Source: Apostichopus japonicus (Eukaryota > Echinodermata > Holothuroidea > Aspidochirotida > Stichopodidae). Taken from it: a stretch of DNA of 64,000 nt. Shown here one piece after another: positions 1-64,000 of the stretch. Location of the stretch: contig NC_092566.1 of assembly GCF_037975245.1 (NCBI RefSeq), forward strand, positions 1,116,001 to 1,180,000, read 5' to 3'. The notes beneath the pieces are model-generated. The model was not told where the DNA came from and ran no database searches. It saw only the letters and a list, made by a program, of their open reading frames with translations. The translations under genes and the position numbers were made by a program. Position 1 is the first letter of the stretch. Each line of letters starts with the position of its first letter.

Positions 1-620
1 AATAGAACTACTGTCATATGCCTATATGAGCTCAATTTGATTTGAGGGGCTGGAACGACTTGCCCGAAAAATAAAACCAAAATATTTCGCGCGCTCCGCC
101 GCGCGCGTTCCACATGTGAATGTGTATGTCATAGACATGCATCGGTTTTTACATCGCATGCCAATAACATACAATCATTCTCGGTCGTTACAATATTACT
201 AGTAATAATAATATAAGTTTAACCACTGAAAAAACACATTGAAAATGATCTATCTTTCAGTAGGTGCCCGAAAAGTTATCAGCATATTGCCCGAATTTTG
301 ACAAACATATTTTGTTGGGGGTTTGGGGGGGGGGGCTAAAAAGTTTGTGGAGTGAGTGCCAGTGGGTACAAATGTATCGAAAAAAGGTTCGGAACAAAAA
401 TGCAATAGCGACAGATGGGATGTCTGACTGACACTGACCGTAGTGACGAGTCGCGCGGGGGTACAAAGCAGCAGTCGGAATTTTCCGGCTTCAAAACCCA
501 TCCAGTTGGATTTTCAGCCACTGCACCCCCCCCCCCCCAATCATCAGGCTTTAGCTACGTCCCTGGGTGGTCGCGTTTACGTTTTCTTTTATTTGAAATA
601 ATTATGTCGTCATAAAGGGG
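1..620. repeat. Probable degenerate dispersed repeat at window edge
   Basis: The stretch holds G- and C-homopolymer runs (around 315-333 and 525-538), a GCGCGC-rich patch near 90-110, and a twice-used phrase (TGCCCGAAAA/TGCCCGAATT). The poly-G and poly-C style resembles the better-defined miniature elements further along. I could not find clean inverted ends or a target-site duplication. No coding exon is visible; the short open frames here are not supported by splice sites or family similarity. Confidence 0.3.
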
Positions 621-2600
621 GACGGTGATTGGCCGCTTCCAGAAGCTTGAGAGTAGAAATATACCTGAAAGATTTCGACAAATTCTGAAGGCTGCGGCAT
701 GAATAAAGTTTGACTTAGAAAGAAGGTTTTCTGTGCAGCTAAAACGATATACTGTCATATGTAACTACAGACTAAATTTTCGTATTGTAGCTTTTAATCA
801 GGGTACTGGGGAAGATACAGTTATAATACAGCATGGTATCGCGGATCCCCCAGGCTCTATGCCTGTAGCAATACTATATGTTTCCTTAACTTAAGTTTCT
901 TATCGATGGTTTTTGCAAGGAAAACACCTTCTTTGCTGGATGGAATATTCTCACGAAAAATGTTGATATTGTCATAACCTCTAAGATCTCTAGCGAAAGG
1001 TTACTTAAAAATAACAATTTTTGGGTGGAACAAGTCAGCATTCCAAAACACTTATTTAGAGCACGAGTCCTCTATTATTCGCCTACGGAGCACTTAGCAG
1101 ACCATATGGATTACACATATCTACAGTTTCGTCAACACATGTGCCTGTTTCATCATGTTTTATGCTTTGGTTAAGGATTTTTAAGGGTAAGATAATGTAA
1201 ATGTTTACATTTATGGAAATTTAATTGGAAACGTTTATATAACAGCTATTTATATGAGAGTTTGTGCAATGCAGTCGAAAATTTCCGGTCTTGAATCAAT
1301 TCCGCTCCCAATAATAATAACGGCTTAAATTTATCACAGCTATTACTTCCTTCAATACCATTTCGTGACTATCACTTCTTTCTTATCAGTTTCAAATGTT
1401 GCCTTTGGAATTTCCTCATTGGAACTCACTTAATAATTAAATAGGCCCCGCTGTCCGATTGGTTAGGCAGTGGTACATTATATTAACTAAGTAAACGGCA
1501 CAGTATATACGACTAATTAAGTTGAACAAGGAAATACCAGCTACCTACAAATACACGTATTACAGTGCACAGTCCATCCTTGAATTATTAATCTGGCGGA
1601 AAGGGCGGGGAAGCGAATATTCACTTAATGTTAAGCCTCTGAGGAAGGGGAACTAATGTGGCATCTCACTCCGTTTAAAATCATGCGACTGGAAAAAAAA
1701 CATGGATCATTTTACCAGCCTACTGCACACTTTGAATTGGTGGTAACTTTCACTGTATAGACAACAACAAAAAACTTGAAAAGATTATTACCATAGTCTT
1801 TAAATTGAGATATTGAAAAAGATACTTTGACATTGCCAACAGAGACTTGAGGGTAGCACTTCCCAAATGAGACATAAGAGAAGAATACGTCACAAGTAGA
1901 CCAGTTTCAATGTAGTAAGCTTGAACAAACGGGTCTTTTATTTTATAGGCTAGTAAACAATCTCCTCCGGTGAAATTTGACACTGTTTACTGGCTACACT
2001 CAAGTGAGTCCATGCTCTATATCAGGACCGTAACGGCTCCTGTAATTAAGTTCGATCTGTTTTAGGCCGTTTTGACCTCTCCGTATAATATTTGATCCAT
2101 CTTTAAGATAAATTGTTTGCAGGCCTTTGTTGCATACTTCCGAACATACATACATACGCACTCTCCCACATACGGAATGATATACATGGTAAAATTTACC
2201 TGCAACATATGACTGAACGAATTTCATTCCATGCGGCATTCGCCATTCTGGCTATTAAAAACGTCCGTAGTAAATCAGCTGTGACCCTTTCTTATGCACG
2301 TATATTTTATTGTACTTTAGATGTATGTAGCACACAAGCTTAGTCCTATAATATACCGCAATTGGTAGTCTACTCTATTTGCATTGTGCAAGACGAGTTT
2401 CGGAATTTTGATAGGATCTTCATACTAGTACTTATGAATGACATAAAAGGAATATGCTAAACCGACCGAAAAACCTGCTGTGATCTAGTGGATCTGACTG
2501 GCCTTTTGATTATTTCAGCAAGATTCTCAGACTACAGTTGTAAACCTACTTCGACTACTACTACTACTAGTACTAACGGTGCAACGTTGTTATAAGTTTG
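621..2600. other. Intergenic, no gene seen
   Basis: AT-rich sequence upstream of the tetraspanin gene. I see no conserved exon, RNA gene or clear repeat in it. A short ACTACTACTACTACTAGTACTA run lies near 2552. Confidence 0.5.
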
Positions 2601-2704
2601 CCAAAGGTGAAACTTTAGCCTTAGGACTGTGTTTATTTTATTTGCAGTCGCATTCGCCTAACTGTTTTCTGTTACTGGGTGCATTTAACTCACATTAATA
2701 GAGG
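2600..2704 (+). other. Possible non-coding first exon of the tetraspanin gene
   Basis: The first coding exon is preceded by a good 3' splice site (pyrimidine tract then ACACAG at 3044-3049), which implies an upstream untranslated exon. The best nearby donor is GAGG|GTAAGT at 2705. The exon start is not visible, so the left limit is a guess. Confidence 0.3.
2656..2677 (+). promoter_or_regulatory. 22-bp motif shared with CISD upstream region
   Basis: The 22 bases starting GCCTAACTGTT and ending CTGTTACTG recur with one mismatch at 47107-47128, upstream of the CISD gene on the same strand. Here the motif lies ~440 bp before the tetraspanin ATG and ~28 bp before a GAGG|GTAAGT donor-like site at 2705. 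A core-promoter or first-exon element is one reading; a shared repeat fragment is the alternative. Confidence 0.3.
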
Positions 2705-3049
2705 GTAAGTTACGTTGTAAATCCCAGTGAAATTTTACAAAATATTGTGAACATTAAGATCAAAAGTGAATTTTTAGGCCATCTTAATGTAGACTAGCCT
2801 AGGTCATACTAGTCATACTCTGCTCATTTTCGGCCTATACAAGGCTATTGTAATCGTAGTAGTGGCTTGTGATCGAGTCTCATTCAACACATGTTGGCAT
2901 ATGGTGTATCTTTTGCATTATGGGTTAGCTGTAGGGATTAGGGCTCACTTTCAGGAACAATAATAATCCCTAAGGTAATAACATCCTGACACTGAACTCA
3001 ATAGACTTTTTATGCTTTAAAGTCACAACCATTCTTTTTCTATACACAG

Positions 3050-3093
3050 ATTTTTGACTAGTTCCTAGAGAGTGGTGTTTCTGTTTTACCACC
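3050..3093 (+). other. Tetraspanin 5' UTR segment in exon with start codon
   Basis: It runs from the splice acceptor ending at 3049 to the ATG at 3094. The start context is ACCACCATGG, an ideal Kozak match, which supports the chosen start. Confidence 0.6.
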
Positions 3094-3336
3094 ATGGCAA
3101 AAAAGGGAAAGCCTCGCCCTGACCATAGGCCTCCTGCACACAACCCGCATTATGCTCATGATCCACCACCTTATTCACAACAGCAACCACCACTTCAACA
3201 GCAGAACTATGCACAACAAATGCATCATGGTGGAGGTGGTGGAAATAGACAACATGCACGACCTAGACCTAGTCCACCTTCAGAAGTCAGTGACTGTGTC
3301 AAGTACTCCCTTTTCTTGTATAACTGCATCTTTTGG
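3094..3336 (+). CDS. Tetraspanin exon 1 (residues 1-81)
   Basis: It encodes the Pro/Gln/His-rich cytosolic tail, including PPPY at 24-27 and a five-glycine run at 46-50, then the start of TM1 ([13 protein letters not shown]). The donor is TTTTGG|GTAAGT. The reading frame runs on only a few codons past the donor. Confidence 0.92.
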
Positions 3337-6300
3337 GTAAGTATGCATTCCTCATGACTGTTATGTATATGTACGTATTTTAGGTCATCCTGCAAGCAGG
3401 AACTCGCGAAGAAGCCTCATTGGCTTATCAAAGCCGCAAGCTGACCGAAGTCAGTCTCTTAGTTTCATATTTAACGTCCATGATTATGAATTGTCTATTC
3501 TCAACAACTCTGTAACTGGATGACATACATTAATCTTGGAGTGACTCGAACAGGGGACCTTATGATTGGAAGGCACCGGCCTTAACTTAACCACTGAGCT
3601 AACACTCCACATCTTTCAAATTATGTATATATTAATATATCTTTCAAGATATCTTTCAAATTATACTGATTTGTCTAGTAAGTACAGTACTGTATCACAA
3701 ACAGTTCAAAACCGACAAAGTGCTACACAAACGCAAAGGTTTAAGGTATGGTAGTGTTTGTCTGATGGTATACCTTATCTTTTTGGTGATAAGAGAAAAA
3801 ATGTTCTTTTAATGGTTAAAGTGTAAAGAGGATGTCTTTGTTTTTCTGTGAAGTTTAGTTGTAACTTTCAGATACAAGAAAAAGTGAAATGTGCAATGTA
3901 CTGTAAGCTCTCAGAGTTACTCAGTCCTTTAGTTTGCTCTGTGAGACATATGCTGTGAGATATGCTTCAACAGTTCAATTTTCTAACTAAAATTTACATT
4001 GGTCATGCAATTTCTTTGTTCGTTTGGTTTCTTGTTTTGTTGGTTAGGTTTTGGTGCTTTAAATTACGATGAGGATATATAACAGAGTGTGTTTTCAAAC
4101 AGCTGGCTGTTATCTGCAGAATCTGGTCACAACAAGTATACAACCCGCCCGCGTATGGACATATTAATATACCTTTCTCTCATGTGCACTAGAGTTTTTC
4201 ATTTAGTTACCAAAAAAATACAGTTCTGTGACACATTTTAGGTTTAAAGGTTCAAGGTTGAAGAATCCAATAATCATTATACGGTGTGAAGACTCGCGCA
4301 AAAAGAAACGGCTTATGCCAGTAATCTGACCTAGTTTCGAATGAGGTGTAACAGAAGTGTTAGACACCACCATCGATCCCAGAAAATACACACACAGCTT
4401 GCTACCGTCGGTAATTAGACACTAGTGTACTGTCAGTACATATAGCTGCAGTCAATACCCACAACACAGTGTACAAAGGATACAGTGATGGACAACTCAG
4501 GTCAAGCTAAAGATAACAAGGTATCCTGTTTCATTACTGTCTGCATTTTGTAGCGACAAGAGAAAAACTTCACTTGCAAGCAACTGAAAGTTAACTTTTT
4601 CACAGGGCGGCACACGATTTGGGGCCAGTCTTCAACATTCAACATTTAAGAATCTCCTGAAAGCCCACCTGCTTCAGGAGTCATATCAACAGTGATTTGT
4701 GCTTCAGTGCCTTACATAATTTCATGATACAAATAAGAACAGTCAGTATGAAACATTCCAGAATCTCCTAAAAGCCCACCTGTTTCAGGAGGTATATATA
4801 TCAACAGTGATTTGTGCCTCGTGCCTTACAGCAGTTCATGATTCGGTTACATTTAAGATAAGTCATCGATTGATTGGTTGAGAAATCCATGTCACTTGCC
4901 GGTTGCTCTCTATTTTATATGGCTCAGAGAAGGACAAATTAGAATTGTGTAATTTTATGCCAATATTCTTTGGTGTAAAACTAAACTTATACCTTGTGTG
5001 GTTTTTTGCATTATAGAAGTGTTCAGTCATATAGCACTGTTTCTATACGTACATAATTACATACTTCACAAACAAACAATTGTACACAATGGGATTTCAA
5101 AGTTTTTGGGTGTGATGTCCGAAGACGAAAATCCGTAATAACACACACTGACAAAAGTCTGTAGTAAAGTAATGATACAACTTGTATAAATTACAGAGAT
5201 ATTTACACCGTTCGTCACATAATACATGAAAAATAAGGAAACAAAATAACTGTAGAATGATTCACTCTGAGCGCTATCGAAACACACTAAAATATTCAAA
5301 ATTGTATAAACGTAGGTCGTAAATGGTGATATTTACTGACTCGTAAATACAGTGTTGGCTTGTAGGCCTTCAACATCCGTAAACATAAAAATAACTTTTC
5401 TATGGAAGGCCGAATAAGCAGCTCTGCCACTGCAGTGGGGTTTTATTATTTTCCTTTCAAGAAAAAAAAACTGTTCTATGTTCCTTTGTGTAAATTACTA
5501 TAGAAGTACAGTAAGTATCATGTCAGTACATATGGACAACCATGGATCCAGTGTTACAATCAACTAAAACCTGAAACGAATATACTGTGTGTTACAAAGA
5601 AATGTGTGTAAAACAAACTAGCTGTGCTTTTCTCCCATTCTTCACCAGATACCTTGTTAAGTTTGTCAACAAATAAATCATCAGACAATAAATGTAGTGG
5701 TCACATTTTGTGTACATCCTGTTTGAGTTCATCCTGTTTGAGTTCATCCGGTTTGGGTTCATCCGGTTTGAGTTCATCCGGTTGGAGTTTGTGAACATTG
5801 CATTTGTCGTAAAATACTGCAAAAGAAGGTATGCATTAGTGTGCATGCAGGTACACGGTTCATCCTTGGATTTGTGAATCAATTTGATAACTACAGTAGT
5901 ACACTAGATAAACTTTACCCTGTCTGATCTGTGATACTTTGCATACATGTGGTATCATATGGAATGTTGTTTTAGTTTGTACAGAGTACAGACAGTACTT
6001 ATTATTATTTTATGTGTGTAGAAATGTGGACATATCACAGCACTGCCCCACATACCTGAGTTTTATTGAATTATATATGTAACCCCACAAGTCTAAATTG
6101 AGACTGTACAGTAGATATGAAGCAAGTCCAAGTTAATGTACAACGTTCACTATGTACCAATTTGTGTGGGACTTTATTCCCGTACACAAGATAGAAAGAA
6201 GTCAAAAAACCTTTATTATTTTCTTGGTTTTGCTTGTTGATATTTGAAAACCTCAGGAGGGAGATTTAATGTCAATCATTCTTGCTGTAATGCTATGTGA

Positions 6301-9300
6301 TAGTCCAGCCATGCTGGTTTCAAATTACCCTGATAGGGTAATACTTCCCCCCAATTTTTACCATTGTGTTAGATTAATTGAAAAACTTATTTCAACATTG
6401 TCATCAGGGAAAAAATTAGTTATCACATTTTCTGTGTACAGCAGTTTTGAAGGTTTGGGATGTTCGAGATTGTCTCTGGAATATCTACGAAAGCTGCTAT
6501 TTTTTTTTTATGACATCTTTGCATAATTTTATTTAGCAACCTGATCATTTTGCGAAGCATTTGGATTTGTGATACGGGAGAAATTATTCTCCGGTCCTAC
6601 ATATTACGTTGACATGTCTTTAAACCAGTCAATACTGACAAGTACAACTACTGTAGTTTCAGCCATCTTAAAATTTTGACGTGGATGTTTTAACAGAATC
6701 TGTTCCGACATTATAATTCTGAGTTATTTCAGGAATGTCTCAGCTTTCTTTCAAACCTTACTGTATACACAGATCAAAATACTGGAAGTAACTTTCACAA
6801 TTTAGCCATAAATTTTCAGTAGACTTTTCTGAACAATATTGTTCCCAGATGCTGAAGTCTATAAACTTTTTCTGATGTTATTGATACTTTGAAGATATTA
6901 CTTCATATATTTTGCTGAATGATAGCACAAAAAGGATAGGAAAAATGTGCCTTTCGGTGCATGTATCCATTTACTTGCTCATATTTTCAGATGTCTGTAG
7001 AATAGTATGGTACTGATTAGCCACCATTTAGTAATGCTCAGTTTTCACTCACCCTGTTAAAGTTATAAATTTGTGTTTTTTAAAAAATATTTTAGAATCT
7101 ACAGTACCTTGATGCAAACTTGTATACAATGTTGTTGCAGATGCTGTAGATTTGAAAAATCATCATATTTAATTGCATTTCATAAATGATTAATTCAATG
7201 AGACTTTTTTGTTGTTTTTGTGTTGTTTAAATATAGTTGTAAGCATTATAGATTATTCATTTTCATGATCGGAATAAGTGGGGGAAAACCTACAGGAATC
7301 GTATGACGCTATCCCCATTGTGAACGTTAAACGTGTGTTCTTTTGTATTTAAACTGTTTCTTTCAGTCTGGTCACTGTACTGTCTTGATATACAGTATAC
7401 TCAATTGTTCTCTATGTTGACGATATATCTAGACAAACAATACTTTATTTCACACCTTTCTAGGTTTTCTCACTTATCTCCACACAAATGTAGTTTCTCA
7501 TCTACCCAAACAAGTAAATCTAGGTACAGTAATATTTTAAACAACTCAAATTGTCAATATTTCATTAATACTATTTGTTAGAACACACAGTTTTTCTCCC
7601 CTTGTTAGGTATGTAGATAAGGCAATATATATGAACATTTGTTTGAAAGGTGAGAAGATTTTAAAGAAGGCTCAGTGGAAAACGTCAAATCCTAGTCTCA
7701 TGGCTTATTCATGAAAGAGCTATATGTACACAGTGTACAGTAAGTGTGAAGTTGGCATGTCATGTGATCATGTCAACATGACATATTGTACACACTCTCT
7801 TAATGGTACATATACTATTATGGGAAAATGTGATAGTAGTATATACTGTGTCGTTGTTATGCTGTATACACAGTACTGTATTGAATTTACACAACAACAA
7901 CAGTCCAGGTACTGAGAATAGGAGAGATAGGTAGTTTTACTTTCATTTTTCAAATCAATGCTACAAATTATGTACAGTGAAAGTACCTCGCAAGGACATT
8001 AACCTGTTGATAATAACTAGTATATAAAACAAAATGTTAAATGGCTTTAAGGTCTGTTGACAGCCATCCATCCCTGCATGTATATAACATTGTTTGTTCA
8101 TTGGGTGTGGTTTGTTATTAACCGGGTAATTTGATCTAACGATGGTTTCCTTAATACACATCCGTTATACACATCTAGAACATGGACGACTACGTCACTA
8201 TGGACTTTCCTTTCACTGTGATGAAGTCAATGTTTTTGTTTTACTTGGCAAAGAAAGTTTGCCAAAATGAAATTTGATCAGGACAATTAAATATGAATTG
8301 TAAGTTAGTATCATGAAATATGAAATATAGTAAGGAAAGAACTTTAGTAAACTGAACAGATACACTACTTAGATGATCCACAATCTCCATTCATTGTCAC
8401 AGAAATTTAATCTGTTTTGATCAAGAGCTGACAAGTGTAGATTTGGCACAACTGACAAGTTAAGTTACTGTAGCTTAGGTCCTTACAGCCTAACATTAGT
8501 ACTATGCAAGGAAACTCTGTAAATGCTGGATACAATAACAGAAATTTATGTATCGTGAGTTTAACCCGTTTCTTACATCGTGTTCTGTTTTATGAAAGCA
8601 TGTCTTGTCGTGACCATGTTGAATCGATGCAGCATCAATTACATTACCTATAACTCTGAACCAGGTTATACTTCCATATATCTGAACTGGCAATATTGAG
8701 ATCAGAATATTACAAGATCTGTTATAATGTTGCTATATCCTATCATAATTTAGTAACAACAAGTACAGACTTCCCAAAGTATGCTTAGAAATCTCTGACT
8801 TATATGATACCATAAGATTCTGAAGGCTGCATTATATATGTTTCATAAACCTTTTGGGCTGAGAAAAAGTTTCCTTTGGGCCAACATTTGTCTTGACCTT
8901 TTGCCCACCTGTGATGTACTAATTACGTACAGTTAATTTATTTCATTCGTCTCATAGACCTGTTTTCATTCAAGATCTGCATCCCAATTTACCTATTGTA
9001 ACCTACAGTACCTACGTAACTAGCCTACAAGTTTGTGGTAGAGTTTTCACATGATTGTGTTGTAAACCTGTGTCCATTTTTGCATTGCATTCTACTTCCT
9101 TGTATTTTCCTATGTGGAACTATTTTAAATGTCTACGCTTGCAATGGTATGATTTTCTGGTATTATTTGTACTAACCGATGAGGATCTACTGTACATGTA
9201 GTTCATGCCAAGTATCAAGGTTAATCTGAGCTGTTCATTTTTGAGCTTCTATATTTGCAAGATTCCTTTCGCCTTATTTGGGCAAGGAATAAGAATATTT

Positions 9301-12300
9301 TAACGCCTAGTGAAGCCTTGCCCTATCTGTTTAGGCCTAGCCTTAGGATGTACAACAGGCCCTGCTTTGCTCGCATGGCCCTTTCCCCCAATTATACTGC
9401 ATTGCCACTTAACTGCTTTTGGCAATAAAATTCCATGATAGTATCGGATATGCTGTATCTATAGTGTACCTGGCCTTTATATATGATCTTACTTGCATGA
9501 CTTAAAGCATGACTCTCTGCAGTTTTAAAACTCACCCAGCATTCAGCACACAGCGTACACTATTGGCTGCAAACATTGCACGGTTTTGCACCATCAGTGA
9601 AGGAAAACCTTGTTCCAACAGAATTTACAAATGACGATGGGATGTTCAATTAATGAGATAACATTCTTACTCAGACTGAGGCCAAGGCAAGCTCAATCTC
9701 AAAGACATATTTTCTTACACAACAGCTTTGACAGTAATTGACTATATAACAGAGACAAATAAGAAACATGGCTTGTCAGAAGGAATTCTTGGAGGGTTTC
9801 TTTCATAATGCAGCTCGTCAAGTTCTTTCCGTAAGATCTCTCGACAAATAAATTTTATAACAAAACATTTATGCAAGTTCCTAATCTGATATCTTTGCTG
9901 ATCAATGGGATATCAATTAAATACTGACCAGACATTTCCAAAGTTGAGCAGTTGGAAGTTAAATAATGAGATAGATTTTAATAGGAATTAGAAAAATAGA
10001 AAAATCTTCAGAGTTTTAGTACAGAAGAACAATGCATTCAAGTAAAACAGTATACTTCCATGGCTAAGTATAATTGTCATATGTATAAGGGGAATTAATT
10101 AGTCTTAAAACATTTGGTAACAATTTCAAAGTTGATTCCAGATCTATTGAGAAAAAAATGTTTGAATGCCCCAAAAATGTTACTTTACAGATTATACAGA
10201 ATTTGTAGCTATTTGACAGTATAGTATAGTATTTGGACTATTGATATTCCAAACTAGCTGAATTGTGAATTCCCAGAAAATTATTCTTGTGATCGTAAGT
10301 GTTGATACAATGATTTGTCTGCCCAAAACTAAGTAAGTACTGCAAACCGTTGAATTTGTGGCAATTCAATTTCTACATAATAATAATAGTAAAGGCTTAT
10401 AAGCACAACTACTACAGAAAATTGTGTGCACTGCTGTGCTGGAAATAACTAAATAAATCTCAAAGTAATGATACAAAAGTTAAACCTGGTCGAGATTCTG
10501 GCTGAAATCAGAACCATTGACCAATAAGTAGTGTTTTAATTGCCTCTTAAAAGTAGCAGCATTTTGGAATTCTTTAAGGCTGTCAGGAAGCTTATTCCAC
10601 AATTTAGGTCCATCCTATATTGATTATACTATTGATATGGCAGACCATGGAACTTGTTCCTTGAGTACTTAGTATTCTTGTGATGGAATAATTATAATAA
10701 TCAATTAATCATTGTCATCATCGTGTTCGTCAGCATCATAATAGTCATAATCATAATAATAGACATCTTATAGATTGTAGAATTCTCTATTGCCTCTTTG
10801 ACTCCCTTTGTAATAAGTCCATCATGATAATACTCCATGTGCAATTACCTTCTATGCATTACAAATACTGTCTAATGAACTGTTATGTACCATGTTTTCC
10901 TGGGGAATTCCCTACATATAATTTGGAACACCGTAGTTACAATACATTACACTATAGTTCAGAATCACAGTGAATTGCAGAAATTTATCCTGTTGGTCTC
11001 AATTTGATAGACTATTCCATCTACAAAACAGTGCTTTAGATGTGTTTTTGTGTACAAGTAATTGTGTTAGCTCTAGTTCCACATAGTGTGCTTTATACTG
11101 TATAGTAAGTACAATGAGTTGTACAGTACTTATATATGCAAGGTACAATAAACACATAAAGAGGTATAACACACGAACAGTTCTAAACAATTGCAAGCTG
11201 TTGTACTTATTTGTCACTGATTCATACAGTAGAAGGGATGATCAAGCGTTTTACAAGCGTACAGTATATGAGTCACTTGAACTAGAGAGCTGTGAAAACG
11301 CCTTAAAAACAACAGATCATAATAAACACCTACTGTACAGTAGTCATTGCTAAAATCTGGTCATTGTGTGTGTGTGACATTGTTTTTTTTAAACCTTACT
11401 TCCTAAGTCACGTAGAATATATTGTACTTACTGTATTATGCTGAGAGAGTGACTACTCTTGTTTAATATCCACTGGCCATTGTCAGGAGGTTTGAATTCA
11501 TACCCTGCTTTAATTATTATCAGGGTTTTTGTTAAGAAATGTAGTAGATGGGTCAAGTTGAAAAGTAGACGGGACTTTCTGTACGCGGACATGGGGGAGG
11601 GGTCTAAGGGGAGGGGGTGCCGGAAAATTGCAATTTAAAAAGTCTCTATACAGCTGTTTGGTCAATGATATTGCCCCCTCCCAATCACCCCTTTCTTCTG
11701 TCCTATTTTTATTTTCTCCTCAATTTTTTTATTAACACTCGGGTCATGGAGCCTAGGGAGGTAGCTATGCCACTGAACCGAACTTAGCAAGGGTGTGACG
11801 CACTTGCTGCATTAAATGAAGTGCGATCATAACAAAATGATAATAGGTCTACGGTACCTACAAAGTGAGTAGGATTTTACTGCCAAAAAAAAACTACTAC
11901 TTAAAATTAAAAATACTGCACAACATATATACGTGAACTTGATCGAAAGAAAACATCCCATTCCAAACTAATTCACGAAGATATTGAAATGAGACGAAAC
12001 AGAAAACAAACTCACGTTGAAGTTTCAATCACACCTGACCTAATTGTGGGTATTTATTCCTCTCGATTTTTTTCGTAATTTTTTTTTTTTTTTTTTTTAC
12101 TGAGCGTCGCAAAGTAGCTGGGTCATGTACGTGCAGTAGGCGGGTCATTTGACCCGGGTCCTGGCTACTAACGAAAACCCTGATTATCATTAACGAAAGC
12201 AAAACTGCTCTAGGAAAGACTTTTTCAGTTTTGTCTAGTTTTCAAACAAATTCAATATTCAGTAAACTGAAACAATACTTTGGAAGTTTAATCTTTGTTT

Positions 12301-15300
12301 CAAACTGTTTCTCAGTCTTTCAAACATTGATCATTGTAGTCTTGAAGTAGTCGGTACACTTTATGCAGTGTTTTGTGGCTTTTGTCATTGCATGCCAAGG
12401 CTAAGTTCCTAGTCAACAAGTTACCAGATTTAATTGCTTCCTTGAACCATAAAGAAGTTAATAAAGCAAAGTAGAACTATTGTTATATATTGGCAATTGA
12501 ATAAGATATATGGAACATAACCAAACAACACTTTTAAAGTTTCATATTTTGTATCAATTGTGTTGAAATTCTATTTTGATTAATATGTCACAGGACACAG
12601 ATTGATGTAGAGTGCAGTAAATACTGGGGACGGATTCCAAAGCAAGCAGAAATACAGTAGCCCCTGACATGGTCTTGAGAAGTCTAATGGGCATCACCTT
12701 ACTCAAATAGAACATTAATTTAACATTTAACTGAACATTAAAGTAATTGTGTAAAGTATCTATCACACCTAATACAGGCATATTTTAATCTTGTTAATTT
12801 GTGAGTAAGGCCTCATGTCAGGTTTCATGTTAATGCCGCCTAGATAGAAAAGATATATTCAACCTACCGTACTTTACCATGGGCAATATCAATCACTATT
12901 GATACATATCAATCACTATCGATACATATAGTAATATTATAATAATCAGCAGCAGTGTTGTAGCCAGGAGAATGTGAGTGCTGGCTAATTTGAAGAGAGT
13001 GGCGGCTAATTTGTCTGACGATGGCGAGCGAAGCCAGCTCGCGAGCATAGCGAGCCCTCCTCTGCGTGAGGTCCAGGGGACCTTGGTGGGGTTCGAGGGG
13101 TGAAGCCCCCAAAGCTACAGGGTTTTAGTTGATTTCAATGGCTTTAGGTGGCTCTATTCTACCCCTATTTTGATTTGGTTTTGTTCAGGCTAGAGAATTG
13201 GACTACAGTATTCTATATTCTAATTCAGAATAGTAATATTTTGGGTAAATTATTTCGAGTTTGACACAGGTAATTATTTAGATTTCATTTATTCCAAGAT
13301 TCACTGATTTTTGTGACGGTCAGTAGGAAGCTTGAGTGGCGGTTGGTAGGATGCTGATTTACTCTGAGTGCCGTTCGGTAAGCACTAGTGGCGGTTACGC
13401 CCGACCGGCGTGGCTACAACACTGATCAGCAGTTATTTTTACGATGCTGAGACGACCACCAATGTGGGAGAAACCTGCAAGGGCTTTTGGATTACAACTA
13501 ACACTTCGGGTGGCTTTCAATTCAACATTTAACTCAAATTTGGAACCTTTTCAGTTTAGAAAGTCATTTCAGATGGGAAAACCGTAGATTGCTCTTGGAT
13601 GAAAATCCCACCTTACTATGACCCGGCCGGGAATCAAACCCTGAACCTCCCGATTGCTAAGCCTCATTGCTTCAAATGCCACCGCCTTTATCAACTCGGC
13701 CACAGCACATCACTATCGATATACAGTATATATACATATCAATCACTATTGATACATATCAACACTATTTGTACCATGTTGTACTCCGCACTTTCCATAC
13801 ATGTTTGTCATCATCATACTTAAAAGCTGAATTGTTTTTCTCCGTTAAGCTCAGATCATTAAACAGAATTCACAGAAATTTCCAAGGATTTGTGGTCGGA
13901 ACTGTGAGGTAACATTAGTAGCATTATTCAAACTGCAGCTGGTCAGTTCAGTTTCTGCTTTACGAGTGTCAATATTTTTTTTTGCTTATATCTTTTATGA
14001 AGTTTGATATCCAGTGACCTTTTAAACTATAAAAGTTTCATAAACTGATAGCTTTCTTCCTGCCATAGGTTATTGACTGATCATACATTTCCATGTATTT
14101 GTTGCTGAATGTGGTGTCTTGTTCCCACATTATCATATATACTTCAGCATCTGGTTCCATTGGGTTTGGTTTTCAAAATCTTTTAACAAAATGACAATGA
14201 TACTTTAAAATTCTTGAGATACTATCTGTAGGGTCAAACAAATGTGTAGTCGGCAGGATACATATTTTCAATATTATCCTTTTTTGTTTATTTTATACAA
14301 AATCCTTCAAATTCTTACACCAAACCCTCCCATCCTCCCCGCCCCCCCCCCCCCAAAGGAAAAACCTTAACTTTCTCATTTTCACTATAAACTGTTAACG
14401 ACAGAAATAGACATGCATGCGTTCATGCATACATATTGAAATTCCCTTAACAAACTTTCATCAAACTGCTTGCATATAATATTTTATCACTTAAAGGTTG
14501 GTCTTTAAATTTAAAATACCAAATGGCCTCAAGCTTGAAAGAACCAAAATGGTTTAATAAATCCCATCCAATGGACTTTATGTTATCGCGTTCCTTAATA
14601 TTTGTTGTGTTTGCAATTACTTCACAGACTCAAGTTTTTTATAATAGCCATGTACATTGAAAGCACTTTGCATTGTACAACATTTTAATATTGTCAGGTA
14701 GCACTTAATCAATGCAGCCGATCAATAAATAGTGTATATTAATAGCAAATTGACAATAAATTAGGAAACCACTTTGAAATTTTGTTGCTAACTTCTCTTT
14801 ATGTTTGTAAGTGTGTAAAATACACATTTTTCTTCTTAGAAGAGAGGGGGGGTGCTCAGGGGAGGGGAGGTGTTAGGTCTTCTTACTTGAGGGTCCGGAG
14901 AGAAGTACAATAAGTAATAACAGTTCTTGTTCAGGTATCTTTCTTTATAAACATGTAAATTCCAATATAAGAAGAGATGTAGATGGCCATTTTCCCCAGC
15001 ATTTGATATGCCAGGCAAAAGTTATTCCATGGTTGCATTCATTTCTAAGATGATGTGAACAACGATTGCAACGATAACAATTTCAGTAAAGTTCTCTAAA
15101 ATGGCGTATGCACATCATTGATACAGGCCTCAAACTTCAGGCTATTACAGTATACTGACAAAATTGGCACTTTTCATATTTTTGTCAGTGAACATAAACA
15201 AAGGGTAAGACAGTTAACAATTTTCAGTCAAAGAATCTGTATGATTTTCATACCTTACATTATAAGCCCTGTACTATAGCTTATTATCAAAATGATTATG

Positions 15301-18300
15301 ATTAGCTGCTCTTATAGAATCTGCATGATTTCTGTACCTTACAGTATAAGCCCTGTTTTACTGCATATTATACAAATATTATGATTAGCTGATCTCATAG
15401 AATCTGTATGATTTCCATAACTAACATTAGCCCTGCATTACTGCTTAAATTATCAATGTACAAATATTATGAGCTGATCCCATAAGCCTGAACACAGTAT
15501 AAACTGATTGTGTGCATAATCAAGGAAATACCAGTGAGAACTTGATATTAGCCAGTAGACTTTTGAAGCACATTTAGGCCTGTTGATGGTCTTAATAGCA
15601 GGGAAAACAGTTTTTTATCTATTAAGCTCCCTTTAGCAACCTTTGAAACCTTGATATCACACTTTCTGCTTTCTCACCTGTTTTGTTATTTATTTAATTT
15701 CGCTGAGAATTACAGCACCCCTGCTTTGTACATGTATACATGCATACTACTCTATGTTACTACGGGAGAACTGATCTGTTTAAAATATTTTCAGAACGTC
15801 ACTTTTTCATCATTTATCACAGAAGATTTTGCCCTTGCATCCTCACTGTGCCGTATAATATACCTTTAAGCGTCTTCAAATGGCCTGATGCGAATATGAA
15901 ACAGTAACTCGTTAGAGCTATGTTGACGAGAATCTGTCATTCGTTACTCGTTACTCACATTTAAACATGCAGAGTAGGTCTTACAGTACCTGTACATGTG
16001 TGATTGTATGTACAATGCATAGTACTATGTGTTCACATGTACATGTATGTGTGTAGCATGTTCTGCTGCATTGCATTCGAATAATCACTCATCATTCTCT
16101 ATGTGGAGGTAAAGTCATACTCACTAGGGTGTCTGACCTTTTGTTTATAACTAAATGGCCTTGTTTCTTCATGAATAAACATGAAGTAATTAGCCGCAAA
16201 CAAGTAAGAGAAGTGGCCTGTGAGGAGTAAGGACGGCAAATTTTTATGTAAGCATTGAAGTTTAAAACTAATGTTTTGAAACGGATGGGATCATAAATAC
16301 CTGCATTTGTTTTCTTTCTTTCCCATCCTTATTAGTTATTACTGGCTGTTTGCCAAGAATGTGTATGTTATGAACTTTCAGAAATTTTCTACATGGTCAA
16401 CAAAGGTTTGCTTCCTTTAGTTTTAGTTAATTTGGGATGTCTAATGTCATTCTAATAATTTTAATACTTTTTAAGGTTCTAGATAGATGAGGAAATCTGT
16501 TTTAATTCTGTTTTAAGGTTCTAGGCAGATGAGGAAAATGCATATAAGTAGACTGGAGACGACGGGTAAATAATGTCGCTCACAAATTTCCAGTTTAGTT
16601 GTGGGCATTTCAATCTTACTTACTGTAGCTTACAAAAATTGGTACCAATTTTAGCATCGCTCTCCCACAGACCGGGCCTGTTCACTTTTCATCCCAAATC
16701 TATCGTTCTGCATGCTAAATACTACAATTTTGGCTCAAAATTCATAAAAGTAGTCCATCACCAAGTTTCTGTTAATTTCCATCAAATAGATGAAATCAGT
16801 CAATATGAAGCTCTTTATCTTTCACTGACTTACTGAAATGTTTACCGTCACCGACCAACCCATCAATGAATCAGGTTTTAGTGAGTCATCGTTTCTAAAA
16901 ATCCTATACATTTTACCCAAAGCTTCTTCTGTAGTTTGCGATAGTGTCATCACTCATCTCAATATTTGATAAATGCATTAAATTTAAAATTATTTTCAAG
17001 ACTATTCCATACAGTAGGTGTATTGGTCAAAGCCATACGCACGTACAATGCATGTGGGAGTGTCAGGTTTGAGGTGCTCGATTCCAACACACAGTAAAGT
17101 ATGCATTATATCATACTGTATTAGTTACCCAGGGAACTATAATATTGCAATGACGAATAGCCATCACTCCTCCTCTCCCTACAAATTACTTGTGCGCTTA
17201 AAGGTTTGATGTTTCACAGGACTTCCCCCCCCCCTCTATTCTTAATGTGGGGGTGACAGTGTATAGGAACACTCTCTGACCCTGTAGGGGAATTAAAGTC
17301 AATAAAATCCTTTCATGGATAGATGGTCAGTATCTTGGATAATTTACTTTGCTACTCTCTTACCTGTCTCCCACTCCTCATCTGCACTATCTTTATCTAC
17401 CAGAACTACACACTGGAAACGTTTTAGCAGTGCGCCCTCGCTCCTTGGGCACCGTCAACTTACACCTCCTTCCGAATCTACCACCTAGGAAGAAACTACA
17501 CGTCTTTGTTAGCGACTTTTACTTAACAAATTTCACTCGTTTCTTACAATCTTGGAATAATAGGGGCTTACCCAAAGCTATTTCAGAGGTCCAAATTTGA
17601 AACCATTGGAAGGTGTTGGGTTTTGTCACCAAGTGTCATCAACCTCGATACTAACTACTATATGATTTACTTTTGTGTCAACTGTAAAAATTATTCTGTT
17701 CATGGTAAAGATGGTAGTTCTCAATAACATGTGAAATAAGTGTTTGGTTGAGCTATAATTAAGACAACATTACACAGCAAAGGTGTGTCTCGTCATAACA
17801 ATTACCCAGGGAGTTATATAGGTAAATTTGACATTGATGGACAGACTTTTGGGAGTCATACTTCTATATTATCTGTGTCAACTGTAATTATTACTATGTA
17901 TAGAGATCGAGATATTATAGAGATAGTAATTCTCAATACACCTGAAGTGTTAGGTTTTCAAGAGGTATCAACATACCAAGACATAACTTAAAGAATGTGT
18001 CATAGCATCATGGATACCCACCCAATGAGTTATTACTAACCAATAATGGACAGACTTTTGGGAGTCGTACTTCGTCCTATCTGTGTCATCAACTGTAGGA
18101 ATTACTGAGGAATTACAGTCGATAATTCTCAAAGCTGTTCAATAATTTAGTGGGGGTTTAGACTTGTTAGTATTAAAAATGTGGATTTTTTTTTAACATT
18201 GTGATAATATACATTTAGTAACAATAAGACAAAACCGTGTGGCACAGTTACTACTGAAAATGGTTAATTGAAGATCATATTTGTCTGACTCGAATAGTTT

Positions 18301-21300
18301 GATGGAAACTGCAGATATGAACAGAAACAGCAATAGTTGCACATACTGTATAGTACAGTACAGTATATAATCCATGCATCACATACTTTCAATGTACATT
18401 ACTTGTCGCTTTACCTGTCTCCAACAACCCATGCACTCCAAAATCTCCAAACCTATCCAAACTGGTAGCACCCTATTAACCTGCTTCTGGTCGGCAACCA
18501 CTTCCTCTTCATTTTGAATCGACCGTTCTGAAGACCTAAACTTGCTATTAAAGCCTTGTCATTTTGTGGTGTAATACAGGGATCTGTATATACTGTACCT
18601 GTGTTCTGAAAATAAGCACTGTCAGTTTACCATGTGTAAACTGATTTGATTGATTGATTGATCGATCGATAGCATCCTTGCTGTTGAAAATTAAATGAAA
18701 CACTGGCTTAATTGTTGGTGGCTTACTGTAATAGAAGTTAGGACATTACAAATTTCCCTCAAGATTCCCTCATTGCCATAAACATCATAGAGATAGTTGT
18801 TCGAAAGGTGCAATCTGAGAAACGTTCAAAGTGTGTTGCAACTATGAAGTTTGATGGTGCCGATTTTGGTATATCAAGCAATGTGGGGCTTCATTATACA
18901 GTCCCTTCCAAAGCAATGAACTGCTTTAATGCCTGACTTAAAGCAGCAATAACAACATAAGGTCTAGTATTGAAGACTCTTACTTTGAAAATAATAGTCT
19001 GGTGAAGAATGTTCTATGATCACCAAACTACATTAAACTTACATGCACATTGCACATACAGTATCACTGTAGTTAAGAGTACACACACCACACAGACTCA
19101 GTAATTGTACATATTGAGGGCACTGTGGAACACCGCTGCTTGCCTTCAGAGCAGGATACATCCATGCAGCAGACTTGGTATGTTTACACTTGTTTGTCCC
19201 CCCCCCCCATGGTTAGTATGTTTAAAGCTACGGTACATTTTAAATTGTTCTCGCTAAAATGACCTAACTGTAAATAAATATGGTGGAACCATAATTCACC
19301 AATGTTAAACAAAAAAGGGATAAGTTTCCTAAAAATGTAATCTGGCAACTTGCATTAAGGAATGATGGAAATACAGATTTAAAGTCATAAAACTGAACAA
19401 TAAATCATGTTACATTAAAATGTGTTGAACACAACTTTTTTTCTGGATTGGTGCACCTCCCTGTACCCTTGTCTACAGCACCTGGTAACCTTTGACACTG
19501 ACCTCCCCTGTTGACCTTTTAAGTAAAAACAGTCAAGTGGCTATAACAGCATAGACTTTTTAGTTAGACTAAGGATCATCCACAAATTGATGTAAATATT
19601 GTATGGGTTGGTTGGACTGACATGGCACCATTCCAAATGCAACTTTAAGGTTTAGATGTAAATACAGTTTGTAAGGGCCTCTCTTGTTTATACCATGTTT
19701 GACCTTTGAATCTTCATGGATTCCTTCTTTCCCAGAACTATAGCACACTGTTTGTATTTTTCTTCCCTGTAGAGTATATTCACTTACATATATTGTTGAA
19801 ATCTGAGCTTCAGTGACCATATTTGGAAGCGAAACTGATGACCTTACAAAAAGGCCAGTTTCCTTTTCATCAGGTTCACGTTTCTACCTTGAATGTCTCC
19901 AATATACTCAAACTGTACTTACAAATATGTTATAGCTTTAATTCCTACATTTATGCAACTATCTCCAGCTACAATCCCTGTCTGTTCATTGGTTAGAGAT
20001 AAGATAATTAAGAGAAAGAGGTTTGGTTGTGAAGTGAATAAAATTTGCAAGTCAACCATAACATCGCATGATCTATTATTTGTGGTATATGTACTGTATG
20101 AGAACCTGTAATGGATTTATTTTACTGCATGAGTTTTGTACAGTAGATTGAAGGTAAATATTACAGTTTAAAGTGGCAGAGTATATATATTGACTTTGCC
20201 TAGAGAGTTTTAATGTACATACATAAAAAATATCAAAATATAACAATAATAAGTTTGTTGTTTTCCTCTATTCCTTTACAGATTGTCGGCCTTTTCTTTA
20301 TTGCAGCAGGTATCTGGGCATTTCACGACAGGGTAAGCAACACTTCCCTTGCATTGCATCATATCATTAAGCACTACCAAAACCATACCAATCTCAACCG
20401 TCAAATTCAATTTTTTTCAGGGGGGGGGGTTGGGCGATAATGATTAGTAAACTCAAAAGGATTTCTTAATTGGACTAAATGGAACACATACTTATGATAA
20501 TATGATAACATTTTGGATACTCATGATGTATTGGAATGCTTTATTTTTCTTCATCAGGGTGTTTTTAATGAATTCCAGTCACTTAGTACCAATGAGGTCT
20601 CCTTTCTCACTGATCCTGTTATTTGGCTGTTCGTCCTCGGAGGTGTAGTTTTCATGCTGGGAACCCTCGGATGTCTGGGGGCCCTCAGAGAAAATATCTG
20701 CATGCTGAAGTGTGTAAGTACCGTACTCTTTGTACATAATCTGGCATGGTGACAGAGGTATGGATTTGAAGAATCGAAGACCAAGTATGTAAAGCCATTA
20801 TGAATACGACTTATTTACTTCGCTCCTCGCTTACCTGTCTCCCCACAACCCTTCCCACTCTAACTTATGAATATGACTTATCCAAATGTATTGAGTACCA
20901 AAATGCCCTTTACTTTAGTCAAAGTAGTGTTTATTTTTTATCATCCTGCACAGAATGAATGTTAACTGTAGTGTCCTTCTTCTATTTACAGTTTAGCATA
21001 ATCATGGGGCTTATACTGCTGCTGGAAATTGGAGGTGGATGTGCGATATACTTCTATCGTGCACAGGTAAGGATGCCAAATATGTTTGGGGAAAGTTATA
21101 TCTCTTAATATTCCCATTCATTATTCTGGTTTTAGTCTTTTCTGAATTGTTAACTGTGTTCCAAAACAAATGGAGAGACCACACCCACCATCCCTTCCCC
21201 ATTCCTCGAACATGCCCTTCACCCAACGTAAAGTTTTTCTGGGCACAATGGTTAATTATTTCCGTGTGCAAATTTATCCCTCTTCCATCTAGAGATTTTT

Positions 21301-24300
21301 TCCTGCGGCAATAGAATTGATCCCACCCCACCTCCATCCTCCACTCACGGCAATAGAATTGATCCCACCCCCAACCCCCATCCTCCACTCTGCCAGAAGT
21401 AAACTTTCTCTGAGCCCTGACACATTTACAAAGTAAAGCAAATGTAACTTAAAGGTTTTTCTTTCCCCTCCTTAAGTTTGCCTCTCCTGAACTTTACAGT
21501 ACTTCATATCTCAGTTGGCTAGTCAGAGCTGCATTAGAGGGTCTAGATCTGCTTGAACAGTGTATAACCTTTGCAGTTTATGACATCACTGAAAATCAAA
21601 TAGTATTTTTAATGCCAAGCAAATACATTCAATTGATCAGTTTCCAAAGTTTGTTTTCCTTAGAGTGACAGTGGGTGTAATAAGTGATTACTTGTACAAC
21701 AGGTTTATTTCGACGAAATTATTTCCTTGTGGTACCGCATTTCATTGAAAGGTACCTGCATATTTGTACTGATTCACTGTATGTTTTGGAATATTGTGAG
21801 CACAGTAAGGGTTGCCTAGTCATAGAAGAGTTTCCACAGCTGTGTTGTGTTGACACAATGCTTGGAAGGATAATGATGGGTGTGGTGTATTGGTATTTAA
21901 TTTGGTTGTAGAGATTATCTTACCATACTTTACAGGGAATCTTTCCTGAAATGATCATGGTTATTCATCCAATGTTTCTAGTCCTGTCACGGATCTCAAA
22001 GGGTTGAGGTCAGTGGTAGGTTTTATTCCACCAGGTTTTAAGTGATGTGTACTTTTTGTTTCTACAATTGCTAGGCCATTTTGGCAGGAAACTGTCAATG
22101 GCTGATATCCAGACCTACCTGTATTAGTGTACGGATTGATACTACAGACATCTTGAACTAGCCAAATTACGTACAGACATCTTGAACTAACAAAATAATG
22201 TAAAGACACATTGAACTAACAAAACTACGTACAGACACCTTGAACTAACAAATGATGTAAAGACACATTGAACTAACAAAACTACATACAGACACCTTGA
22301 ACTAACAAATGATGTAAAGACACATTGAACTAACAAAATAATGTACAGACACATTGAACTAACAAAATGATGTACAGACACATTGGACTAACAAAATTAC
22401 ATATAGACACATTGAACTAACAAAACTACGTACAGACACAATAAACTAACAAAATTATGTATAGACACCTTGAACTAACAAGATGATGAACAGACATATT
22501 GAACTAACAAAATAATGTACAGACACATTGGACTAGCAAATATGTACAGACACATTGAACTAACAAATGATGTAAAGACACATTGAACTAACAAAATAAT
22601 GTACAGACACATTGGACTAGCAAATATGTACAGACACATTGAACTAACAAGATGATGAACAGACACATTGATCTAACAAAATAATGTACAGACACATTGA
22701 ACTAACAAAATAATGTAAAGACACATTGAACTAACAAATGATGTAAAGACACATTGAACTAACAAAATAATGTAAAGACACATTGAACTAACAAATGATG
22801 TAAAGACACATTGAACTAACAAAATTATGTACAGACACATTGGACTAGCAAATATGTACAGACACATTGAACTAACAAAATAATGTACAGACACATTGAT
22901 CTAACAAAATGATGTAAAGACACATTGAACTAACAAAATAATGTAAAGACACATTGAACTAACAAAATAATGTACAGACACATTGAACTAACAAATGATG
23001 TAAAGACACATTGAACTAACAAAATAATGTACAGACACATTGATCTAACAAACTGATGTACACAACACATTGAACTAACAAAACTACGTACAGACACAAT
23101 AAACTAACAAAATTATGTATAGACACCTTGAACTAACAAGATGATGAACAGACACATTGAACTAACAAAATAATGTAAAGACACATTGGACTAGCAAATA
23201 TGTACAGACACATGGAACTAACAAATGATGTAAAGACACATTGAACTAACAAAATAATGTAAAGACACATTGAACTAACAAATGATGTAAAGACACATTG
23301 AACTAACAAAATTATGTACAGACACATTGGACTAGCAAATATGTACAGACACATTGAACTAACAAAATAATGTACAGACACATTGATCTAACAAAATGAT
23401 GTAAAGACACATTGAACTAACAAAATAATGTAAAGACACCTTGAACTAACAAAATAATGTACAGACACATTGAACTAACAAATGATGTAAAGACACATTG
23501 AACTAACAAAATAATGTACAGACACATTGATCTAACAAACTGATGTACACAACACATTGAACTAACAAAACTACGTACAGACACAATAAACTAACAAAAT
23601 TATGTATAGACACCTTGAACTAACAAAATGATGAACAGACACATTGAACTAACAAAATAATGTAAAGACACAGTGAACTAACACAATAATGTACAGACAC
23701 ATTGAACTAACAAATGATGTAAAGACACATTGAACTAACAAAATAATGTACAGACACATTGGACTAGCAAATATGTACAGACACATTGAACTAACAAAAT
23801 TACATATAGACACATTGAACTAACAAAACTACGTACAGACACAATAAACTAACAAAATTATGTATAGACACATTGAACTAACAAAATAATGTAAAGACAC
23901 ATTGGACTAGCAAATATGTACAGACACATTGAACTAACAAAATAATGTAAAGACACATTGATCTAACAAACTGATGTACACAACACATTGAACTAACAAA
24001 ACTACGTACAGACACAATGAACTAACAAAATGATGTAAAGACACATTGAACTAACAAAATTATGTACAGACACATTGGACTAGCAAATATGTACAGACAC
24101 ATTGAACTAACAAAATTACATATAGACACATTGAACTAACAAAACTACGTACAGACACAATAAACTAACAAAATTATGTATAGACACATTGAACTAACAA
24201 AATAATGTACAGAAACATTGAACTAACAAAATAATGTACAGACACATTGGACTAGCAAATATGTACAGAAACATTGAACTAACAAAATAATGTACAGACA

Positions 24301-27300
24301 CATTGAACTAACAAAATGATGTAAAGACACATTGGACTAGCAAAACTACGTACAGACACAATGAACTAACAAAATGATGTAAAGACACATTGAACTAACA
24401 AATAATGTAAAGACACATTGAACTAACAAATAATGTAAAGACACATTGAACTAACAAAATTATGTACAGACACATTGGACTAGCAAATATGTACAGACAC
24501 ATTGAACTAACAAAATTACATATAGACACATTGAACTAACAAAACTACGTACAGACACAATAAACTAACAAAATTATGTATAGACACATTGAACTAACAA
24601 AATAATGTACAGAAACATTGAACTAACAAAATAATGTACAGACACATTGGACTAGCAAATATGTACAGACACATTGAACTAACAAAATAATGTACAGACA
24701 CATTGATCTAACAAACTGATGTACACAACACATTGAACTAACAAAACTACGTACAGACACAATGAACTAACAAAATGATGTAAAGACACATTGAACTAAC
24801 AAATGATGTAAAGACACATTGAACTAACAAAATAATGTAAAGACACATTGAACTAACAAAACTACGTACAGACACATTGAACTAACAAAATAATGTAAAG
24901 ACACATTGAACTAACAAAATAATGTATAGACACATTGAACTAACAAAATAATGTAAAGACACATTGAACTAACAAAATAATGTAAAGACACATTGAACTA
25001 ACAAAACGATGTACAGACACATTGAACTAACAAATTGATGTACAGAAACATCGAACTAACAAACTGATGTACAGACACATTGAACTAACAAAATAATGTA
25101 AAGACACATTAAACTAACAAAATAATGTACAGACACATTGAACTAACACACTGATGTACAGACACATCGAACTAACAAAATAATGTAAAGACACATTGAA
25201 CTTACAAAATATTGTAAAGACACATTGAACTAACAAATGATGTAAAAACACATTGAACTAACAAAATAATGTAAAGACACATTGAACTAACAAAATAATG
25301 TACAGACAACTTGAACTAACAAAATATATACCGACACATTGGACTAACAAAATGATATACAGACAGATACAGTGTCTCTACTTTTTCTACTGTCTAAGCT
25401 TTTGAAAAAGTGTGCTAGTAATACTACTTTTCTAACAAAATGAACATGATTCCTACAAATAAAACTGCAAGTGATGCATCAGATTTTTAAAATCAGTCAG
25501 TTTGTATTGCAGTTGTTATTATTGCTCCTGTGTGTGCATATATCCTGTCTGAGATAAGATGGTTGCCAGACATATTTTTGCACCAGAGTTCCCACTTTTG
25601 TACTCCACCAATTTGATAACCTCTCCTACCTACAAATAAATCATTACTCACCCACCCACACAACTACCCAGTACGCATCACACTGGCGGTCCGCTGGCGT
25701 AAAAACGCTGGCGGTAAAACGCTGGAGGTCCGCCAACGGACCGATAGACATTGCTGCTTGGAAAAACCCAGCGTATTGCCGACAGCGGACCAACAGCGTA
25801 TCGACGTCGTAAAAAAGCCGGCGGTTACACGCTGGAGGTCCGCCAACGGACCGATAGACATTGCTGCTTGGAAAAACCCAGCGTATTGCCGACAGCGGAC
25901 CAACAGCGTATCGACGTCGTTAAAAAGCCGGCGGTTACACGCTGGAGGTCCGCCAACGGACCGATAGACATTGCTGCTTAGAAAAAACCCAGCGTATTGC
26001 CGACAGCGGACCAACAGCGTATCAACGTCGTAAACAAGCCGGTGGTTTCACGCTGGAGGTCCGCCAACGGACCGATAGACATTGTTGCTTGGAAAAACCT
26101 AGCAGAATTCCGACAGCAGACCGACAGCGTAACGCCGTAGAAAATTTCCCACAAATATTATGTTATGAAAGTCACTCAGCAATTTACACAAGTTCACATA
26201 CACATTGACCATCGGGTCTGTCCAAAATTTTAAGTCTCTATGTGAAAGTTTAGTTAAAGATGAGTTTCTATTAAACTATTTTACCCGTGCTTTTTGTATA
26301 TATTTGTTCCTGTGGAGAGAAAAATTAAGAATACTTGGATTTTGTGTAGTATTATAGGCCAGGTTTAGGTGCGGCTGCATGGGCTTATACGTTATTAGGC
26401 AACGGCTGGTGGTCCGCTAACGGACCGATAGATATTACAGCTGGCTTGTAAGTCCAGCGGAATGCCGACAGCAGTACCGCCGGAGGAAATATTGGATAGC
26501 TTTTGTGCAGAATTGGCGGGAAGTTACCTTACCAAACTGGCACAATTAACAGAATAATATTTTCCTAAAACCTATATTCGCCAATAACTATAAGGTAATT
26601 AAAGATTGAGCTAACTCAAAGTAGTTAAATGTTGCTTACCATCCAATGTTATATATATTATCATACACTACATAATATTTGAAGGGGAAAAAAATACTGA
26701 TCGAACGAGTCTGACGGATACCACATGAAGAAATCTTGGCAAGCATTTGGGCAAAATGGGCGGGTAATACCCTTAACCACAGGAACACTTACAAAATAAT
26801 ATTTTCAACAAATTCAAATTCTGAAATAAATATTAGCAATAACGTTATAAGCGATATTCAAATACTTTAATTAATTTCAACTATCCCAAGAAGTATTTAT
26901 TAATCAACAATTTAGCGTAGTTGAGAGAAAACAGTTCAGAAAACATTTTTCACTGATCGAACGAGCCTAGTATAACTGGCATCCAATCGCTAAACCGCAA
27001 TGCTCAGTGTCCTCAGATATAGCAGCTAGTTTGAAAAGCGGTCGCTTTCGTAATCCGTTACAACTCTTTCGATGTTGGATATCCTGATCAATTGTTTTGA
27101 AAGTACTTGCAGTCTGCAGATACAAATTTGCTTAAGAGGTATGTACCTGTTTTTTCTTACTAAGGGTTGACAGTTGTACATTTGATTTCGCAAGTATTTG
27201 AAGTGACTATTTTTTAAATAAACTTAGACGTAATCTAGCGTTAGGCTAGAATGTATCGCTTAATGAGAAGCCTTTCGCGGTGTATGAATTACACCTAGCC

Positions 27301-30300
27301 TACATTTGTAGGTGTTAATTGTGTTAGGCTGAGCAATAACGATCACACATAAAGGTAAACTAATGACCGTTGTTTGTATAATAGCTAGGTTATGCAATGT
27401 TATGCCGAAACATTTGTTTGCTGACTGTATTAGAAGAAAACTGTTATCTGCAGAAGGTTAATACTGTTAATATTACTAGATGACTATGGAAGGCTTCCTC
27501 CTAATTTTAAATATCATATTCTGAAATATATATTACTTTACTAGTAGTACAGTACTACTACTAGTTACTACTAGTAGTGGTAGTACACTAGTACTAGGGG
27601 CCTAGGCCTAGTTTTAAATCATTTGGTATGTTACAGTATTGAAAAATCATGGTCATCCATAACTTTTAAGAAATAATGTGCTGTTTTATTTGTTTATAGC
27701 TAGGCCTAGGCCTAGGCTAGTTAAGAAGGTAAAGACTCAATGTTAAAACCTTATTAATAATAATATAAGTATGGTTGTTTTTAAATATCAGGAATGGGTT
27801 GGTGGTTAAATCTTTTTGGATTTCATGTTTAGTGCTTAGGCTTCAAAGTTTTTGTGACAAATTAAGCATTTTGGAGAACAATAGGTCATCGTCATCATAG
27901 TTTATGAGTACTCCTGTGGAGTATAGTGATACCCAGTAGCGTAGGAAGGTACTTTTGAGTGGGGGGCTGAAGACTGATGGCCGGCCTGGGGGGAGGGTGC
28001 AATATGGTACACTTCAACACCCACTCAATTTTGTAAACTTAATTTTGTATTGTCACCTGGCCTTAGATGCAATTTGGTGCTCCAAGTGAGATTTTTTTCT
28101 CATTTGGGAATGAAAAAGGGGTTTTCTGACTTGCGAAGCCAGGGGGGGGGGGGGGGGAGGGCGTAATGATACTTCCGCCCCTCCACATTTTTCACTGGGG
28201 GGCTGGCGCCCCCATCCCCCCCCGGTTCCTACGCTCTTGGTGATACCAACCAACACGATAATGAAAAATATTTCATATCTAGCCTCTAGGCTTCTAAAAA
28301 AATTGTGGCTGCCTTATCTCTTTTTGTTGCTTTTTGTCTTAGCTACTGTCAATTTGAAATATTTGCATTGGGTCTATTCCATGTGCTCAGTTTCTGGTGA
28401 ATCATTCTGCACATGATTTCCAAGAAAATAACTGCCTACATTGAAGTGATCCTCAGTTAAAGTAAAGTATATTTGCCCAATAGCTGAACTGCCTCTGTGC
28501 TATGTCTGTACTGCGTGCCACTATTTAACTCTATGGAAAGTTACTTTAAAGGGTTCAAAGTTTAAAGTGCTGCGGGGAGAACTGTTTAAATTCCTTGGCA
28601 ATAAATCATTGAAAGCATAGTTAGTAGAGGTAGTTTAGGTTCAATTTGCCCCTCTATTGTATTCCCAGATGAATTAAATGGCAATGAAAGTAGATACAAC
28701 TTTCGGCAAGCAGGAGGGTATGTTATTCTGTTTAAAAAGCTCTGCAGACAGAGTAACGAATAACATGATTTGTCTGTATTTGATGATGTAAATTTGACCT
28801 TATATAATAGTTCTCCCCCCCCCCCAAAAAAAAAATTAATCCAAGGGTTAATGCCCATTGTTAGTAATGGATACAGAATGAAGAGCTCTAGATTATTGTT
28901 TTTGGTTCTTATTTTGCAGTAGATTAACGGAAAAAATGACTCATGTGAAATCCCTGGCGAACTAAACAAGGAAAATACAAAATGAGGTTGATGGGCATGT
29001 CAACACTGTTTTACAAGAAACATGCAATAATGATAACAACTTTGAGCTGCATGATGACACAGTTGAAGTTAAGAGTGAAAGGCTTCTAAGTATATAAAGG
29101 AGTGACAGATAGCCATTCCTCTCCTGCACAATATGTTGTTGTGAACTTATTTACTGTTAACTTTAATTTGAAGTATGGAAACACCAAAGTATGCTGCTGT
29201 TGTTGTTTTTTGAGGAAGATGGAGTCAGCAGATTAAATCACAATTTATCAATTTTTCCAGATCAGGATTTCAGGAACTAAGTTAGAAGCCAGCGCGTTAC
29301 TATTCCTGTGGGATCTTTGGAGGAATTTAATAACCTGGATGACTCTATTGAAACAAACAAGGCTTTGGAAAGATATTTGGTAAGTCAGTTTAAAAGTGTA
29401 AGGAAAGTAATCAGAAAACAGTTTTCCAGAGTGTAATGTTAGTTTATCATTATAAATTTGAAGCCAAGTCAGGTTTTATTGTGTCAGTGGTCTGTACAAA
29501 ATAAAATATTTCCTGAGGGGCTAATTTCCTTTTCCTGGGAGAAAATTAAAACTCTAAGGTAGTAACAGACATGAAAGCATTTAGGTAACAAGAGTTTGGC
29601 CAGAAATGATTTTACATTGCGGTGCATTCTACAAAAGTGGGCTGTTAAATCAATCTTGTTTTTGACTGGACCCAGAAAGGAACATTGCAGCACTGCATTG
29701 CTAGTTCCTCTTAAAATATTGATAAGAAATTAGCAAAAGATGCCAAAGTTTGGATGAAATAGAATTACTTGAATATTTCTGTTTGTATAATAATTATTGA
29801 ATGGTTTCTGATTAACTTTTCTTTCTTTTTGTTGTTTCAAGAAGAGAAGACTATCAATTCTTGGTGGCAACACGTTGAAGGAGTGCGTTAAAAGAATCAT
29901 GGGTGATTTATTGGCAAATGCAGTTGCTACCACACTGAACTGGACATGTACCACTGGGAAAACAGCCTTTGCGAAGCTGCATGTATGAAAGTGAGTTTAT
30001 ATGTGTCATTTTTGTTTTCAGCAGCAGTGAAGAGAACCTTGAGTTGTGGGGAGGGGGTTGTGCATTTGACTCATGGATCGGCCAGCTTTTCAATGCAAAA
30101 CCCCATCAACGAGAATTCTTGCTTTAATATACATTGAATTCTGGTCATTTAAATAAGTTACTACAAATATATTTTGATGTAAGATGTGTTGTTTCAGATG
30201 CAGTTGAAAAGCAGCATTCAGCATTGATTTTAAAGTTAATTCACCATATGATTTTATTGACCAGTCCATTGTCACTTTCTTTCCCAATTGATGGGACCTG

Positions 30301-33300
30301 GATTTGCAACAGTAATGCATGTGTTCAGTATAAAATGAAAGAAGGTGACTGTCAAATGCAAAGGAAATATTTCGTATATCACTGAAAAAATGGTAAATGT
30401 GTGAAAATGTGAATAATGTAGTTTAACCAATTGTGATCATAATGTGAGACCCCAGCCGATACTCATAGCTAGTGTTACAGTTGGCACAGTAATTATCAAA
30501 AAGATGTGACACGTTGAACTAAGAGTCAGATAGGTGAAAATTTGCAGTAATTTAAAAATAAAATTTTTAGTATATTAAATTTTATAATTATTTATTTATT
30601 TTTTTAAATTTGCATTTACAAAAAACTTGCCACCTGTAACACATGTGTAACGAGCAGTTACAGTAGTAACTGATGCATGGTTGTGGAACATGAACAGTAG
30701 TAACTGTCCTAGCTATGAGTATCGGGTAACCCATTATTGGCTTCATTTTACTGCTTGTGTAGAATGCAATCTTTTATGTAATGTTTTGTGTAATGTGTTT
30801 TGTATTAACAGAAGCTGTACGGAGGAACTGCTCAATCGACTTCATCTGATATTCAGGCGGCGGTGGTTAGATTTCTGAAGGATGCATCTGATTGTGAGGG
30901 AGGGCGAAAATCTCGGACTTCACCACAAATAGTTGACGAGTGAATTTCTTTAGTGCTGTTGCAATATTTAACGCTGGAACTCATTTTCTCGCTTTGTAAT
31001 TTATAGGCGTAATAAAATGATAGCAACTAATTTCACTGTGTTAGTCATTATTTCTTCATATGTAACCGCATGTGTAATTCAGTAAAATCTGCAGGTAGAC
31101 CAATAGCTCTGTTCTAGTAGTACACCCCAAACAAGCTGGCACTCTTGCTAGCATTCCCTTGACAATGTGCTGGGACAAAACCCGATATTTGACGGACAGT
31201 TTTCTACCGGAACACAGATATTTGGTTAGCAATTCATGTGAATATCTCTGCCTAGCGGGTTGCTGGCGAAATACCAGATTTGGGCTAGCAGGTCGCCAGA
31301 ACACTGGATATTAGCTAGTGGATAGCCAGTGGCTCTCTCTGACAGAAATTCAGCGGTACTCCGGTGGTAAGCTTGCGTTTCTCCGGCGGTCTGCTGGTAG
31401 TACACCGGCGGAAAACTGGCGTTTCTTCGGCGGTCTGCTGGTGGAACACTGACGGTACACCAGCGGTACGCTGGCGTTTCTTTGGCGGTCTACTGGTGGA
31501 ACACCGGCGGTACGCTGGAGTTTCTTCGGCGGTCTGCCGGTGGAACACTGGCGGTACACCGGCGGAACGCTGGCGTTTCTTCGGCGGTACGCTGGCGTTT
31601 CTCTGGCGGTCTACTGGTGGATCACTGGCGGTACACCGGCGGTACGCCGGCGTTTCTTCGGCGGTCTGCTTGTGAAACACTGGCGGTACGTCGGCGGTAC
31701 GCTGGCGTTTCTCCGGCGGTCTTCTGGCGTAGTCGCCGGCGGACCGCCGGATTAAAGCCGGCCAAATCTCTGGCGTTCCGCCGGCTTTCCCCGCCGGTGG
31801 ACCGCCAGTGGTGCAGCTGGCGGGCCGCCGGTGGACCGCTAGCATGATGTTATCTGGGTACCCATCCACACCTACTCACCCTATCTACAGGTCACGATTC
31901 TTGCTGGTATGGAATCAAATTGGACCTAATATTGTCAGAGCTGAAGCTGTAAGGATAAACACTACCAATTTAAACTTTTGGCAGTTTATGAAGACCTAGG
32001 TCAGAAGGATCAGTTTCCATATTATAATGATTTCTAAACTTCAGCCAGTAGCTATAAGCACAGAATAAAACTAGACCCATCCAGATGACCTAGTACACAT
32101 CTATCAATAAATGGTAGTTTGCAGATAGTTTACTTTATCATGGTGAGGTACAGTACATGCTTTTCTAATGTTTTTTAACCACTTATAGCAGATATGTCTA
32201 GAGTAAACTTTCAGACCAACATAAAAATTTGCTGTCTGAACTTTGATTACAAACAGTCACAGATAACATTACTAACCTTTCATGCATGAAATGATGTGCC
32301 TAATTTTTTTTCTCTTGTTGACCAAATTTGCTGCTTATTATTTACAAGTGTTTATTTTTGGTCCAACCTCAAATATATTTTACACAATACTTTAATACAC
32401 ACGTAACGTAATACTTCATATGTATACAGGGAATACCTTGCATATATTATATCAATGGACTGTTTACAATATTTGATTATTATATATATATATACCTGTA
32501 TCATATGTTTTCTCTGAAAGATTGTAAAATTACATTGTGATAGTTTTATTCCATCAATATTTTTTGTAACATGAGAAAGGCAGGAGTTCTTTGTCTCTAA
32601 GGGCATTCTTCAAACTTGGATTTATTCCTACCAGTATACATATTCGTTTCAGAAATTTGGAAATATATATATATATATTTATATATATATATATATATAC
32701 ATATACTGCCGAATTCAGTATGTACCTGCGCAAGCCTTGCCAGTTTTAAAACATCGCTGAAAACATATGATTTTAGAATTGCCTTTGATGTTTGAATTGT
32801 ACAGTATCTTTGTTTCACCATAGCTTTAATGTATTTTTCTATCCTGTTATAGGTTTTATGGTGAATACCATTTAGGCGATATTTTTCTTCTATTTGCTTT
32901 TGAATTTGAATAAAAAAGCAATTGACAAACAAAATTGGATGTTTGAAAGTAATGAAAAACATATTTTTGATGTTCAGACTGCTGATTCAGATATTCAGAC
33001 GCTAAACAATGAAAGAATATAGTATTAAGTAATCAAGATTTAGAATGGCTTTGTTTGTCACCAAGTCCTGCCATAATAAATTACTTTTGAATAGACAAAT
33101 ATCCTGTTTGATAAATTACTGACGTAAATCACACCTTGGACTTGCCATTGAATTTGCATTTGTAGTATTGTTAAACAGTTCCATTGGGGGAGAGTCTGTT
33201 GATCATGGAAAATAAGCCTCAATGACGGGAAAAGGGTTAATTCAACAATTTCCTGAACTGCTGTAAGATATTGACGGAGAGAACGTAAATTTGATCTTGT

Positions 33301-36300
33301 TCCATGTTTGCTGGTTATCAGATACAGGATGGTCGCACTCTTTCAGTTTTTCCAGATTCAATGTGTGTTTTTTTTTATGATGTTCACAGGGTAAAATAAT
33401 GTCTTTCTTTGATCACAATATTGCATGCTAGCCTTGTCATGGAGTTTATATACCAGGTTTTTTATATTTTTGTTTGACTGAAAGCTGGATATCTAATCTG
33501 TGGACACATAATTTTTCACAAAATCATTATTTTCAAGTCTAAGGATGATTCATTAATGGTATTAGCAATTGATCAATATGTTGGCAACTGATCAATATGT
33601 TGATAATTGATATTATAAGGCACAAGGCACTGTGTCAAATAGAAACACTGTAGCATCTGCAAAATACCCGGTAGCAAGGCTGAACCAATATCAAATAATA
33701 GAGAATTTACTTGGCTCCTAGCTTACCTGTCTCCCCACAACCTTAGCACCTGCACCGTAGCATCTGCAAAATACCTGGTACCAAGGCTGAACCAATATGA
33801 AATAATAGAGATTATCTTGGCAAACCAGCAGTGTCTATTGTGTGAAACTGCACAGCACAAAAGATTATATCCCACACAGCATAACTAACGAATGCTGCAG
33901 CCACACAGCGACCTGCTTTTGACACAGGGAAGTCCTAACTAATGTATGCAGTGTATCTATAGGCTTTACCAGTCAAGTTTCGCTCAAATAACAAAGCAAA
34001 TATTAACGATTCGAAGCTTCCCAGTCCCTCTTTTTACATGTGATTTATACTTATATGAAGAAGTGTCTTGACCAGGAAGTACGTACAGTATATATATCGA
34101 GAACCAAGATGTACTCATTAAACAATAGCTTCGTTAAATCTTTGTTTGGTACAAACCTCTACAGAGGTCAATTGTAATCTTACTTTCTGTAATTGTTCAT
34201 TAGATTTGGTATTAAATTGCAGACCAAAATTTTATTATCAAATACATTTGTACCTCTTTAGCGTTCCTAATGTTGCACTTTAATTATATATCTTCTTTTT
34301 TTTTCCCCCCCTCTTTCCATCCAGATTCAGGCACAGTTTCAAAAGTCCTTAACAGATGTGACCATAACAGATTACAGAGAAAATGCTGATTTCCAGGATC
34401 TCATAGACGCATTACAATCCGGTGTACGTTCTTCTTTATAAATCTGCTTTTCTCTTTTTGTTCCCGAAGTAAAGATTCAAATCATCAAGATAGATAAAGA
34501 TAAGCTCAAAAGATATTGTCAGTCATTTGTCCTCTTATCACAACAAATGCTTATTTTATCACAAAATAGAAAGTCTGATAAATTTTCAAAACAAATATAA
34601 GCTGTTAAGGGCTTATGGCACTTTCATAGCAGATGAACTTTGACCGTATCTATTTTGAGTTGAAGTATTTGGGTTTAAAATTTGAAAATTTGAGACAAGA
34701 GTAAGGTCCATTACTCAGCTGTTTACAACTTTGGGATGAGATGAACTAATTGGATAAGGAATGGAGTAGGAAGTGAAATATATAATTTTACTGTTGTATA
34801 CAGATTCATCTGTATCATAAAACAGGATGTGTTTGATATAAGTGACATGTAGACTAGTCAGTTGTGATAATACTTCCAAATCTGTCCACTTTGTGGTGGT
34901 TAATGCCCAAAATTCAAATACAATGTTATCGAGTACTTTCTTGTAAGCCACAAGAGATGCAGTTATCAGTTACATACCTGAACCACTTGTTGATAATTTT
35001 AAGATTTTCATTCAATCCTATAAAATCAAATTAGAAACATTTGCTTTTAAACTTGTTCCTGGTTTGATATTCTTATAAACGATGAAGCTATGTACAGTGG
35101 TCTTGAATGGACATATGAGCTGAAGACTTGTTAACTATTAAAGTATATATGCTATGACATCACAATCGATTAAAACTGCAAACCCAATATTGATTAAATG
35201 GAAGACAGCTGCTCAATATTTAAAAATTTAGTCATGATTTGACTTTGTGAAACTTGATAACTGATATCATGTAGTTGATTTGCTGTCAAGCTAAATGTAA
35301 CATTGCAATTCCAATAAGCTATGAAGATATACAAGATAATGACAGTCCACAAGCACAGACAAGCTTCGATGGTGTTTGTTTCATAACTGTATGTCTCTTC
35401 AGGACTACCATAGCCCTCAGAGCAAGTGAACTGATTGTTATGACATACAACGGTATATTAAACATGCTAATGAAGAAGACACCCAATTTATGCTTGGTGC
35501 TCAACTTCCATTTGTGGGAGAAAGCTTACTTTGCAAACAAACCTAGCACCTTTGGCGTTCCTCATGGGGCCAGCAATGGTTCCACCTGACAGTGATACTT
35601 GAGGGTATGTACTGAGTCACGTAGGTGGAAAGGTGGTACAGGTCGAATCATGAAACTATTTTGAAAGGTGGTGTCAGTTTTCACGGTGATTGATATGTTG
35701 TATCAGGAACCAATCCTGTGGTATTCCTGGGACGATGGATTGTCTTCCAGACAAACAAATGCACACACCCAGATATATTTACACTAAAGCCATAAAGTTG
35801 ACAAGAAGTGGGAACAATTCAAAGGTTAAAAGGGATGACATGTCTCTGTCTGTGGGTTTAAATGCTTTGTGAGTTGTTGTTTGAACATGCAGTAAGGTGT
35901 TACTATAAGTTCTTGACACACATAATGAGGTATTACTAGGAATAATAGTTAACCTTTATATGAACTGACAAACTATACTCTCTATCTGAGAAATAATGTA
36001 ACTATTTTCCTTGTCATAGTGTCCAGTTCTTCTTGCTGAAGGTTTTCCTTTACTTTACTTCTACAACTGGAAGACTATTATCGATATTCATCAGGGTAAC
36101 CAGTGAACTACTGGTAGGGTTCCTGTTGCCTTCGTAACAACACTGTTGTTTGGTAGTCGTCACAAGTGTTCACAAAATACAGTAGAACATTACTGTAATT
36201 TCATTGACACTGAAAGGTATTCATGCACTCATGCAGTGGAGTAAATGAGCATTGATAATAATAGAAATTCCATTGGCCACTGTGGGCATCCAATACAGGT

Positions 36301-39300
36301 GAACAACATTTAAAGATCTGCTTTATTGGTTCCAATTATAGCACGCTATAGCTTTGTAGGAAAGTTTTGTGATCATGTAATCAACCTGCCACGATCGTAA
36401 ATCCACCTCAGGCTCTACAATTAGCCTGCATAGCCTCTTAACAAACACAAAGACCCTCATACAAGAAAACATATGTTGCAGGCGTTGCAGACTAATTGGT
36501 AAAAAGAGGTCATTATACCACAAAGGCAGGTCGATTATGTAATCTCAGGAAACCTTTCCATGATAGCGTGCTATTGTTGGGGTCTATACAGCACACCTTT
36601 AAATCTATTATTATTTTTTTTCATTTTTCAGCTTTCTTGTTGTGGTGTCAATTCCTATGAAGACTGGGATAATAATATTTATTTCAACTGTAGTGGTCCT
36701 GCCAATAACCCTGAAGCCTGTGGTGTGCCTTTCTCCTGTTGTATACCGGATCAAGCAGTAAGATTTTATAAATTCACCACATAGATGTGGTCGTCTTTTA
36801 CAACCACTCCTGTTTATTACAAATTTTACGGAAGCTCAGATTTTGTACCACTCCCAGAGATATTTCCGTGTTCTACAAGGATATCCACAAAATCTAAAAC
36901 AGTTTGAACATATATGTAAACAGACGCGGACAATGCAGGCCTAGAATTTTACCATTTCTTAATCAAAGTTCTCATATGCATTTTCCTGAATTACAACACA
37001 CATCAGTCACTGTACAGGTTTTTGAGAACAGCTAATCATAATATGTGTTGATAATAACAGTAATACAGGACTAAATGTTTAGGTACAGAAATTATGCAGA
37101 TTCTATGAGAGCAGCTAATCATATTATTTGTTGATAATAAGCAGTAATACAGGACTAATGTTTAGGTACATAAATCAGTTGTACAGGCTTGGTTAGAATG
37201 GTGTTAATTCAAACCCAGTACATAATACAGGCTTATTAGCAAACTATTTTCAATGAAATCATAAATATACAAGGGAAAGTAAAACCATATGCTGTTCAAT
37301 TTTGTGTATGTCTTTCTTTACCTGTGTTGTTGTTGTTATCAATGCTATACATTGCTACACAGTGTACACGTTGGTAACAAGAATAAGACTAGACATCGAT
37401 TTTGAAAAGAGATGTTGATTGTTTTACTCTTCTCATGCAAATGAACCAAATTGTAATACTCAAAATATGCCCTGTTAAGAGATAAATTGTTTTGAAATTT
37501 GACTGAAAATGGATGCCTTGTTTAGAACGATGTTTAAATATCTTTTTAATTCTCATCATTTACCATCTAATTTAGAGCGGAGTAGCCAACACCCAGTGCG
37601 GTTATGGAGTTCGTTCCCCCGAACAACAAGTAAGTTGCAGTGTGTCATGTGAAACATTTCTTTTGCAGAAATTTGGATCGGTCGTAATCAGCCATTACTA
37701 ATCTGTTCGATTAATAGGAAACATGGTGCATAAATAGATTACATTGGGCTACAAGAAGAAAAACAGTATTATGCACTAGATATTAATATATTATTAACCA
37801 AAACAATCGGTAAAATTTTGTTTCTGTGCATCTGCTTGTTCAGATGCAGTTATGGTTAAATTGTGTACTCCAGATGTTGGGTACATTTTGATTCACTGAA
37901 AGTATTCATTCATTATGTCACGACTAAAACATGTTACGTCCTTCAAACAGTGCCAGTCTTTATAAAAATCTAGTTTGACTTCCTCGGATAAACAGGGAGC
38001 TAGTCGGTTCCGCCTTTTAGAATTGTTTTTACGAAACAATTAAAAAAAAAAATTTAAGTTGATATTTGCATAGAGAAAGTATATATTGCAAATGGAGCGA
38101 GATTCTTGAAATATGCCATCAAACCAGAACTTCATTTAAAAACCATTTTAGGTGTTTCACTGATATAATGTTGATGTGACGGAGTGTCGTTATGGAATCC
38201 ATAATCAATACAGTTAAGAGCATGTTTAAGTCAGAAGGGATTTCTGAAAGATTAACTGGGTTAGCAGGGCCATTTTCGGGCACTTACATTCTATACACTG
38301 ACTTAACAATTTTTTTGATATATATGTATAATCCTGTCATAGGCTGATCAATTGCATACGTCATAAAACTTCCCAGGGGAATTCCCATCAAAAATATCTC
38401 ACAGAGTTGAAAGGCAGCTTAAATTTTAAAGGCTTTCAAAAGGAGAAAAAAAAAAGTAAAAGAAAAAAACAGGTCATGTAAAAGTTATGCAAATTTGAAA
38501 TCTTTGGGGAATTCATCTAGCATTCCAAGTGGTCTGCTAGTGCACGTTTGCCATTAAATTCAGCCTCCCAATGTAATGTACCGTTGACTGTTCATGGCTG
38601 GGTGACAAATGTTTTGAAGGTAAAATATGAAAACCAGACGAAGCACTTTCAAACCTCTGAGATCATCGTCAGAGTAGGTATTCTGAAAATGAATGTTTCC
38701 TTAAATTACATTCTGCTAGCCCTGAAGCAGCTGATAATGGAAAAGACATCAAAAGCTATCAATTGTTAGCGTCGACTGAGAGCCAAATAATGGGGTGAAA
38801 TGTTCAATGTCAGAACTGATCAAGTTTGAAACCACTTCCTGAAAATATGGATTGAATATCAATATACCTTGAAAAAGTTTTACCATATTCATCATTTTCG
38901 CAAGGTTGTTTGTTGCTTTTCAAATGAGAAAACATGAACCACTGAGTGCTATGATTGTAATTATTTGCTCACCTTGATGAGCTATCGTCATGGCAATGCG
39001 TCTGCATCATCATGGCAATGCGCCTGCATCGTCATGGCAATGCATCTGCAGGTCCGTCCGTCCATCCGTCCTCTGTCTAGCAGCAACAGTTTAAGGCTAC
39101 TGCTTGCAGGTCCCTAGCTGATTTTTTTTCTTTACCAAACTTGATAATTTGATCGACATTAAGAAGGTCAAATGTCATCTGGAATCATGAGGGATCAAAC
39201 ATTGAAATCACTCATACGGGACATGGTCATAGTTATCATCAGATGATACTGTAGGTAATAAAAGTTGTGATTAATCTTATGGTTAAAGGTTACTTTGGGT

Positions 39301-41393
39301 CATGAGGGGGGTGAAAACAGTTAAACTCACATAAAAGCCCACTCTTTGTATCATTCATGTTTGATCAAACTTATTATCAGTGATCGGTGATGGGTCGTGA
39401 AAGTTTGACTTAATGTGAAGGTCAAAGGTCAGTTGTTGTAAGAACAGAACAAATCACATAAAAGTCTTCATTTCTTAGGCTTTCTGTGTAATGTGATTGA
39501 CACCTGGCAACAGTGATCAGAAGGTAATAGGTCAGTGATGATGTAGTTAATCTATGGTCAGAGGTCATGTTTGGGCCCCTCCTGGTCATTGAAAATATTA
39601 CACTCCACAAGACACATGCGTACAGTATAAACTGATCCGAACTTATATCTTACTAGCTCAAGCTTCATCTGTGATAAATTAAGTCTTAAACACAAGCCAC
39701 CATCAACAGATTCAATGACACCACAGTGACATAATCTTCTGAAAGTGTTGTGGACTAATGTTTTAACCTACACGTAGCATATTGATACCAGATTATTTCA
39801 TCTTTGTTGACCTAAGTGGTTACACTCACCACAAGAGTCTTATTTCCATAATTTAACTAAATATTTCTATTTCATTATTTGTTTGTCCTGTTAATTGAAT
39901 AGAAAGTATTCTCTCATTGACATATACGCACAGAAAAAATGGAAATACACCACATTATTATGATTGTTATTATGATTTTATTCTTCATAAATACTCTTTT
40001 TTTTGTTTTGTTGAAATTTAAGATACATGGAAAAGTGATGTATGTATTTGACAACAAAAGGTGAGACAACCAATACAAAATCCTTTTCACCCGAGGAAAT
40101 ATAAATATAAGAAGTGAGGTAATCCTGCAATATATTAGTGAGCCCCAACTTCACCGATTGAGCCATTAAGAACATTTCCATGTCTTACCTTTATTTCATA
40201 TTGTTTTGGCTGAGTTTCGAGACCAAAACAACCAAAAGAAAATCAGGGAGCAACTCTTTCTTTAACAATTAGTGTGCAGTATCAATATTTATAAATTTAA
40301 ATCATAATAAAATTGTGTAATAGTCACTGTTTCTGTGCAGCCACTGCATATGTACTCTTCTACATTAATGTAGCAATTGAATCATATTGATATATATACT
40401 ATATTAAATGTGGGGTTTCATTGCAAAGTATTAAACCACATTTAACTCCATCGTGACATAGTGTGAGACGGGAAATATCAAATATTGGCTTATTTCAATA
40501 CCAGGACACAGGCTTACCCATCGATGATATCAAATATGCCAATCTAACGAGGTTTCAGATTTCTCGGGAGGATGATAAGGGCATCACTAACTCTTTTATC
40601 TTTTCTTTGTTTTTTCCCTTCTGCAGAATACTTTCCACACAAAGATTTACACCACTGGCTGTGCGGATATGTTTACAATGTGGATTAATAGGTACCTATA
40701 TTACATAGCAGGCATTGCTGGGGTCATTGTCTTGGTCGAGGTTAGTCTCCTTTCTATTGCTTAATCCTTTTCATCGTTTTGTTATTCAGATTACCAATAT
40801 TTGAATCCTCAAAAGGGTCCTTTTGCTAAAAACAAAAGAAGAAGATTGAAGTTTATTACAATCCAGTATAAATATTTTAATTACATATTTATAGATACTA
40901 ATGCTACCAATATTCTTTCCCCTGATTGTCTCTATAATTAGAGGTGGAAACAGTCTTAAACTCAAAAGTAGCCCCAGTTAGTTTCTTTTTTTGTCTTTAT
41001 ATGTTTGGTTTTTTTGTACGTGTGTATGTATTAAACCTCTTTTAAGTACATACATAGGTCTGTTTTATTCATAACTTAATCCCCAAGAGTTGTGACATCA
41101 TCTTATGTAATGGTCAAATCTATTTCAGAGCCTCTTTGACCTCTCATGAAGTCCCTCATGTTTACTTTCAATGATCCATTATTCCCAGTTATTTCAGTGG
41201 ATATGATTGGATAATATGATTATTAACTGTAGCAGATCTTATTAGCATTTTAGTGTGGTCACAGAGTGGTCACTTGTTGCCACGCCTGATACATAAATCT
41301 GTCTTCTTTTTGTCGCAGTTGTTTGGATTCTGTTTTGCACATTCCCTCATCAACGACATCAAACGCCAAAAGGCCCGCTGGGCGCATCGATAA
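3094..41393 (+). CDS. TspanC8-type tetraspanin (TSPAN5/14/17-like), nine coding exons
   Basis: Joined exons are 3094-3336, 20282-20332, 20558-20713, 20992-21066, 34325-34423, 36632-36757, 37576-37629, 40627-40740 and 41319-41393. They total 993 nt and 330 residues, with every junction GT-AG and phase 0. Tetraspanins are four-pass membrane scaffolds. Transmembrane segments lie near residues 69-95, 117-140, 151-174 and 288-313, with the conserved GALREN inner-loop motif after TM2. The large extracellular loop has the CCG signature at 211-213 and eight cysteines (211, 212, 228, 238, 244, 245, 258, 280). That count defines TspanC8 proteins, which in animals bind ADAM10 and control its exit from the ER and its substrate choice. 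PFSCC and NTQCGY match the TSPAN5/14/17 branch better than TSPAN33. N227 sits in an NCS glycosylation sequon. The ~65-residue cytosolic N-tail is unusually long and contains PPPY. Which vertebrate paralogue is closest is an inference. Confidence 0.93.
3538..3612 (-). repeat. tRNA-like sequence / SINE head
   Basis: On the - strand it reads GGAGTGTTAGCTCAGTGG... (A-box-like) and ends with CCCCTGTTCGAGTCACTCC (B-box-like). The anticodon and T stems do not close properly (8-nt anticodon loop, broken T stem). A tRNA-derived SINE or pseudogene is therefore more likely than a working tRNA. Confidence 0.5.
4640..4865 (+). repeat. Two tandem LINE-like 3' fragments
   Basis: The phrase AGAATCTCCT(G/A)AAAGCCCACCT occurs at 4649 and 4751, each followed by CAGTGATTTGTGC. 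It translates to F(K/Q)NLLKAHL(L/F)QE, which resembles the last residues of CR1/L2-type reverse transcriptase proteins. The fragment is too short to classify. Confidence 0.4.
5715..5789. repeat. 15-bp minisatellite, ~5 copies
   Basis: Unit CATCCGGTTTGAGTT, with CTG/CGG and GAG/GGG variants. The array keeps one - strand frame open (repeated NRMNS), which is not evidence of a gene. Confidence 0.85.
11521..12182. mobile_element. hAT-like miniature transposon (662 bp)
   Basis: The ends are inverted: left CAGGGTTTTTGTTA, right (reverse complement) CAGGGTTTTCGTTA. Flanking 8-mers ATTATTAT (11513-11520) and ATTATCAT (12183-12190) match at 7/8, fitting an aged 8-bp target duplication. CAGGG ends and 8-bp duplications are typical of hAT elements. 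There is no transposase inside. Confidence 0.75.
12880..12932. repeat. ~20-bp minisatellite, left part
   Basis: Units like ATCAATCACTATTGATACAT. The same unit resumes at 13705-13765, on the far side of a hAT-like element and a SINE, so the array seems to have been split by insertions. Confidence 0.6.
12953..13424. mobile_element. hAT-like miniature transposon (472 bp) with perfect target duplication
   Basis: Left end CAGTGTTGTAGCCA, right end its inverse TGGCTACAACACTG. Perfect 8-bp direct repeats ATCAGCAG lie at 12945-12952 and 13425-13432. It is non-coding and has a GC-rich core (around 13020-13110). Confidence 0.88.
13441..13706 (-). repeat. tRNA-derived SINE
   Basis: Reading the - strand from 13706, a tRNA-Leu-like head (TGGCCGAGTTGATAAAGG, A box; GGTTCAGGGTTTGATTCC, B box, near 13630) is followed by a ~160-bp unrelated body ending near 13441. 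The tRNA part lacks a good cloverleaf, so it is not annotated as tRNA. Confidence 0.65.
13705..13765. repeat. ~20-bp minisatellite, right part
   Basis: Continuation of the ATCAATCACTATTGATACAT-type array seen at 12880-12932. Confidence 0.55.
15236..15490. repeat. ~84-bp tandem repeat, 3 copies
   Basis: Copies start with TCTG(T/C)ATGATTT at 15236, 15320 and 15403, each containing AAGCCCTG or TAGCCCTG and GATTAGCTG or GAGCTG. The same repeat occurs inverted in intron 6 at 37020-37190. Confidence 0.75.
17345..17600. repeat. Dispersed repeat fragment with TTACCTGTCTCC motif
   Basis: The phrase CTTACCTGTCTCC recurs near 17363, 18411, 20830 and 33723, usually followed by CACAACC-like or CACTCC-like sequence. 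The + strand frame here stays open for ~80 codons but matches no family I recognise. It may be the 3' end of a retroelement. Confidence 0.35.
17630..18140. repeat. ~200-bp tandem duplication, 2-3 diverged copies
   Basis: ATGGACAGACTTTTGGGAGTC occurs near 17839 and 18047, and CAACTGTA(A/G)(A/T/G) blocks near 17680, 17879 and 18090. The copies have diverged considerably. Confidence 0.6.
18405..18672 (+). repeat. Retroelement-like 3' fragment with GATT tail
   Basis: It begins with the TTACCTGTCTCC dispersed motif and ends in (GATT)n / GATCGATCGAT. A short tandem tail of this type is common at CR1-like LINE 3' ends. The coding content is unclear. Confidence 0.35.
20282..20332 (+). CDS. Tetraspanin exon 2 (residues 82-98)
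   Basis: A 51-nt exon after CTTTACAG and before AGG|GTAAGC. It encodes [17 protein letters not shown], completing TM1 and starting the small extracellular loop. Confidence 0.92.
20558..20713 (+). CDS. Tetraspanin exon 3 (residues 99-150)
   Basis: A 156-nt exon between CATCAG and TGT|GTAAGT. It encodes the rest of the small loop, TM2 and the conserved inner loop [12 protein letters not shown]. Confidence 0.93.
20992..21066 (+). CDS. Tetraspanin exon 4 (residues 151-175)
   Basis: A 75-nt exon between TTTACAG and CAG|GTAAGG encoding TM3 ([16 protein letters not shown]...). Confidence 0.92.
21298..21392. repeat. ~45-bp direct repeat, 2 copies
   Basis: GGCAATAGAATTGATCCCAC followed by CC-rich sequence and CATCCTCCACTC occurs at 21307 and 21350. 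Confidence 0.7.
22142..25372. repeat. Large ~28-bp minisatellite with higher-order structure (3.2 kb)
   Basis: Basic unit about GACACATTGAACTAACAAAA plus TAATGTAAA; 25-29 bp variants alternate. By length there are over a hundred units. Variants such as GGACTAGCAAATATGTACA and ACTACGTACAGACACAATAAA recur in blocks; for example TGATCTAACAAACTGATG occurs at 23041, 23528, 23959 and 24704, showing that multi-unit blocks were duplicated. The repeated - strand frames (VSSMCLYI...) are spurious. Confidence 0.95.
25719..26135. repeat. 110-bp tandem array, ~4 copies (left terminus)
   Basis: ACGCTGGAGGTCCGCC starts at 25719, 25829, 25939 and 26050 (110, 110, 111 bp), each followed by AACGGACCGATAGACATTG. 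A worn extra copy lies at 26398-26480. Open frames in this block come from the periodicity. Confidence 0.92.
26398..26480. repeat. Degenerate copy of the 110-bp unit
   Basis: It contains GGTCCGCTAACGGACCGATAGA and CCAGCGGAATGCCGACAGCAG, matching the main array with substitutions, ~260 bp internal to it. Confidence 0.7.
27934..28239. mobile_element. hAT-like miniature transposon, copy A (306 bp)
   Basis: Ends CAGTAGCGTAGGAA and (inverted) CAAGAGCGTAGGAA. Perfect 8-bp direct repeats GTGATACC lie at 26 and 240 within 27926-27933 and 28240-28247. The interior has long G and C runs. A second family copy in the opposite orientation lies at 58945-59300. It is nested in the larger transposon. Confidence 0.9.
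28919..29100 (+). other. Coding-like remnant upstream of the DUF4806-like gene
   Basis: After a TTTTGCAG acceptor-like site, short frames read [20 protein letters not shown] and, in another frame, [19 protein letters not shown]. They are broken by stops and a frame change. This could be an N-terminal exon remnant of the element's gene or chance. Confidence 0.25.
29175..30943 (+). pseudogene. Decayed DUF4806-like gene of the transposon
   Basis: Three pieces are visible: 29175-29379 ([12 protein letters not shown] start, later [20 protein letters not shown]), 29842-29982 ([20 protein letters not shown] and NWT...GKTAFAKLH) and 30812-30943 ([12 protein letters not shown], then a TGA stop). The order of LP-like start, GG, conserved RI, L(F/L).N.LA, NW and a C-terminal helix resembles DUF4806, a domain of unknown function common in invertebrate mobile-element proteins. 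The first piece has a +1 shift in a T run near 29205-29211 and an in-frame TAA at 29278-29280. The second reaches a TGA at 29986 just before the better GTGAGT donor (29991), unless the weaker GTATGA donor at 29983 is used. It is therefore probably inactive. The family assignment is from memory of the pattern. Confidence 0.55.
30456..30726. mobile_element. Nested miniature inverted-repeat element (~270 bp)
   Basis: The 17-mer CCGATACTCATAGCTAG at the left is exactly inverted at the right (ending near 30725). The interior is AT-rich and non-coding. It lies inside the last intron of the DUF4806-like gene, so it is probably a later insertion. I did not find a clear target duplication. Confidence 0.65.
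31011..31016 (+). terminator. Polyadenylation signal of the DUF4806-like gene
   Basis: AATAAA lies 68 bp after the TGA stop at 30941-30943. Confidence 0.5.
31335..31812. repeat. GC-rich YGGCGGT tandem array (right terminus)
   Basis: Irregular repeats of CGGCGGT(C/A), CTGGCGTTTCT and CTGCTGGTGGA-type words run through the block. Both strands stay open for 100-180 codons because the repeat lacks stops. This is not evidence of protein coding. It mirrors the GC-rich array at the left end of the same element. Confidence 0.85.
32480..32705. repeat. TA microsatellites
   Basis: Two (TA)n tracts lie at ~32480-32492 and ~32663-32705. Confidence 0.85.
33650..33812. repeat. 56-bp direct repeat flanking a TTACCTGTCTCC insert
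   Basis: TAGCATCTGCAAAATACC plus GCTGAACCAATAT occurs at ~33650 and ~33757 with four or so differences. The sequence between contains CTTACCTGTCTCCCCACAACC, the dispersed motif also at 20830. Confidence 0.7.
34325..34423 (+). CDS. Tetraspanin exon 5 (residues 176-208)
   Basis: A 99-nt exon after a C/T tract and ATCCAG, with a GT|ACGT-type donor (GGT|GTACGT). It encodes the helical start of the large loop, including [17 protein letters not shown], the usual helix just before the CCG motif. Confidence 0.9.
34424..36631 (+). other. Tetraspanin intron 5, nothing recognised
   Basis: AT-rich. One + strand frame of ~100 codons (35275-35589) has no family similarity, splice support or codon pattern that I trust. 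Confidence 0.6.
36632..36757 (+). CDS. Tetraspanin exon 6 (residues 209-250)
   Basis: It encodes [20 protein letters not shown]..., six of the eight large-loop cysteines (CCG, FNC, EAC, SCC) and the NCS sequon. The donor is GCA|GTAAGA. Confidence 0.94.
36758..37575 (+). other. Tetraspanin intron 6
   Basis: Contains only the inverted 84-bp repeat pair described at 37020-37190. Confidence 0.6.
37020..37190. repeat. ~83-bp tandem repeat, 2 copies, inverted relative to 15236-15490
   Basis: AGCTAATCATA(A/T)TAT.TGTTGATAATAA occurs at ~37031 and ~37114, each followed by CAGTAATACAGGACTAA. Its reverse complement matches the GATTAGCTG / AGCCCTG blocks of intron 1. Confidence 0.75.
37576..37629 (+). 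CDS. Tetraspanin exon 7 (residues 251-268)
   Basis: A 54-nt exon encoding [18 protein letters not shown], with the seventh cysteine. The acceptor is TAATTTAG and the donor CAA|GTAAGT. Confidence 0.88.
37630..40626 (+). other. Tetraspanin intron 7
   Basis: No exon seen. It holds the repeat at 38950-39660; the remainder is AT-rich and unremarkable. Confidence 0.6.
38950..39660. repeat. Probable dispersed repeat with GGTCA-type direct repeats
   Basis: It starts with tandem (C/G)ATCATGGCAATGCG(C/T)CTG units (38985-39050) and GTCCGTCCGTCCATCCGTCC. Scattered hexamer pairs follow, such as AAGGTCAAAGGTCA at 39418-39431, GGTCAGAGGTCA near 39548 and AAGGTCAAATGTCA near 39165. The ends were not defined. 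Confidence 0.4.
40627..40740 (+). CDS. Tetraspanin exon 8 (residues 269-306)
   Basis: It encodes the end of the large loop with the eighth cysteine (TTGC) and most of TM4 ([14 protein letters not shown]). The acceptor is TTCTGCAG and the donor GAG|GTTAGT. Confidence 0.93.
41319..41393 (+). CDS. Tetraspanin terminal exon 9 (residues 307-330)
   Basis: After TGTCGCAG it encodes the end of TM4 and a short basic tail ([18 protein letters not shown]..., then a TAA stop). The pattern resembles the TSPAN5/14/17 C-terminus. Confidence 0.92.
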   Translation: MFGFCFAHSLINDIKRQKARWAHR

Positions 41394-42015
41394 TTCATTC
41401 CAGGATGTTGGTGGATGATGCTACTCAAGGGAGAAGACTGACAGTGCCTTTTGGTCAATATCGTGTAGCATCAGGAAGGAGGTAGTACCTCCTCAACTAA
41501 CCATAACAGAATTTGTCCAGTTTGTAACATCGTCCAGAAATAAACAGACTTTTTTTACCATTAGGACGTGATAATACTACCACGTAACCTCTCAAAGCAC
41601 AAAAAGCAAAAAGCAAATATCTCCTTGTTTTAAAATTAGAAGGTCTATCTCAGATAACAACCACAGAACATATGGAGTTTTCCTTTATGCTATCATAAAG
41701 ATATAAATATATATAAAATTGAGGTAGTACCTCGGCTACCCACCAAAATCATTTTTTTTCCAGTTTGTAACATCATGGAACATTTCAGAACAAAGATCAT
41801 TTCAGTCGTTACCACACTCAAGAGATTGCTGTCTTGTCAACATATGTAGCTTTTAATTTCTTGATCTTCGTCGACATCGTCAATGTGTAAACTATTCTCG
41901 ACGAGAGATTAGTGTCTAATACTGCGGGTGATTTGATATAAATCTCACTTGATTCATTAATTGCTTTGACCAGAGTTAAAATGTACAAATAAAGTCTAAT
42001 CTCCAGGGTTGTCTA
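41394..42015 (+). other. Tetraspanin 3' UTR (main form)
   Basis: It follows the TAA at 41391-41393. AATAAA occurs at about 41541 and at 41988-41993; the second is the likelier end of the message. Confidence 0.5.
41988..41993 (+). terminator. Polyadenylation signal, tetraspanin main form
   Basis: AATAAA ~600 bp after the stop codon. Confidence 0.45.
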
Positions 42016-45000
42016 ACTCAGGCATAAGCAAAAGTAATATCGTATCATATTTTAGTTTGTACATGTTTCATTGTTACCGTGTACCTTCATGGCTGTATGA
42101 CAACTGTTACAAATTTTCATAACAAGTAATGTTTTTTATCAACTGTTTTTTTCTTATAAAAAAAGAAATCTTTTTTAAACTCAATGGTGTGTGAATGTCC
42201 ACCAATCTGTGTGTGAATGTCCACCACACTGTTTGAAAACAAGACTCAGGTTTTATTTATCAAACCCAAGAGATTAAAGAGGCTGTAAAGTGAAAGGTTA
42301 ATCATTTATCCATTTATTGTGTTTTTTGTAGAGGCGTACAAAACGTACTCTACATTTTGTCACTGAAAACTAGCAGGAAATGCGTTTTTCTTCTTGTTGG
42401 AACTGATCCCAATGATGTAATGATTTGAGCTATGAAATCCATATCTGAAAACATAGGCATTTGCCTGATGTTTCCATTGAATAATCCAACACTGGCCCTT
42501 ACACATAATGCAATCATGTAGATACAGACACTGGCGTTACAGCATAAATAACAAGCTGTCTTGGATGTTATTTACTAAAGCCAGCTGGTCTATGAATAAG
42601 AGTGAAACAACTAGCCATCTCACTACAGAGAATAACTCGGCAAGGAAGTTCTTGTTATAGGACCTCAGGAAGTGTGACTGAGCCAAACAAATGAAACAAG
42701 ATAGGGTCTTAATTCCCTTTGGGATGAAGGTTTCCAGTTGAATTAATCTTTTAAGTGGTTTATTCAATAAGTGTGAAGCTAATTGGAATTGATTGTCTCG
42801 AAAGTAAAAGTATTCAAATTACTTTAGTTGTAACTTTCAATAAAGTCAAGATATGGCATACTGTGCTAAATTGTGTTTCCATGCAAAGAATGGAAATAGG
42901 GTGTATGAATAAAGACAACCGCTATGTAAATGTGTCAGTTCTTTAATAACTAATTATTAGATTAATATCATTTAACAATTTAATTCACTGCACTCAAGCA
43001 TGAATAAGGCTTGTCTTAAAACATACAGCTACAAGCCTACCTGTGGCTGAGATTTTCACTCAGATATTTGATTATATGCATATGCAATATGCATACTAGC
43101 AAATGAATTATCGTTCATTGGATGACGACATGAACCTGAAATGATGTTATAAAATATAACTATTAGCCTTGGGTGATCATAAATTCTTGTATTCAATCAA
43201 TTGCATAGATTGTGTTCTAATCCTTAGAACATCATGTCATTTGATATTTTGCATAAATTTGCATGTAACGTTGTTCCTAGAAAAGAGATTTTAGGTACTA
43301 ACTTAAAAATTTTGACAAAATGTTCAGAGAGTACCAATTATTAAGAATTAAGATAGAAAGAGAGAAAAATGATTGCTTGTTTGATTTTCAAACAAAATTA
43401 GACTCGGAAAGAAAATGATTTGCTTGATATGCCACTCACAAAGTAAACGACAGGCTTACCTACAGAAGGTCAGAAGGTTGGTGCACTTAACTAGATTGAA
43501 GGCGTGTGGGGGATTAATTTACTTAATGGATAAGAAACCAACATTGCTATCTAGACAAGCAGAAACTCAATTAATCTAATAATAGTTTAAAAGACTAAAT
43601 TATTTGCATAAATTAAATCCACACAGTCAGGTTTACGATGAATGAATATATAATATAAAGTGTAGCCTATTCGCCCTAGTAAGATGTCAACGATTTGTGC
43701 TTTGAAAGGTTGGTTTCAGTTCATGCCGAGTTGCTTTCGGCTTATTGTTCACCGAGTAAGGATTTATGATGATTACATTCGATTGGAAATCCTCTCTAAG
43801 TATGCCTGGGAAGTTACTTTTGTCCACGGCGTTGACGTAAAATAAGAAGCAGCCGGTTGTGATTGGAACCGGCAAACTTAATAGAAAGTTTAACTCAGCT
43901 TTTGGTCATGTTGATTTTATAAGATTCATCCAAATTTTGGATGAAAAAGTTCCCACCATCCAGTGATACTTGCCCATTGGCAGCACTTAATGTAATAAAA
44001 CCATCAATTGCATTTATGCTAAAATTGGACATATCATTGTATCAAACTTGTAAATAAATATTTATTGATTTAACAATGTATAAATACTTTGATCGCTTTT
44101 AAATTTTACTAGAAAGTGCTAAATGATACAAATCATTCAACCTGAGGTAAACTCTCTTTAATGGCAGACAGAATCAACATGTAGATTTTTTTTAATTATA
44201 TAATTTCACTTGTTTTGTGGTGAAATATGATATTTAGTTATCAGGCAGTGGTATTAAAGCCAACACTTGTGTAGTTTTTTGTGGGAATGCCAATAACAGG
44301 TTTTACACCTCACCAGCATTTACCCCAAAATTGCTGAAAATTCTTCAAAAGTATTTTTTACTTTCGGCTCTGAATGTCCAAATGATTCTCAGACATTGAA
44401 TAGTTATCAATTAGTCACTGGAAGGTCTCAGGGAGGTAAATGCTTTTAAAAAAGTATTTCTGGTGGCTGGAGTTGATTGCTGTATCTTTAGACAAAAAAC
44501 CATTGTGTCCTTGTTTGTCTTTATATGATTGGTCAATCATTTATCCACAGAGTAAACTGATATCTCTAGTAAAGGATTTTGACAACTAATGTATTAGGGT
44601 TCAGGATAAATCAAGAAGATGAAGATGGCCTAAGTAAAGCTTTAAAAGGGCATTTGCCTAGATGACATCAAATACCTACCCCCCTCCCCCTCCCCCCTCC
44701 TTTCTGTGACTGGAATAGTTCATTCAAATTAACCATATCTCAAGTTATGGGCAAGATATTGAGTGAGAGGTTTTTAACTAGCAGTGTGGAATATTATTTT
44801 ATTCAACATAAGTTTCACATTGTTTCTCCATCAGAAAATCCTTTTAAACAGTGCAGTCTAATTATTTGAAATTAGTATCAGTTTACAAGTTATCGTTTAC
44901 TTTCTAGCATATTTGTGGGCAATACAGTTTATTGTGGAAGACTTTTAATACAGTTGTGTGTTTTTGTTAGATTTTCTTGGCATAATTTTTTTTTTTAAGT

Positions 45001-46571
45001 GATTCACAATCCTATTCAAATAGAAAATGTAAATAAAAAAATATATAAAAATCATGTCTAATGCAGAATTATTGTAAATGAAGCGAAAAAAAGTACTAAA
45101 CGAAAAAAAATGTAAAAAATTATTAACAAGAGGCTTTCATTACTTAAAAGTTTCTGTTTTCATCTGTGTTAGTTATCTTACTTTTCTTCCTTTTTACTTT
45201 GTTTTATCGATTATATTGAAGGGAAAATATTATATCATACTAATAACAGCAATTATTAATTTAAAATAATTGTGATTGTTTGTTCATTTATTATATTTTA
45301 TGTTTTAACTTTTTTTTTTCCTATTTACTTTCGTTATCTTGAAGTTTTTTTCTTACATCCACTTGGTTCCCTTACGTATGTGATTTAAGTCTTTGTAGCA
45401 ATGTGTATTTTCAACTCACATGTGCATTTTAGTGTGGTTGTTGGTTTCAAGTGCTGTTTTGATTTAGATTTCAAGAAAGACGACAAAAATTGGAAAAAAG
45501 ATGGGTCACATTTTTTTTCTGGTCATGATAGTCAATTTTGATGGTGGTAAGATCCTGCAGAAGAGGCTGCCGTGTATGTTGGATATAGTTCACTTTGTTA
45601 TCCTTATATTATATACAAAGTAATAAACCTTTATGTTTTCAGAAATAAGATATTTTGACCATCATTATAATGGAACTAACATCACTTCCTTTTCTTTCTT
45701 GTTTGGCTAAATGGTTTCTGTCATTGGAAAAGTTGGATCTTAAATACTGCTTTCTGATTTCAGAAAGCAGATTTTTTGCTTGTAAATTGCAATAGAACGG
45801 AGATGTATAAACATTGTTAATCCTTTATATTAGTCGGAGGGTTAAAAGTTCACCCATTTTCTGTTCTTTGAATATACATGCCATGTTGGATTAATAATGT
45901 GTACTGTTACAAGATCCAATCAAGATTACTACGTAAGTCGAATCCATTCATATGAGGGTAAATGCATTTTCTGCTTGTAATAAAGGGATTTCATTAACTT
46001 TGATTGTCCAATAAAATTTTAAGAGAATATTGACCCCAAGAGTTATTTGTATTCTTTCGTGTATCTTGTGAGTGGAATAACTGGCCATTTGGTTGATGGG
46101 AGGGAGGGAGGGGTAGCTTGGCATACCAGTTTAGACTCTGGGAACTAGCCCTGATGTGCTGGTTCAGAGGTACCAAAGGCACAGCCATGATGTACTGTGT
46201 ATTTTACTTGAGGGTAGAAAGTATAAAAAAAAAGCATTGTGTACTGAATAGTAATTAAAACCTTTTAAATTACGGCATTAAATTTACCAAACAAAAAGGG
46301 CTTTTCTTATTCTCATTGGTGGGTAGGGAAGTTATGGACATTGTTGAAATTAATATCCCTGTGAAATTGAAGCCCTTCCCTGCCCCATTGTAGCTGCATT
46401 ACTGAGACCCATGTATTCATTCTCAATAGTCATGTTACATACAGGTTAAAATTGTATTTCAAGCACAGTTTTGATTTTGTGTTATACTTCCCTAAATTTC
46501 AAACGAGCTATATTTTATATCAACCAGCTGTAAATCCGATCATTTCACTTTTGTCTTGGCTTTCCATCTAG
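42016..46571. other. Non-coding stretch, nothing recognised
   Basis: AT-rich sequence with C-rich runs near 44680-44702 and A/T runs near 45000-45320. No supported exon, RNA gene or bounded repeat was found. If the alternative tetraspanin exon at 46572 is real, this is intronic for that isoform. Confidence 0.5.
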
Positions 46572-46634
46572 TATTTGGTTGCTGTGTTCAAGCAGAAGTT
46601 TCATCGTAAACACTGGAAACCAACACTGAGATGA
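46572..46634 (+). CDS. Candidate alternative last exon of the tetraspanin
   Basis: A good acceptor (TTGGCTTTCCATCTAG) is followed by a 20-codon phase-0 frame reading YLVAVFKQKFHRKHWKPTLR and a TGA. Joined to exon 8 it would finish TM4 (VLVE-YLVAVF) and give a strongly basic tail in place of the exon 9 tail. AATAAATAAA and a GT-rich stretch follow at 46949-46970. The phase, hydrophobic-then-basic pattern and 3' end all fit, but no transcript is available and the exon is 5.2 kb beyond exon 9. Confidence 0.35.
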   Translation, partial: YLVAVFKQKFHRKHWKPTLR

Positions 46635-46948
46635 AGTTTTGTCACATCAAACTCTGACAATGGTGAAAATTATTGTGCCCTATTTCATCAATATCCTGTT
46701 CCTCGTTTCACTGAGTAGTTTCGGACCATCTCCCTCATTTTTCGTTTCGAGTGTAATCGTAGACGTGTATTTTATGTTCACCATCCAGCAGTCGCCTAGA
46801 AAGTTCAAATTACTGTACAGCACCACTTCGAACCTGCGCTAGGCAACACGAAACTCAATTGTGACCAGCAATTGTCGTCAGAGATGTATCAATACATTTA
46901 CGACTAGCATTTTATCGTAGAACATATTACTTCAAATAAGAATTGATA

Positions 46949-46958
46949 ATAAATAAAG
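46949..46958 (+). terminator. Overlapping polyadenylation signals
   Basis: AATAAATAAA followed by GGTGGTTTTGAGAG, a typical GT-rich downstream element. It would end the alternative tetraspanin message. Confidence 0.45.
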
Positions 46959-47106
46959 GTGGTTTTGAGAGAATTTACCTTAAAGATATAAAAAGTAAGC
47001 AATGATACTACTGTATCCTATCCGAATGTTTATTATTGTAAATCATTATTTCCCAATTGGCGTTCGATACGACTCATTGCAATATTATTATGCAACAAAA
47101 CTCCTA

Positions 47107-47128
47107 GCCTAACTGTTATCTGTTACTG
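47107..47128 (+). promoter_or_regulatory. 22-bp motif shared with tetraspanin upstream region
   Basis: It matches 2656-2677 at 21 of 22 positions. It lies 131 bp before the CISD start codon, where a promoter or transcription start is expected. Confidence 0.35.
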
Positions 47129-47258
47129 TCAGATTGGTCGAGGTTACCCTGTTTGGATTTGCGGATTTAGAAGGTCCCGATCCTGAGTATTGTCTCAACT
47201 GTACATTTTGGCGAATTGAAATTTCCCATCTTAACGTGTGCTAAAAAATTCTTACATC

Positions 47259-47268
47259 ATGTTTGAAG
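47259..47268 (+). CDS. CISD exon 1 (micro-coding, residues 1-4 partial)
   Basis: ATGTTTGAAG before donor GTAGTT. The split codon with exon 2 gives Gly, so the protein begins [11 protein letters not shown]. The short N-terminal piece before the membrane anchor fits the family. Confidence 0.65.
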
Positions 47269-49115
47269 GTAGTTTTCTTCGTACTTCTCTGGTCTAACGT
47301 TAATCTATGTAAGGTACAGGCTAGGCCTAGGGCCTACGGTTAGTAATGTATTATTACGTAACGTTAGAACCAAACAAAGTTGGTAGATTACTAGCAGAGG
47401 TGCTTGCCTGCAAGCTTCCGAGGCATACTGCAGTTGTTGAACTCACTGAAGACCTAAGTTATTTTCAATTACAATATCCGTCAGTTTAATATTAAACAGT
47501 AACATCACACAGTCCTATCAGTATCACTATATTTTGCAATGTCAGTTATCTAGCCTACTCAAAATCATTTCAGTTTGTTCCCTTGAGCCAAGAACCAGTT
47601 TTTGGGTGAAACTTAGATTTAAACTTAGACTTAAAGGTAGTCAGTATAGGCCCAAAATTATAGCATGCTGTAATTTCTAGAAGTTTCGAAATGTACTCTC
47701 CAGCAGGTCTTTACTCTCCAATTGTACTCAGACATTTTTAAGGAATGCACAAGATGACTGAATGTCCCAGTGAGGAAAATGTCCTCAAAGGTTGTAATGA
47801 AAACAGTTTACGAATTTTGACCAAAGGTGACCATATTTGAACATGTATCATATTTGTGACCAAAACAGCATACCTTTAATAAGGGATAACTTTTTATAGT
47901 AATTACTTCTTGATGGAACCAATCCAGCTGCTGTCTTGTTAGAACCAGCCTGTTTTACACTCACTACTTGTTTGGACATAAAATAACAATTGAGCAACTA
48001 ACAGCCTAGGCCTACATGATCTATCATAGGCCTGTCTAACATTCATACAGTGTTACAACTTACATGCAGGTACGTTATATATATATGATATTGCTCATTT
48101 ATGATACCTGTTATTACAACTAGACTGACTTAAGCAATTTTGTATTACTATATGAGTGTGATTTGAAGTTATAAAATTTCCAATAATGTATTACAAAGAT
48201 TTGTGCAGTCTATAGTTTACTTGATTTGTTAATCATCCTTATGACTTCATTATGTTATCATAGAGGCTATAGAGCACCATGAGCTAATGATTACAGTGCT
48301 AATTATTTCACAAACATATTAATGTACCCATTTATCTAACAAACCTTAAAAGTTCCCTGCCTTCTCTACACTTAATATCAGATGCTCTTTTACAAAAAAT
48401 CTCTTCTTCTTCTTCCATCTCAAAAATCTTGCTCTTGCAGGCAGAGATTACATACGTTATATTTCCATTGCTGGTGCTGTTGGTGCTGCAGCATTTATTG
48501 GAGTCTGGGGAGCCATGAAGATATGCGGGTCAGGCAAAGTCAACCATAAAATTGATAAACATGAAGCTAAAGTGGTCACCAAGATTGACATTGAAGACCT
48601 TGGTGATGTGACTGCATTCTGCAGGTGTTGGCAGTCTGCTAAGGTAATGATGATGCTGACCCCTGCCCCCTCTGAATGACCAGGCATTCTGAATAGATAA
48701 ATGTGTTGATCTGTAAATGTGCTGGTTTGCGAGCTCATTTCAGGCTCTAATTTGTTATGTCAAAGAAAATATTAAGAATGGCTGTGTTGGCTGGCTTGTT
48801 GCCTGGTCATACCTTATCATTCTATTATGGTGACAAAACCATGATTAGACAATTAACTTATTTATACTAGTTAACATAATCACATTGTTCTAAAACTCAT
48901 CATGCCATTTATTGAGAAAAGAATTCTTTGAAGAAGTCATTCATTTTAAGGATTTGAGTTTTCTTACATGTATAAGATTCAAATGATTAATTAATCCTAT
49001 TCTCTTCTGTTGTTTGCAGTTTCCTCTCTGCGATGGAACACATAACAAGCACAACAAAGATTGTGGAGACAATGTGGGTCCTCTCTTGATGAACAGAAGA
49101 ACAGACACATCTTAA
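47259..49115 (+). CDS. CDGSH iron-sulfur domain protein (mitoNEET/NAF-1, CISD1/2-like)
   Basis: Exons 47259-47268, 48441-48643 and 49020-49115 give 102 residues. CISD1/2 proteins are homodimers anchored in the outer mitochondrial or ER membrane that bind a redox-active [2Fe-2S] cluster and take part in iron, redox and calcium handling. The sequence shows an N-terminal membrane anchor (about residues 8-29, [15 protein letters not shown]), a linker, and the complete ligand signature [16 protein letters not shown]: three Cys and one His at residues 65, 67, 76 and 80. The GDNVGPL C-terminal strand follows. Length is close to human CISD1 (108). Exon 1 codes only MFE plus one base; this start was chosen because it is the only nearby ATG with a matching phase and GT donor (GAAG|GTAGTT). 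It converges with the NPL-zinc-finger gene. I cannot decide between CISD1 and CISD2. Confidence 0.93.
48441..48643 (+). CDS. CISD exon 2 (membrane anchor to first cluster ligands)
   Basis: Acceptor CTCTTGCAG|GCAGAG; donor AAG|GTAATG. It encodes [14 protein letters not shown]... through [12 protein letters not shown]. The second AG three bases further on would break the frame. Confidence 0.93.
49020..49115 (+). CDS. CISD exon 3 (CDGTH motif and C-terminus)
   Basis: Acceptor TGTTTGCAG. It encodes [20 protein letters not shown]... and ends at TAA 49113-49115. It carries the third Cys and the His ligand. Confidence 0.94.
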
Positions 49116-49291
49116 TGGAGATGACTGGATATGCATGATCTTAAAAGGCAGTATTGCATTGAAAATGTATGTAAATTAGCAACATTTACGTGCTTTCCAG
49201 TTCAAAATTTAACCTGTTTAAATGTGAAATGAAAACTAACTTTACAAAACTGGAAATATAAACAAACAATATCGGGTGTCAGGTATTCAGC

Positions 49292-49297
49292 AATAAA
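49292..49297 (+). terminator. CISD polyadenylation signal
   Basis: AATAAA 177 bp after the stop codon. Confidence 0.5.
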
Positions 49298-49319
49298 ACC
49301 TCATGAATTGATCAATAGC

Positions 49320-50370
49320 ATCAATCAATTTCAAATCAGAAATAAGCATAAGTAGGACTTTTAATAGGTGTAGAACTTTGATGGTTAGACAAAGGTGACA
49401 GCCAAAGGTCTTCCTTTACATTAGTCGGATACTTCTTAAAGTAACAGGTTGAGGTTATGGAGTCTCAAAGAAATAGCTGGTTAAATTGTAGCCTAGGTGC
49501 TTTCTTTTAATTTGGTTACTGAATGATCAATTTTTCAGCTTTAGTATGTCATTCATGGGTATGTACTGATGCGTTCTTACAATACTGCTTGCCATGTGTG
49601 TCGTATGTTTCAAATATGCAAACTTTTACTCCTCTTCCAATATCTCTTGCATAGTTCACTGTATTTTCTTAGATTCAATTCTTTGCTGGATGGAATGTTC
49701 CATTTCAGTCCTACCGGGTTGTCTTTGACAATTTGTACCTCTTGAGCTTACGATACAACACCTATAAGTTGTATTACCAACCTGCCATAGCCCCCTCCTC
49801 AAAATAAAACCTGTGGATTGGATGTCAACTATTTGTGCTGCTACAGAATTACAGTCACGCAATATCTAGATTGAGTAAAGTTCATAAAAGGCATAGAGGG
49901 TGCTCAAGCCCTTTGGGCCCGCTCACCCACTAAAATTGTGGGTGAACAAAATTGTTGCACGCCAGATATAAAATGCCCTCAAGGTAACCGGACTAATTTT
50001 CTTCTGGTGATGATTTATGTCGATAAATCCATGATACCTTGTCGTGAAATATTTATGAATAATTATGTATTATTTGGATTTCATTCTTCCTATCATCTTG
50101 TGGAGTACATAAAATATTATGAACAAAATGTATTACTTGTTGGAGCAAACTCCTCATGCTGTAGTTATTATCATGTAGTAATTTGCATGTGGTACGGCCA
50201 GGTGTTCAAGAACATGAGTAAGTAGTCAGTGACCTTTGAGAGGTGAAGGGAAGGTGCAAAAAAAACTGCTTCTGTTTATTAAATGACTCAAGTTAACTCT
50301 GTAGATGAAAGTGACTTGTGATAAAATGCAATGAAATTGTTACAAAGTTTGATATGTGTTCTTTTGTTTT
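49320..50370. other. Convergent intergenic region, no gene seen
   Basis: It lies between the 3' ends of the CISD gene (+) and the zinc-finger gene (-). A 95-codon + strand frame at 49938-50225 has no domain, splice support or homology that I recognise. Confidence 0.55.
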
Positions 50371-50468
50371 TATAAATATTTATTTCTTTTGCATACTACA
50401 GTTACTTGACTTGGGATAGAAAACAAAAGTAAAAAGTTCAGACTTGTTTCAAAAATTTTCCAAAAATA

Positions 50469-50474
50469 TTTATT
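50469..50474 (-). terminator. Polyadenylation signal of the NPL-zinc-finger gene
   Basis: TTTATT on the + strand (AATAAA on -), ~780 bp past the stop. Another lies at 50379-50384, so the 3' UTR would be about 0.8-0.9 kb. Confidence 0.4.
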
Positions 50475-51253
50475 TGCACAATGCCATCAGAAAACATACA
50501 ATTTAACACTTAGTGAAACTGTCTATTTAGAATGATGCACACATTTAATCATACAAAACTATCAAAATGGGGTCACATCACAGATATTGGGCCCTCTTCT
50601 GACACCATAATTTACTTCAAGAATATAAAATATGTCCCACAAAATTTGATTTTATCAAGTACTTGCAAAAATTTTACAAAGTTTACGACCAGACCTTTCA
50701 GTGTTCCTGCTGCTGCCTCATCTTACCAGTAAAGGACCTCGGTATGGTATCACAGGATTATAAGGAATTCAACATAAACTGACCTTAGTGTCATGTTAGT
50801 GTCTGAATGTCACCTGGGTTTAAGGCAAGAACTCAAAGTTGAGGCAAGTCTTAACCAGATTTCAGTGGACGGATTCTGATTGATTTTTTGATGTGACGGG
50901 AATGTCTCATGGGCTTCAGCAGGAGTGCAAGACCTGAGATGAGCCTCTGGATTTCAGTGAAAGCTTTCTTATCAACACTCTGCTTTAAAAATGTCTGAAT
51001 ATCACCTGGGTTTAAGCTCAACTGTCTTTTTTAGAAGAAATACTATTTTCCTCTGCAAAAATCAGTAAAATATTACAGGGAACGACAAACAGTTTCGGCT
51101 GGATAGCAATGATGACATTATCCACTCTGCTATTGTTTCATGAACAAACTACCACCAAATATGAAAATTCTTATATCATTGCCATAACAATCTGCTATGA
51201 GGGATGAAGTTTTGATCTCAAAGCTGCAGAAAATCTCCAGCACTTTTGTTTAA

Positions 51254-52536
51254 TTAATCTGCTTCCGGATGTGGAACTCTCTTTAGATGTCTATTTAAAT
51301 GGGATTTACGAATAAAAGATTTGGTACAAAGTTTGCACTTGAAAGGTCTCTCTCCCGTGTGTGACCTCTCGTGAATCTTCCGAGCACTCTCATATGCGCA
51401 TAGTCTTGGGCAATATGAACATTTGTGAGAATGCGCAACCCTATGGTACTCAATGTGTGACCAAAGGCGTTGTTTTGTTGCAAACGAACTTGGGCAGAAA
51501 CAGCATGTATGTTTATTCTTCAGCTGACTTTCCTTAGGAGTGTTCTGACTGATGGAAGATGATTTAGTTTTGTCAGCTGTTAGACTTGGCATTTTGTCTT
51601 TCTCTGAATTGGACGACAGAGTCGAGTCAAGCAACTCTGCCGTATCTGTGCCAGATGAGGCGCTACTGCCACTAGCAGATCTACCACTGGTTTCCGTAGC
51701 AACAGCTGAGCTTGGGACAGTAAGATTGTCACAAACAGTTGACGTCTCATTTCTGGAAGTACTAGCCAGTTGTCTAGCGTGTACCTTTGTTTTGTGGTAC
51801 CTTGCATCTCTCGCCATAGAGAAAGCTTTATCGCAGATCCGACAATTAAACGGCTTCTCACCAGTATGAGTTCTCTCATGCTTGATCCAATCTCTCTTTA
51901 CGGAAAGTAATTTCCCACAAAAAGAACACCTATATTTCTTCTTCTTTGCACTGCTCTTCTGCTTCCCCTTCCTCCTGTTTGTAGTATGTACCTTTGTGTG
52001 ATTCAGAAAGCTACCTCTTGTCTTGAATGTGCTATGACATAAACGACACCAAAATTTATCCTGTTTTACCTCCGCCCTGTGCGATCTCTCATGCTTCTGT
52101 AGATCATTGTAGCATTTGTACACTCTATCGCAATAACCACAATTGTGCTTCGTTTTAGCGTGCATCTGCGGACAACTGACGAGATTTTGATTTTGATCAC
52201 TATGACCCAGAGGTTTCTGTGAGGAATCGCCGTGGTTCATCTTCGCAGCAAGATCTATGCTGTGTGTTCGTTCATGGTCTGCCAGGAGATCTTCATCAAC
52301 AAAATTCTCAACACACTGCTGACATGGAAAGGGCTTTCTAGTGGGCAAAGTGTCCTCTGCGTTTGGACACTCCTTCTTGTTAGCATTCTCTCTTTGTACT
52401 GCCAGTGTCTTTCGGGATTTACCCGTTGGCCTTCCTCTTGTTATGTTCTTCTGAAAGCTACTGCTGACACCCATACTATCTTTTGCTAATTTCTCTGGCA
52501 TGGATTTTAATGCTCCTTGTGGTGTTGAATCAGTAT
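51254..52536 (-). CDS. NPL-zinc-finger terminal exon 6 (AT-hook and eight fingers)
   Basis: It starts after the acceptor CTTCCAAAG and runs open to the stop at 51254-51256. Each finger keeps C-X2-C...H-X3-5-H. Finger 5 has H-X4-H, finger 8 H-X5-H, and finger 7 has Cys at the usual Phe position. Fingers 1-5 and 6-8 are separated by a ~90-residue Ser/Thr-rich spacer. The longer open frame beyond 52536 is intron pyrimidine tract. Confidence 0.93.
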
Positions 52537-55500
52537 CTTTGGAAGAAAAGAAGGAAAAACGTACTCTTATTATGTAAATATGATTAAAAGAGAAAAACAG
52601 AAAGTATTCCAATTATCAGAGCACCCTTAGGAAGGGGAGGATGTGGGGAGGGGGTGGGAAGGGGTAAGAGAAGGTCAAACAGTGGAATATCCTATCCCAT
52701 TAGCTGGCTGTTTCTGCAGGCTTTCCAACCGGAATTAGAACATCAATGATGTTATAGCCCAGTTGTCTTTTGCAACATGACCTGTTTAATCTGTTTCAAA
52801 CAAAGATAACATTTCAGTTTTATAGCCTGTTTGGTTAAGAAAACAAAGATTAGATTTTGGATAAGTTCTGCTTTGATCAGACATAACCTTGACTTCATTT
52901 CCCACTTTTCAAATATTTCAGATATGCTGGACTGCATGCATTTGGAGATGGCACAGTAAAAATGTCCTTAGACTTTTGGTCATGGAAAACTTTGTGTCAT
53001 TCAAGAGTGATACCTCCAGCCAAGAATACAAGAAGGGAGACCACCCTTGTCAGTGAGGCTGCAGGGAGAGGAGGTGGGGGAGGAGGGTACTTAGTTTGGA
53101 AAGCAATTAGGCTTACTGTACTATGCTGTAGTCGTAATTGCTAAAAGATCTGACTGTATGTAGGCTAAGGTCCTTCTGTTTTTCTCTATGTAACTGTGTT
53201 GCATGTTGATAGAGTCACGACTCTACTAACAGTGCTCAACTCCAATATTTTAGGAGTCACCAAAGTGTAGACAATTGATATGGATACGTAATATGAATGC
53301 ACTCTTCCATAAAAAGTATAAAAAAGTCACAAACGTACTACAAGATGTGCCCTTCATTACTACTACTGTAAATGGTTGATACTTTCTGAAGACTTTCTCT
53401 AGTCCAAAGATGAAAGTAGCTGGTGTTATTCCTCAACGAGTAAACAACTGAATAACAGCTCTGACTCTTAAATGCAAGGATGGCTAGGTTTGTAACAGCA
53501 GTGTGGTAGGTCTATGCTAACTGTGAATGTTTGCTCTGAAAATGAATGTTTGACTTTACACATCTGCGGTGAAATCTTAATATGATACACTGTATGATTA
53601 AGTCTGTTTGATGGCCAGATCAACTATGCAAAAATGCAAATAAAAGCAGCTGATTGTAACTATTGTTACCAAGCAAATAACTGACCTATAATGGGGGCTT
53701 TGTCACTGAAATTTTTGTCATCCTTGACTGTCGTTGAATCTGATTGGTTATCTGTGGAGTCAGCAAGATTACCATGACAACCACTGGATATTGTTGTTAA
53801 CAGCTGCAGTTCTGTCTCCAGAGGTTCAGACTTCGAGGTGTTGTGTTTTTCATCGGATGTTCTTCCATATTCTTGCTCTCCACTTTGCTCTTGGGTGATG
53901 AGTTTCAGAGGTTCCTTGTCCCCTCTTACACTTTCCAGCTCTCTCAGCCCTTTGGCCTTGGAAGACATCTCCTCTAAAGAATCGGCTCTGTTATCTTCAT
54001 CTTCTTTGTCTGAGCTATCTGCAGCTACACCAGTTGCCAAAGGTGAATTGACATCTGTAAATTCATTATCATTCATGGAAGGTTCCTCTGCACACCAACC
54101 GTCATCAGACTGCCATTGATACTGGGAAACCATGGGCGACATATCACCAATGTCACCAACTTGTGGTGCGGACGTGGTCTTGTCTTCATCACTAGACGCT
54201 AGTATCCACATTTTATCTTCGTCATTTGGGGGCAGGCTAGCAGTTGTCATTGACATCTGCAGATCTTCATCAGCGCCCAAGAGATCTCCGCCACTTACAT
54301 CCATCTGCTCCCTAGGGTTAGAATCTTTCTCAGTTACAGAGTTCTCCTCAGGTGGAATGAGAGGATCAAAATGCCCCTCGTTGTTCACCCTAGTACCAGA
54401 GCTATCCCATGAACCTTGCTTTAACCTAGTCACCTTCACTCTAGGAATGTTGACAGTCAGAATATTTCCATCGGATGATGAAACTCCTTGAGAGGTAGTC
54501 ACTGTTCTCTTTTTACCTACTTCATGGGTCTGTATGAAATTCTTGTAATATTCATTCCAGGAATTGTTGTTAGCATCTCCAGTCTGCTCATTCTTGACAG
54601 AGGTTACAGGTTGCTCTTTGAGTAGTTTGTTGTTCCCTTGTCTCTGAGAATCCTCTGCAGTGCTGTCATTATGACATATTGATGGACTTTCTGTAAAAGA
54701 CACAAAATTATTTCTCTCTGTTACTTATTAAAACCCAGGCATTCAAACTGGGCGACGTGCGGTGACGGTTACCAAAAATGTTTTGAAAGGTTGCCAAAAA
54801 CATGTACAAGAAAATAATAAACACTTTCATTCTTTGTAGAAAAAAGTGGACAAATCTTGGAACTCCCATAAAAAGTTGCAAAATATATACACTAAGCACC
54901 TAAAATTACGTAAACAAAATTCTCAGATGTGAAGGGGATACCGCTTTCCTGTAGACCCCTTCTCCAAAAGATAATTAAGGTTAAAAGTGTGGTCAACAAG
55001 CCAAAAAAGTTTGGATGCCAGGGACCTAAAGGGCCTACCAGATCATAACCAAAGTGAAATGGAGAATTTTCAAAACATTGGCTGCCTCACATTCTACCTT
55101 TTTCTTTGTGCCGCAGCTCAAAAACGGCAATTTTGCTTCGAAATAGCTGCAATTTAGAGGCAGTCACTCAATCTTTACAGAAGAGATAAGGTCTGTTCCT
55201 TACTCCACCCACCACAGTGGCACAAGGTGCTTACTCCACCACAGTAGCACGTAAAATCATCATTGGGTTCAAGCAATAATCTACCAAGGTTTTGCTAACA
55301 AAGCAACCCATAACATGTGTTCGGACACAACACTGTCTGTTCATCTTCTGGCTCTAAAATGTGTAAATGGTCAGTACCTCGCAGAAGAGCACATATTTCT
55401 CAGGTTAAGCCCCTGATTTCTTAGCTCTTTAAAAACTTGTGAGTAAGCAAGTTCAAACTTGCAAGTAAACAAGTTCAAACATATGTTTAGTCTCTTAAAA

Positions 55501-58500
55501 CACTATTATGTCGCTTCTCTTTTAGCAAAAAAAGATTTCACTGAAATTCTTCATATCCAGAGAATCAATGAAGTGAGATCAAGAAGAAATTGCTAACTTT
55601 TATATTAACATTAGTAAAAGAATAACACAAACAGATTGTTTTTAATGTTTTTAAACCAAATGAGAAATGCACAGAGAAAAATTTTTTCAAGTAAATAATC
55701 ACCTGAAGAACTTACCATGGTACGGTTGTGGGCTCTGAACCGTAGAATAACCAGTGATGTAAACAATTCCTGTAAAACACCAAGAGAGAAGAAAAAAACT
55801 TTACAAGTGAAAACCACCAACCAAACAAATTTCAAATATTTGTTATTGTACAGGACAATGGACTGAATGAAGGTCAAAGAAAATTTATGAAGTGCTTGTA
55901 AAACCATTTGTAACTTTTTTAAGTGCTTCTCTGAATATGAGGGCAGTATTGTGAAATAGTTGTAACTAACCGAAGTTTAAATAGTCAATCTGGCATGCAG
56001 GGTCACCTCACAGGATTCACTTGAACAAACACATTGGCTTATTTTTTTTTGTCATTTTGATACTGTGGAATATTGTTATACATTTCAAACAGATAATCAA
56101 AGTATTGGCCAAGTTTTGCATATATTAAGAGCTGATAAACCCATAGAGCAAAATCAGCAATTCTCTTCACAGAGGGCTTAAGAGGTGAGGTGAGTTGATG
56201 TGGTTGTCAGGGAAGGATATTTTGCACCGTTCCAATTTGCATTTAATGAATCTGGTGGGTTTTTTTTTCCATTTGGTAAATGGTCAATTTTAAGTGCACA
56301 CAGTATTCTTACTAAAGTTGCTATGTAGTAGCCCTGACATGTTATATTTGGGATAGACAAAGATGACTAGTAAAATTTTGGTTAATTAACTACCAGTCCT
56401 TACCAGTCAACCATTCTCTTCAATGCAGAAAAACATTTAACAGAATAATAAAAACAGGTTTTGAAGAGGTGAAATGCCTGGTCATTGGAGTGTCAATTTT
56501 TCTGAATATGTTACAATGCCTGAACTATTGAAACTGGTTGAACGGTAAATGCTGCTTTTCTTTTTACCTCCAAGTGCTGTTCTTTACACGATCATGCTAA
56601 CTACACAGAATATATCAGTGTACCTTTGAAGCTACTTCATAAATATCCCACAAATATATGGTCAAGAAACACATGATCGGGCCGAAGAGAACAAGGTACA
56701 ATGGATATCAAGTATAATTGATGTGTAATGATCTACCCTCTCATCCCGCGGGTACCCTACCCCCTACCCAACCCCAACTTTATTTTCTACGTCCACGATG
56801 AGTTCAGATGTGGCGTAGTACAGCCAGTGGAGTAGCCAGCATTCTATTGTTAGGGGGGCAAGATTTTTCATAAGGGGGGCAACCTTGTGATGGTTGATGG
56901 TAGGAATTACCAAGAAATATATGTATTAATGGGCACCTCGTCAGCACAAATACACATCCCATGGTTCCAAGGAACCCTATGTGGGTATGATGAAGGCCCA
57001 AAATGTGTAATATCTTGGAATGATTACCAAGTTCTGACCTTATATGAAGTATGAACATGAGCCCTGAGGTATGAATACTTGTGATTAGAACTCGAAAAAA
57101 GAAAAAAAAAGAAGTATTTTGAATACATCACTTGATTTCATTTGGGGGGGGGGGGCAAGACTGTAGCACAAAGCAAATTTGGGGGCAAACCCCCCTGGCC
57201 CCCCTCTGGCTACCACACTGGGTACAGCTAAACAGCAAAGTACTCACCTGTTCCTTCCACCATGAATGTCACTGCCTCGGTAAGCTGTAAGTCCAATTTC
57301 TGCTGAAGTACAGAACCTTTCTCCAAAGTACACAGTAAATGTTCTTCACCCTTGATTAGAACAATTAGACTGGCAGAGGGGTTTAATTCTCCTGCAGACA
57401 CAAACAACAGCAAACAATTACATTAGCATAAAAACAGATCAAATGATTAAACCTACAACAGCGACCAACAAAGGCAAAGCTCAAATTTAACGTGGAAAAA
57501 TCAAACCTGCACCAATGTACCTTTCTACTTGTAGTTTATGTTTTCAATATGAAAACCTTTTAACATAGAAACATATTGAACAACATATGATTTTCACTTC
57601 ATTTTCTCAAAGTTATTTTAATTTTTTCACAATTAAGCAGTCTTTATTTCAACTGTTAACCTACCTTATAGTGGTCTCCTGTAACACTTATAGCCAAAAC
57701 ATAAATCCTGCCATGTCATTTGGGAATCTGACTTGCTTTAATGCTGGATTCTGGCTAATTTGGCACAATTTGATGGTTAGAGAATATGTACCTTTAAAAT
57801 TTTGTGTCCCACAAATTGTTTGTAATGAATATCCTGATTAAAAATTTGCTAAGCAGGAGTAGCCACATAGGTACTAAAGTTAGACCATGGAGTTAGAAGA
57901 GACTCCATAGTTAAACTGAGGGGGTGTCCACTTATGCGAATTTTTCACAGCTTGGTCATAGTGAGACAATAAGACCCTTTGCAAAAATGCAGCTTAAATA
58001 TTTGCCTCATTCTGGGTTTATAGTAGAGGCTACATTTGGAATACTGCACATGCAGCATCCTTGGCAAGGTGAGCAATAGTAATGTCAGCTAAATGGACTC
58101 TTGGACTTCCAATCGGATGAGGAAAAAGATCTGGGAGTGTATGTGAATTGTTCGATGAAATTCAGCAGGCAATGCGCCGAAGCGACGAAAAAAGCCAATA
58201 AAGTGGTGGGCATTATTAAACTGAACTTCACTATTAAACTTTGATCGAAAAGTGTTATTGAATCTGTACAAGTCTCTTGTGAGGCCCCACCTGGACTACT
58301 GTATACCTGTATGGAAGCCATACTTGAAGAAAGACATTGGCTTATTGGAAGGTGTTCAGTGTAGAATGACAAAATTAATATCAGGCATGAGGGACAAATC
58401 CTATGGGGAAAGAATTAAAGCATTGGGCCTGATCAAGATAGAGCAACGTCATATTCGCCGGGATCTCATAACATTTTATAATATGACACAAGGAAAGTTA

Positions 58501-61116
58501 CCCATCAGTATAGAAAACCATGTGGAGTTTGTAAAGGACAGCAGAACCAGGGGAAATTCCAAGAAGATTCGACCGAAAAAGAGCGAGATTTGGAAGTTAG
58601 AAGAAATTCCTACTTTAACAGAATCTGGAAAACGTGGAACAAATTGCCAGAAGATATACAGTAGTTACAGCCCGAACACTGAACACATTCAAGAACGGAC
58701 TTAGGAAATGTGGGATCTTTAAGGGTCATTAAACCTCCTATCCCGAAAGCACCATTCTCTCAAGAGCCTTATCCGAGACGACACGAGAGGGTGGCCATCC
58801 AGGTTAATCCTTACCATTATTTTTCCTTTGTCTACAGTCTAAGGATGCCAGGGTAAGGTACTCTTCACAGTCCACCGTCTTAGTCCACACCTCTCCAGGC
58901 TTCAAAGTAATTCCTAGAAAACAAAAAAGGTTGAGAACTTACACCAAGGGCATAGGAACCGGGGGGGGGGGGCTGGAAAATAGTGAAAAATATGGAGGGG
59001 CGGAAGTATCATTCCGCCCCCCCCCCCCCCGCTTCGCAAGTCAGAAAACCCCTTTTTCATTTCCAAATGACAAAAAAATCTCATTTGGAGCACCAAATTG
59101 CATCTAAGGCCAGGTCAAAATGCAAAAGTTTTTACAAAATGGAGTGGGTGTTGAAGTGTGCTACATTGCACCACATTGCATCTGAGGCCACCTGGAAATG
59201 CCAAAAAATTCCAAAGGGGAGGGGGACACCCCCTCCCCTTAGACCCCTCCCCCAGGTCAGTCTTCAGCCCCCCACTCAAAAGTACCTTCCTACACCACTG
59301 ACTTACACAGCTATCTATCCTTCTATAAAAATGCTTGGTTTTGTCTCTCTGGCTATCTATCCTTCTATAAAAATGCTTGGTTTTGTCTCTCTGGCTTTCT
59401 TTTTGGTCAAACTATAGGCACAAAATTTATAAGTTTGATATACAGACCTTTAGAAAACCAGAGCTAATTAGTCAAGGTGGTAATAAAAGTGACTGGACTA
59501 TTAAGTCTAGAACACAGACAATTAGGTCAGTTCTGCATATAACACATGATTCAATGCCAGGGCAAACATCCCATTTTTACGGCCTCAGTTGACATGCAGT
59601 TTCTCAAGGACAAGTGGGGTTGAATATCATGCAAAGATGCTCTGTACTTAAAGGAATAACGAAGGCATTGATCAAAGACAATTTATATTATTCAGTAACC
59701 TCAAATCTTTCTTAATATTCTATTTTTAAAAGAAAAGTCCAGGTCAAAATTTCTTTTTAATATGTTAAAGGGGAACATAATCTAAGCATTCTGGTGAAAT
59801 TTGCATTCAATTCCTATGTACCGTTTTTGAGATATTGACAGTTGGAAGTTGCCACCTTTGGTACCAATGGTAAATTTGGAGCAAACAGGCATGACATCAT
59901 TGTTGCACACTGATAAATAATGTTTTTTTTTCCTTTAAAATTTACTTCTAATTATACTCCACAATCGGATGCATCTATAGTATGAATGTACTATAGGTAA
60001 TGGTATTTTATAATCTTCACATCCCCTTTAGACAAACTAGTAACCCTATCCAATCCAAGGTCAAATCAATAGACTGAAAAATATAGAAAAACAAAACATT
60101 TTTGGCAGTGTGCAACTATGACATTACACCGGTTTGCTTCAAGTTCACTTTTGGTAGTATATCAGATAACTTCAACTCAAGTGAACTGCTTCTTGTTTGA
60201 CTGAATACACTCGCTTTGAAAATTGGCTCCAAAGCCCTCACCACAGTACACAGTAAGACGGCATTGATTACGTGATATGCTTGAAATTCCATATTGATTT
60301 ATTTTGATATTGATTCATATTGATCCGATTTATGGAGAAAGTGCTACTGCCCGATTGAGTTGTTCCTCCCGTATGTCATCAATATGAAATTTTAAGCGTA
60401 TTATGTAATCAATGGCGGGTTACTATGTATTGTATTGTGGTTAGGTCTTAGGATCCAATACAATAAATTGTCTTTGATCCCTGCCTTTGTTATTCCTTTA
60501 ATATGAAGTAAACAGAACATGTTTTCTTTGAGTTATTATAATTTATAATAATGGATTGCCATTAATGTTTAGGCTTGCACAGAGTAACCGACGTCAATGT
60601 AGCTCTACAACAGCTTTCCAGACATGTTGCATATTTTAAAGGTGAATATTTTGAAGACCAGAATAGCTATAGAAACTTAGTAGCACTCGTTTCTTTAATT
60701 GTTTTCATTTGATTTTGACATATCAATACAAACATTGTGCCTTTAAAGAAATAGAAATAGGAAAGTTGCATATTATAACTTTGCCAATGTGGGTGGAGTA
60801 TGATATAACATGCAAATTATGACAATGGTAACAAAAAATGAAAGGAACCTGTTTGAAGCTGCCCATGGCAACACCAGCAAAAGCATGTGACATTATCAGT
60901 CAATTAACAGTCATGTTTCCTTCCTAAGCTGGGTTATAAAAACAAAGGATTATCCAATGTCCTCCAAACACCAAACTATTATTCTTACAGCTACTGTAGT
61001 AGGTAGTTATGCTACCAAGCTTGTCCCAAATAGGTCAAAAATGAAATATGCTCATGTGCATAATAATTGAGGGTCCGGTTGTTTACTTAAAGGAGCCCGT
61101 ACTTACCCCAAATCAT
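51254..61116 (-). CDS. Nucleoplasmin-like domain + AT-hook + eight C2H2 zinc fingers, six coding exons
   Basis: Exons from 5' to 3' on the - strand are 61116-61107, 58913-58815, 57391-57248, 55769-55716, 54690-53686 and 52536-51254: 2595 nt, 864 residues, all GT-AG and phase-consistent. Residues 1-94 look like an NPL domain: MIWG start, ITLKPGEVWTKTV, then LCTLEKG, VTFMVEGTG and VYITGYS, the pattern of the FKBP39/46 N-terminus and plant HD2 proteins (pentameric histone-binding fold). Residues 103-437 are a Ser/Asp/Glu-rich linker with an acidic stretch around 326-346 (SSDKEDEDNRADSLEE). An AT-hook-like TRGRPTGKSRK lies near 470-480. C2H2 fingers lie at about 507-529, 568-590, 599-621, 639-661, 667-690, 780-802, 808-830 and 836-860, with TGEKP/TGERP linkers before fingers 5 and 8. 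A nuclear, chromatin- or DNA-binding role is likely. The exact function is unknown to me. Confidence 0.82.
53686..54690 (-). CDS. NPL-zinc-finger exon 5 (acidic linker, residues 103-438)
   Basis: A 1005-nt exon after TCTTTTACAG, ending ATTATAG|GTCAGT. It is rich in Ser, Asp, Glu and Asn, looks disordered, and has several acidic clusters (SSDEDK, SSDKEDEDN). Acidic tracts after the core are usual in nucleoplasmin-type histone chaperones. Confidence 0.85.
55716..55769 (-). CDS. NPL-zinc-finger exon 4 (residues 85-103)
   Basis: A 54-nt exon between GTTTTACAG and CATG|GTAAG encoding IVYITGYSTVQSPQPYH, the last NPL strand. Confidence 0.83.
56824..57221. mobile_element. Miniature transposon (398 bp) with 6-bp target duplication
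   Basis: Ends CCAGTGGAGTAGCCAG and (inverted) CCAGTGTGGTAGCCAG. Direct repeats GTACAG lie at 56818-56823 and 57222-57227. The subterminal parts are rich in G runs. It lies 20 bp from the GTGAGT donor of exon 3 of the NPL-zinc-finger gene. Confidence 0.82.
57248..57391 (-). CDS. NPL-zinc-finger exon 3 (residues 37-85)
   Basis: Acceptor GTGTCTGCAG; donor ACAG|GTGAGT. It encodes LNPSASLIVLIKGEEHLLCT... and VTFMVEGTG, central strands of the NPL domain. Confidence 0.87.
58052..58715 (+). pseudogene. LINE reverse-transcriptase C-terminal fragment (CR1/L2-like)
   Basis: The + strand reads DLGVYVNCSMKFSRQC...ANKVVGIIKLNF, then after a TGA and a frame change near 58240, KSLVRPHLDYCIPVWKPYL, KDIGLLEGVQCRMTKLI and YGERIKALGL. 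These are hallmark words of the end of non-LTR retrotransposon RT domains (related to chicken-repeat-1 and L2 types). It is truncated and broken, antisense to the host gene, in intron 2. Confidence 0.85.
58815..58913 (-). CDS. NPL-zinc-finger exon 2 (residues 4-37)
   Basis: Acceptor TTTTCTAG; donor AATG|GTAAGG. It encodes ITLKPGEVWTKTVDCEEYLT... of the NPL domain. A miniature transposon ends 31 bp before the acceptor. Confidence 0.85.
58945..59300. mobile_element. hAT-like miniature transposon, copy B (356 bp)
   Basis: Same family as 27934-28239, in the opposite orientation (shared poly-G/poly-C core, CTTCGCAAGTCAGAAAACCCC, TCATTTGGAGCACCAAATTG). Perfect 8-bp direct repeats ACTTACAC lie at 58937-58944 and 59301-59308. 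It sits 31 bp upstream of the exon 2 acceptor of the NPL-zinc-finger gene. Confidence 0.92.
59310..59393. repeat. 42-bp tandem duplication
   Basis: Two exact copies of a 42-bp unit beginning GCTATCTATCCTTCTATAAA, at 59310 and 59352. Confidence 0.9.
59652..60497. mobile_element. TTAA-flanked inverted-repeat element (846 bp)
   Basis: The left end AGGAATAACGAAGGCA and right end (inverted) AGGAATAACAAAGGCA are flanked by TTAA at 59648-59651 and 60498-60501. Inverted similarity continues inward (ATCAAAGACAATTTAT; later GCAACAAT/TGACAT blocks near 59890 and 60110), so the element is semi-palindromic. TTAA targets are used by piggyBac and Kolobok transposases. No gene is inside. Lies in intron 1 of the NPL-zinc-finger gene. 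Confidence 0.82.
61107..61116 (-). CDS. NPL-zinc-finger exon 1 (residues 1-3 and part of 4)
   Basis: ATGATTTGGG then donor GTAAGT. It is the only nearby ATG whose phase joins exon 2, and it gives MIWGITLKPGE, matching the usual M-x-WG opening of NPL proteins. Confidence 0.75.
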
Positions 61117-61172
61117 CGTATTTCATTCAGGAAGTTGAGATTAAAGGTCAACAATTCTTTCAAGTTAGTATC
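61117..61172 (-). other. 5' UTR part of the first NPL-zinc-finger coding exon
   Basis: The - strand has an acceptor ACATTCTTTCAG just above 61172, which suggests an upstream non-coding exon that I cannot place. Confidence 0.4.
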
Positions 61173-61292
61173 CTGAAAGAATGTAAAAAGACTACTATTA
61201 TAATATGATAATTGAAATAATTTAGTAAAAGAAGTACAGGAAGCTGCTTTTTTTAAATTCATAGCTATCGGCTACACCTGTGGCTAATGGAA

Positions 61293-61550
61293 CTAATGCA
61301 ATGCTGGGTCACAAGCACCATAAGTGGTGCTAGGTTGTGATGCCAAAGGCACCGATTTCCTCTTGGTTACAAAGGGTGCCAGTATCTTCACAGATGCCAA
61401 ACGCACTGCTCCTTTCAAAACCTCATTGTCGCTGCTCAGATCATGAAGTCCGTACCAATTGATGCCATAGTCCGCTACAAGTACAATATAGGAGTAACAA
61501 TCCTTTGTTATGTGTAACGTATGGTCAGGGGTAACATAACCTACATAGGC
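61293..61550 (-). other. Unassigned open frame without ATG (85 codons)
   Basis: The - strand is open from 61550 to a TAG at 61293-61295, with plausible protein composition: TLHITKDCYSYIVLVADYG, WYGLHDLSSDNEVLKGAVRL, KILAPFVTKRKSVPLASQ. A TTGTACTTGTAG acceptor-like site at 61475 would start an exon in the same frame. Other frames are also fairly open, so chance is possible. I do not recognise the family; it could be a terminal exon or a transposon relic. Confidence 0.25.
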
Positions 61551-62091
61551 CTAGTACAGTTGTGCCTAGCTTTACGATTGTATTGTACAAGCCGGTGAGT
61601 ACTTTAACTCATAATTTCAGTTATATATGCTACCTAACCTATGCTAAATTAGCTTTAGGTATTTATTGCTTTGGGGCCACTTTTTACCGAGTAAGGATCC
61701 GTCGATAACACGAAAAACAGACAAAAGTTAAATGGTACTAATTTAGCATCAATGACCGGAAGTATCAAGACGTCTATTGAACCCTAGCCGTGTTATCCTA
61801 ACCCTGCCATATTGTAAACAATGTAGCCTAAGTGGTATACCTACTTCCGGGCACTGACTCTACCAGCATAACTGGCGACAGCGAAGTTGCCTTTCGACTG
61901 TCACATTCAAGTTGCAAATTGTCGTGACAAAAGTTGTAGGTACACTTGCACCCCCAGAGATGTAAAATAATCGTTGCAACTAAATATGATAGACGGGTCC
62001 ACGGGGAGGTTCAGTCACAGAATCTCTTTTTACGCAGCACCATAACCAATGCTTGAATTTTTGTTGGGCAATCTGTCAGCTGTCACAGAAA

Positions 62092-62103
62092 GGTCGCCAT
62101 TTT
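62092..62103 (-). promoter_or_regulatory. YY1-like AAAATGGCGACC motif
   Basis: On the - strand, AAAATGGCGACC resembles the YY1 consensus often found at animal transcription starts. It is ~1 kb upstream of the NPL-zinc-finger ATG and on its strand, so it may mark the promoter. The ATG in it leads to a stop after five codons. Confidence 0.3.
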
Positions 62104-62257
62104 GGACAAAAATAATATTGTCTTTATTATGCAAATTTTACTGCCGTATAATGACTTCAAGAAAAATCGCAGTCATTATGCGGCAATATTTACAGTCAAA
62201 TAATGACCTAGAAAGCAAAAACTAATTATGCGGCAATATTATTTTGGCGTTCCATTA
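62104..62257. repeat. Small inverted-repeat element
   Basis: AAAATAATATTG near 62107 is inverted as CAATATTATTTT near 62238-62249. The inside repeats (T)TATGCGGCAATAT and ATAATGAC(T/C) words in both orientations. Looks like a short palindromic repeat. Confidence 0.45.
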
Positions 62258-62259
62258 TT

Positions 62260-63290
62260 CCATTGGGATAACGCATATTGTTGCGCCCACTTCAGTTTTA
62301 ACACTAGTAAATGTCAGTCACAAGTGTAACTTCCCGGAGAGTTTAATTCCTTGATCCAATTCAAATTTTTCATTTTATACTTAAATAGCTAAGTGAAAGG
62401 AAATTGTATGAGGGTTCAGACAGTTAAGGCCTTCTTGAACTTTGAGCGGTGACCGTTATTTTATTTTCTTGCCTGTTTCTTCTTTACTTTTTTATATGTA
62501 CATGTGGAGGGGAGGGGGTGGGTCCTGGTGGATGAGACAGCGAGGTTATTAAGGTTAGGGAGGTACATTCAATTTCGATCCCAATTACTCAACCAGATCA
62601 ATGTCTCGTCTACCCCTCCCAACTTAGCCCCGCACCTAATGGGCCATGTTTCCCCGTTCCTATTGGAATGACCCTCCACCATCATTGCTTGTAAGTTGTA
62701 GGTAGATATAGTACAATCTATAGTCTACCGACGTATATGTTCATGGTGGGTTCCTTCAAGAGCGCGTCTCCGAAATTTGATTAACAGTACTTGCCTAATG
62801 CTGTAAATCATATAAGTCCACACGAAAAGACAAATCAGCAATTAGGAGTATATTCTTCAATATGTGTTGTATATATTAACGAACATAATGCTGTTGATAA
62901 CAGGCCTACTTTATTTTTACGAAGGATTGTTTTTAACTCATATATACACTCAATAAAACAAACAACTTAAAAACCCAAAATATGAAGAAAAAAAAACTCT
63001 TTTGGGTTCTCAATATTTACAAGGATCGCATGTACAATATAAAATATATAATAAACACTGGGAAAAAACACCTCCGCTTCAACGACCCAAAGGCCATACC
63101 ACTAACTTACTAAATTGCTTGGCCCATCTCTTGCCATTTCATAAAGGGCCAAGATACCCTTACCAAAATCAATTATGGTATAGAATTTACCCACCCGCCC
63201 CTCCTCCGAAATCTGTGGCACGCCATTGTGACTTAGAATGCTATCAGTTACCATATTCAAATATTAATGAACAGTTGGATAATCCAATTA
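62260..63290. other. Intergenic, no gene seen
   Basis: AT-rich. A ~100-codon + strand frame (63002-63298) just precedes the LINE fragment and shows no recognisable domain; it may be a degraded continuation of it. Confidence 0.45.
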
Positions 63291-63299
63291 AACTATAAT

Positions 63300-63902
63300 A
63301 TGCTGACTTTAAAACTCTTGGTATTTTGAACATCAACACTAGGGCTGAACAGCTTCGTCTTAATCATGTTTTTAATGTTTTCCATGGTACCTCTCCAGTC
63401 TATATGAGGGAGAGTTTTATTAGAGTAAATAGTGTTCATAACCATAACACAAGAGGTAGTAGTTTTAATTTTCAACTTCCCAAAATTAAAACGCACTGTG
63501 CTGGGTCTTTTTATTACAATGCAATTAAAAACTGGAACAGGCTACCTGAAAACATAAAATCCATCCTGCTGAAATACAATTTTAAAAAAGATGCCAAAGC
63601 CTACCTTTTAAATCATATGAATGTCTAGCTTGTAAATATCTTTCTTTTTTACAGTGTTTGTATGCATGTTTTAGTTGTTTTAATAGTTTATTTCTTATCT
63701 TTTGTATTTTATTGGTTTTAAGGACCCCTTTGGAAATAAGCTTTTAGCTTAAAGGGTTATCCTTGGCATGTTATCTTCTTTTCGATGCATTTAAGTTTAT
63801 TCCCTTCTTGTATTTTAAATGTTTATCTTTATGTGCAATTTTTTGTTTGTATGCAGATGAAGATTGATATCTTGCCGAATAAAATCAAATCAAATCAAAT
63901 CA
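63300..63902 (+). pseudogene. LINE 3' end: RT C-terminal tail plus AAATC-repeat tail
   Basis: The frame from ~63300 reads FKTLGILNINTRAEQLRLNH, then HNHNTRGSSFNFQLPK, FYYNAIKNWNRLPENIK and a FKKDAKAYLL terminus, stop at 63626-63628. RxxRLxH..VF, HNHNTR and the WNRLP box are typical of the last ~100 residues of CR1/L2/Jockey-type LINE proteins. A ~250-bp 3' UTR ends in (AAATC)n at 63883-63901, the usual short-repeat tail. It is 5' truncated. Confidence 0.85.
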
Positions 63903-64000
63903 TAAGGTTAAAATGTCAAAATAGAAGAAGGCCGTAAGACAAACGTAATGTAATCACGACAGATCATGTCCAATTGATACAAGTAAGGAATTGAATAATC

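Follow-up and report, generated by a model that had tools for sequence, protein, structure and literature searches.

What kind of protein arises where a nucleoplasmin-like (NPL) domain is followed, in one gene, by an array of C2H2 zinc fingers, and is such a gene an isolated case? The question is raised by a minus-strand gene of Apostichopus japonicus in the window, the 64,000-nucleotide stretch of DNA analysed here. As of 2015, NPL proteins were known in three arrangements: the domain alone, with an FKBP domain, or with one plant-type finger (PMC4414354). Animal NPL domains with finger arrays, of which our literature search found no description, would, if real, form a fourth arrangement beside these three, one in which a histone-chaperone fold is directly coupled to the recognition of specific DNA sequences.

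Six minus-strand exons, running from 61116 to 51254, are predicted to be spliced in phase 1 into a joined frame of 2595 nt, which encodes 864 residues and a stop; in this exon model, built from DNA, all five introns are GT...AG and all five lie in phase 1. The features are the following, the positions of the RGRP core and of the finger stretch being derived by hand from the model:

61107..61116, minus strand: exon 1, ATG ATT TGG G (the MIWG start), with a phase-1 donor (gtaagt) and an in-frame stop (TGA) 9 nt 5' of the ATG
58815..58913, minus strand: exon 2, N-terminal strands of the NPL domain
57248..57391, minus strand: exon 3, NPL core (LLCTLEKG..QQKLDL..VTFMVEGT)
55716..55769, minus strand: exon 4, final NPL strand (GIVYITGYS)
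53686..54690, minus strand: exon 5, acidic linker
51254..52536, minus strand: exon 6, AT-hook-like core, eight C2H2 fingers and stop codon, with a phase-1 acceptor
52427..52438, minus strand: RGRP core, an AT-hook-like motif (residues 471-474), by pattern only
51269..52324, minus strand: stretch of eight fingers (residues 509-860), by pattern and Pfam

The Pfam models that pass their cut-offs in the predicted protein are those for NPL and C2H2 fingers only. The NPL model (PF17800) extends over residues 2-92 (profile 1-92 of 94) and scores above its cut-off of 23.4 bits across the domain, with 53.6 bits for residues 1-102 (E 3.8e-14) and 48.5 bits for the whole protein (E 1.6e-12); the first-pass annotation had proposed this family for the N-terminal ~100 residues, and the match bears it out. 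Three C2H2 models pass (zf-C2H2_4, E 8.6e-17; zf-C2H2, E 3.7e-14; zf-H2C2_2, E 1.7e-12), and the C2H2 pattern is matched eight times, at residues 509, 570, 601, 641, 669, 782, 810 and 838. The linker (residues 106-437) holds 64 D+E against 31 K+R, and a single RGRP core is found by pattern at residue 471. Exon model, Pfam and pattern therefore confirm the arrangement first read from the DNA, in which six phase-consistent exons join an NPL domain, an acidic linker, an AT-hook-like motif and eight fingers. The AT-hook-like core is rejected as a mark of the family, being found, besides the window, in only 2 of 29 other NPL stretches (L026, L028).

The domain itself belongs with a known structural type. 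All 13 NPL sequences that were modelled (window gene, FKBP gene, 11 sisters) reach E 0.01 or better against the Pfam NPL model, and a profile built from them finds, among solved structures, FKBP39 (4ca9, E 8.4e-8) as the best match and FKBP43 (7wim, E 6.4e-7), as well as the plant proteins HDT1 (7vrr, E 3.9e-4), HDT2 (E 0.0027) and, at only E 0.12, HDT4; taken on its own, the window domain gives weak matches to PDB chains (7wim, E 0.0067; 4ca9, E 0.42). Equivalents of FKBP39 residues Asp62 and His24 are present in most NPLs (PMC4414354): in the 13 aligned rows the first position is invariably Asp, and the second is H in seven, Q in three, R in two and Y in one, the window protein. The DNA establishes that the product predicted from the phase-1 exons 1-4 is an NPL domain and that its type is that of FKBP39 and HD2.

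With the plant HD-tuins (HD2/HDT, type 2 histone deacetylase-like), which consist of an N-terminal NPL domain, a charged linker and a C-terminal C2H2 finger (PMC4414354), the window protein shares all three elements in the same order; these plant proteins, however, carry a single finger and no array, the available part of that source describes no rows of alternative finger exons for them, and the window protein, with eight fingers, is not an HD-tuin. The NPL-FKBP prolyl isomerases (Drosophila FKBP39, yeast Fpr4) have the same type of NPL domain, and FKBP39 is the best structural match, but their prolyl isomerase domain stands where the window protein has its fingers; with no FKBP model in the Pfam listing at E up to 1, this assignment fails as well. 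Nucleoplasmin proper (PF03066) is rejected, both on score (14.6 bits against a cut-off of 25.8) and on the presence of fingers.

A profile search of the genome finds 30 NPL loci over the Pfam cut-off, with the near-identical pairs L014/L015, L020/L021, L030/L031 and L018/L032, which may be recent or assembly duplicates, counted separately. A C2H2 exon lies downstream on the same strand at 20 of the 30 (including the pairs L014/L015 and L020/L021) and an FKBP exon at one; the other nine have no partner call. Finger ORFs are found downstream in sense at 11 of the 29 other NPL loci, as compared to none of 29 in the antisense control, and coordinates place same-strand downstream fingers at eight further loci. 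Among finger ORFs of the single type, the best acceptor is in phase 1 in 13 of 13 (12 NPL loci, window included); the NPL exons 2-4 of the A. japonicus NPL-FKBP gene are cut at matching places, in a search restricted to phase 1, and the region of window exon 2 is also matched by a sister NPL protein used as query (C6:1174810-1174914, E 0.0256). The finger exon of the window has its best match elsewhere in the genome, among the matches listed, at C14:1034022 (E 3.4e-13, 27% identity), and this locus (L016) is again an NPL locus. The recurrent phase-1 acceptor, the same-strand downstream fingers at other NPL loci and this match together make the predicted join of exons 5 and 6 credible.

The exon joins are predicted from DNA alone, which leaves some room for two neighbouring genes, one with the NPL exons and one with the finger exon, fused by a modelling error; the canonical, in-phase junctions, the same pairing at 20 of 30 NPL loci and the asymmetry between sense and antisense make this highly improbable. 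Since 30 NPL loci occur in the genome, a one-off fusion is rejected too, as is, from the antisense control, a chance joining of two genes. The pairing of NPL and fingers within one gene is well supported, and it is found again at other loci of the genome.

At four sister loci, one at C11:3.458 Mb and three on C1 (6.902, 7.123 and 7.259 Mb), a single NPL head is followed on its own strand by a row of short finger exons. By size, the rows hold at least 22, 14, 14 and 12 of them, at least 62 altogether, these counts being lower bounds (in the whole genome, 150 of 2618 PF00096 candidates were scored). All four rows lie downstream of their NPL head, at ~10 kb (C11) to ~27 kb (C1 row B) from NPL exon to first row exon, over intervals read in part, and none of the 55 matches of a further NPL search, which admitted E values up to 10, falls inside the rows. 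Of the 62 row exons 35 were read, and the best acceptor is in phase 1 in 34 of these, which are not 35 independent trials since the row exons are duplicates of one another; the exception, in L053, scores best in phase 2, and the acceptors of the first ORFs of L053 and L054, two of the 35, are uncertain because these ORFs are cut by the start of their stretch. This common splice phase would allow a single head to be spliced to numerous alternative tails that read DNA. The best explanation, and one we hold to be quite probable from these layouts, is an NPL head with phase-1 finger tails, many of them alternative at the four sister loci, the window gene belonging to an expanded family of such NPL-zinc-finger genes.

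The row exons could instead be separate small zinc-finger genes with short 5' exons of their own, only the nearest being joined to NPL, in an ordinary tandem cluster beside an NPL gene. C2H2 clusters on contigs with no NPL match are indeed known here (C17:1.38-1.78 Mb), the distance from NPL to row is long, and a Met lies between acceptor and first finger in 18 of the 35 row exons (it is absent in 17). Stop and next acceptor, however, are separated by only 98 and 159 nt in the two tightest pairs, where a promoter with 5' exons would find scant space (in the 10 further pairs read the gap is 636-1796 nt); the acceptors share their phase, the rows their strand and side with the head, and similarity between units (L052, L038) is confined mainly to the exon plus the 16-98 nt that precede its acceptor, apart from a stretch of ~230 nt also common to two units in the L052 gaps. 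We thus consider separate genes unlikely.

Under the explanation by alternative tails, the NPL-finger proteins are most likely oligomeric, sequence-addressed histone-binding factors. NPL domains oligomerise and bind histones (PMC4414354), and have been described as pentamers (PMC4414354) and tetramers (PMC5225439); depending on the oligomer, the window protein would assemble 40 or 32 fingers, respectively. The head would form one of these oligomers and bind histones, aided by the acidic linker, and the fingers would direct the complex to selected sites on DNA, the role of a multivalent DNA-binding histone chaperone suggested by the first-pass annotation. As read from the DNA, a terminal phase-1 exon encodes the fingers, preceded by a linker that is acidic in the window gene; in the sister loci, splicing would choose among 12-22 tails behind the single head, and different tails or genes could enter mixed oligomers.

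The closest parallel to this layout is Drosophila lola, a BTB-zinc-finger locus with ~20 isoforms and a self-binding product, in which a common N-terminal region precedes numerous alternative C-terminal exons, the majority of which encode zinc fingers (PMC1947980). A row of terminal finger exons, same in strand and phase, behind a common head that would oligomerise is found in the sister loci only; the window gene has a single finger exon and, with no BTB in its Pfam listing, an NPL domain in place of the BTB common region. Splicing is shown in the fly and predicted here from the genome layout. It is fairly likely that these are lola-like loci on a nucleoplasmin-like fold, in which one oligomerising, histone-binding head is spliced at four loci to any of 12-22 tails (at least 62 tail exons), mixed oligomers combine DNA addresses, and the window gene, with its one eight-finger tail, is a fixed-address member. 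If so, the lola strategy would have arisen once more on another oligomerising fold, and its requirement for BTB would become testable.

The KRAB, ZAD and BTB zinc-finger families, whose modules differ from NPL, likewise show finger arrays that have expanded in particular lineages behind a single fixed module at the N-terminus. The NPL-finger family may comprise genome-defence repressors of KRAB-zinc-finger kind, with fingers that track transposons, instead of developmental regulators of lola kind; this concerns role, is compatible with the anatomy of the best explanation, and seems to us possible, if somewhat doubtful. The expansion to 20 finger loci favours it, as does a trend towards more change at DNA-contact positions (mean pairwise difference 0.419 vs 0.292), which is not significant (permutation p 0.083); repression and activation, however, are not separated by these data. 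In the nine tandem C11 exons, pN/pS is 0.03 at structural positions, which speaks for the best explanation, and its value at contact positions is raised partly by low pS there. A tree of NPL exon 3 (~50 residues), weakly supported, places the NPL of the C11 row near the window gene and those of the C1 rows apart.

All six exons that the first-pass annotation had proposed for the window gene (61116 to 51254, minus strand) were found, with introns that are uniformly GT...AG and in phase 1; they join into a reading frame of 864 residues, preceded by an in-frame stop 9 nt 5' of the start codon. The N-terminus is a nucleoplasmin-like domain (NPL, PF17800; Pfam match over cut-off, residues 2-92), the NPL exons contain the MIWG, VTFMVEGTG and VYITGYS marks cited for it earlier, and the other Pfam models over their cut-offs are three C2H2 finger models. 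A pattern match counts eight fingers, in agreement with the number originally claimed. The NPL-finger architecture of the gene is supported. Neither strand of the window holds a further ORF with two or more fingers: the gene has one finger exon, whose closest match genome-wide lies at another NPL locus, L016 (E 3.4e-13, 27% identity). Intron 2 contains a 159-residue open frame (58225-58704, plus strand), which we take to resemble the tail of a reverse-transcriptase element and which matches no Pfam model at E 0.1 or below. At 31315-31875 (minus strand) lies a 186-residue open frame whose internal repeats are imperfect ([10 protein letters not shown]-like) and for which no Pfam model exceeds its cut-off.

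There is more to the case than the first-pass annotation said. The window spans C6:1116001-1180000 in a genome with 671,581,487 bases and 35 contigs; a PF17800 search of the whole genome yields 32 matches with E of 1 or less, of which 30 are over cut-off, each a separate locus. Of the 29 loci besides the window, examined mostly from ~1.2 kb before the NPL exon to ~6.5 kb behind it, 11 have same-strand ORFs with two or more fingers and none has antisense ones. By coordinate searches, fingers were also located for L015 (C11:9547799), L021 (C1:21409008), L022 (C4:28764703) and L027 (C1:1131072), and for four loci with rows of finger exons that resemble the layout of Drosophila lola. Finger-bearing loci thus number 20 of 30, window included and two near-identical pairs counted as four loci; the single-type genes carry 2 to 11 fingers per ORF by pattern count. 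The NPL locus at C2:2871739 has an FKBP exon downstream (C2:2877480), and at nine (L013, L017, L018, L019, L029, L030, L031, L032 and L037) no finger exon was found within the stretches examined. L018 (C20:3184927) and L032 (C4:28695314), on two contigs, have near-identical NPL exons and a common downstream open frame. Outside the 30 loci, two stretches of 29 residues match NPL exon 2 (C11:6185633-6185719 and C11:9435129-9435215, both minus strand; 62% identity, E 0.0133) and are possibly further NPL genes or remnants. C17:1.38-1.78 Mb holds a large cluster of long C2H2 finger ORFs on one strand, with some stretches apparently duplicated (e.g. 1413 kb and 1473 kb); the NPL searches of the genome gave no match on this contig.

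The NPL exons are cut at matching places across loci, the NPL-FKBP gene L009 included. A scripted search over short ranges imposed phase 1, and a few of its picks stop at an incorrect donor; of 29 loci it recovered exon 3 at 28, exon 2 at 12 and exon 4 at 13. For the finger exons, where acceptors were ranked by a simple score with phase left free, the best acceptor is in phase 1 in 13/13 ORFs (window and 11 loci). Exon shuffling can move symmetrical phase-1 modules such as this NPL one, and the NPL-finger family may in this way have arisen from an NPL-FKBP gene.

Searches confined to literature with few subscription journals in it yielded no described animal NPL-finger protein in the parts available; the papers listed deal with plant HD2 and HDACs, with FKBP39, or with unrelated subjects. 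From the available portions of the sources, the NPL and zinc-finger hits in oyster are different genes (PMC12551290), and a sea-cucumber genome preprint, by whose count Holothuria glaberrima has 167 C2H2 genes, does not mention nucleoplasmin in its main text (PMC13228809). The NPL family profile matches the structures of FKBP39, FKBP43 and HDT1 by sequence; with the window NPL alone, structure matches are weak. The NPL domains of FKBP39, Fpr4 and Arabidopsis HD2 are described as pentamers, HD2 as a dimer of pentamers, and that of FKBP39 as binding histones, weakly in vitro (PMC4414354); a later paper describes the latter domain as a tetramer (PMC5225439). The central-pore Asp is present in all 13 aligned NPL sequences; the His is not kept across them, and the window protein has Tyr at that position. 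NPL may here act as an oligomeric histone-binding head, joined to an acidic linker, and the fingers would give this complex its address.

Rows of short finger exons behind four sister NPL loci (exon numbers are lower bounds, counted by eye among the matches listed; each row is on the strand of its NPL head, i.e. the NPL-coding exons)
C11, 3448441 to 3382901, minus strand: at least 22 finger exons behind C11:3458244
C1, 6921964 to 6968299, plus strand: at least 14 finger exons behind C1:6902114
C1, 7149600 to 7183626, plus strand: at least 14 finger exons behind C1:7122834
C1, 7238967 to 7198576, minus strand: at least 12 finger exons behind C1:7258557

Among the matches listed, none inside these intervals is on the opposite strand and three span a stop codon; a second NPL search (E up to 10, 55 matches) placed no NPL exon inside the rows. 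The third and fourth rows run towards each other, and heads and rows together (C1:7122834 to 7259455) look like one locus copied and inverted. In the 35 row exons examined, of at least 62 (by row in the order listed, 13/22, 5/14, 9/14 and 8/12), a stop codon always follows the last finger, the best acceptor is in phase 1 in 34 (in the exception, the phase-1 runner-up scores 7.0 vs 8.3), and 17 lack any Met from the acceptor up to the first finger. Gaps from stop to next acceptor range from 98 to 1796 nt (12 neighbouring pairs). In the copies of two row stretches, L052 and L038, likeness begins 16-98 nt before the acceptor and ends between shortly before the stop and ~50 nt behind it; two row units have a gap stretch of ~230 nt in common, and L038 holds an unrelated tandem repeat. 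Within the C11 row, 14 of at least 22 exons, the query among them, share 73-100% identity across their fingers. Such a pattern would be expected if an alternative 3' terminal exon had been duplicated in tandem. The comparison with lola is drawn because, in the available part of its description, the C-terminal exons joined to a common BTB region are unique and for the most part encode fingers (PMC1947980); the four loci likewise have rows of finger exons behind a common head, with splicing here predicted, whereas the window gene has its single finger exon.

In nine exons of the C11 row, pN/pS is 0.03 for zinc-liganding and core residues, 0.65 for the four positions that usually contact DNA (which we take to be -1, 2, 3 and 6) and 0.30 elsewhere; by this distribution over positions, the fingers are under constraint as protein. 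The contact value is raised partly because pS is lower there (0.333 vs 0.547 elsewhere), with pN at 0.218 vs 0.165. Mean pairwise amino-acid difference is 0.419 at the contacts vs 0.292 (p 0.083), so faster change at these positions is a trend only.
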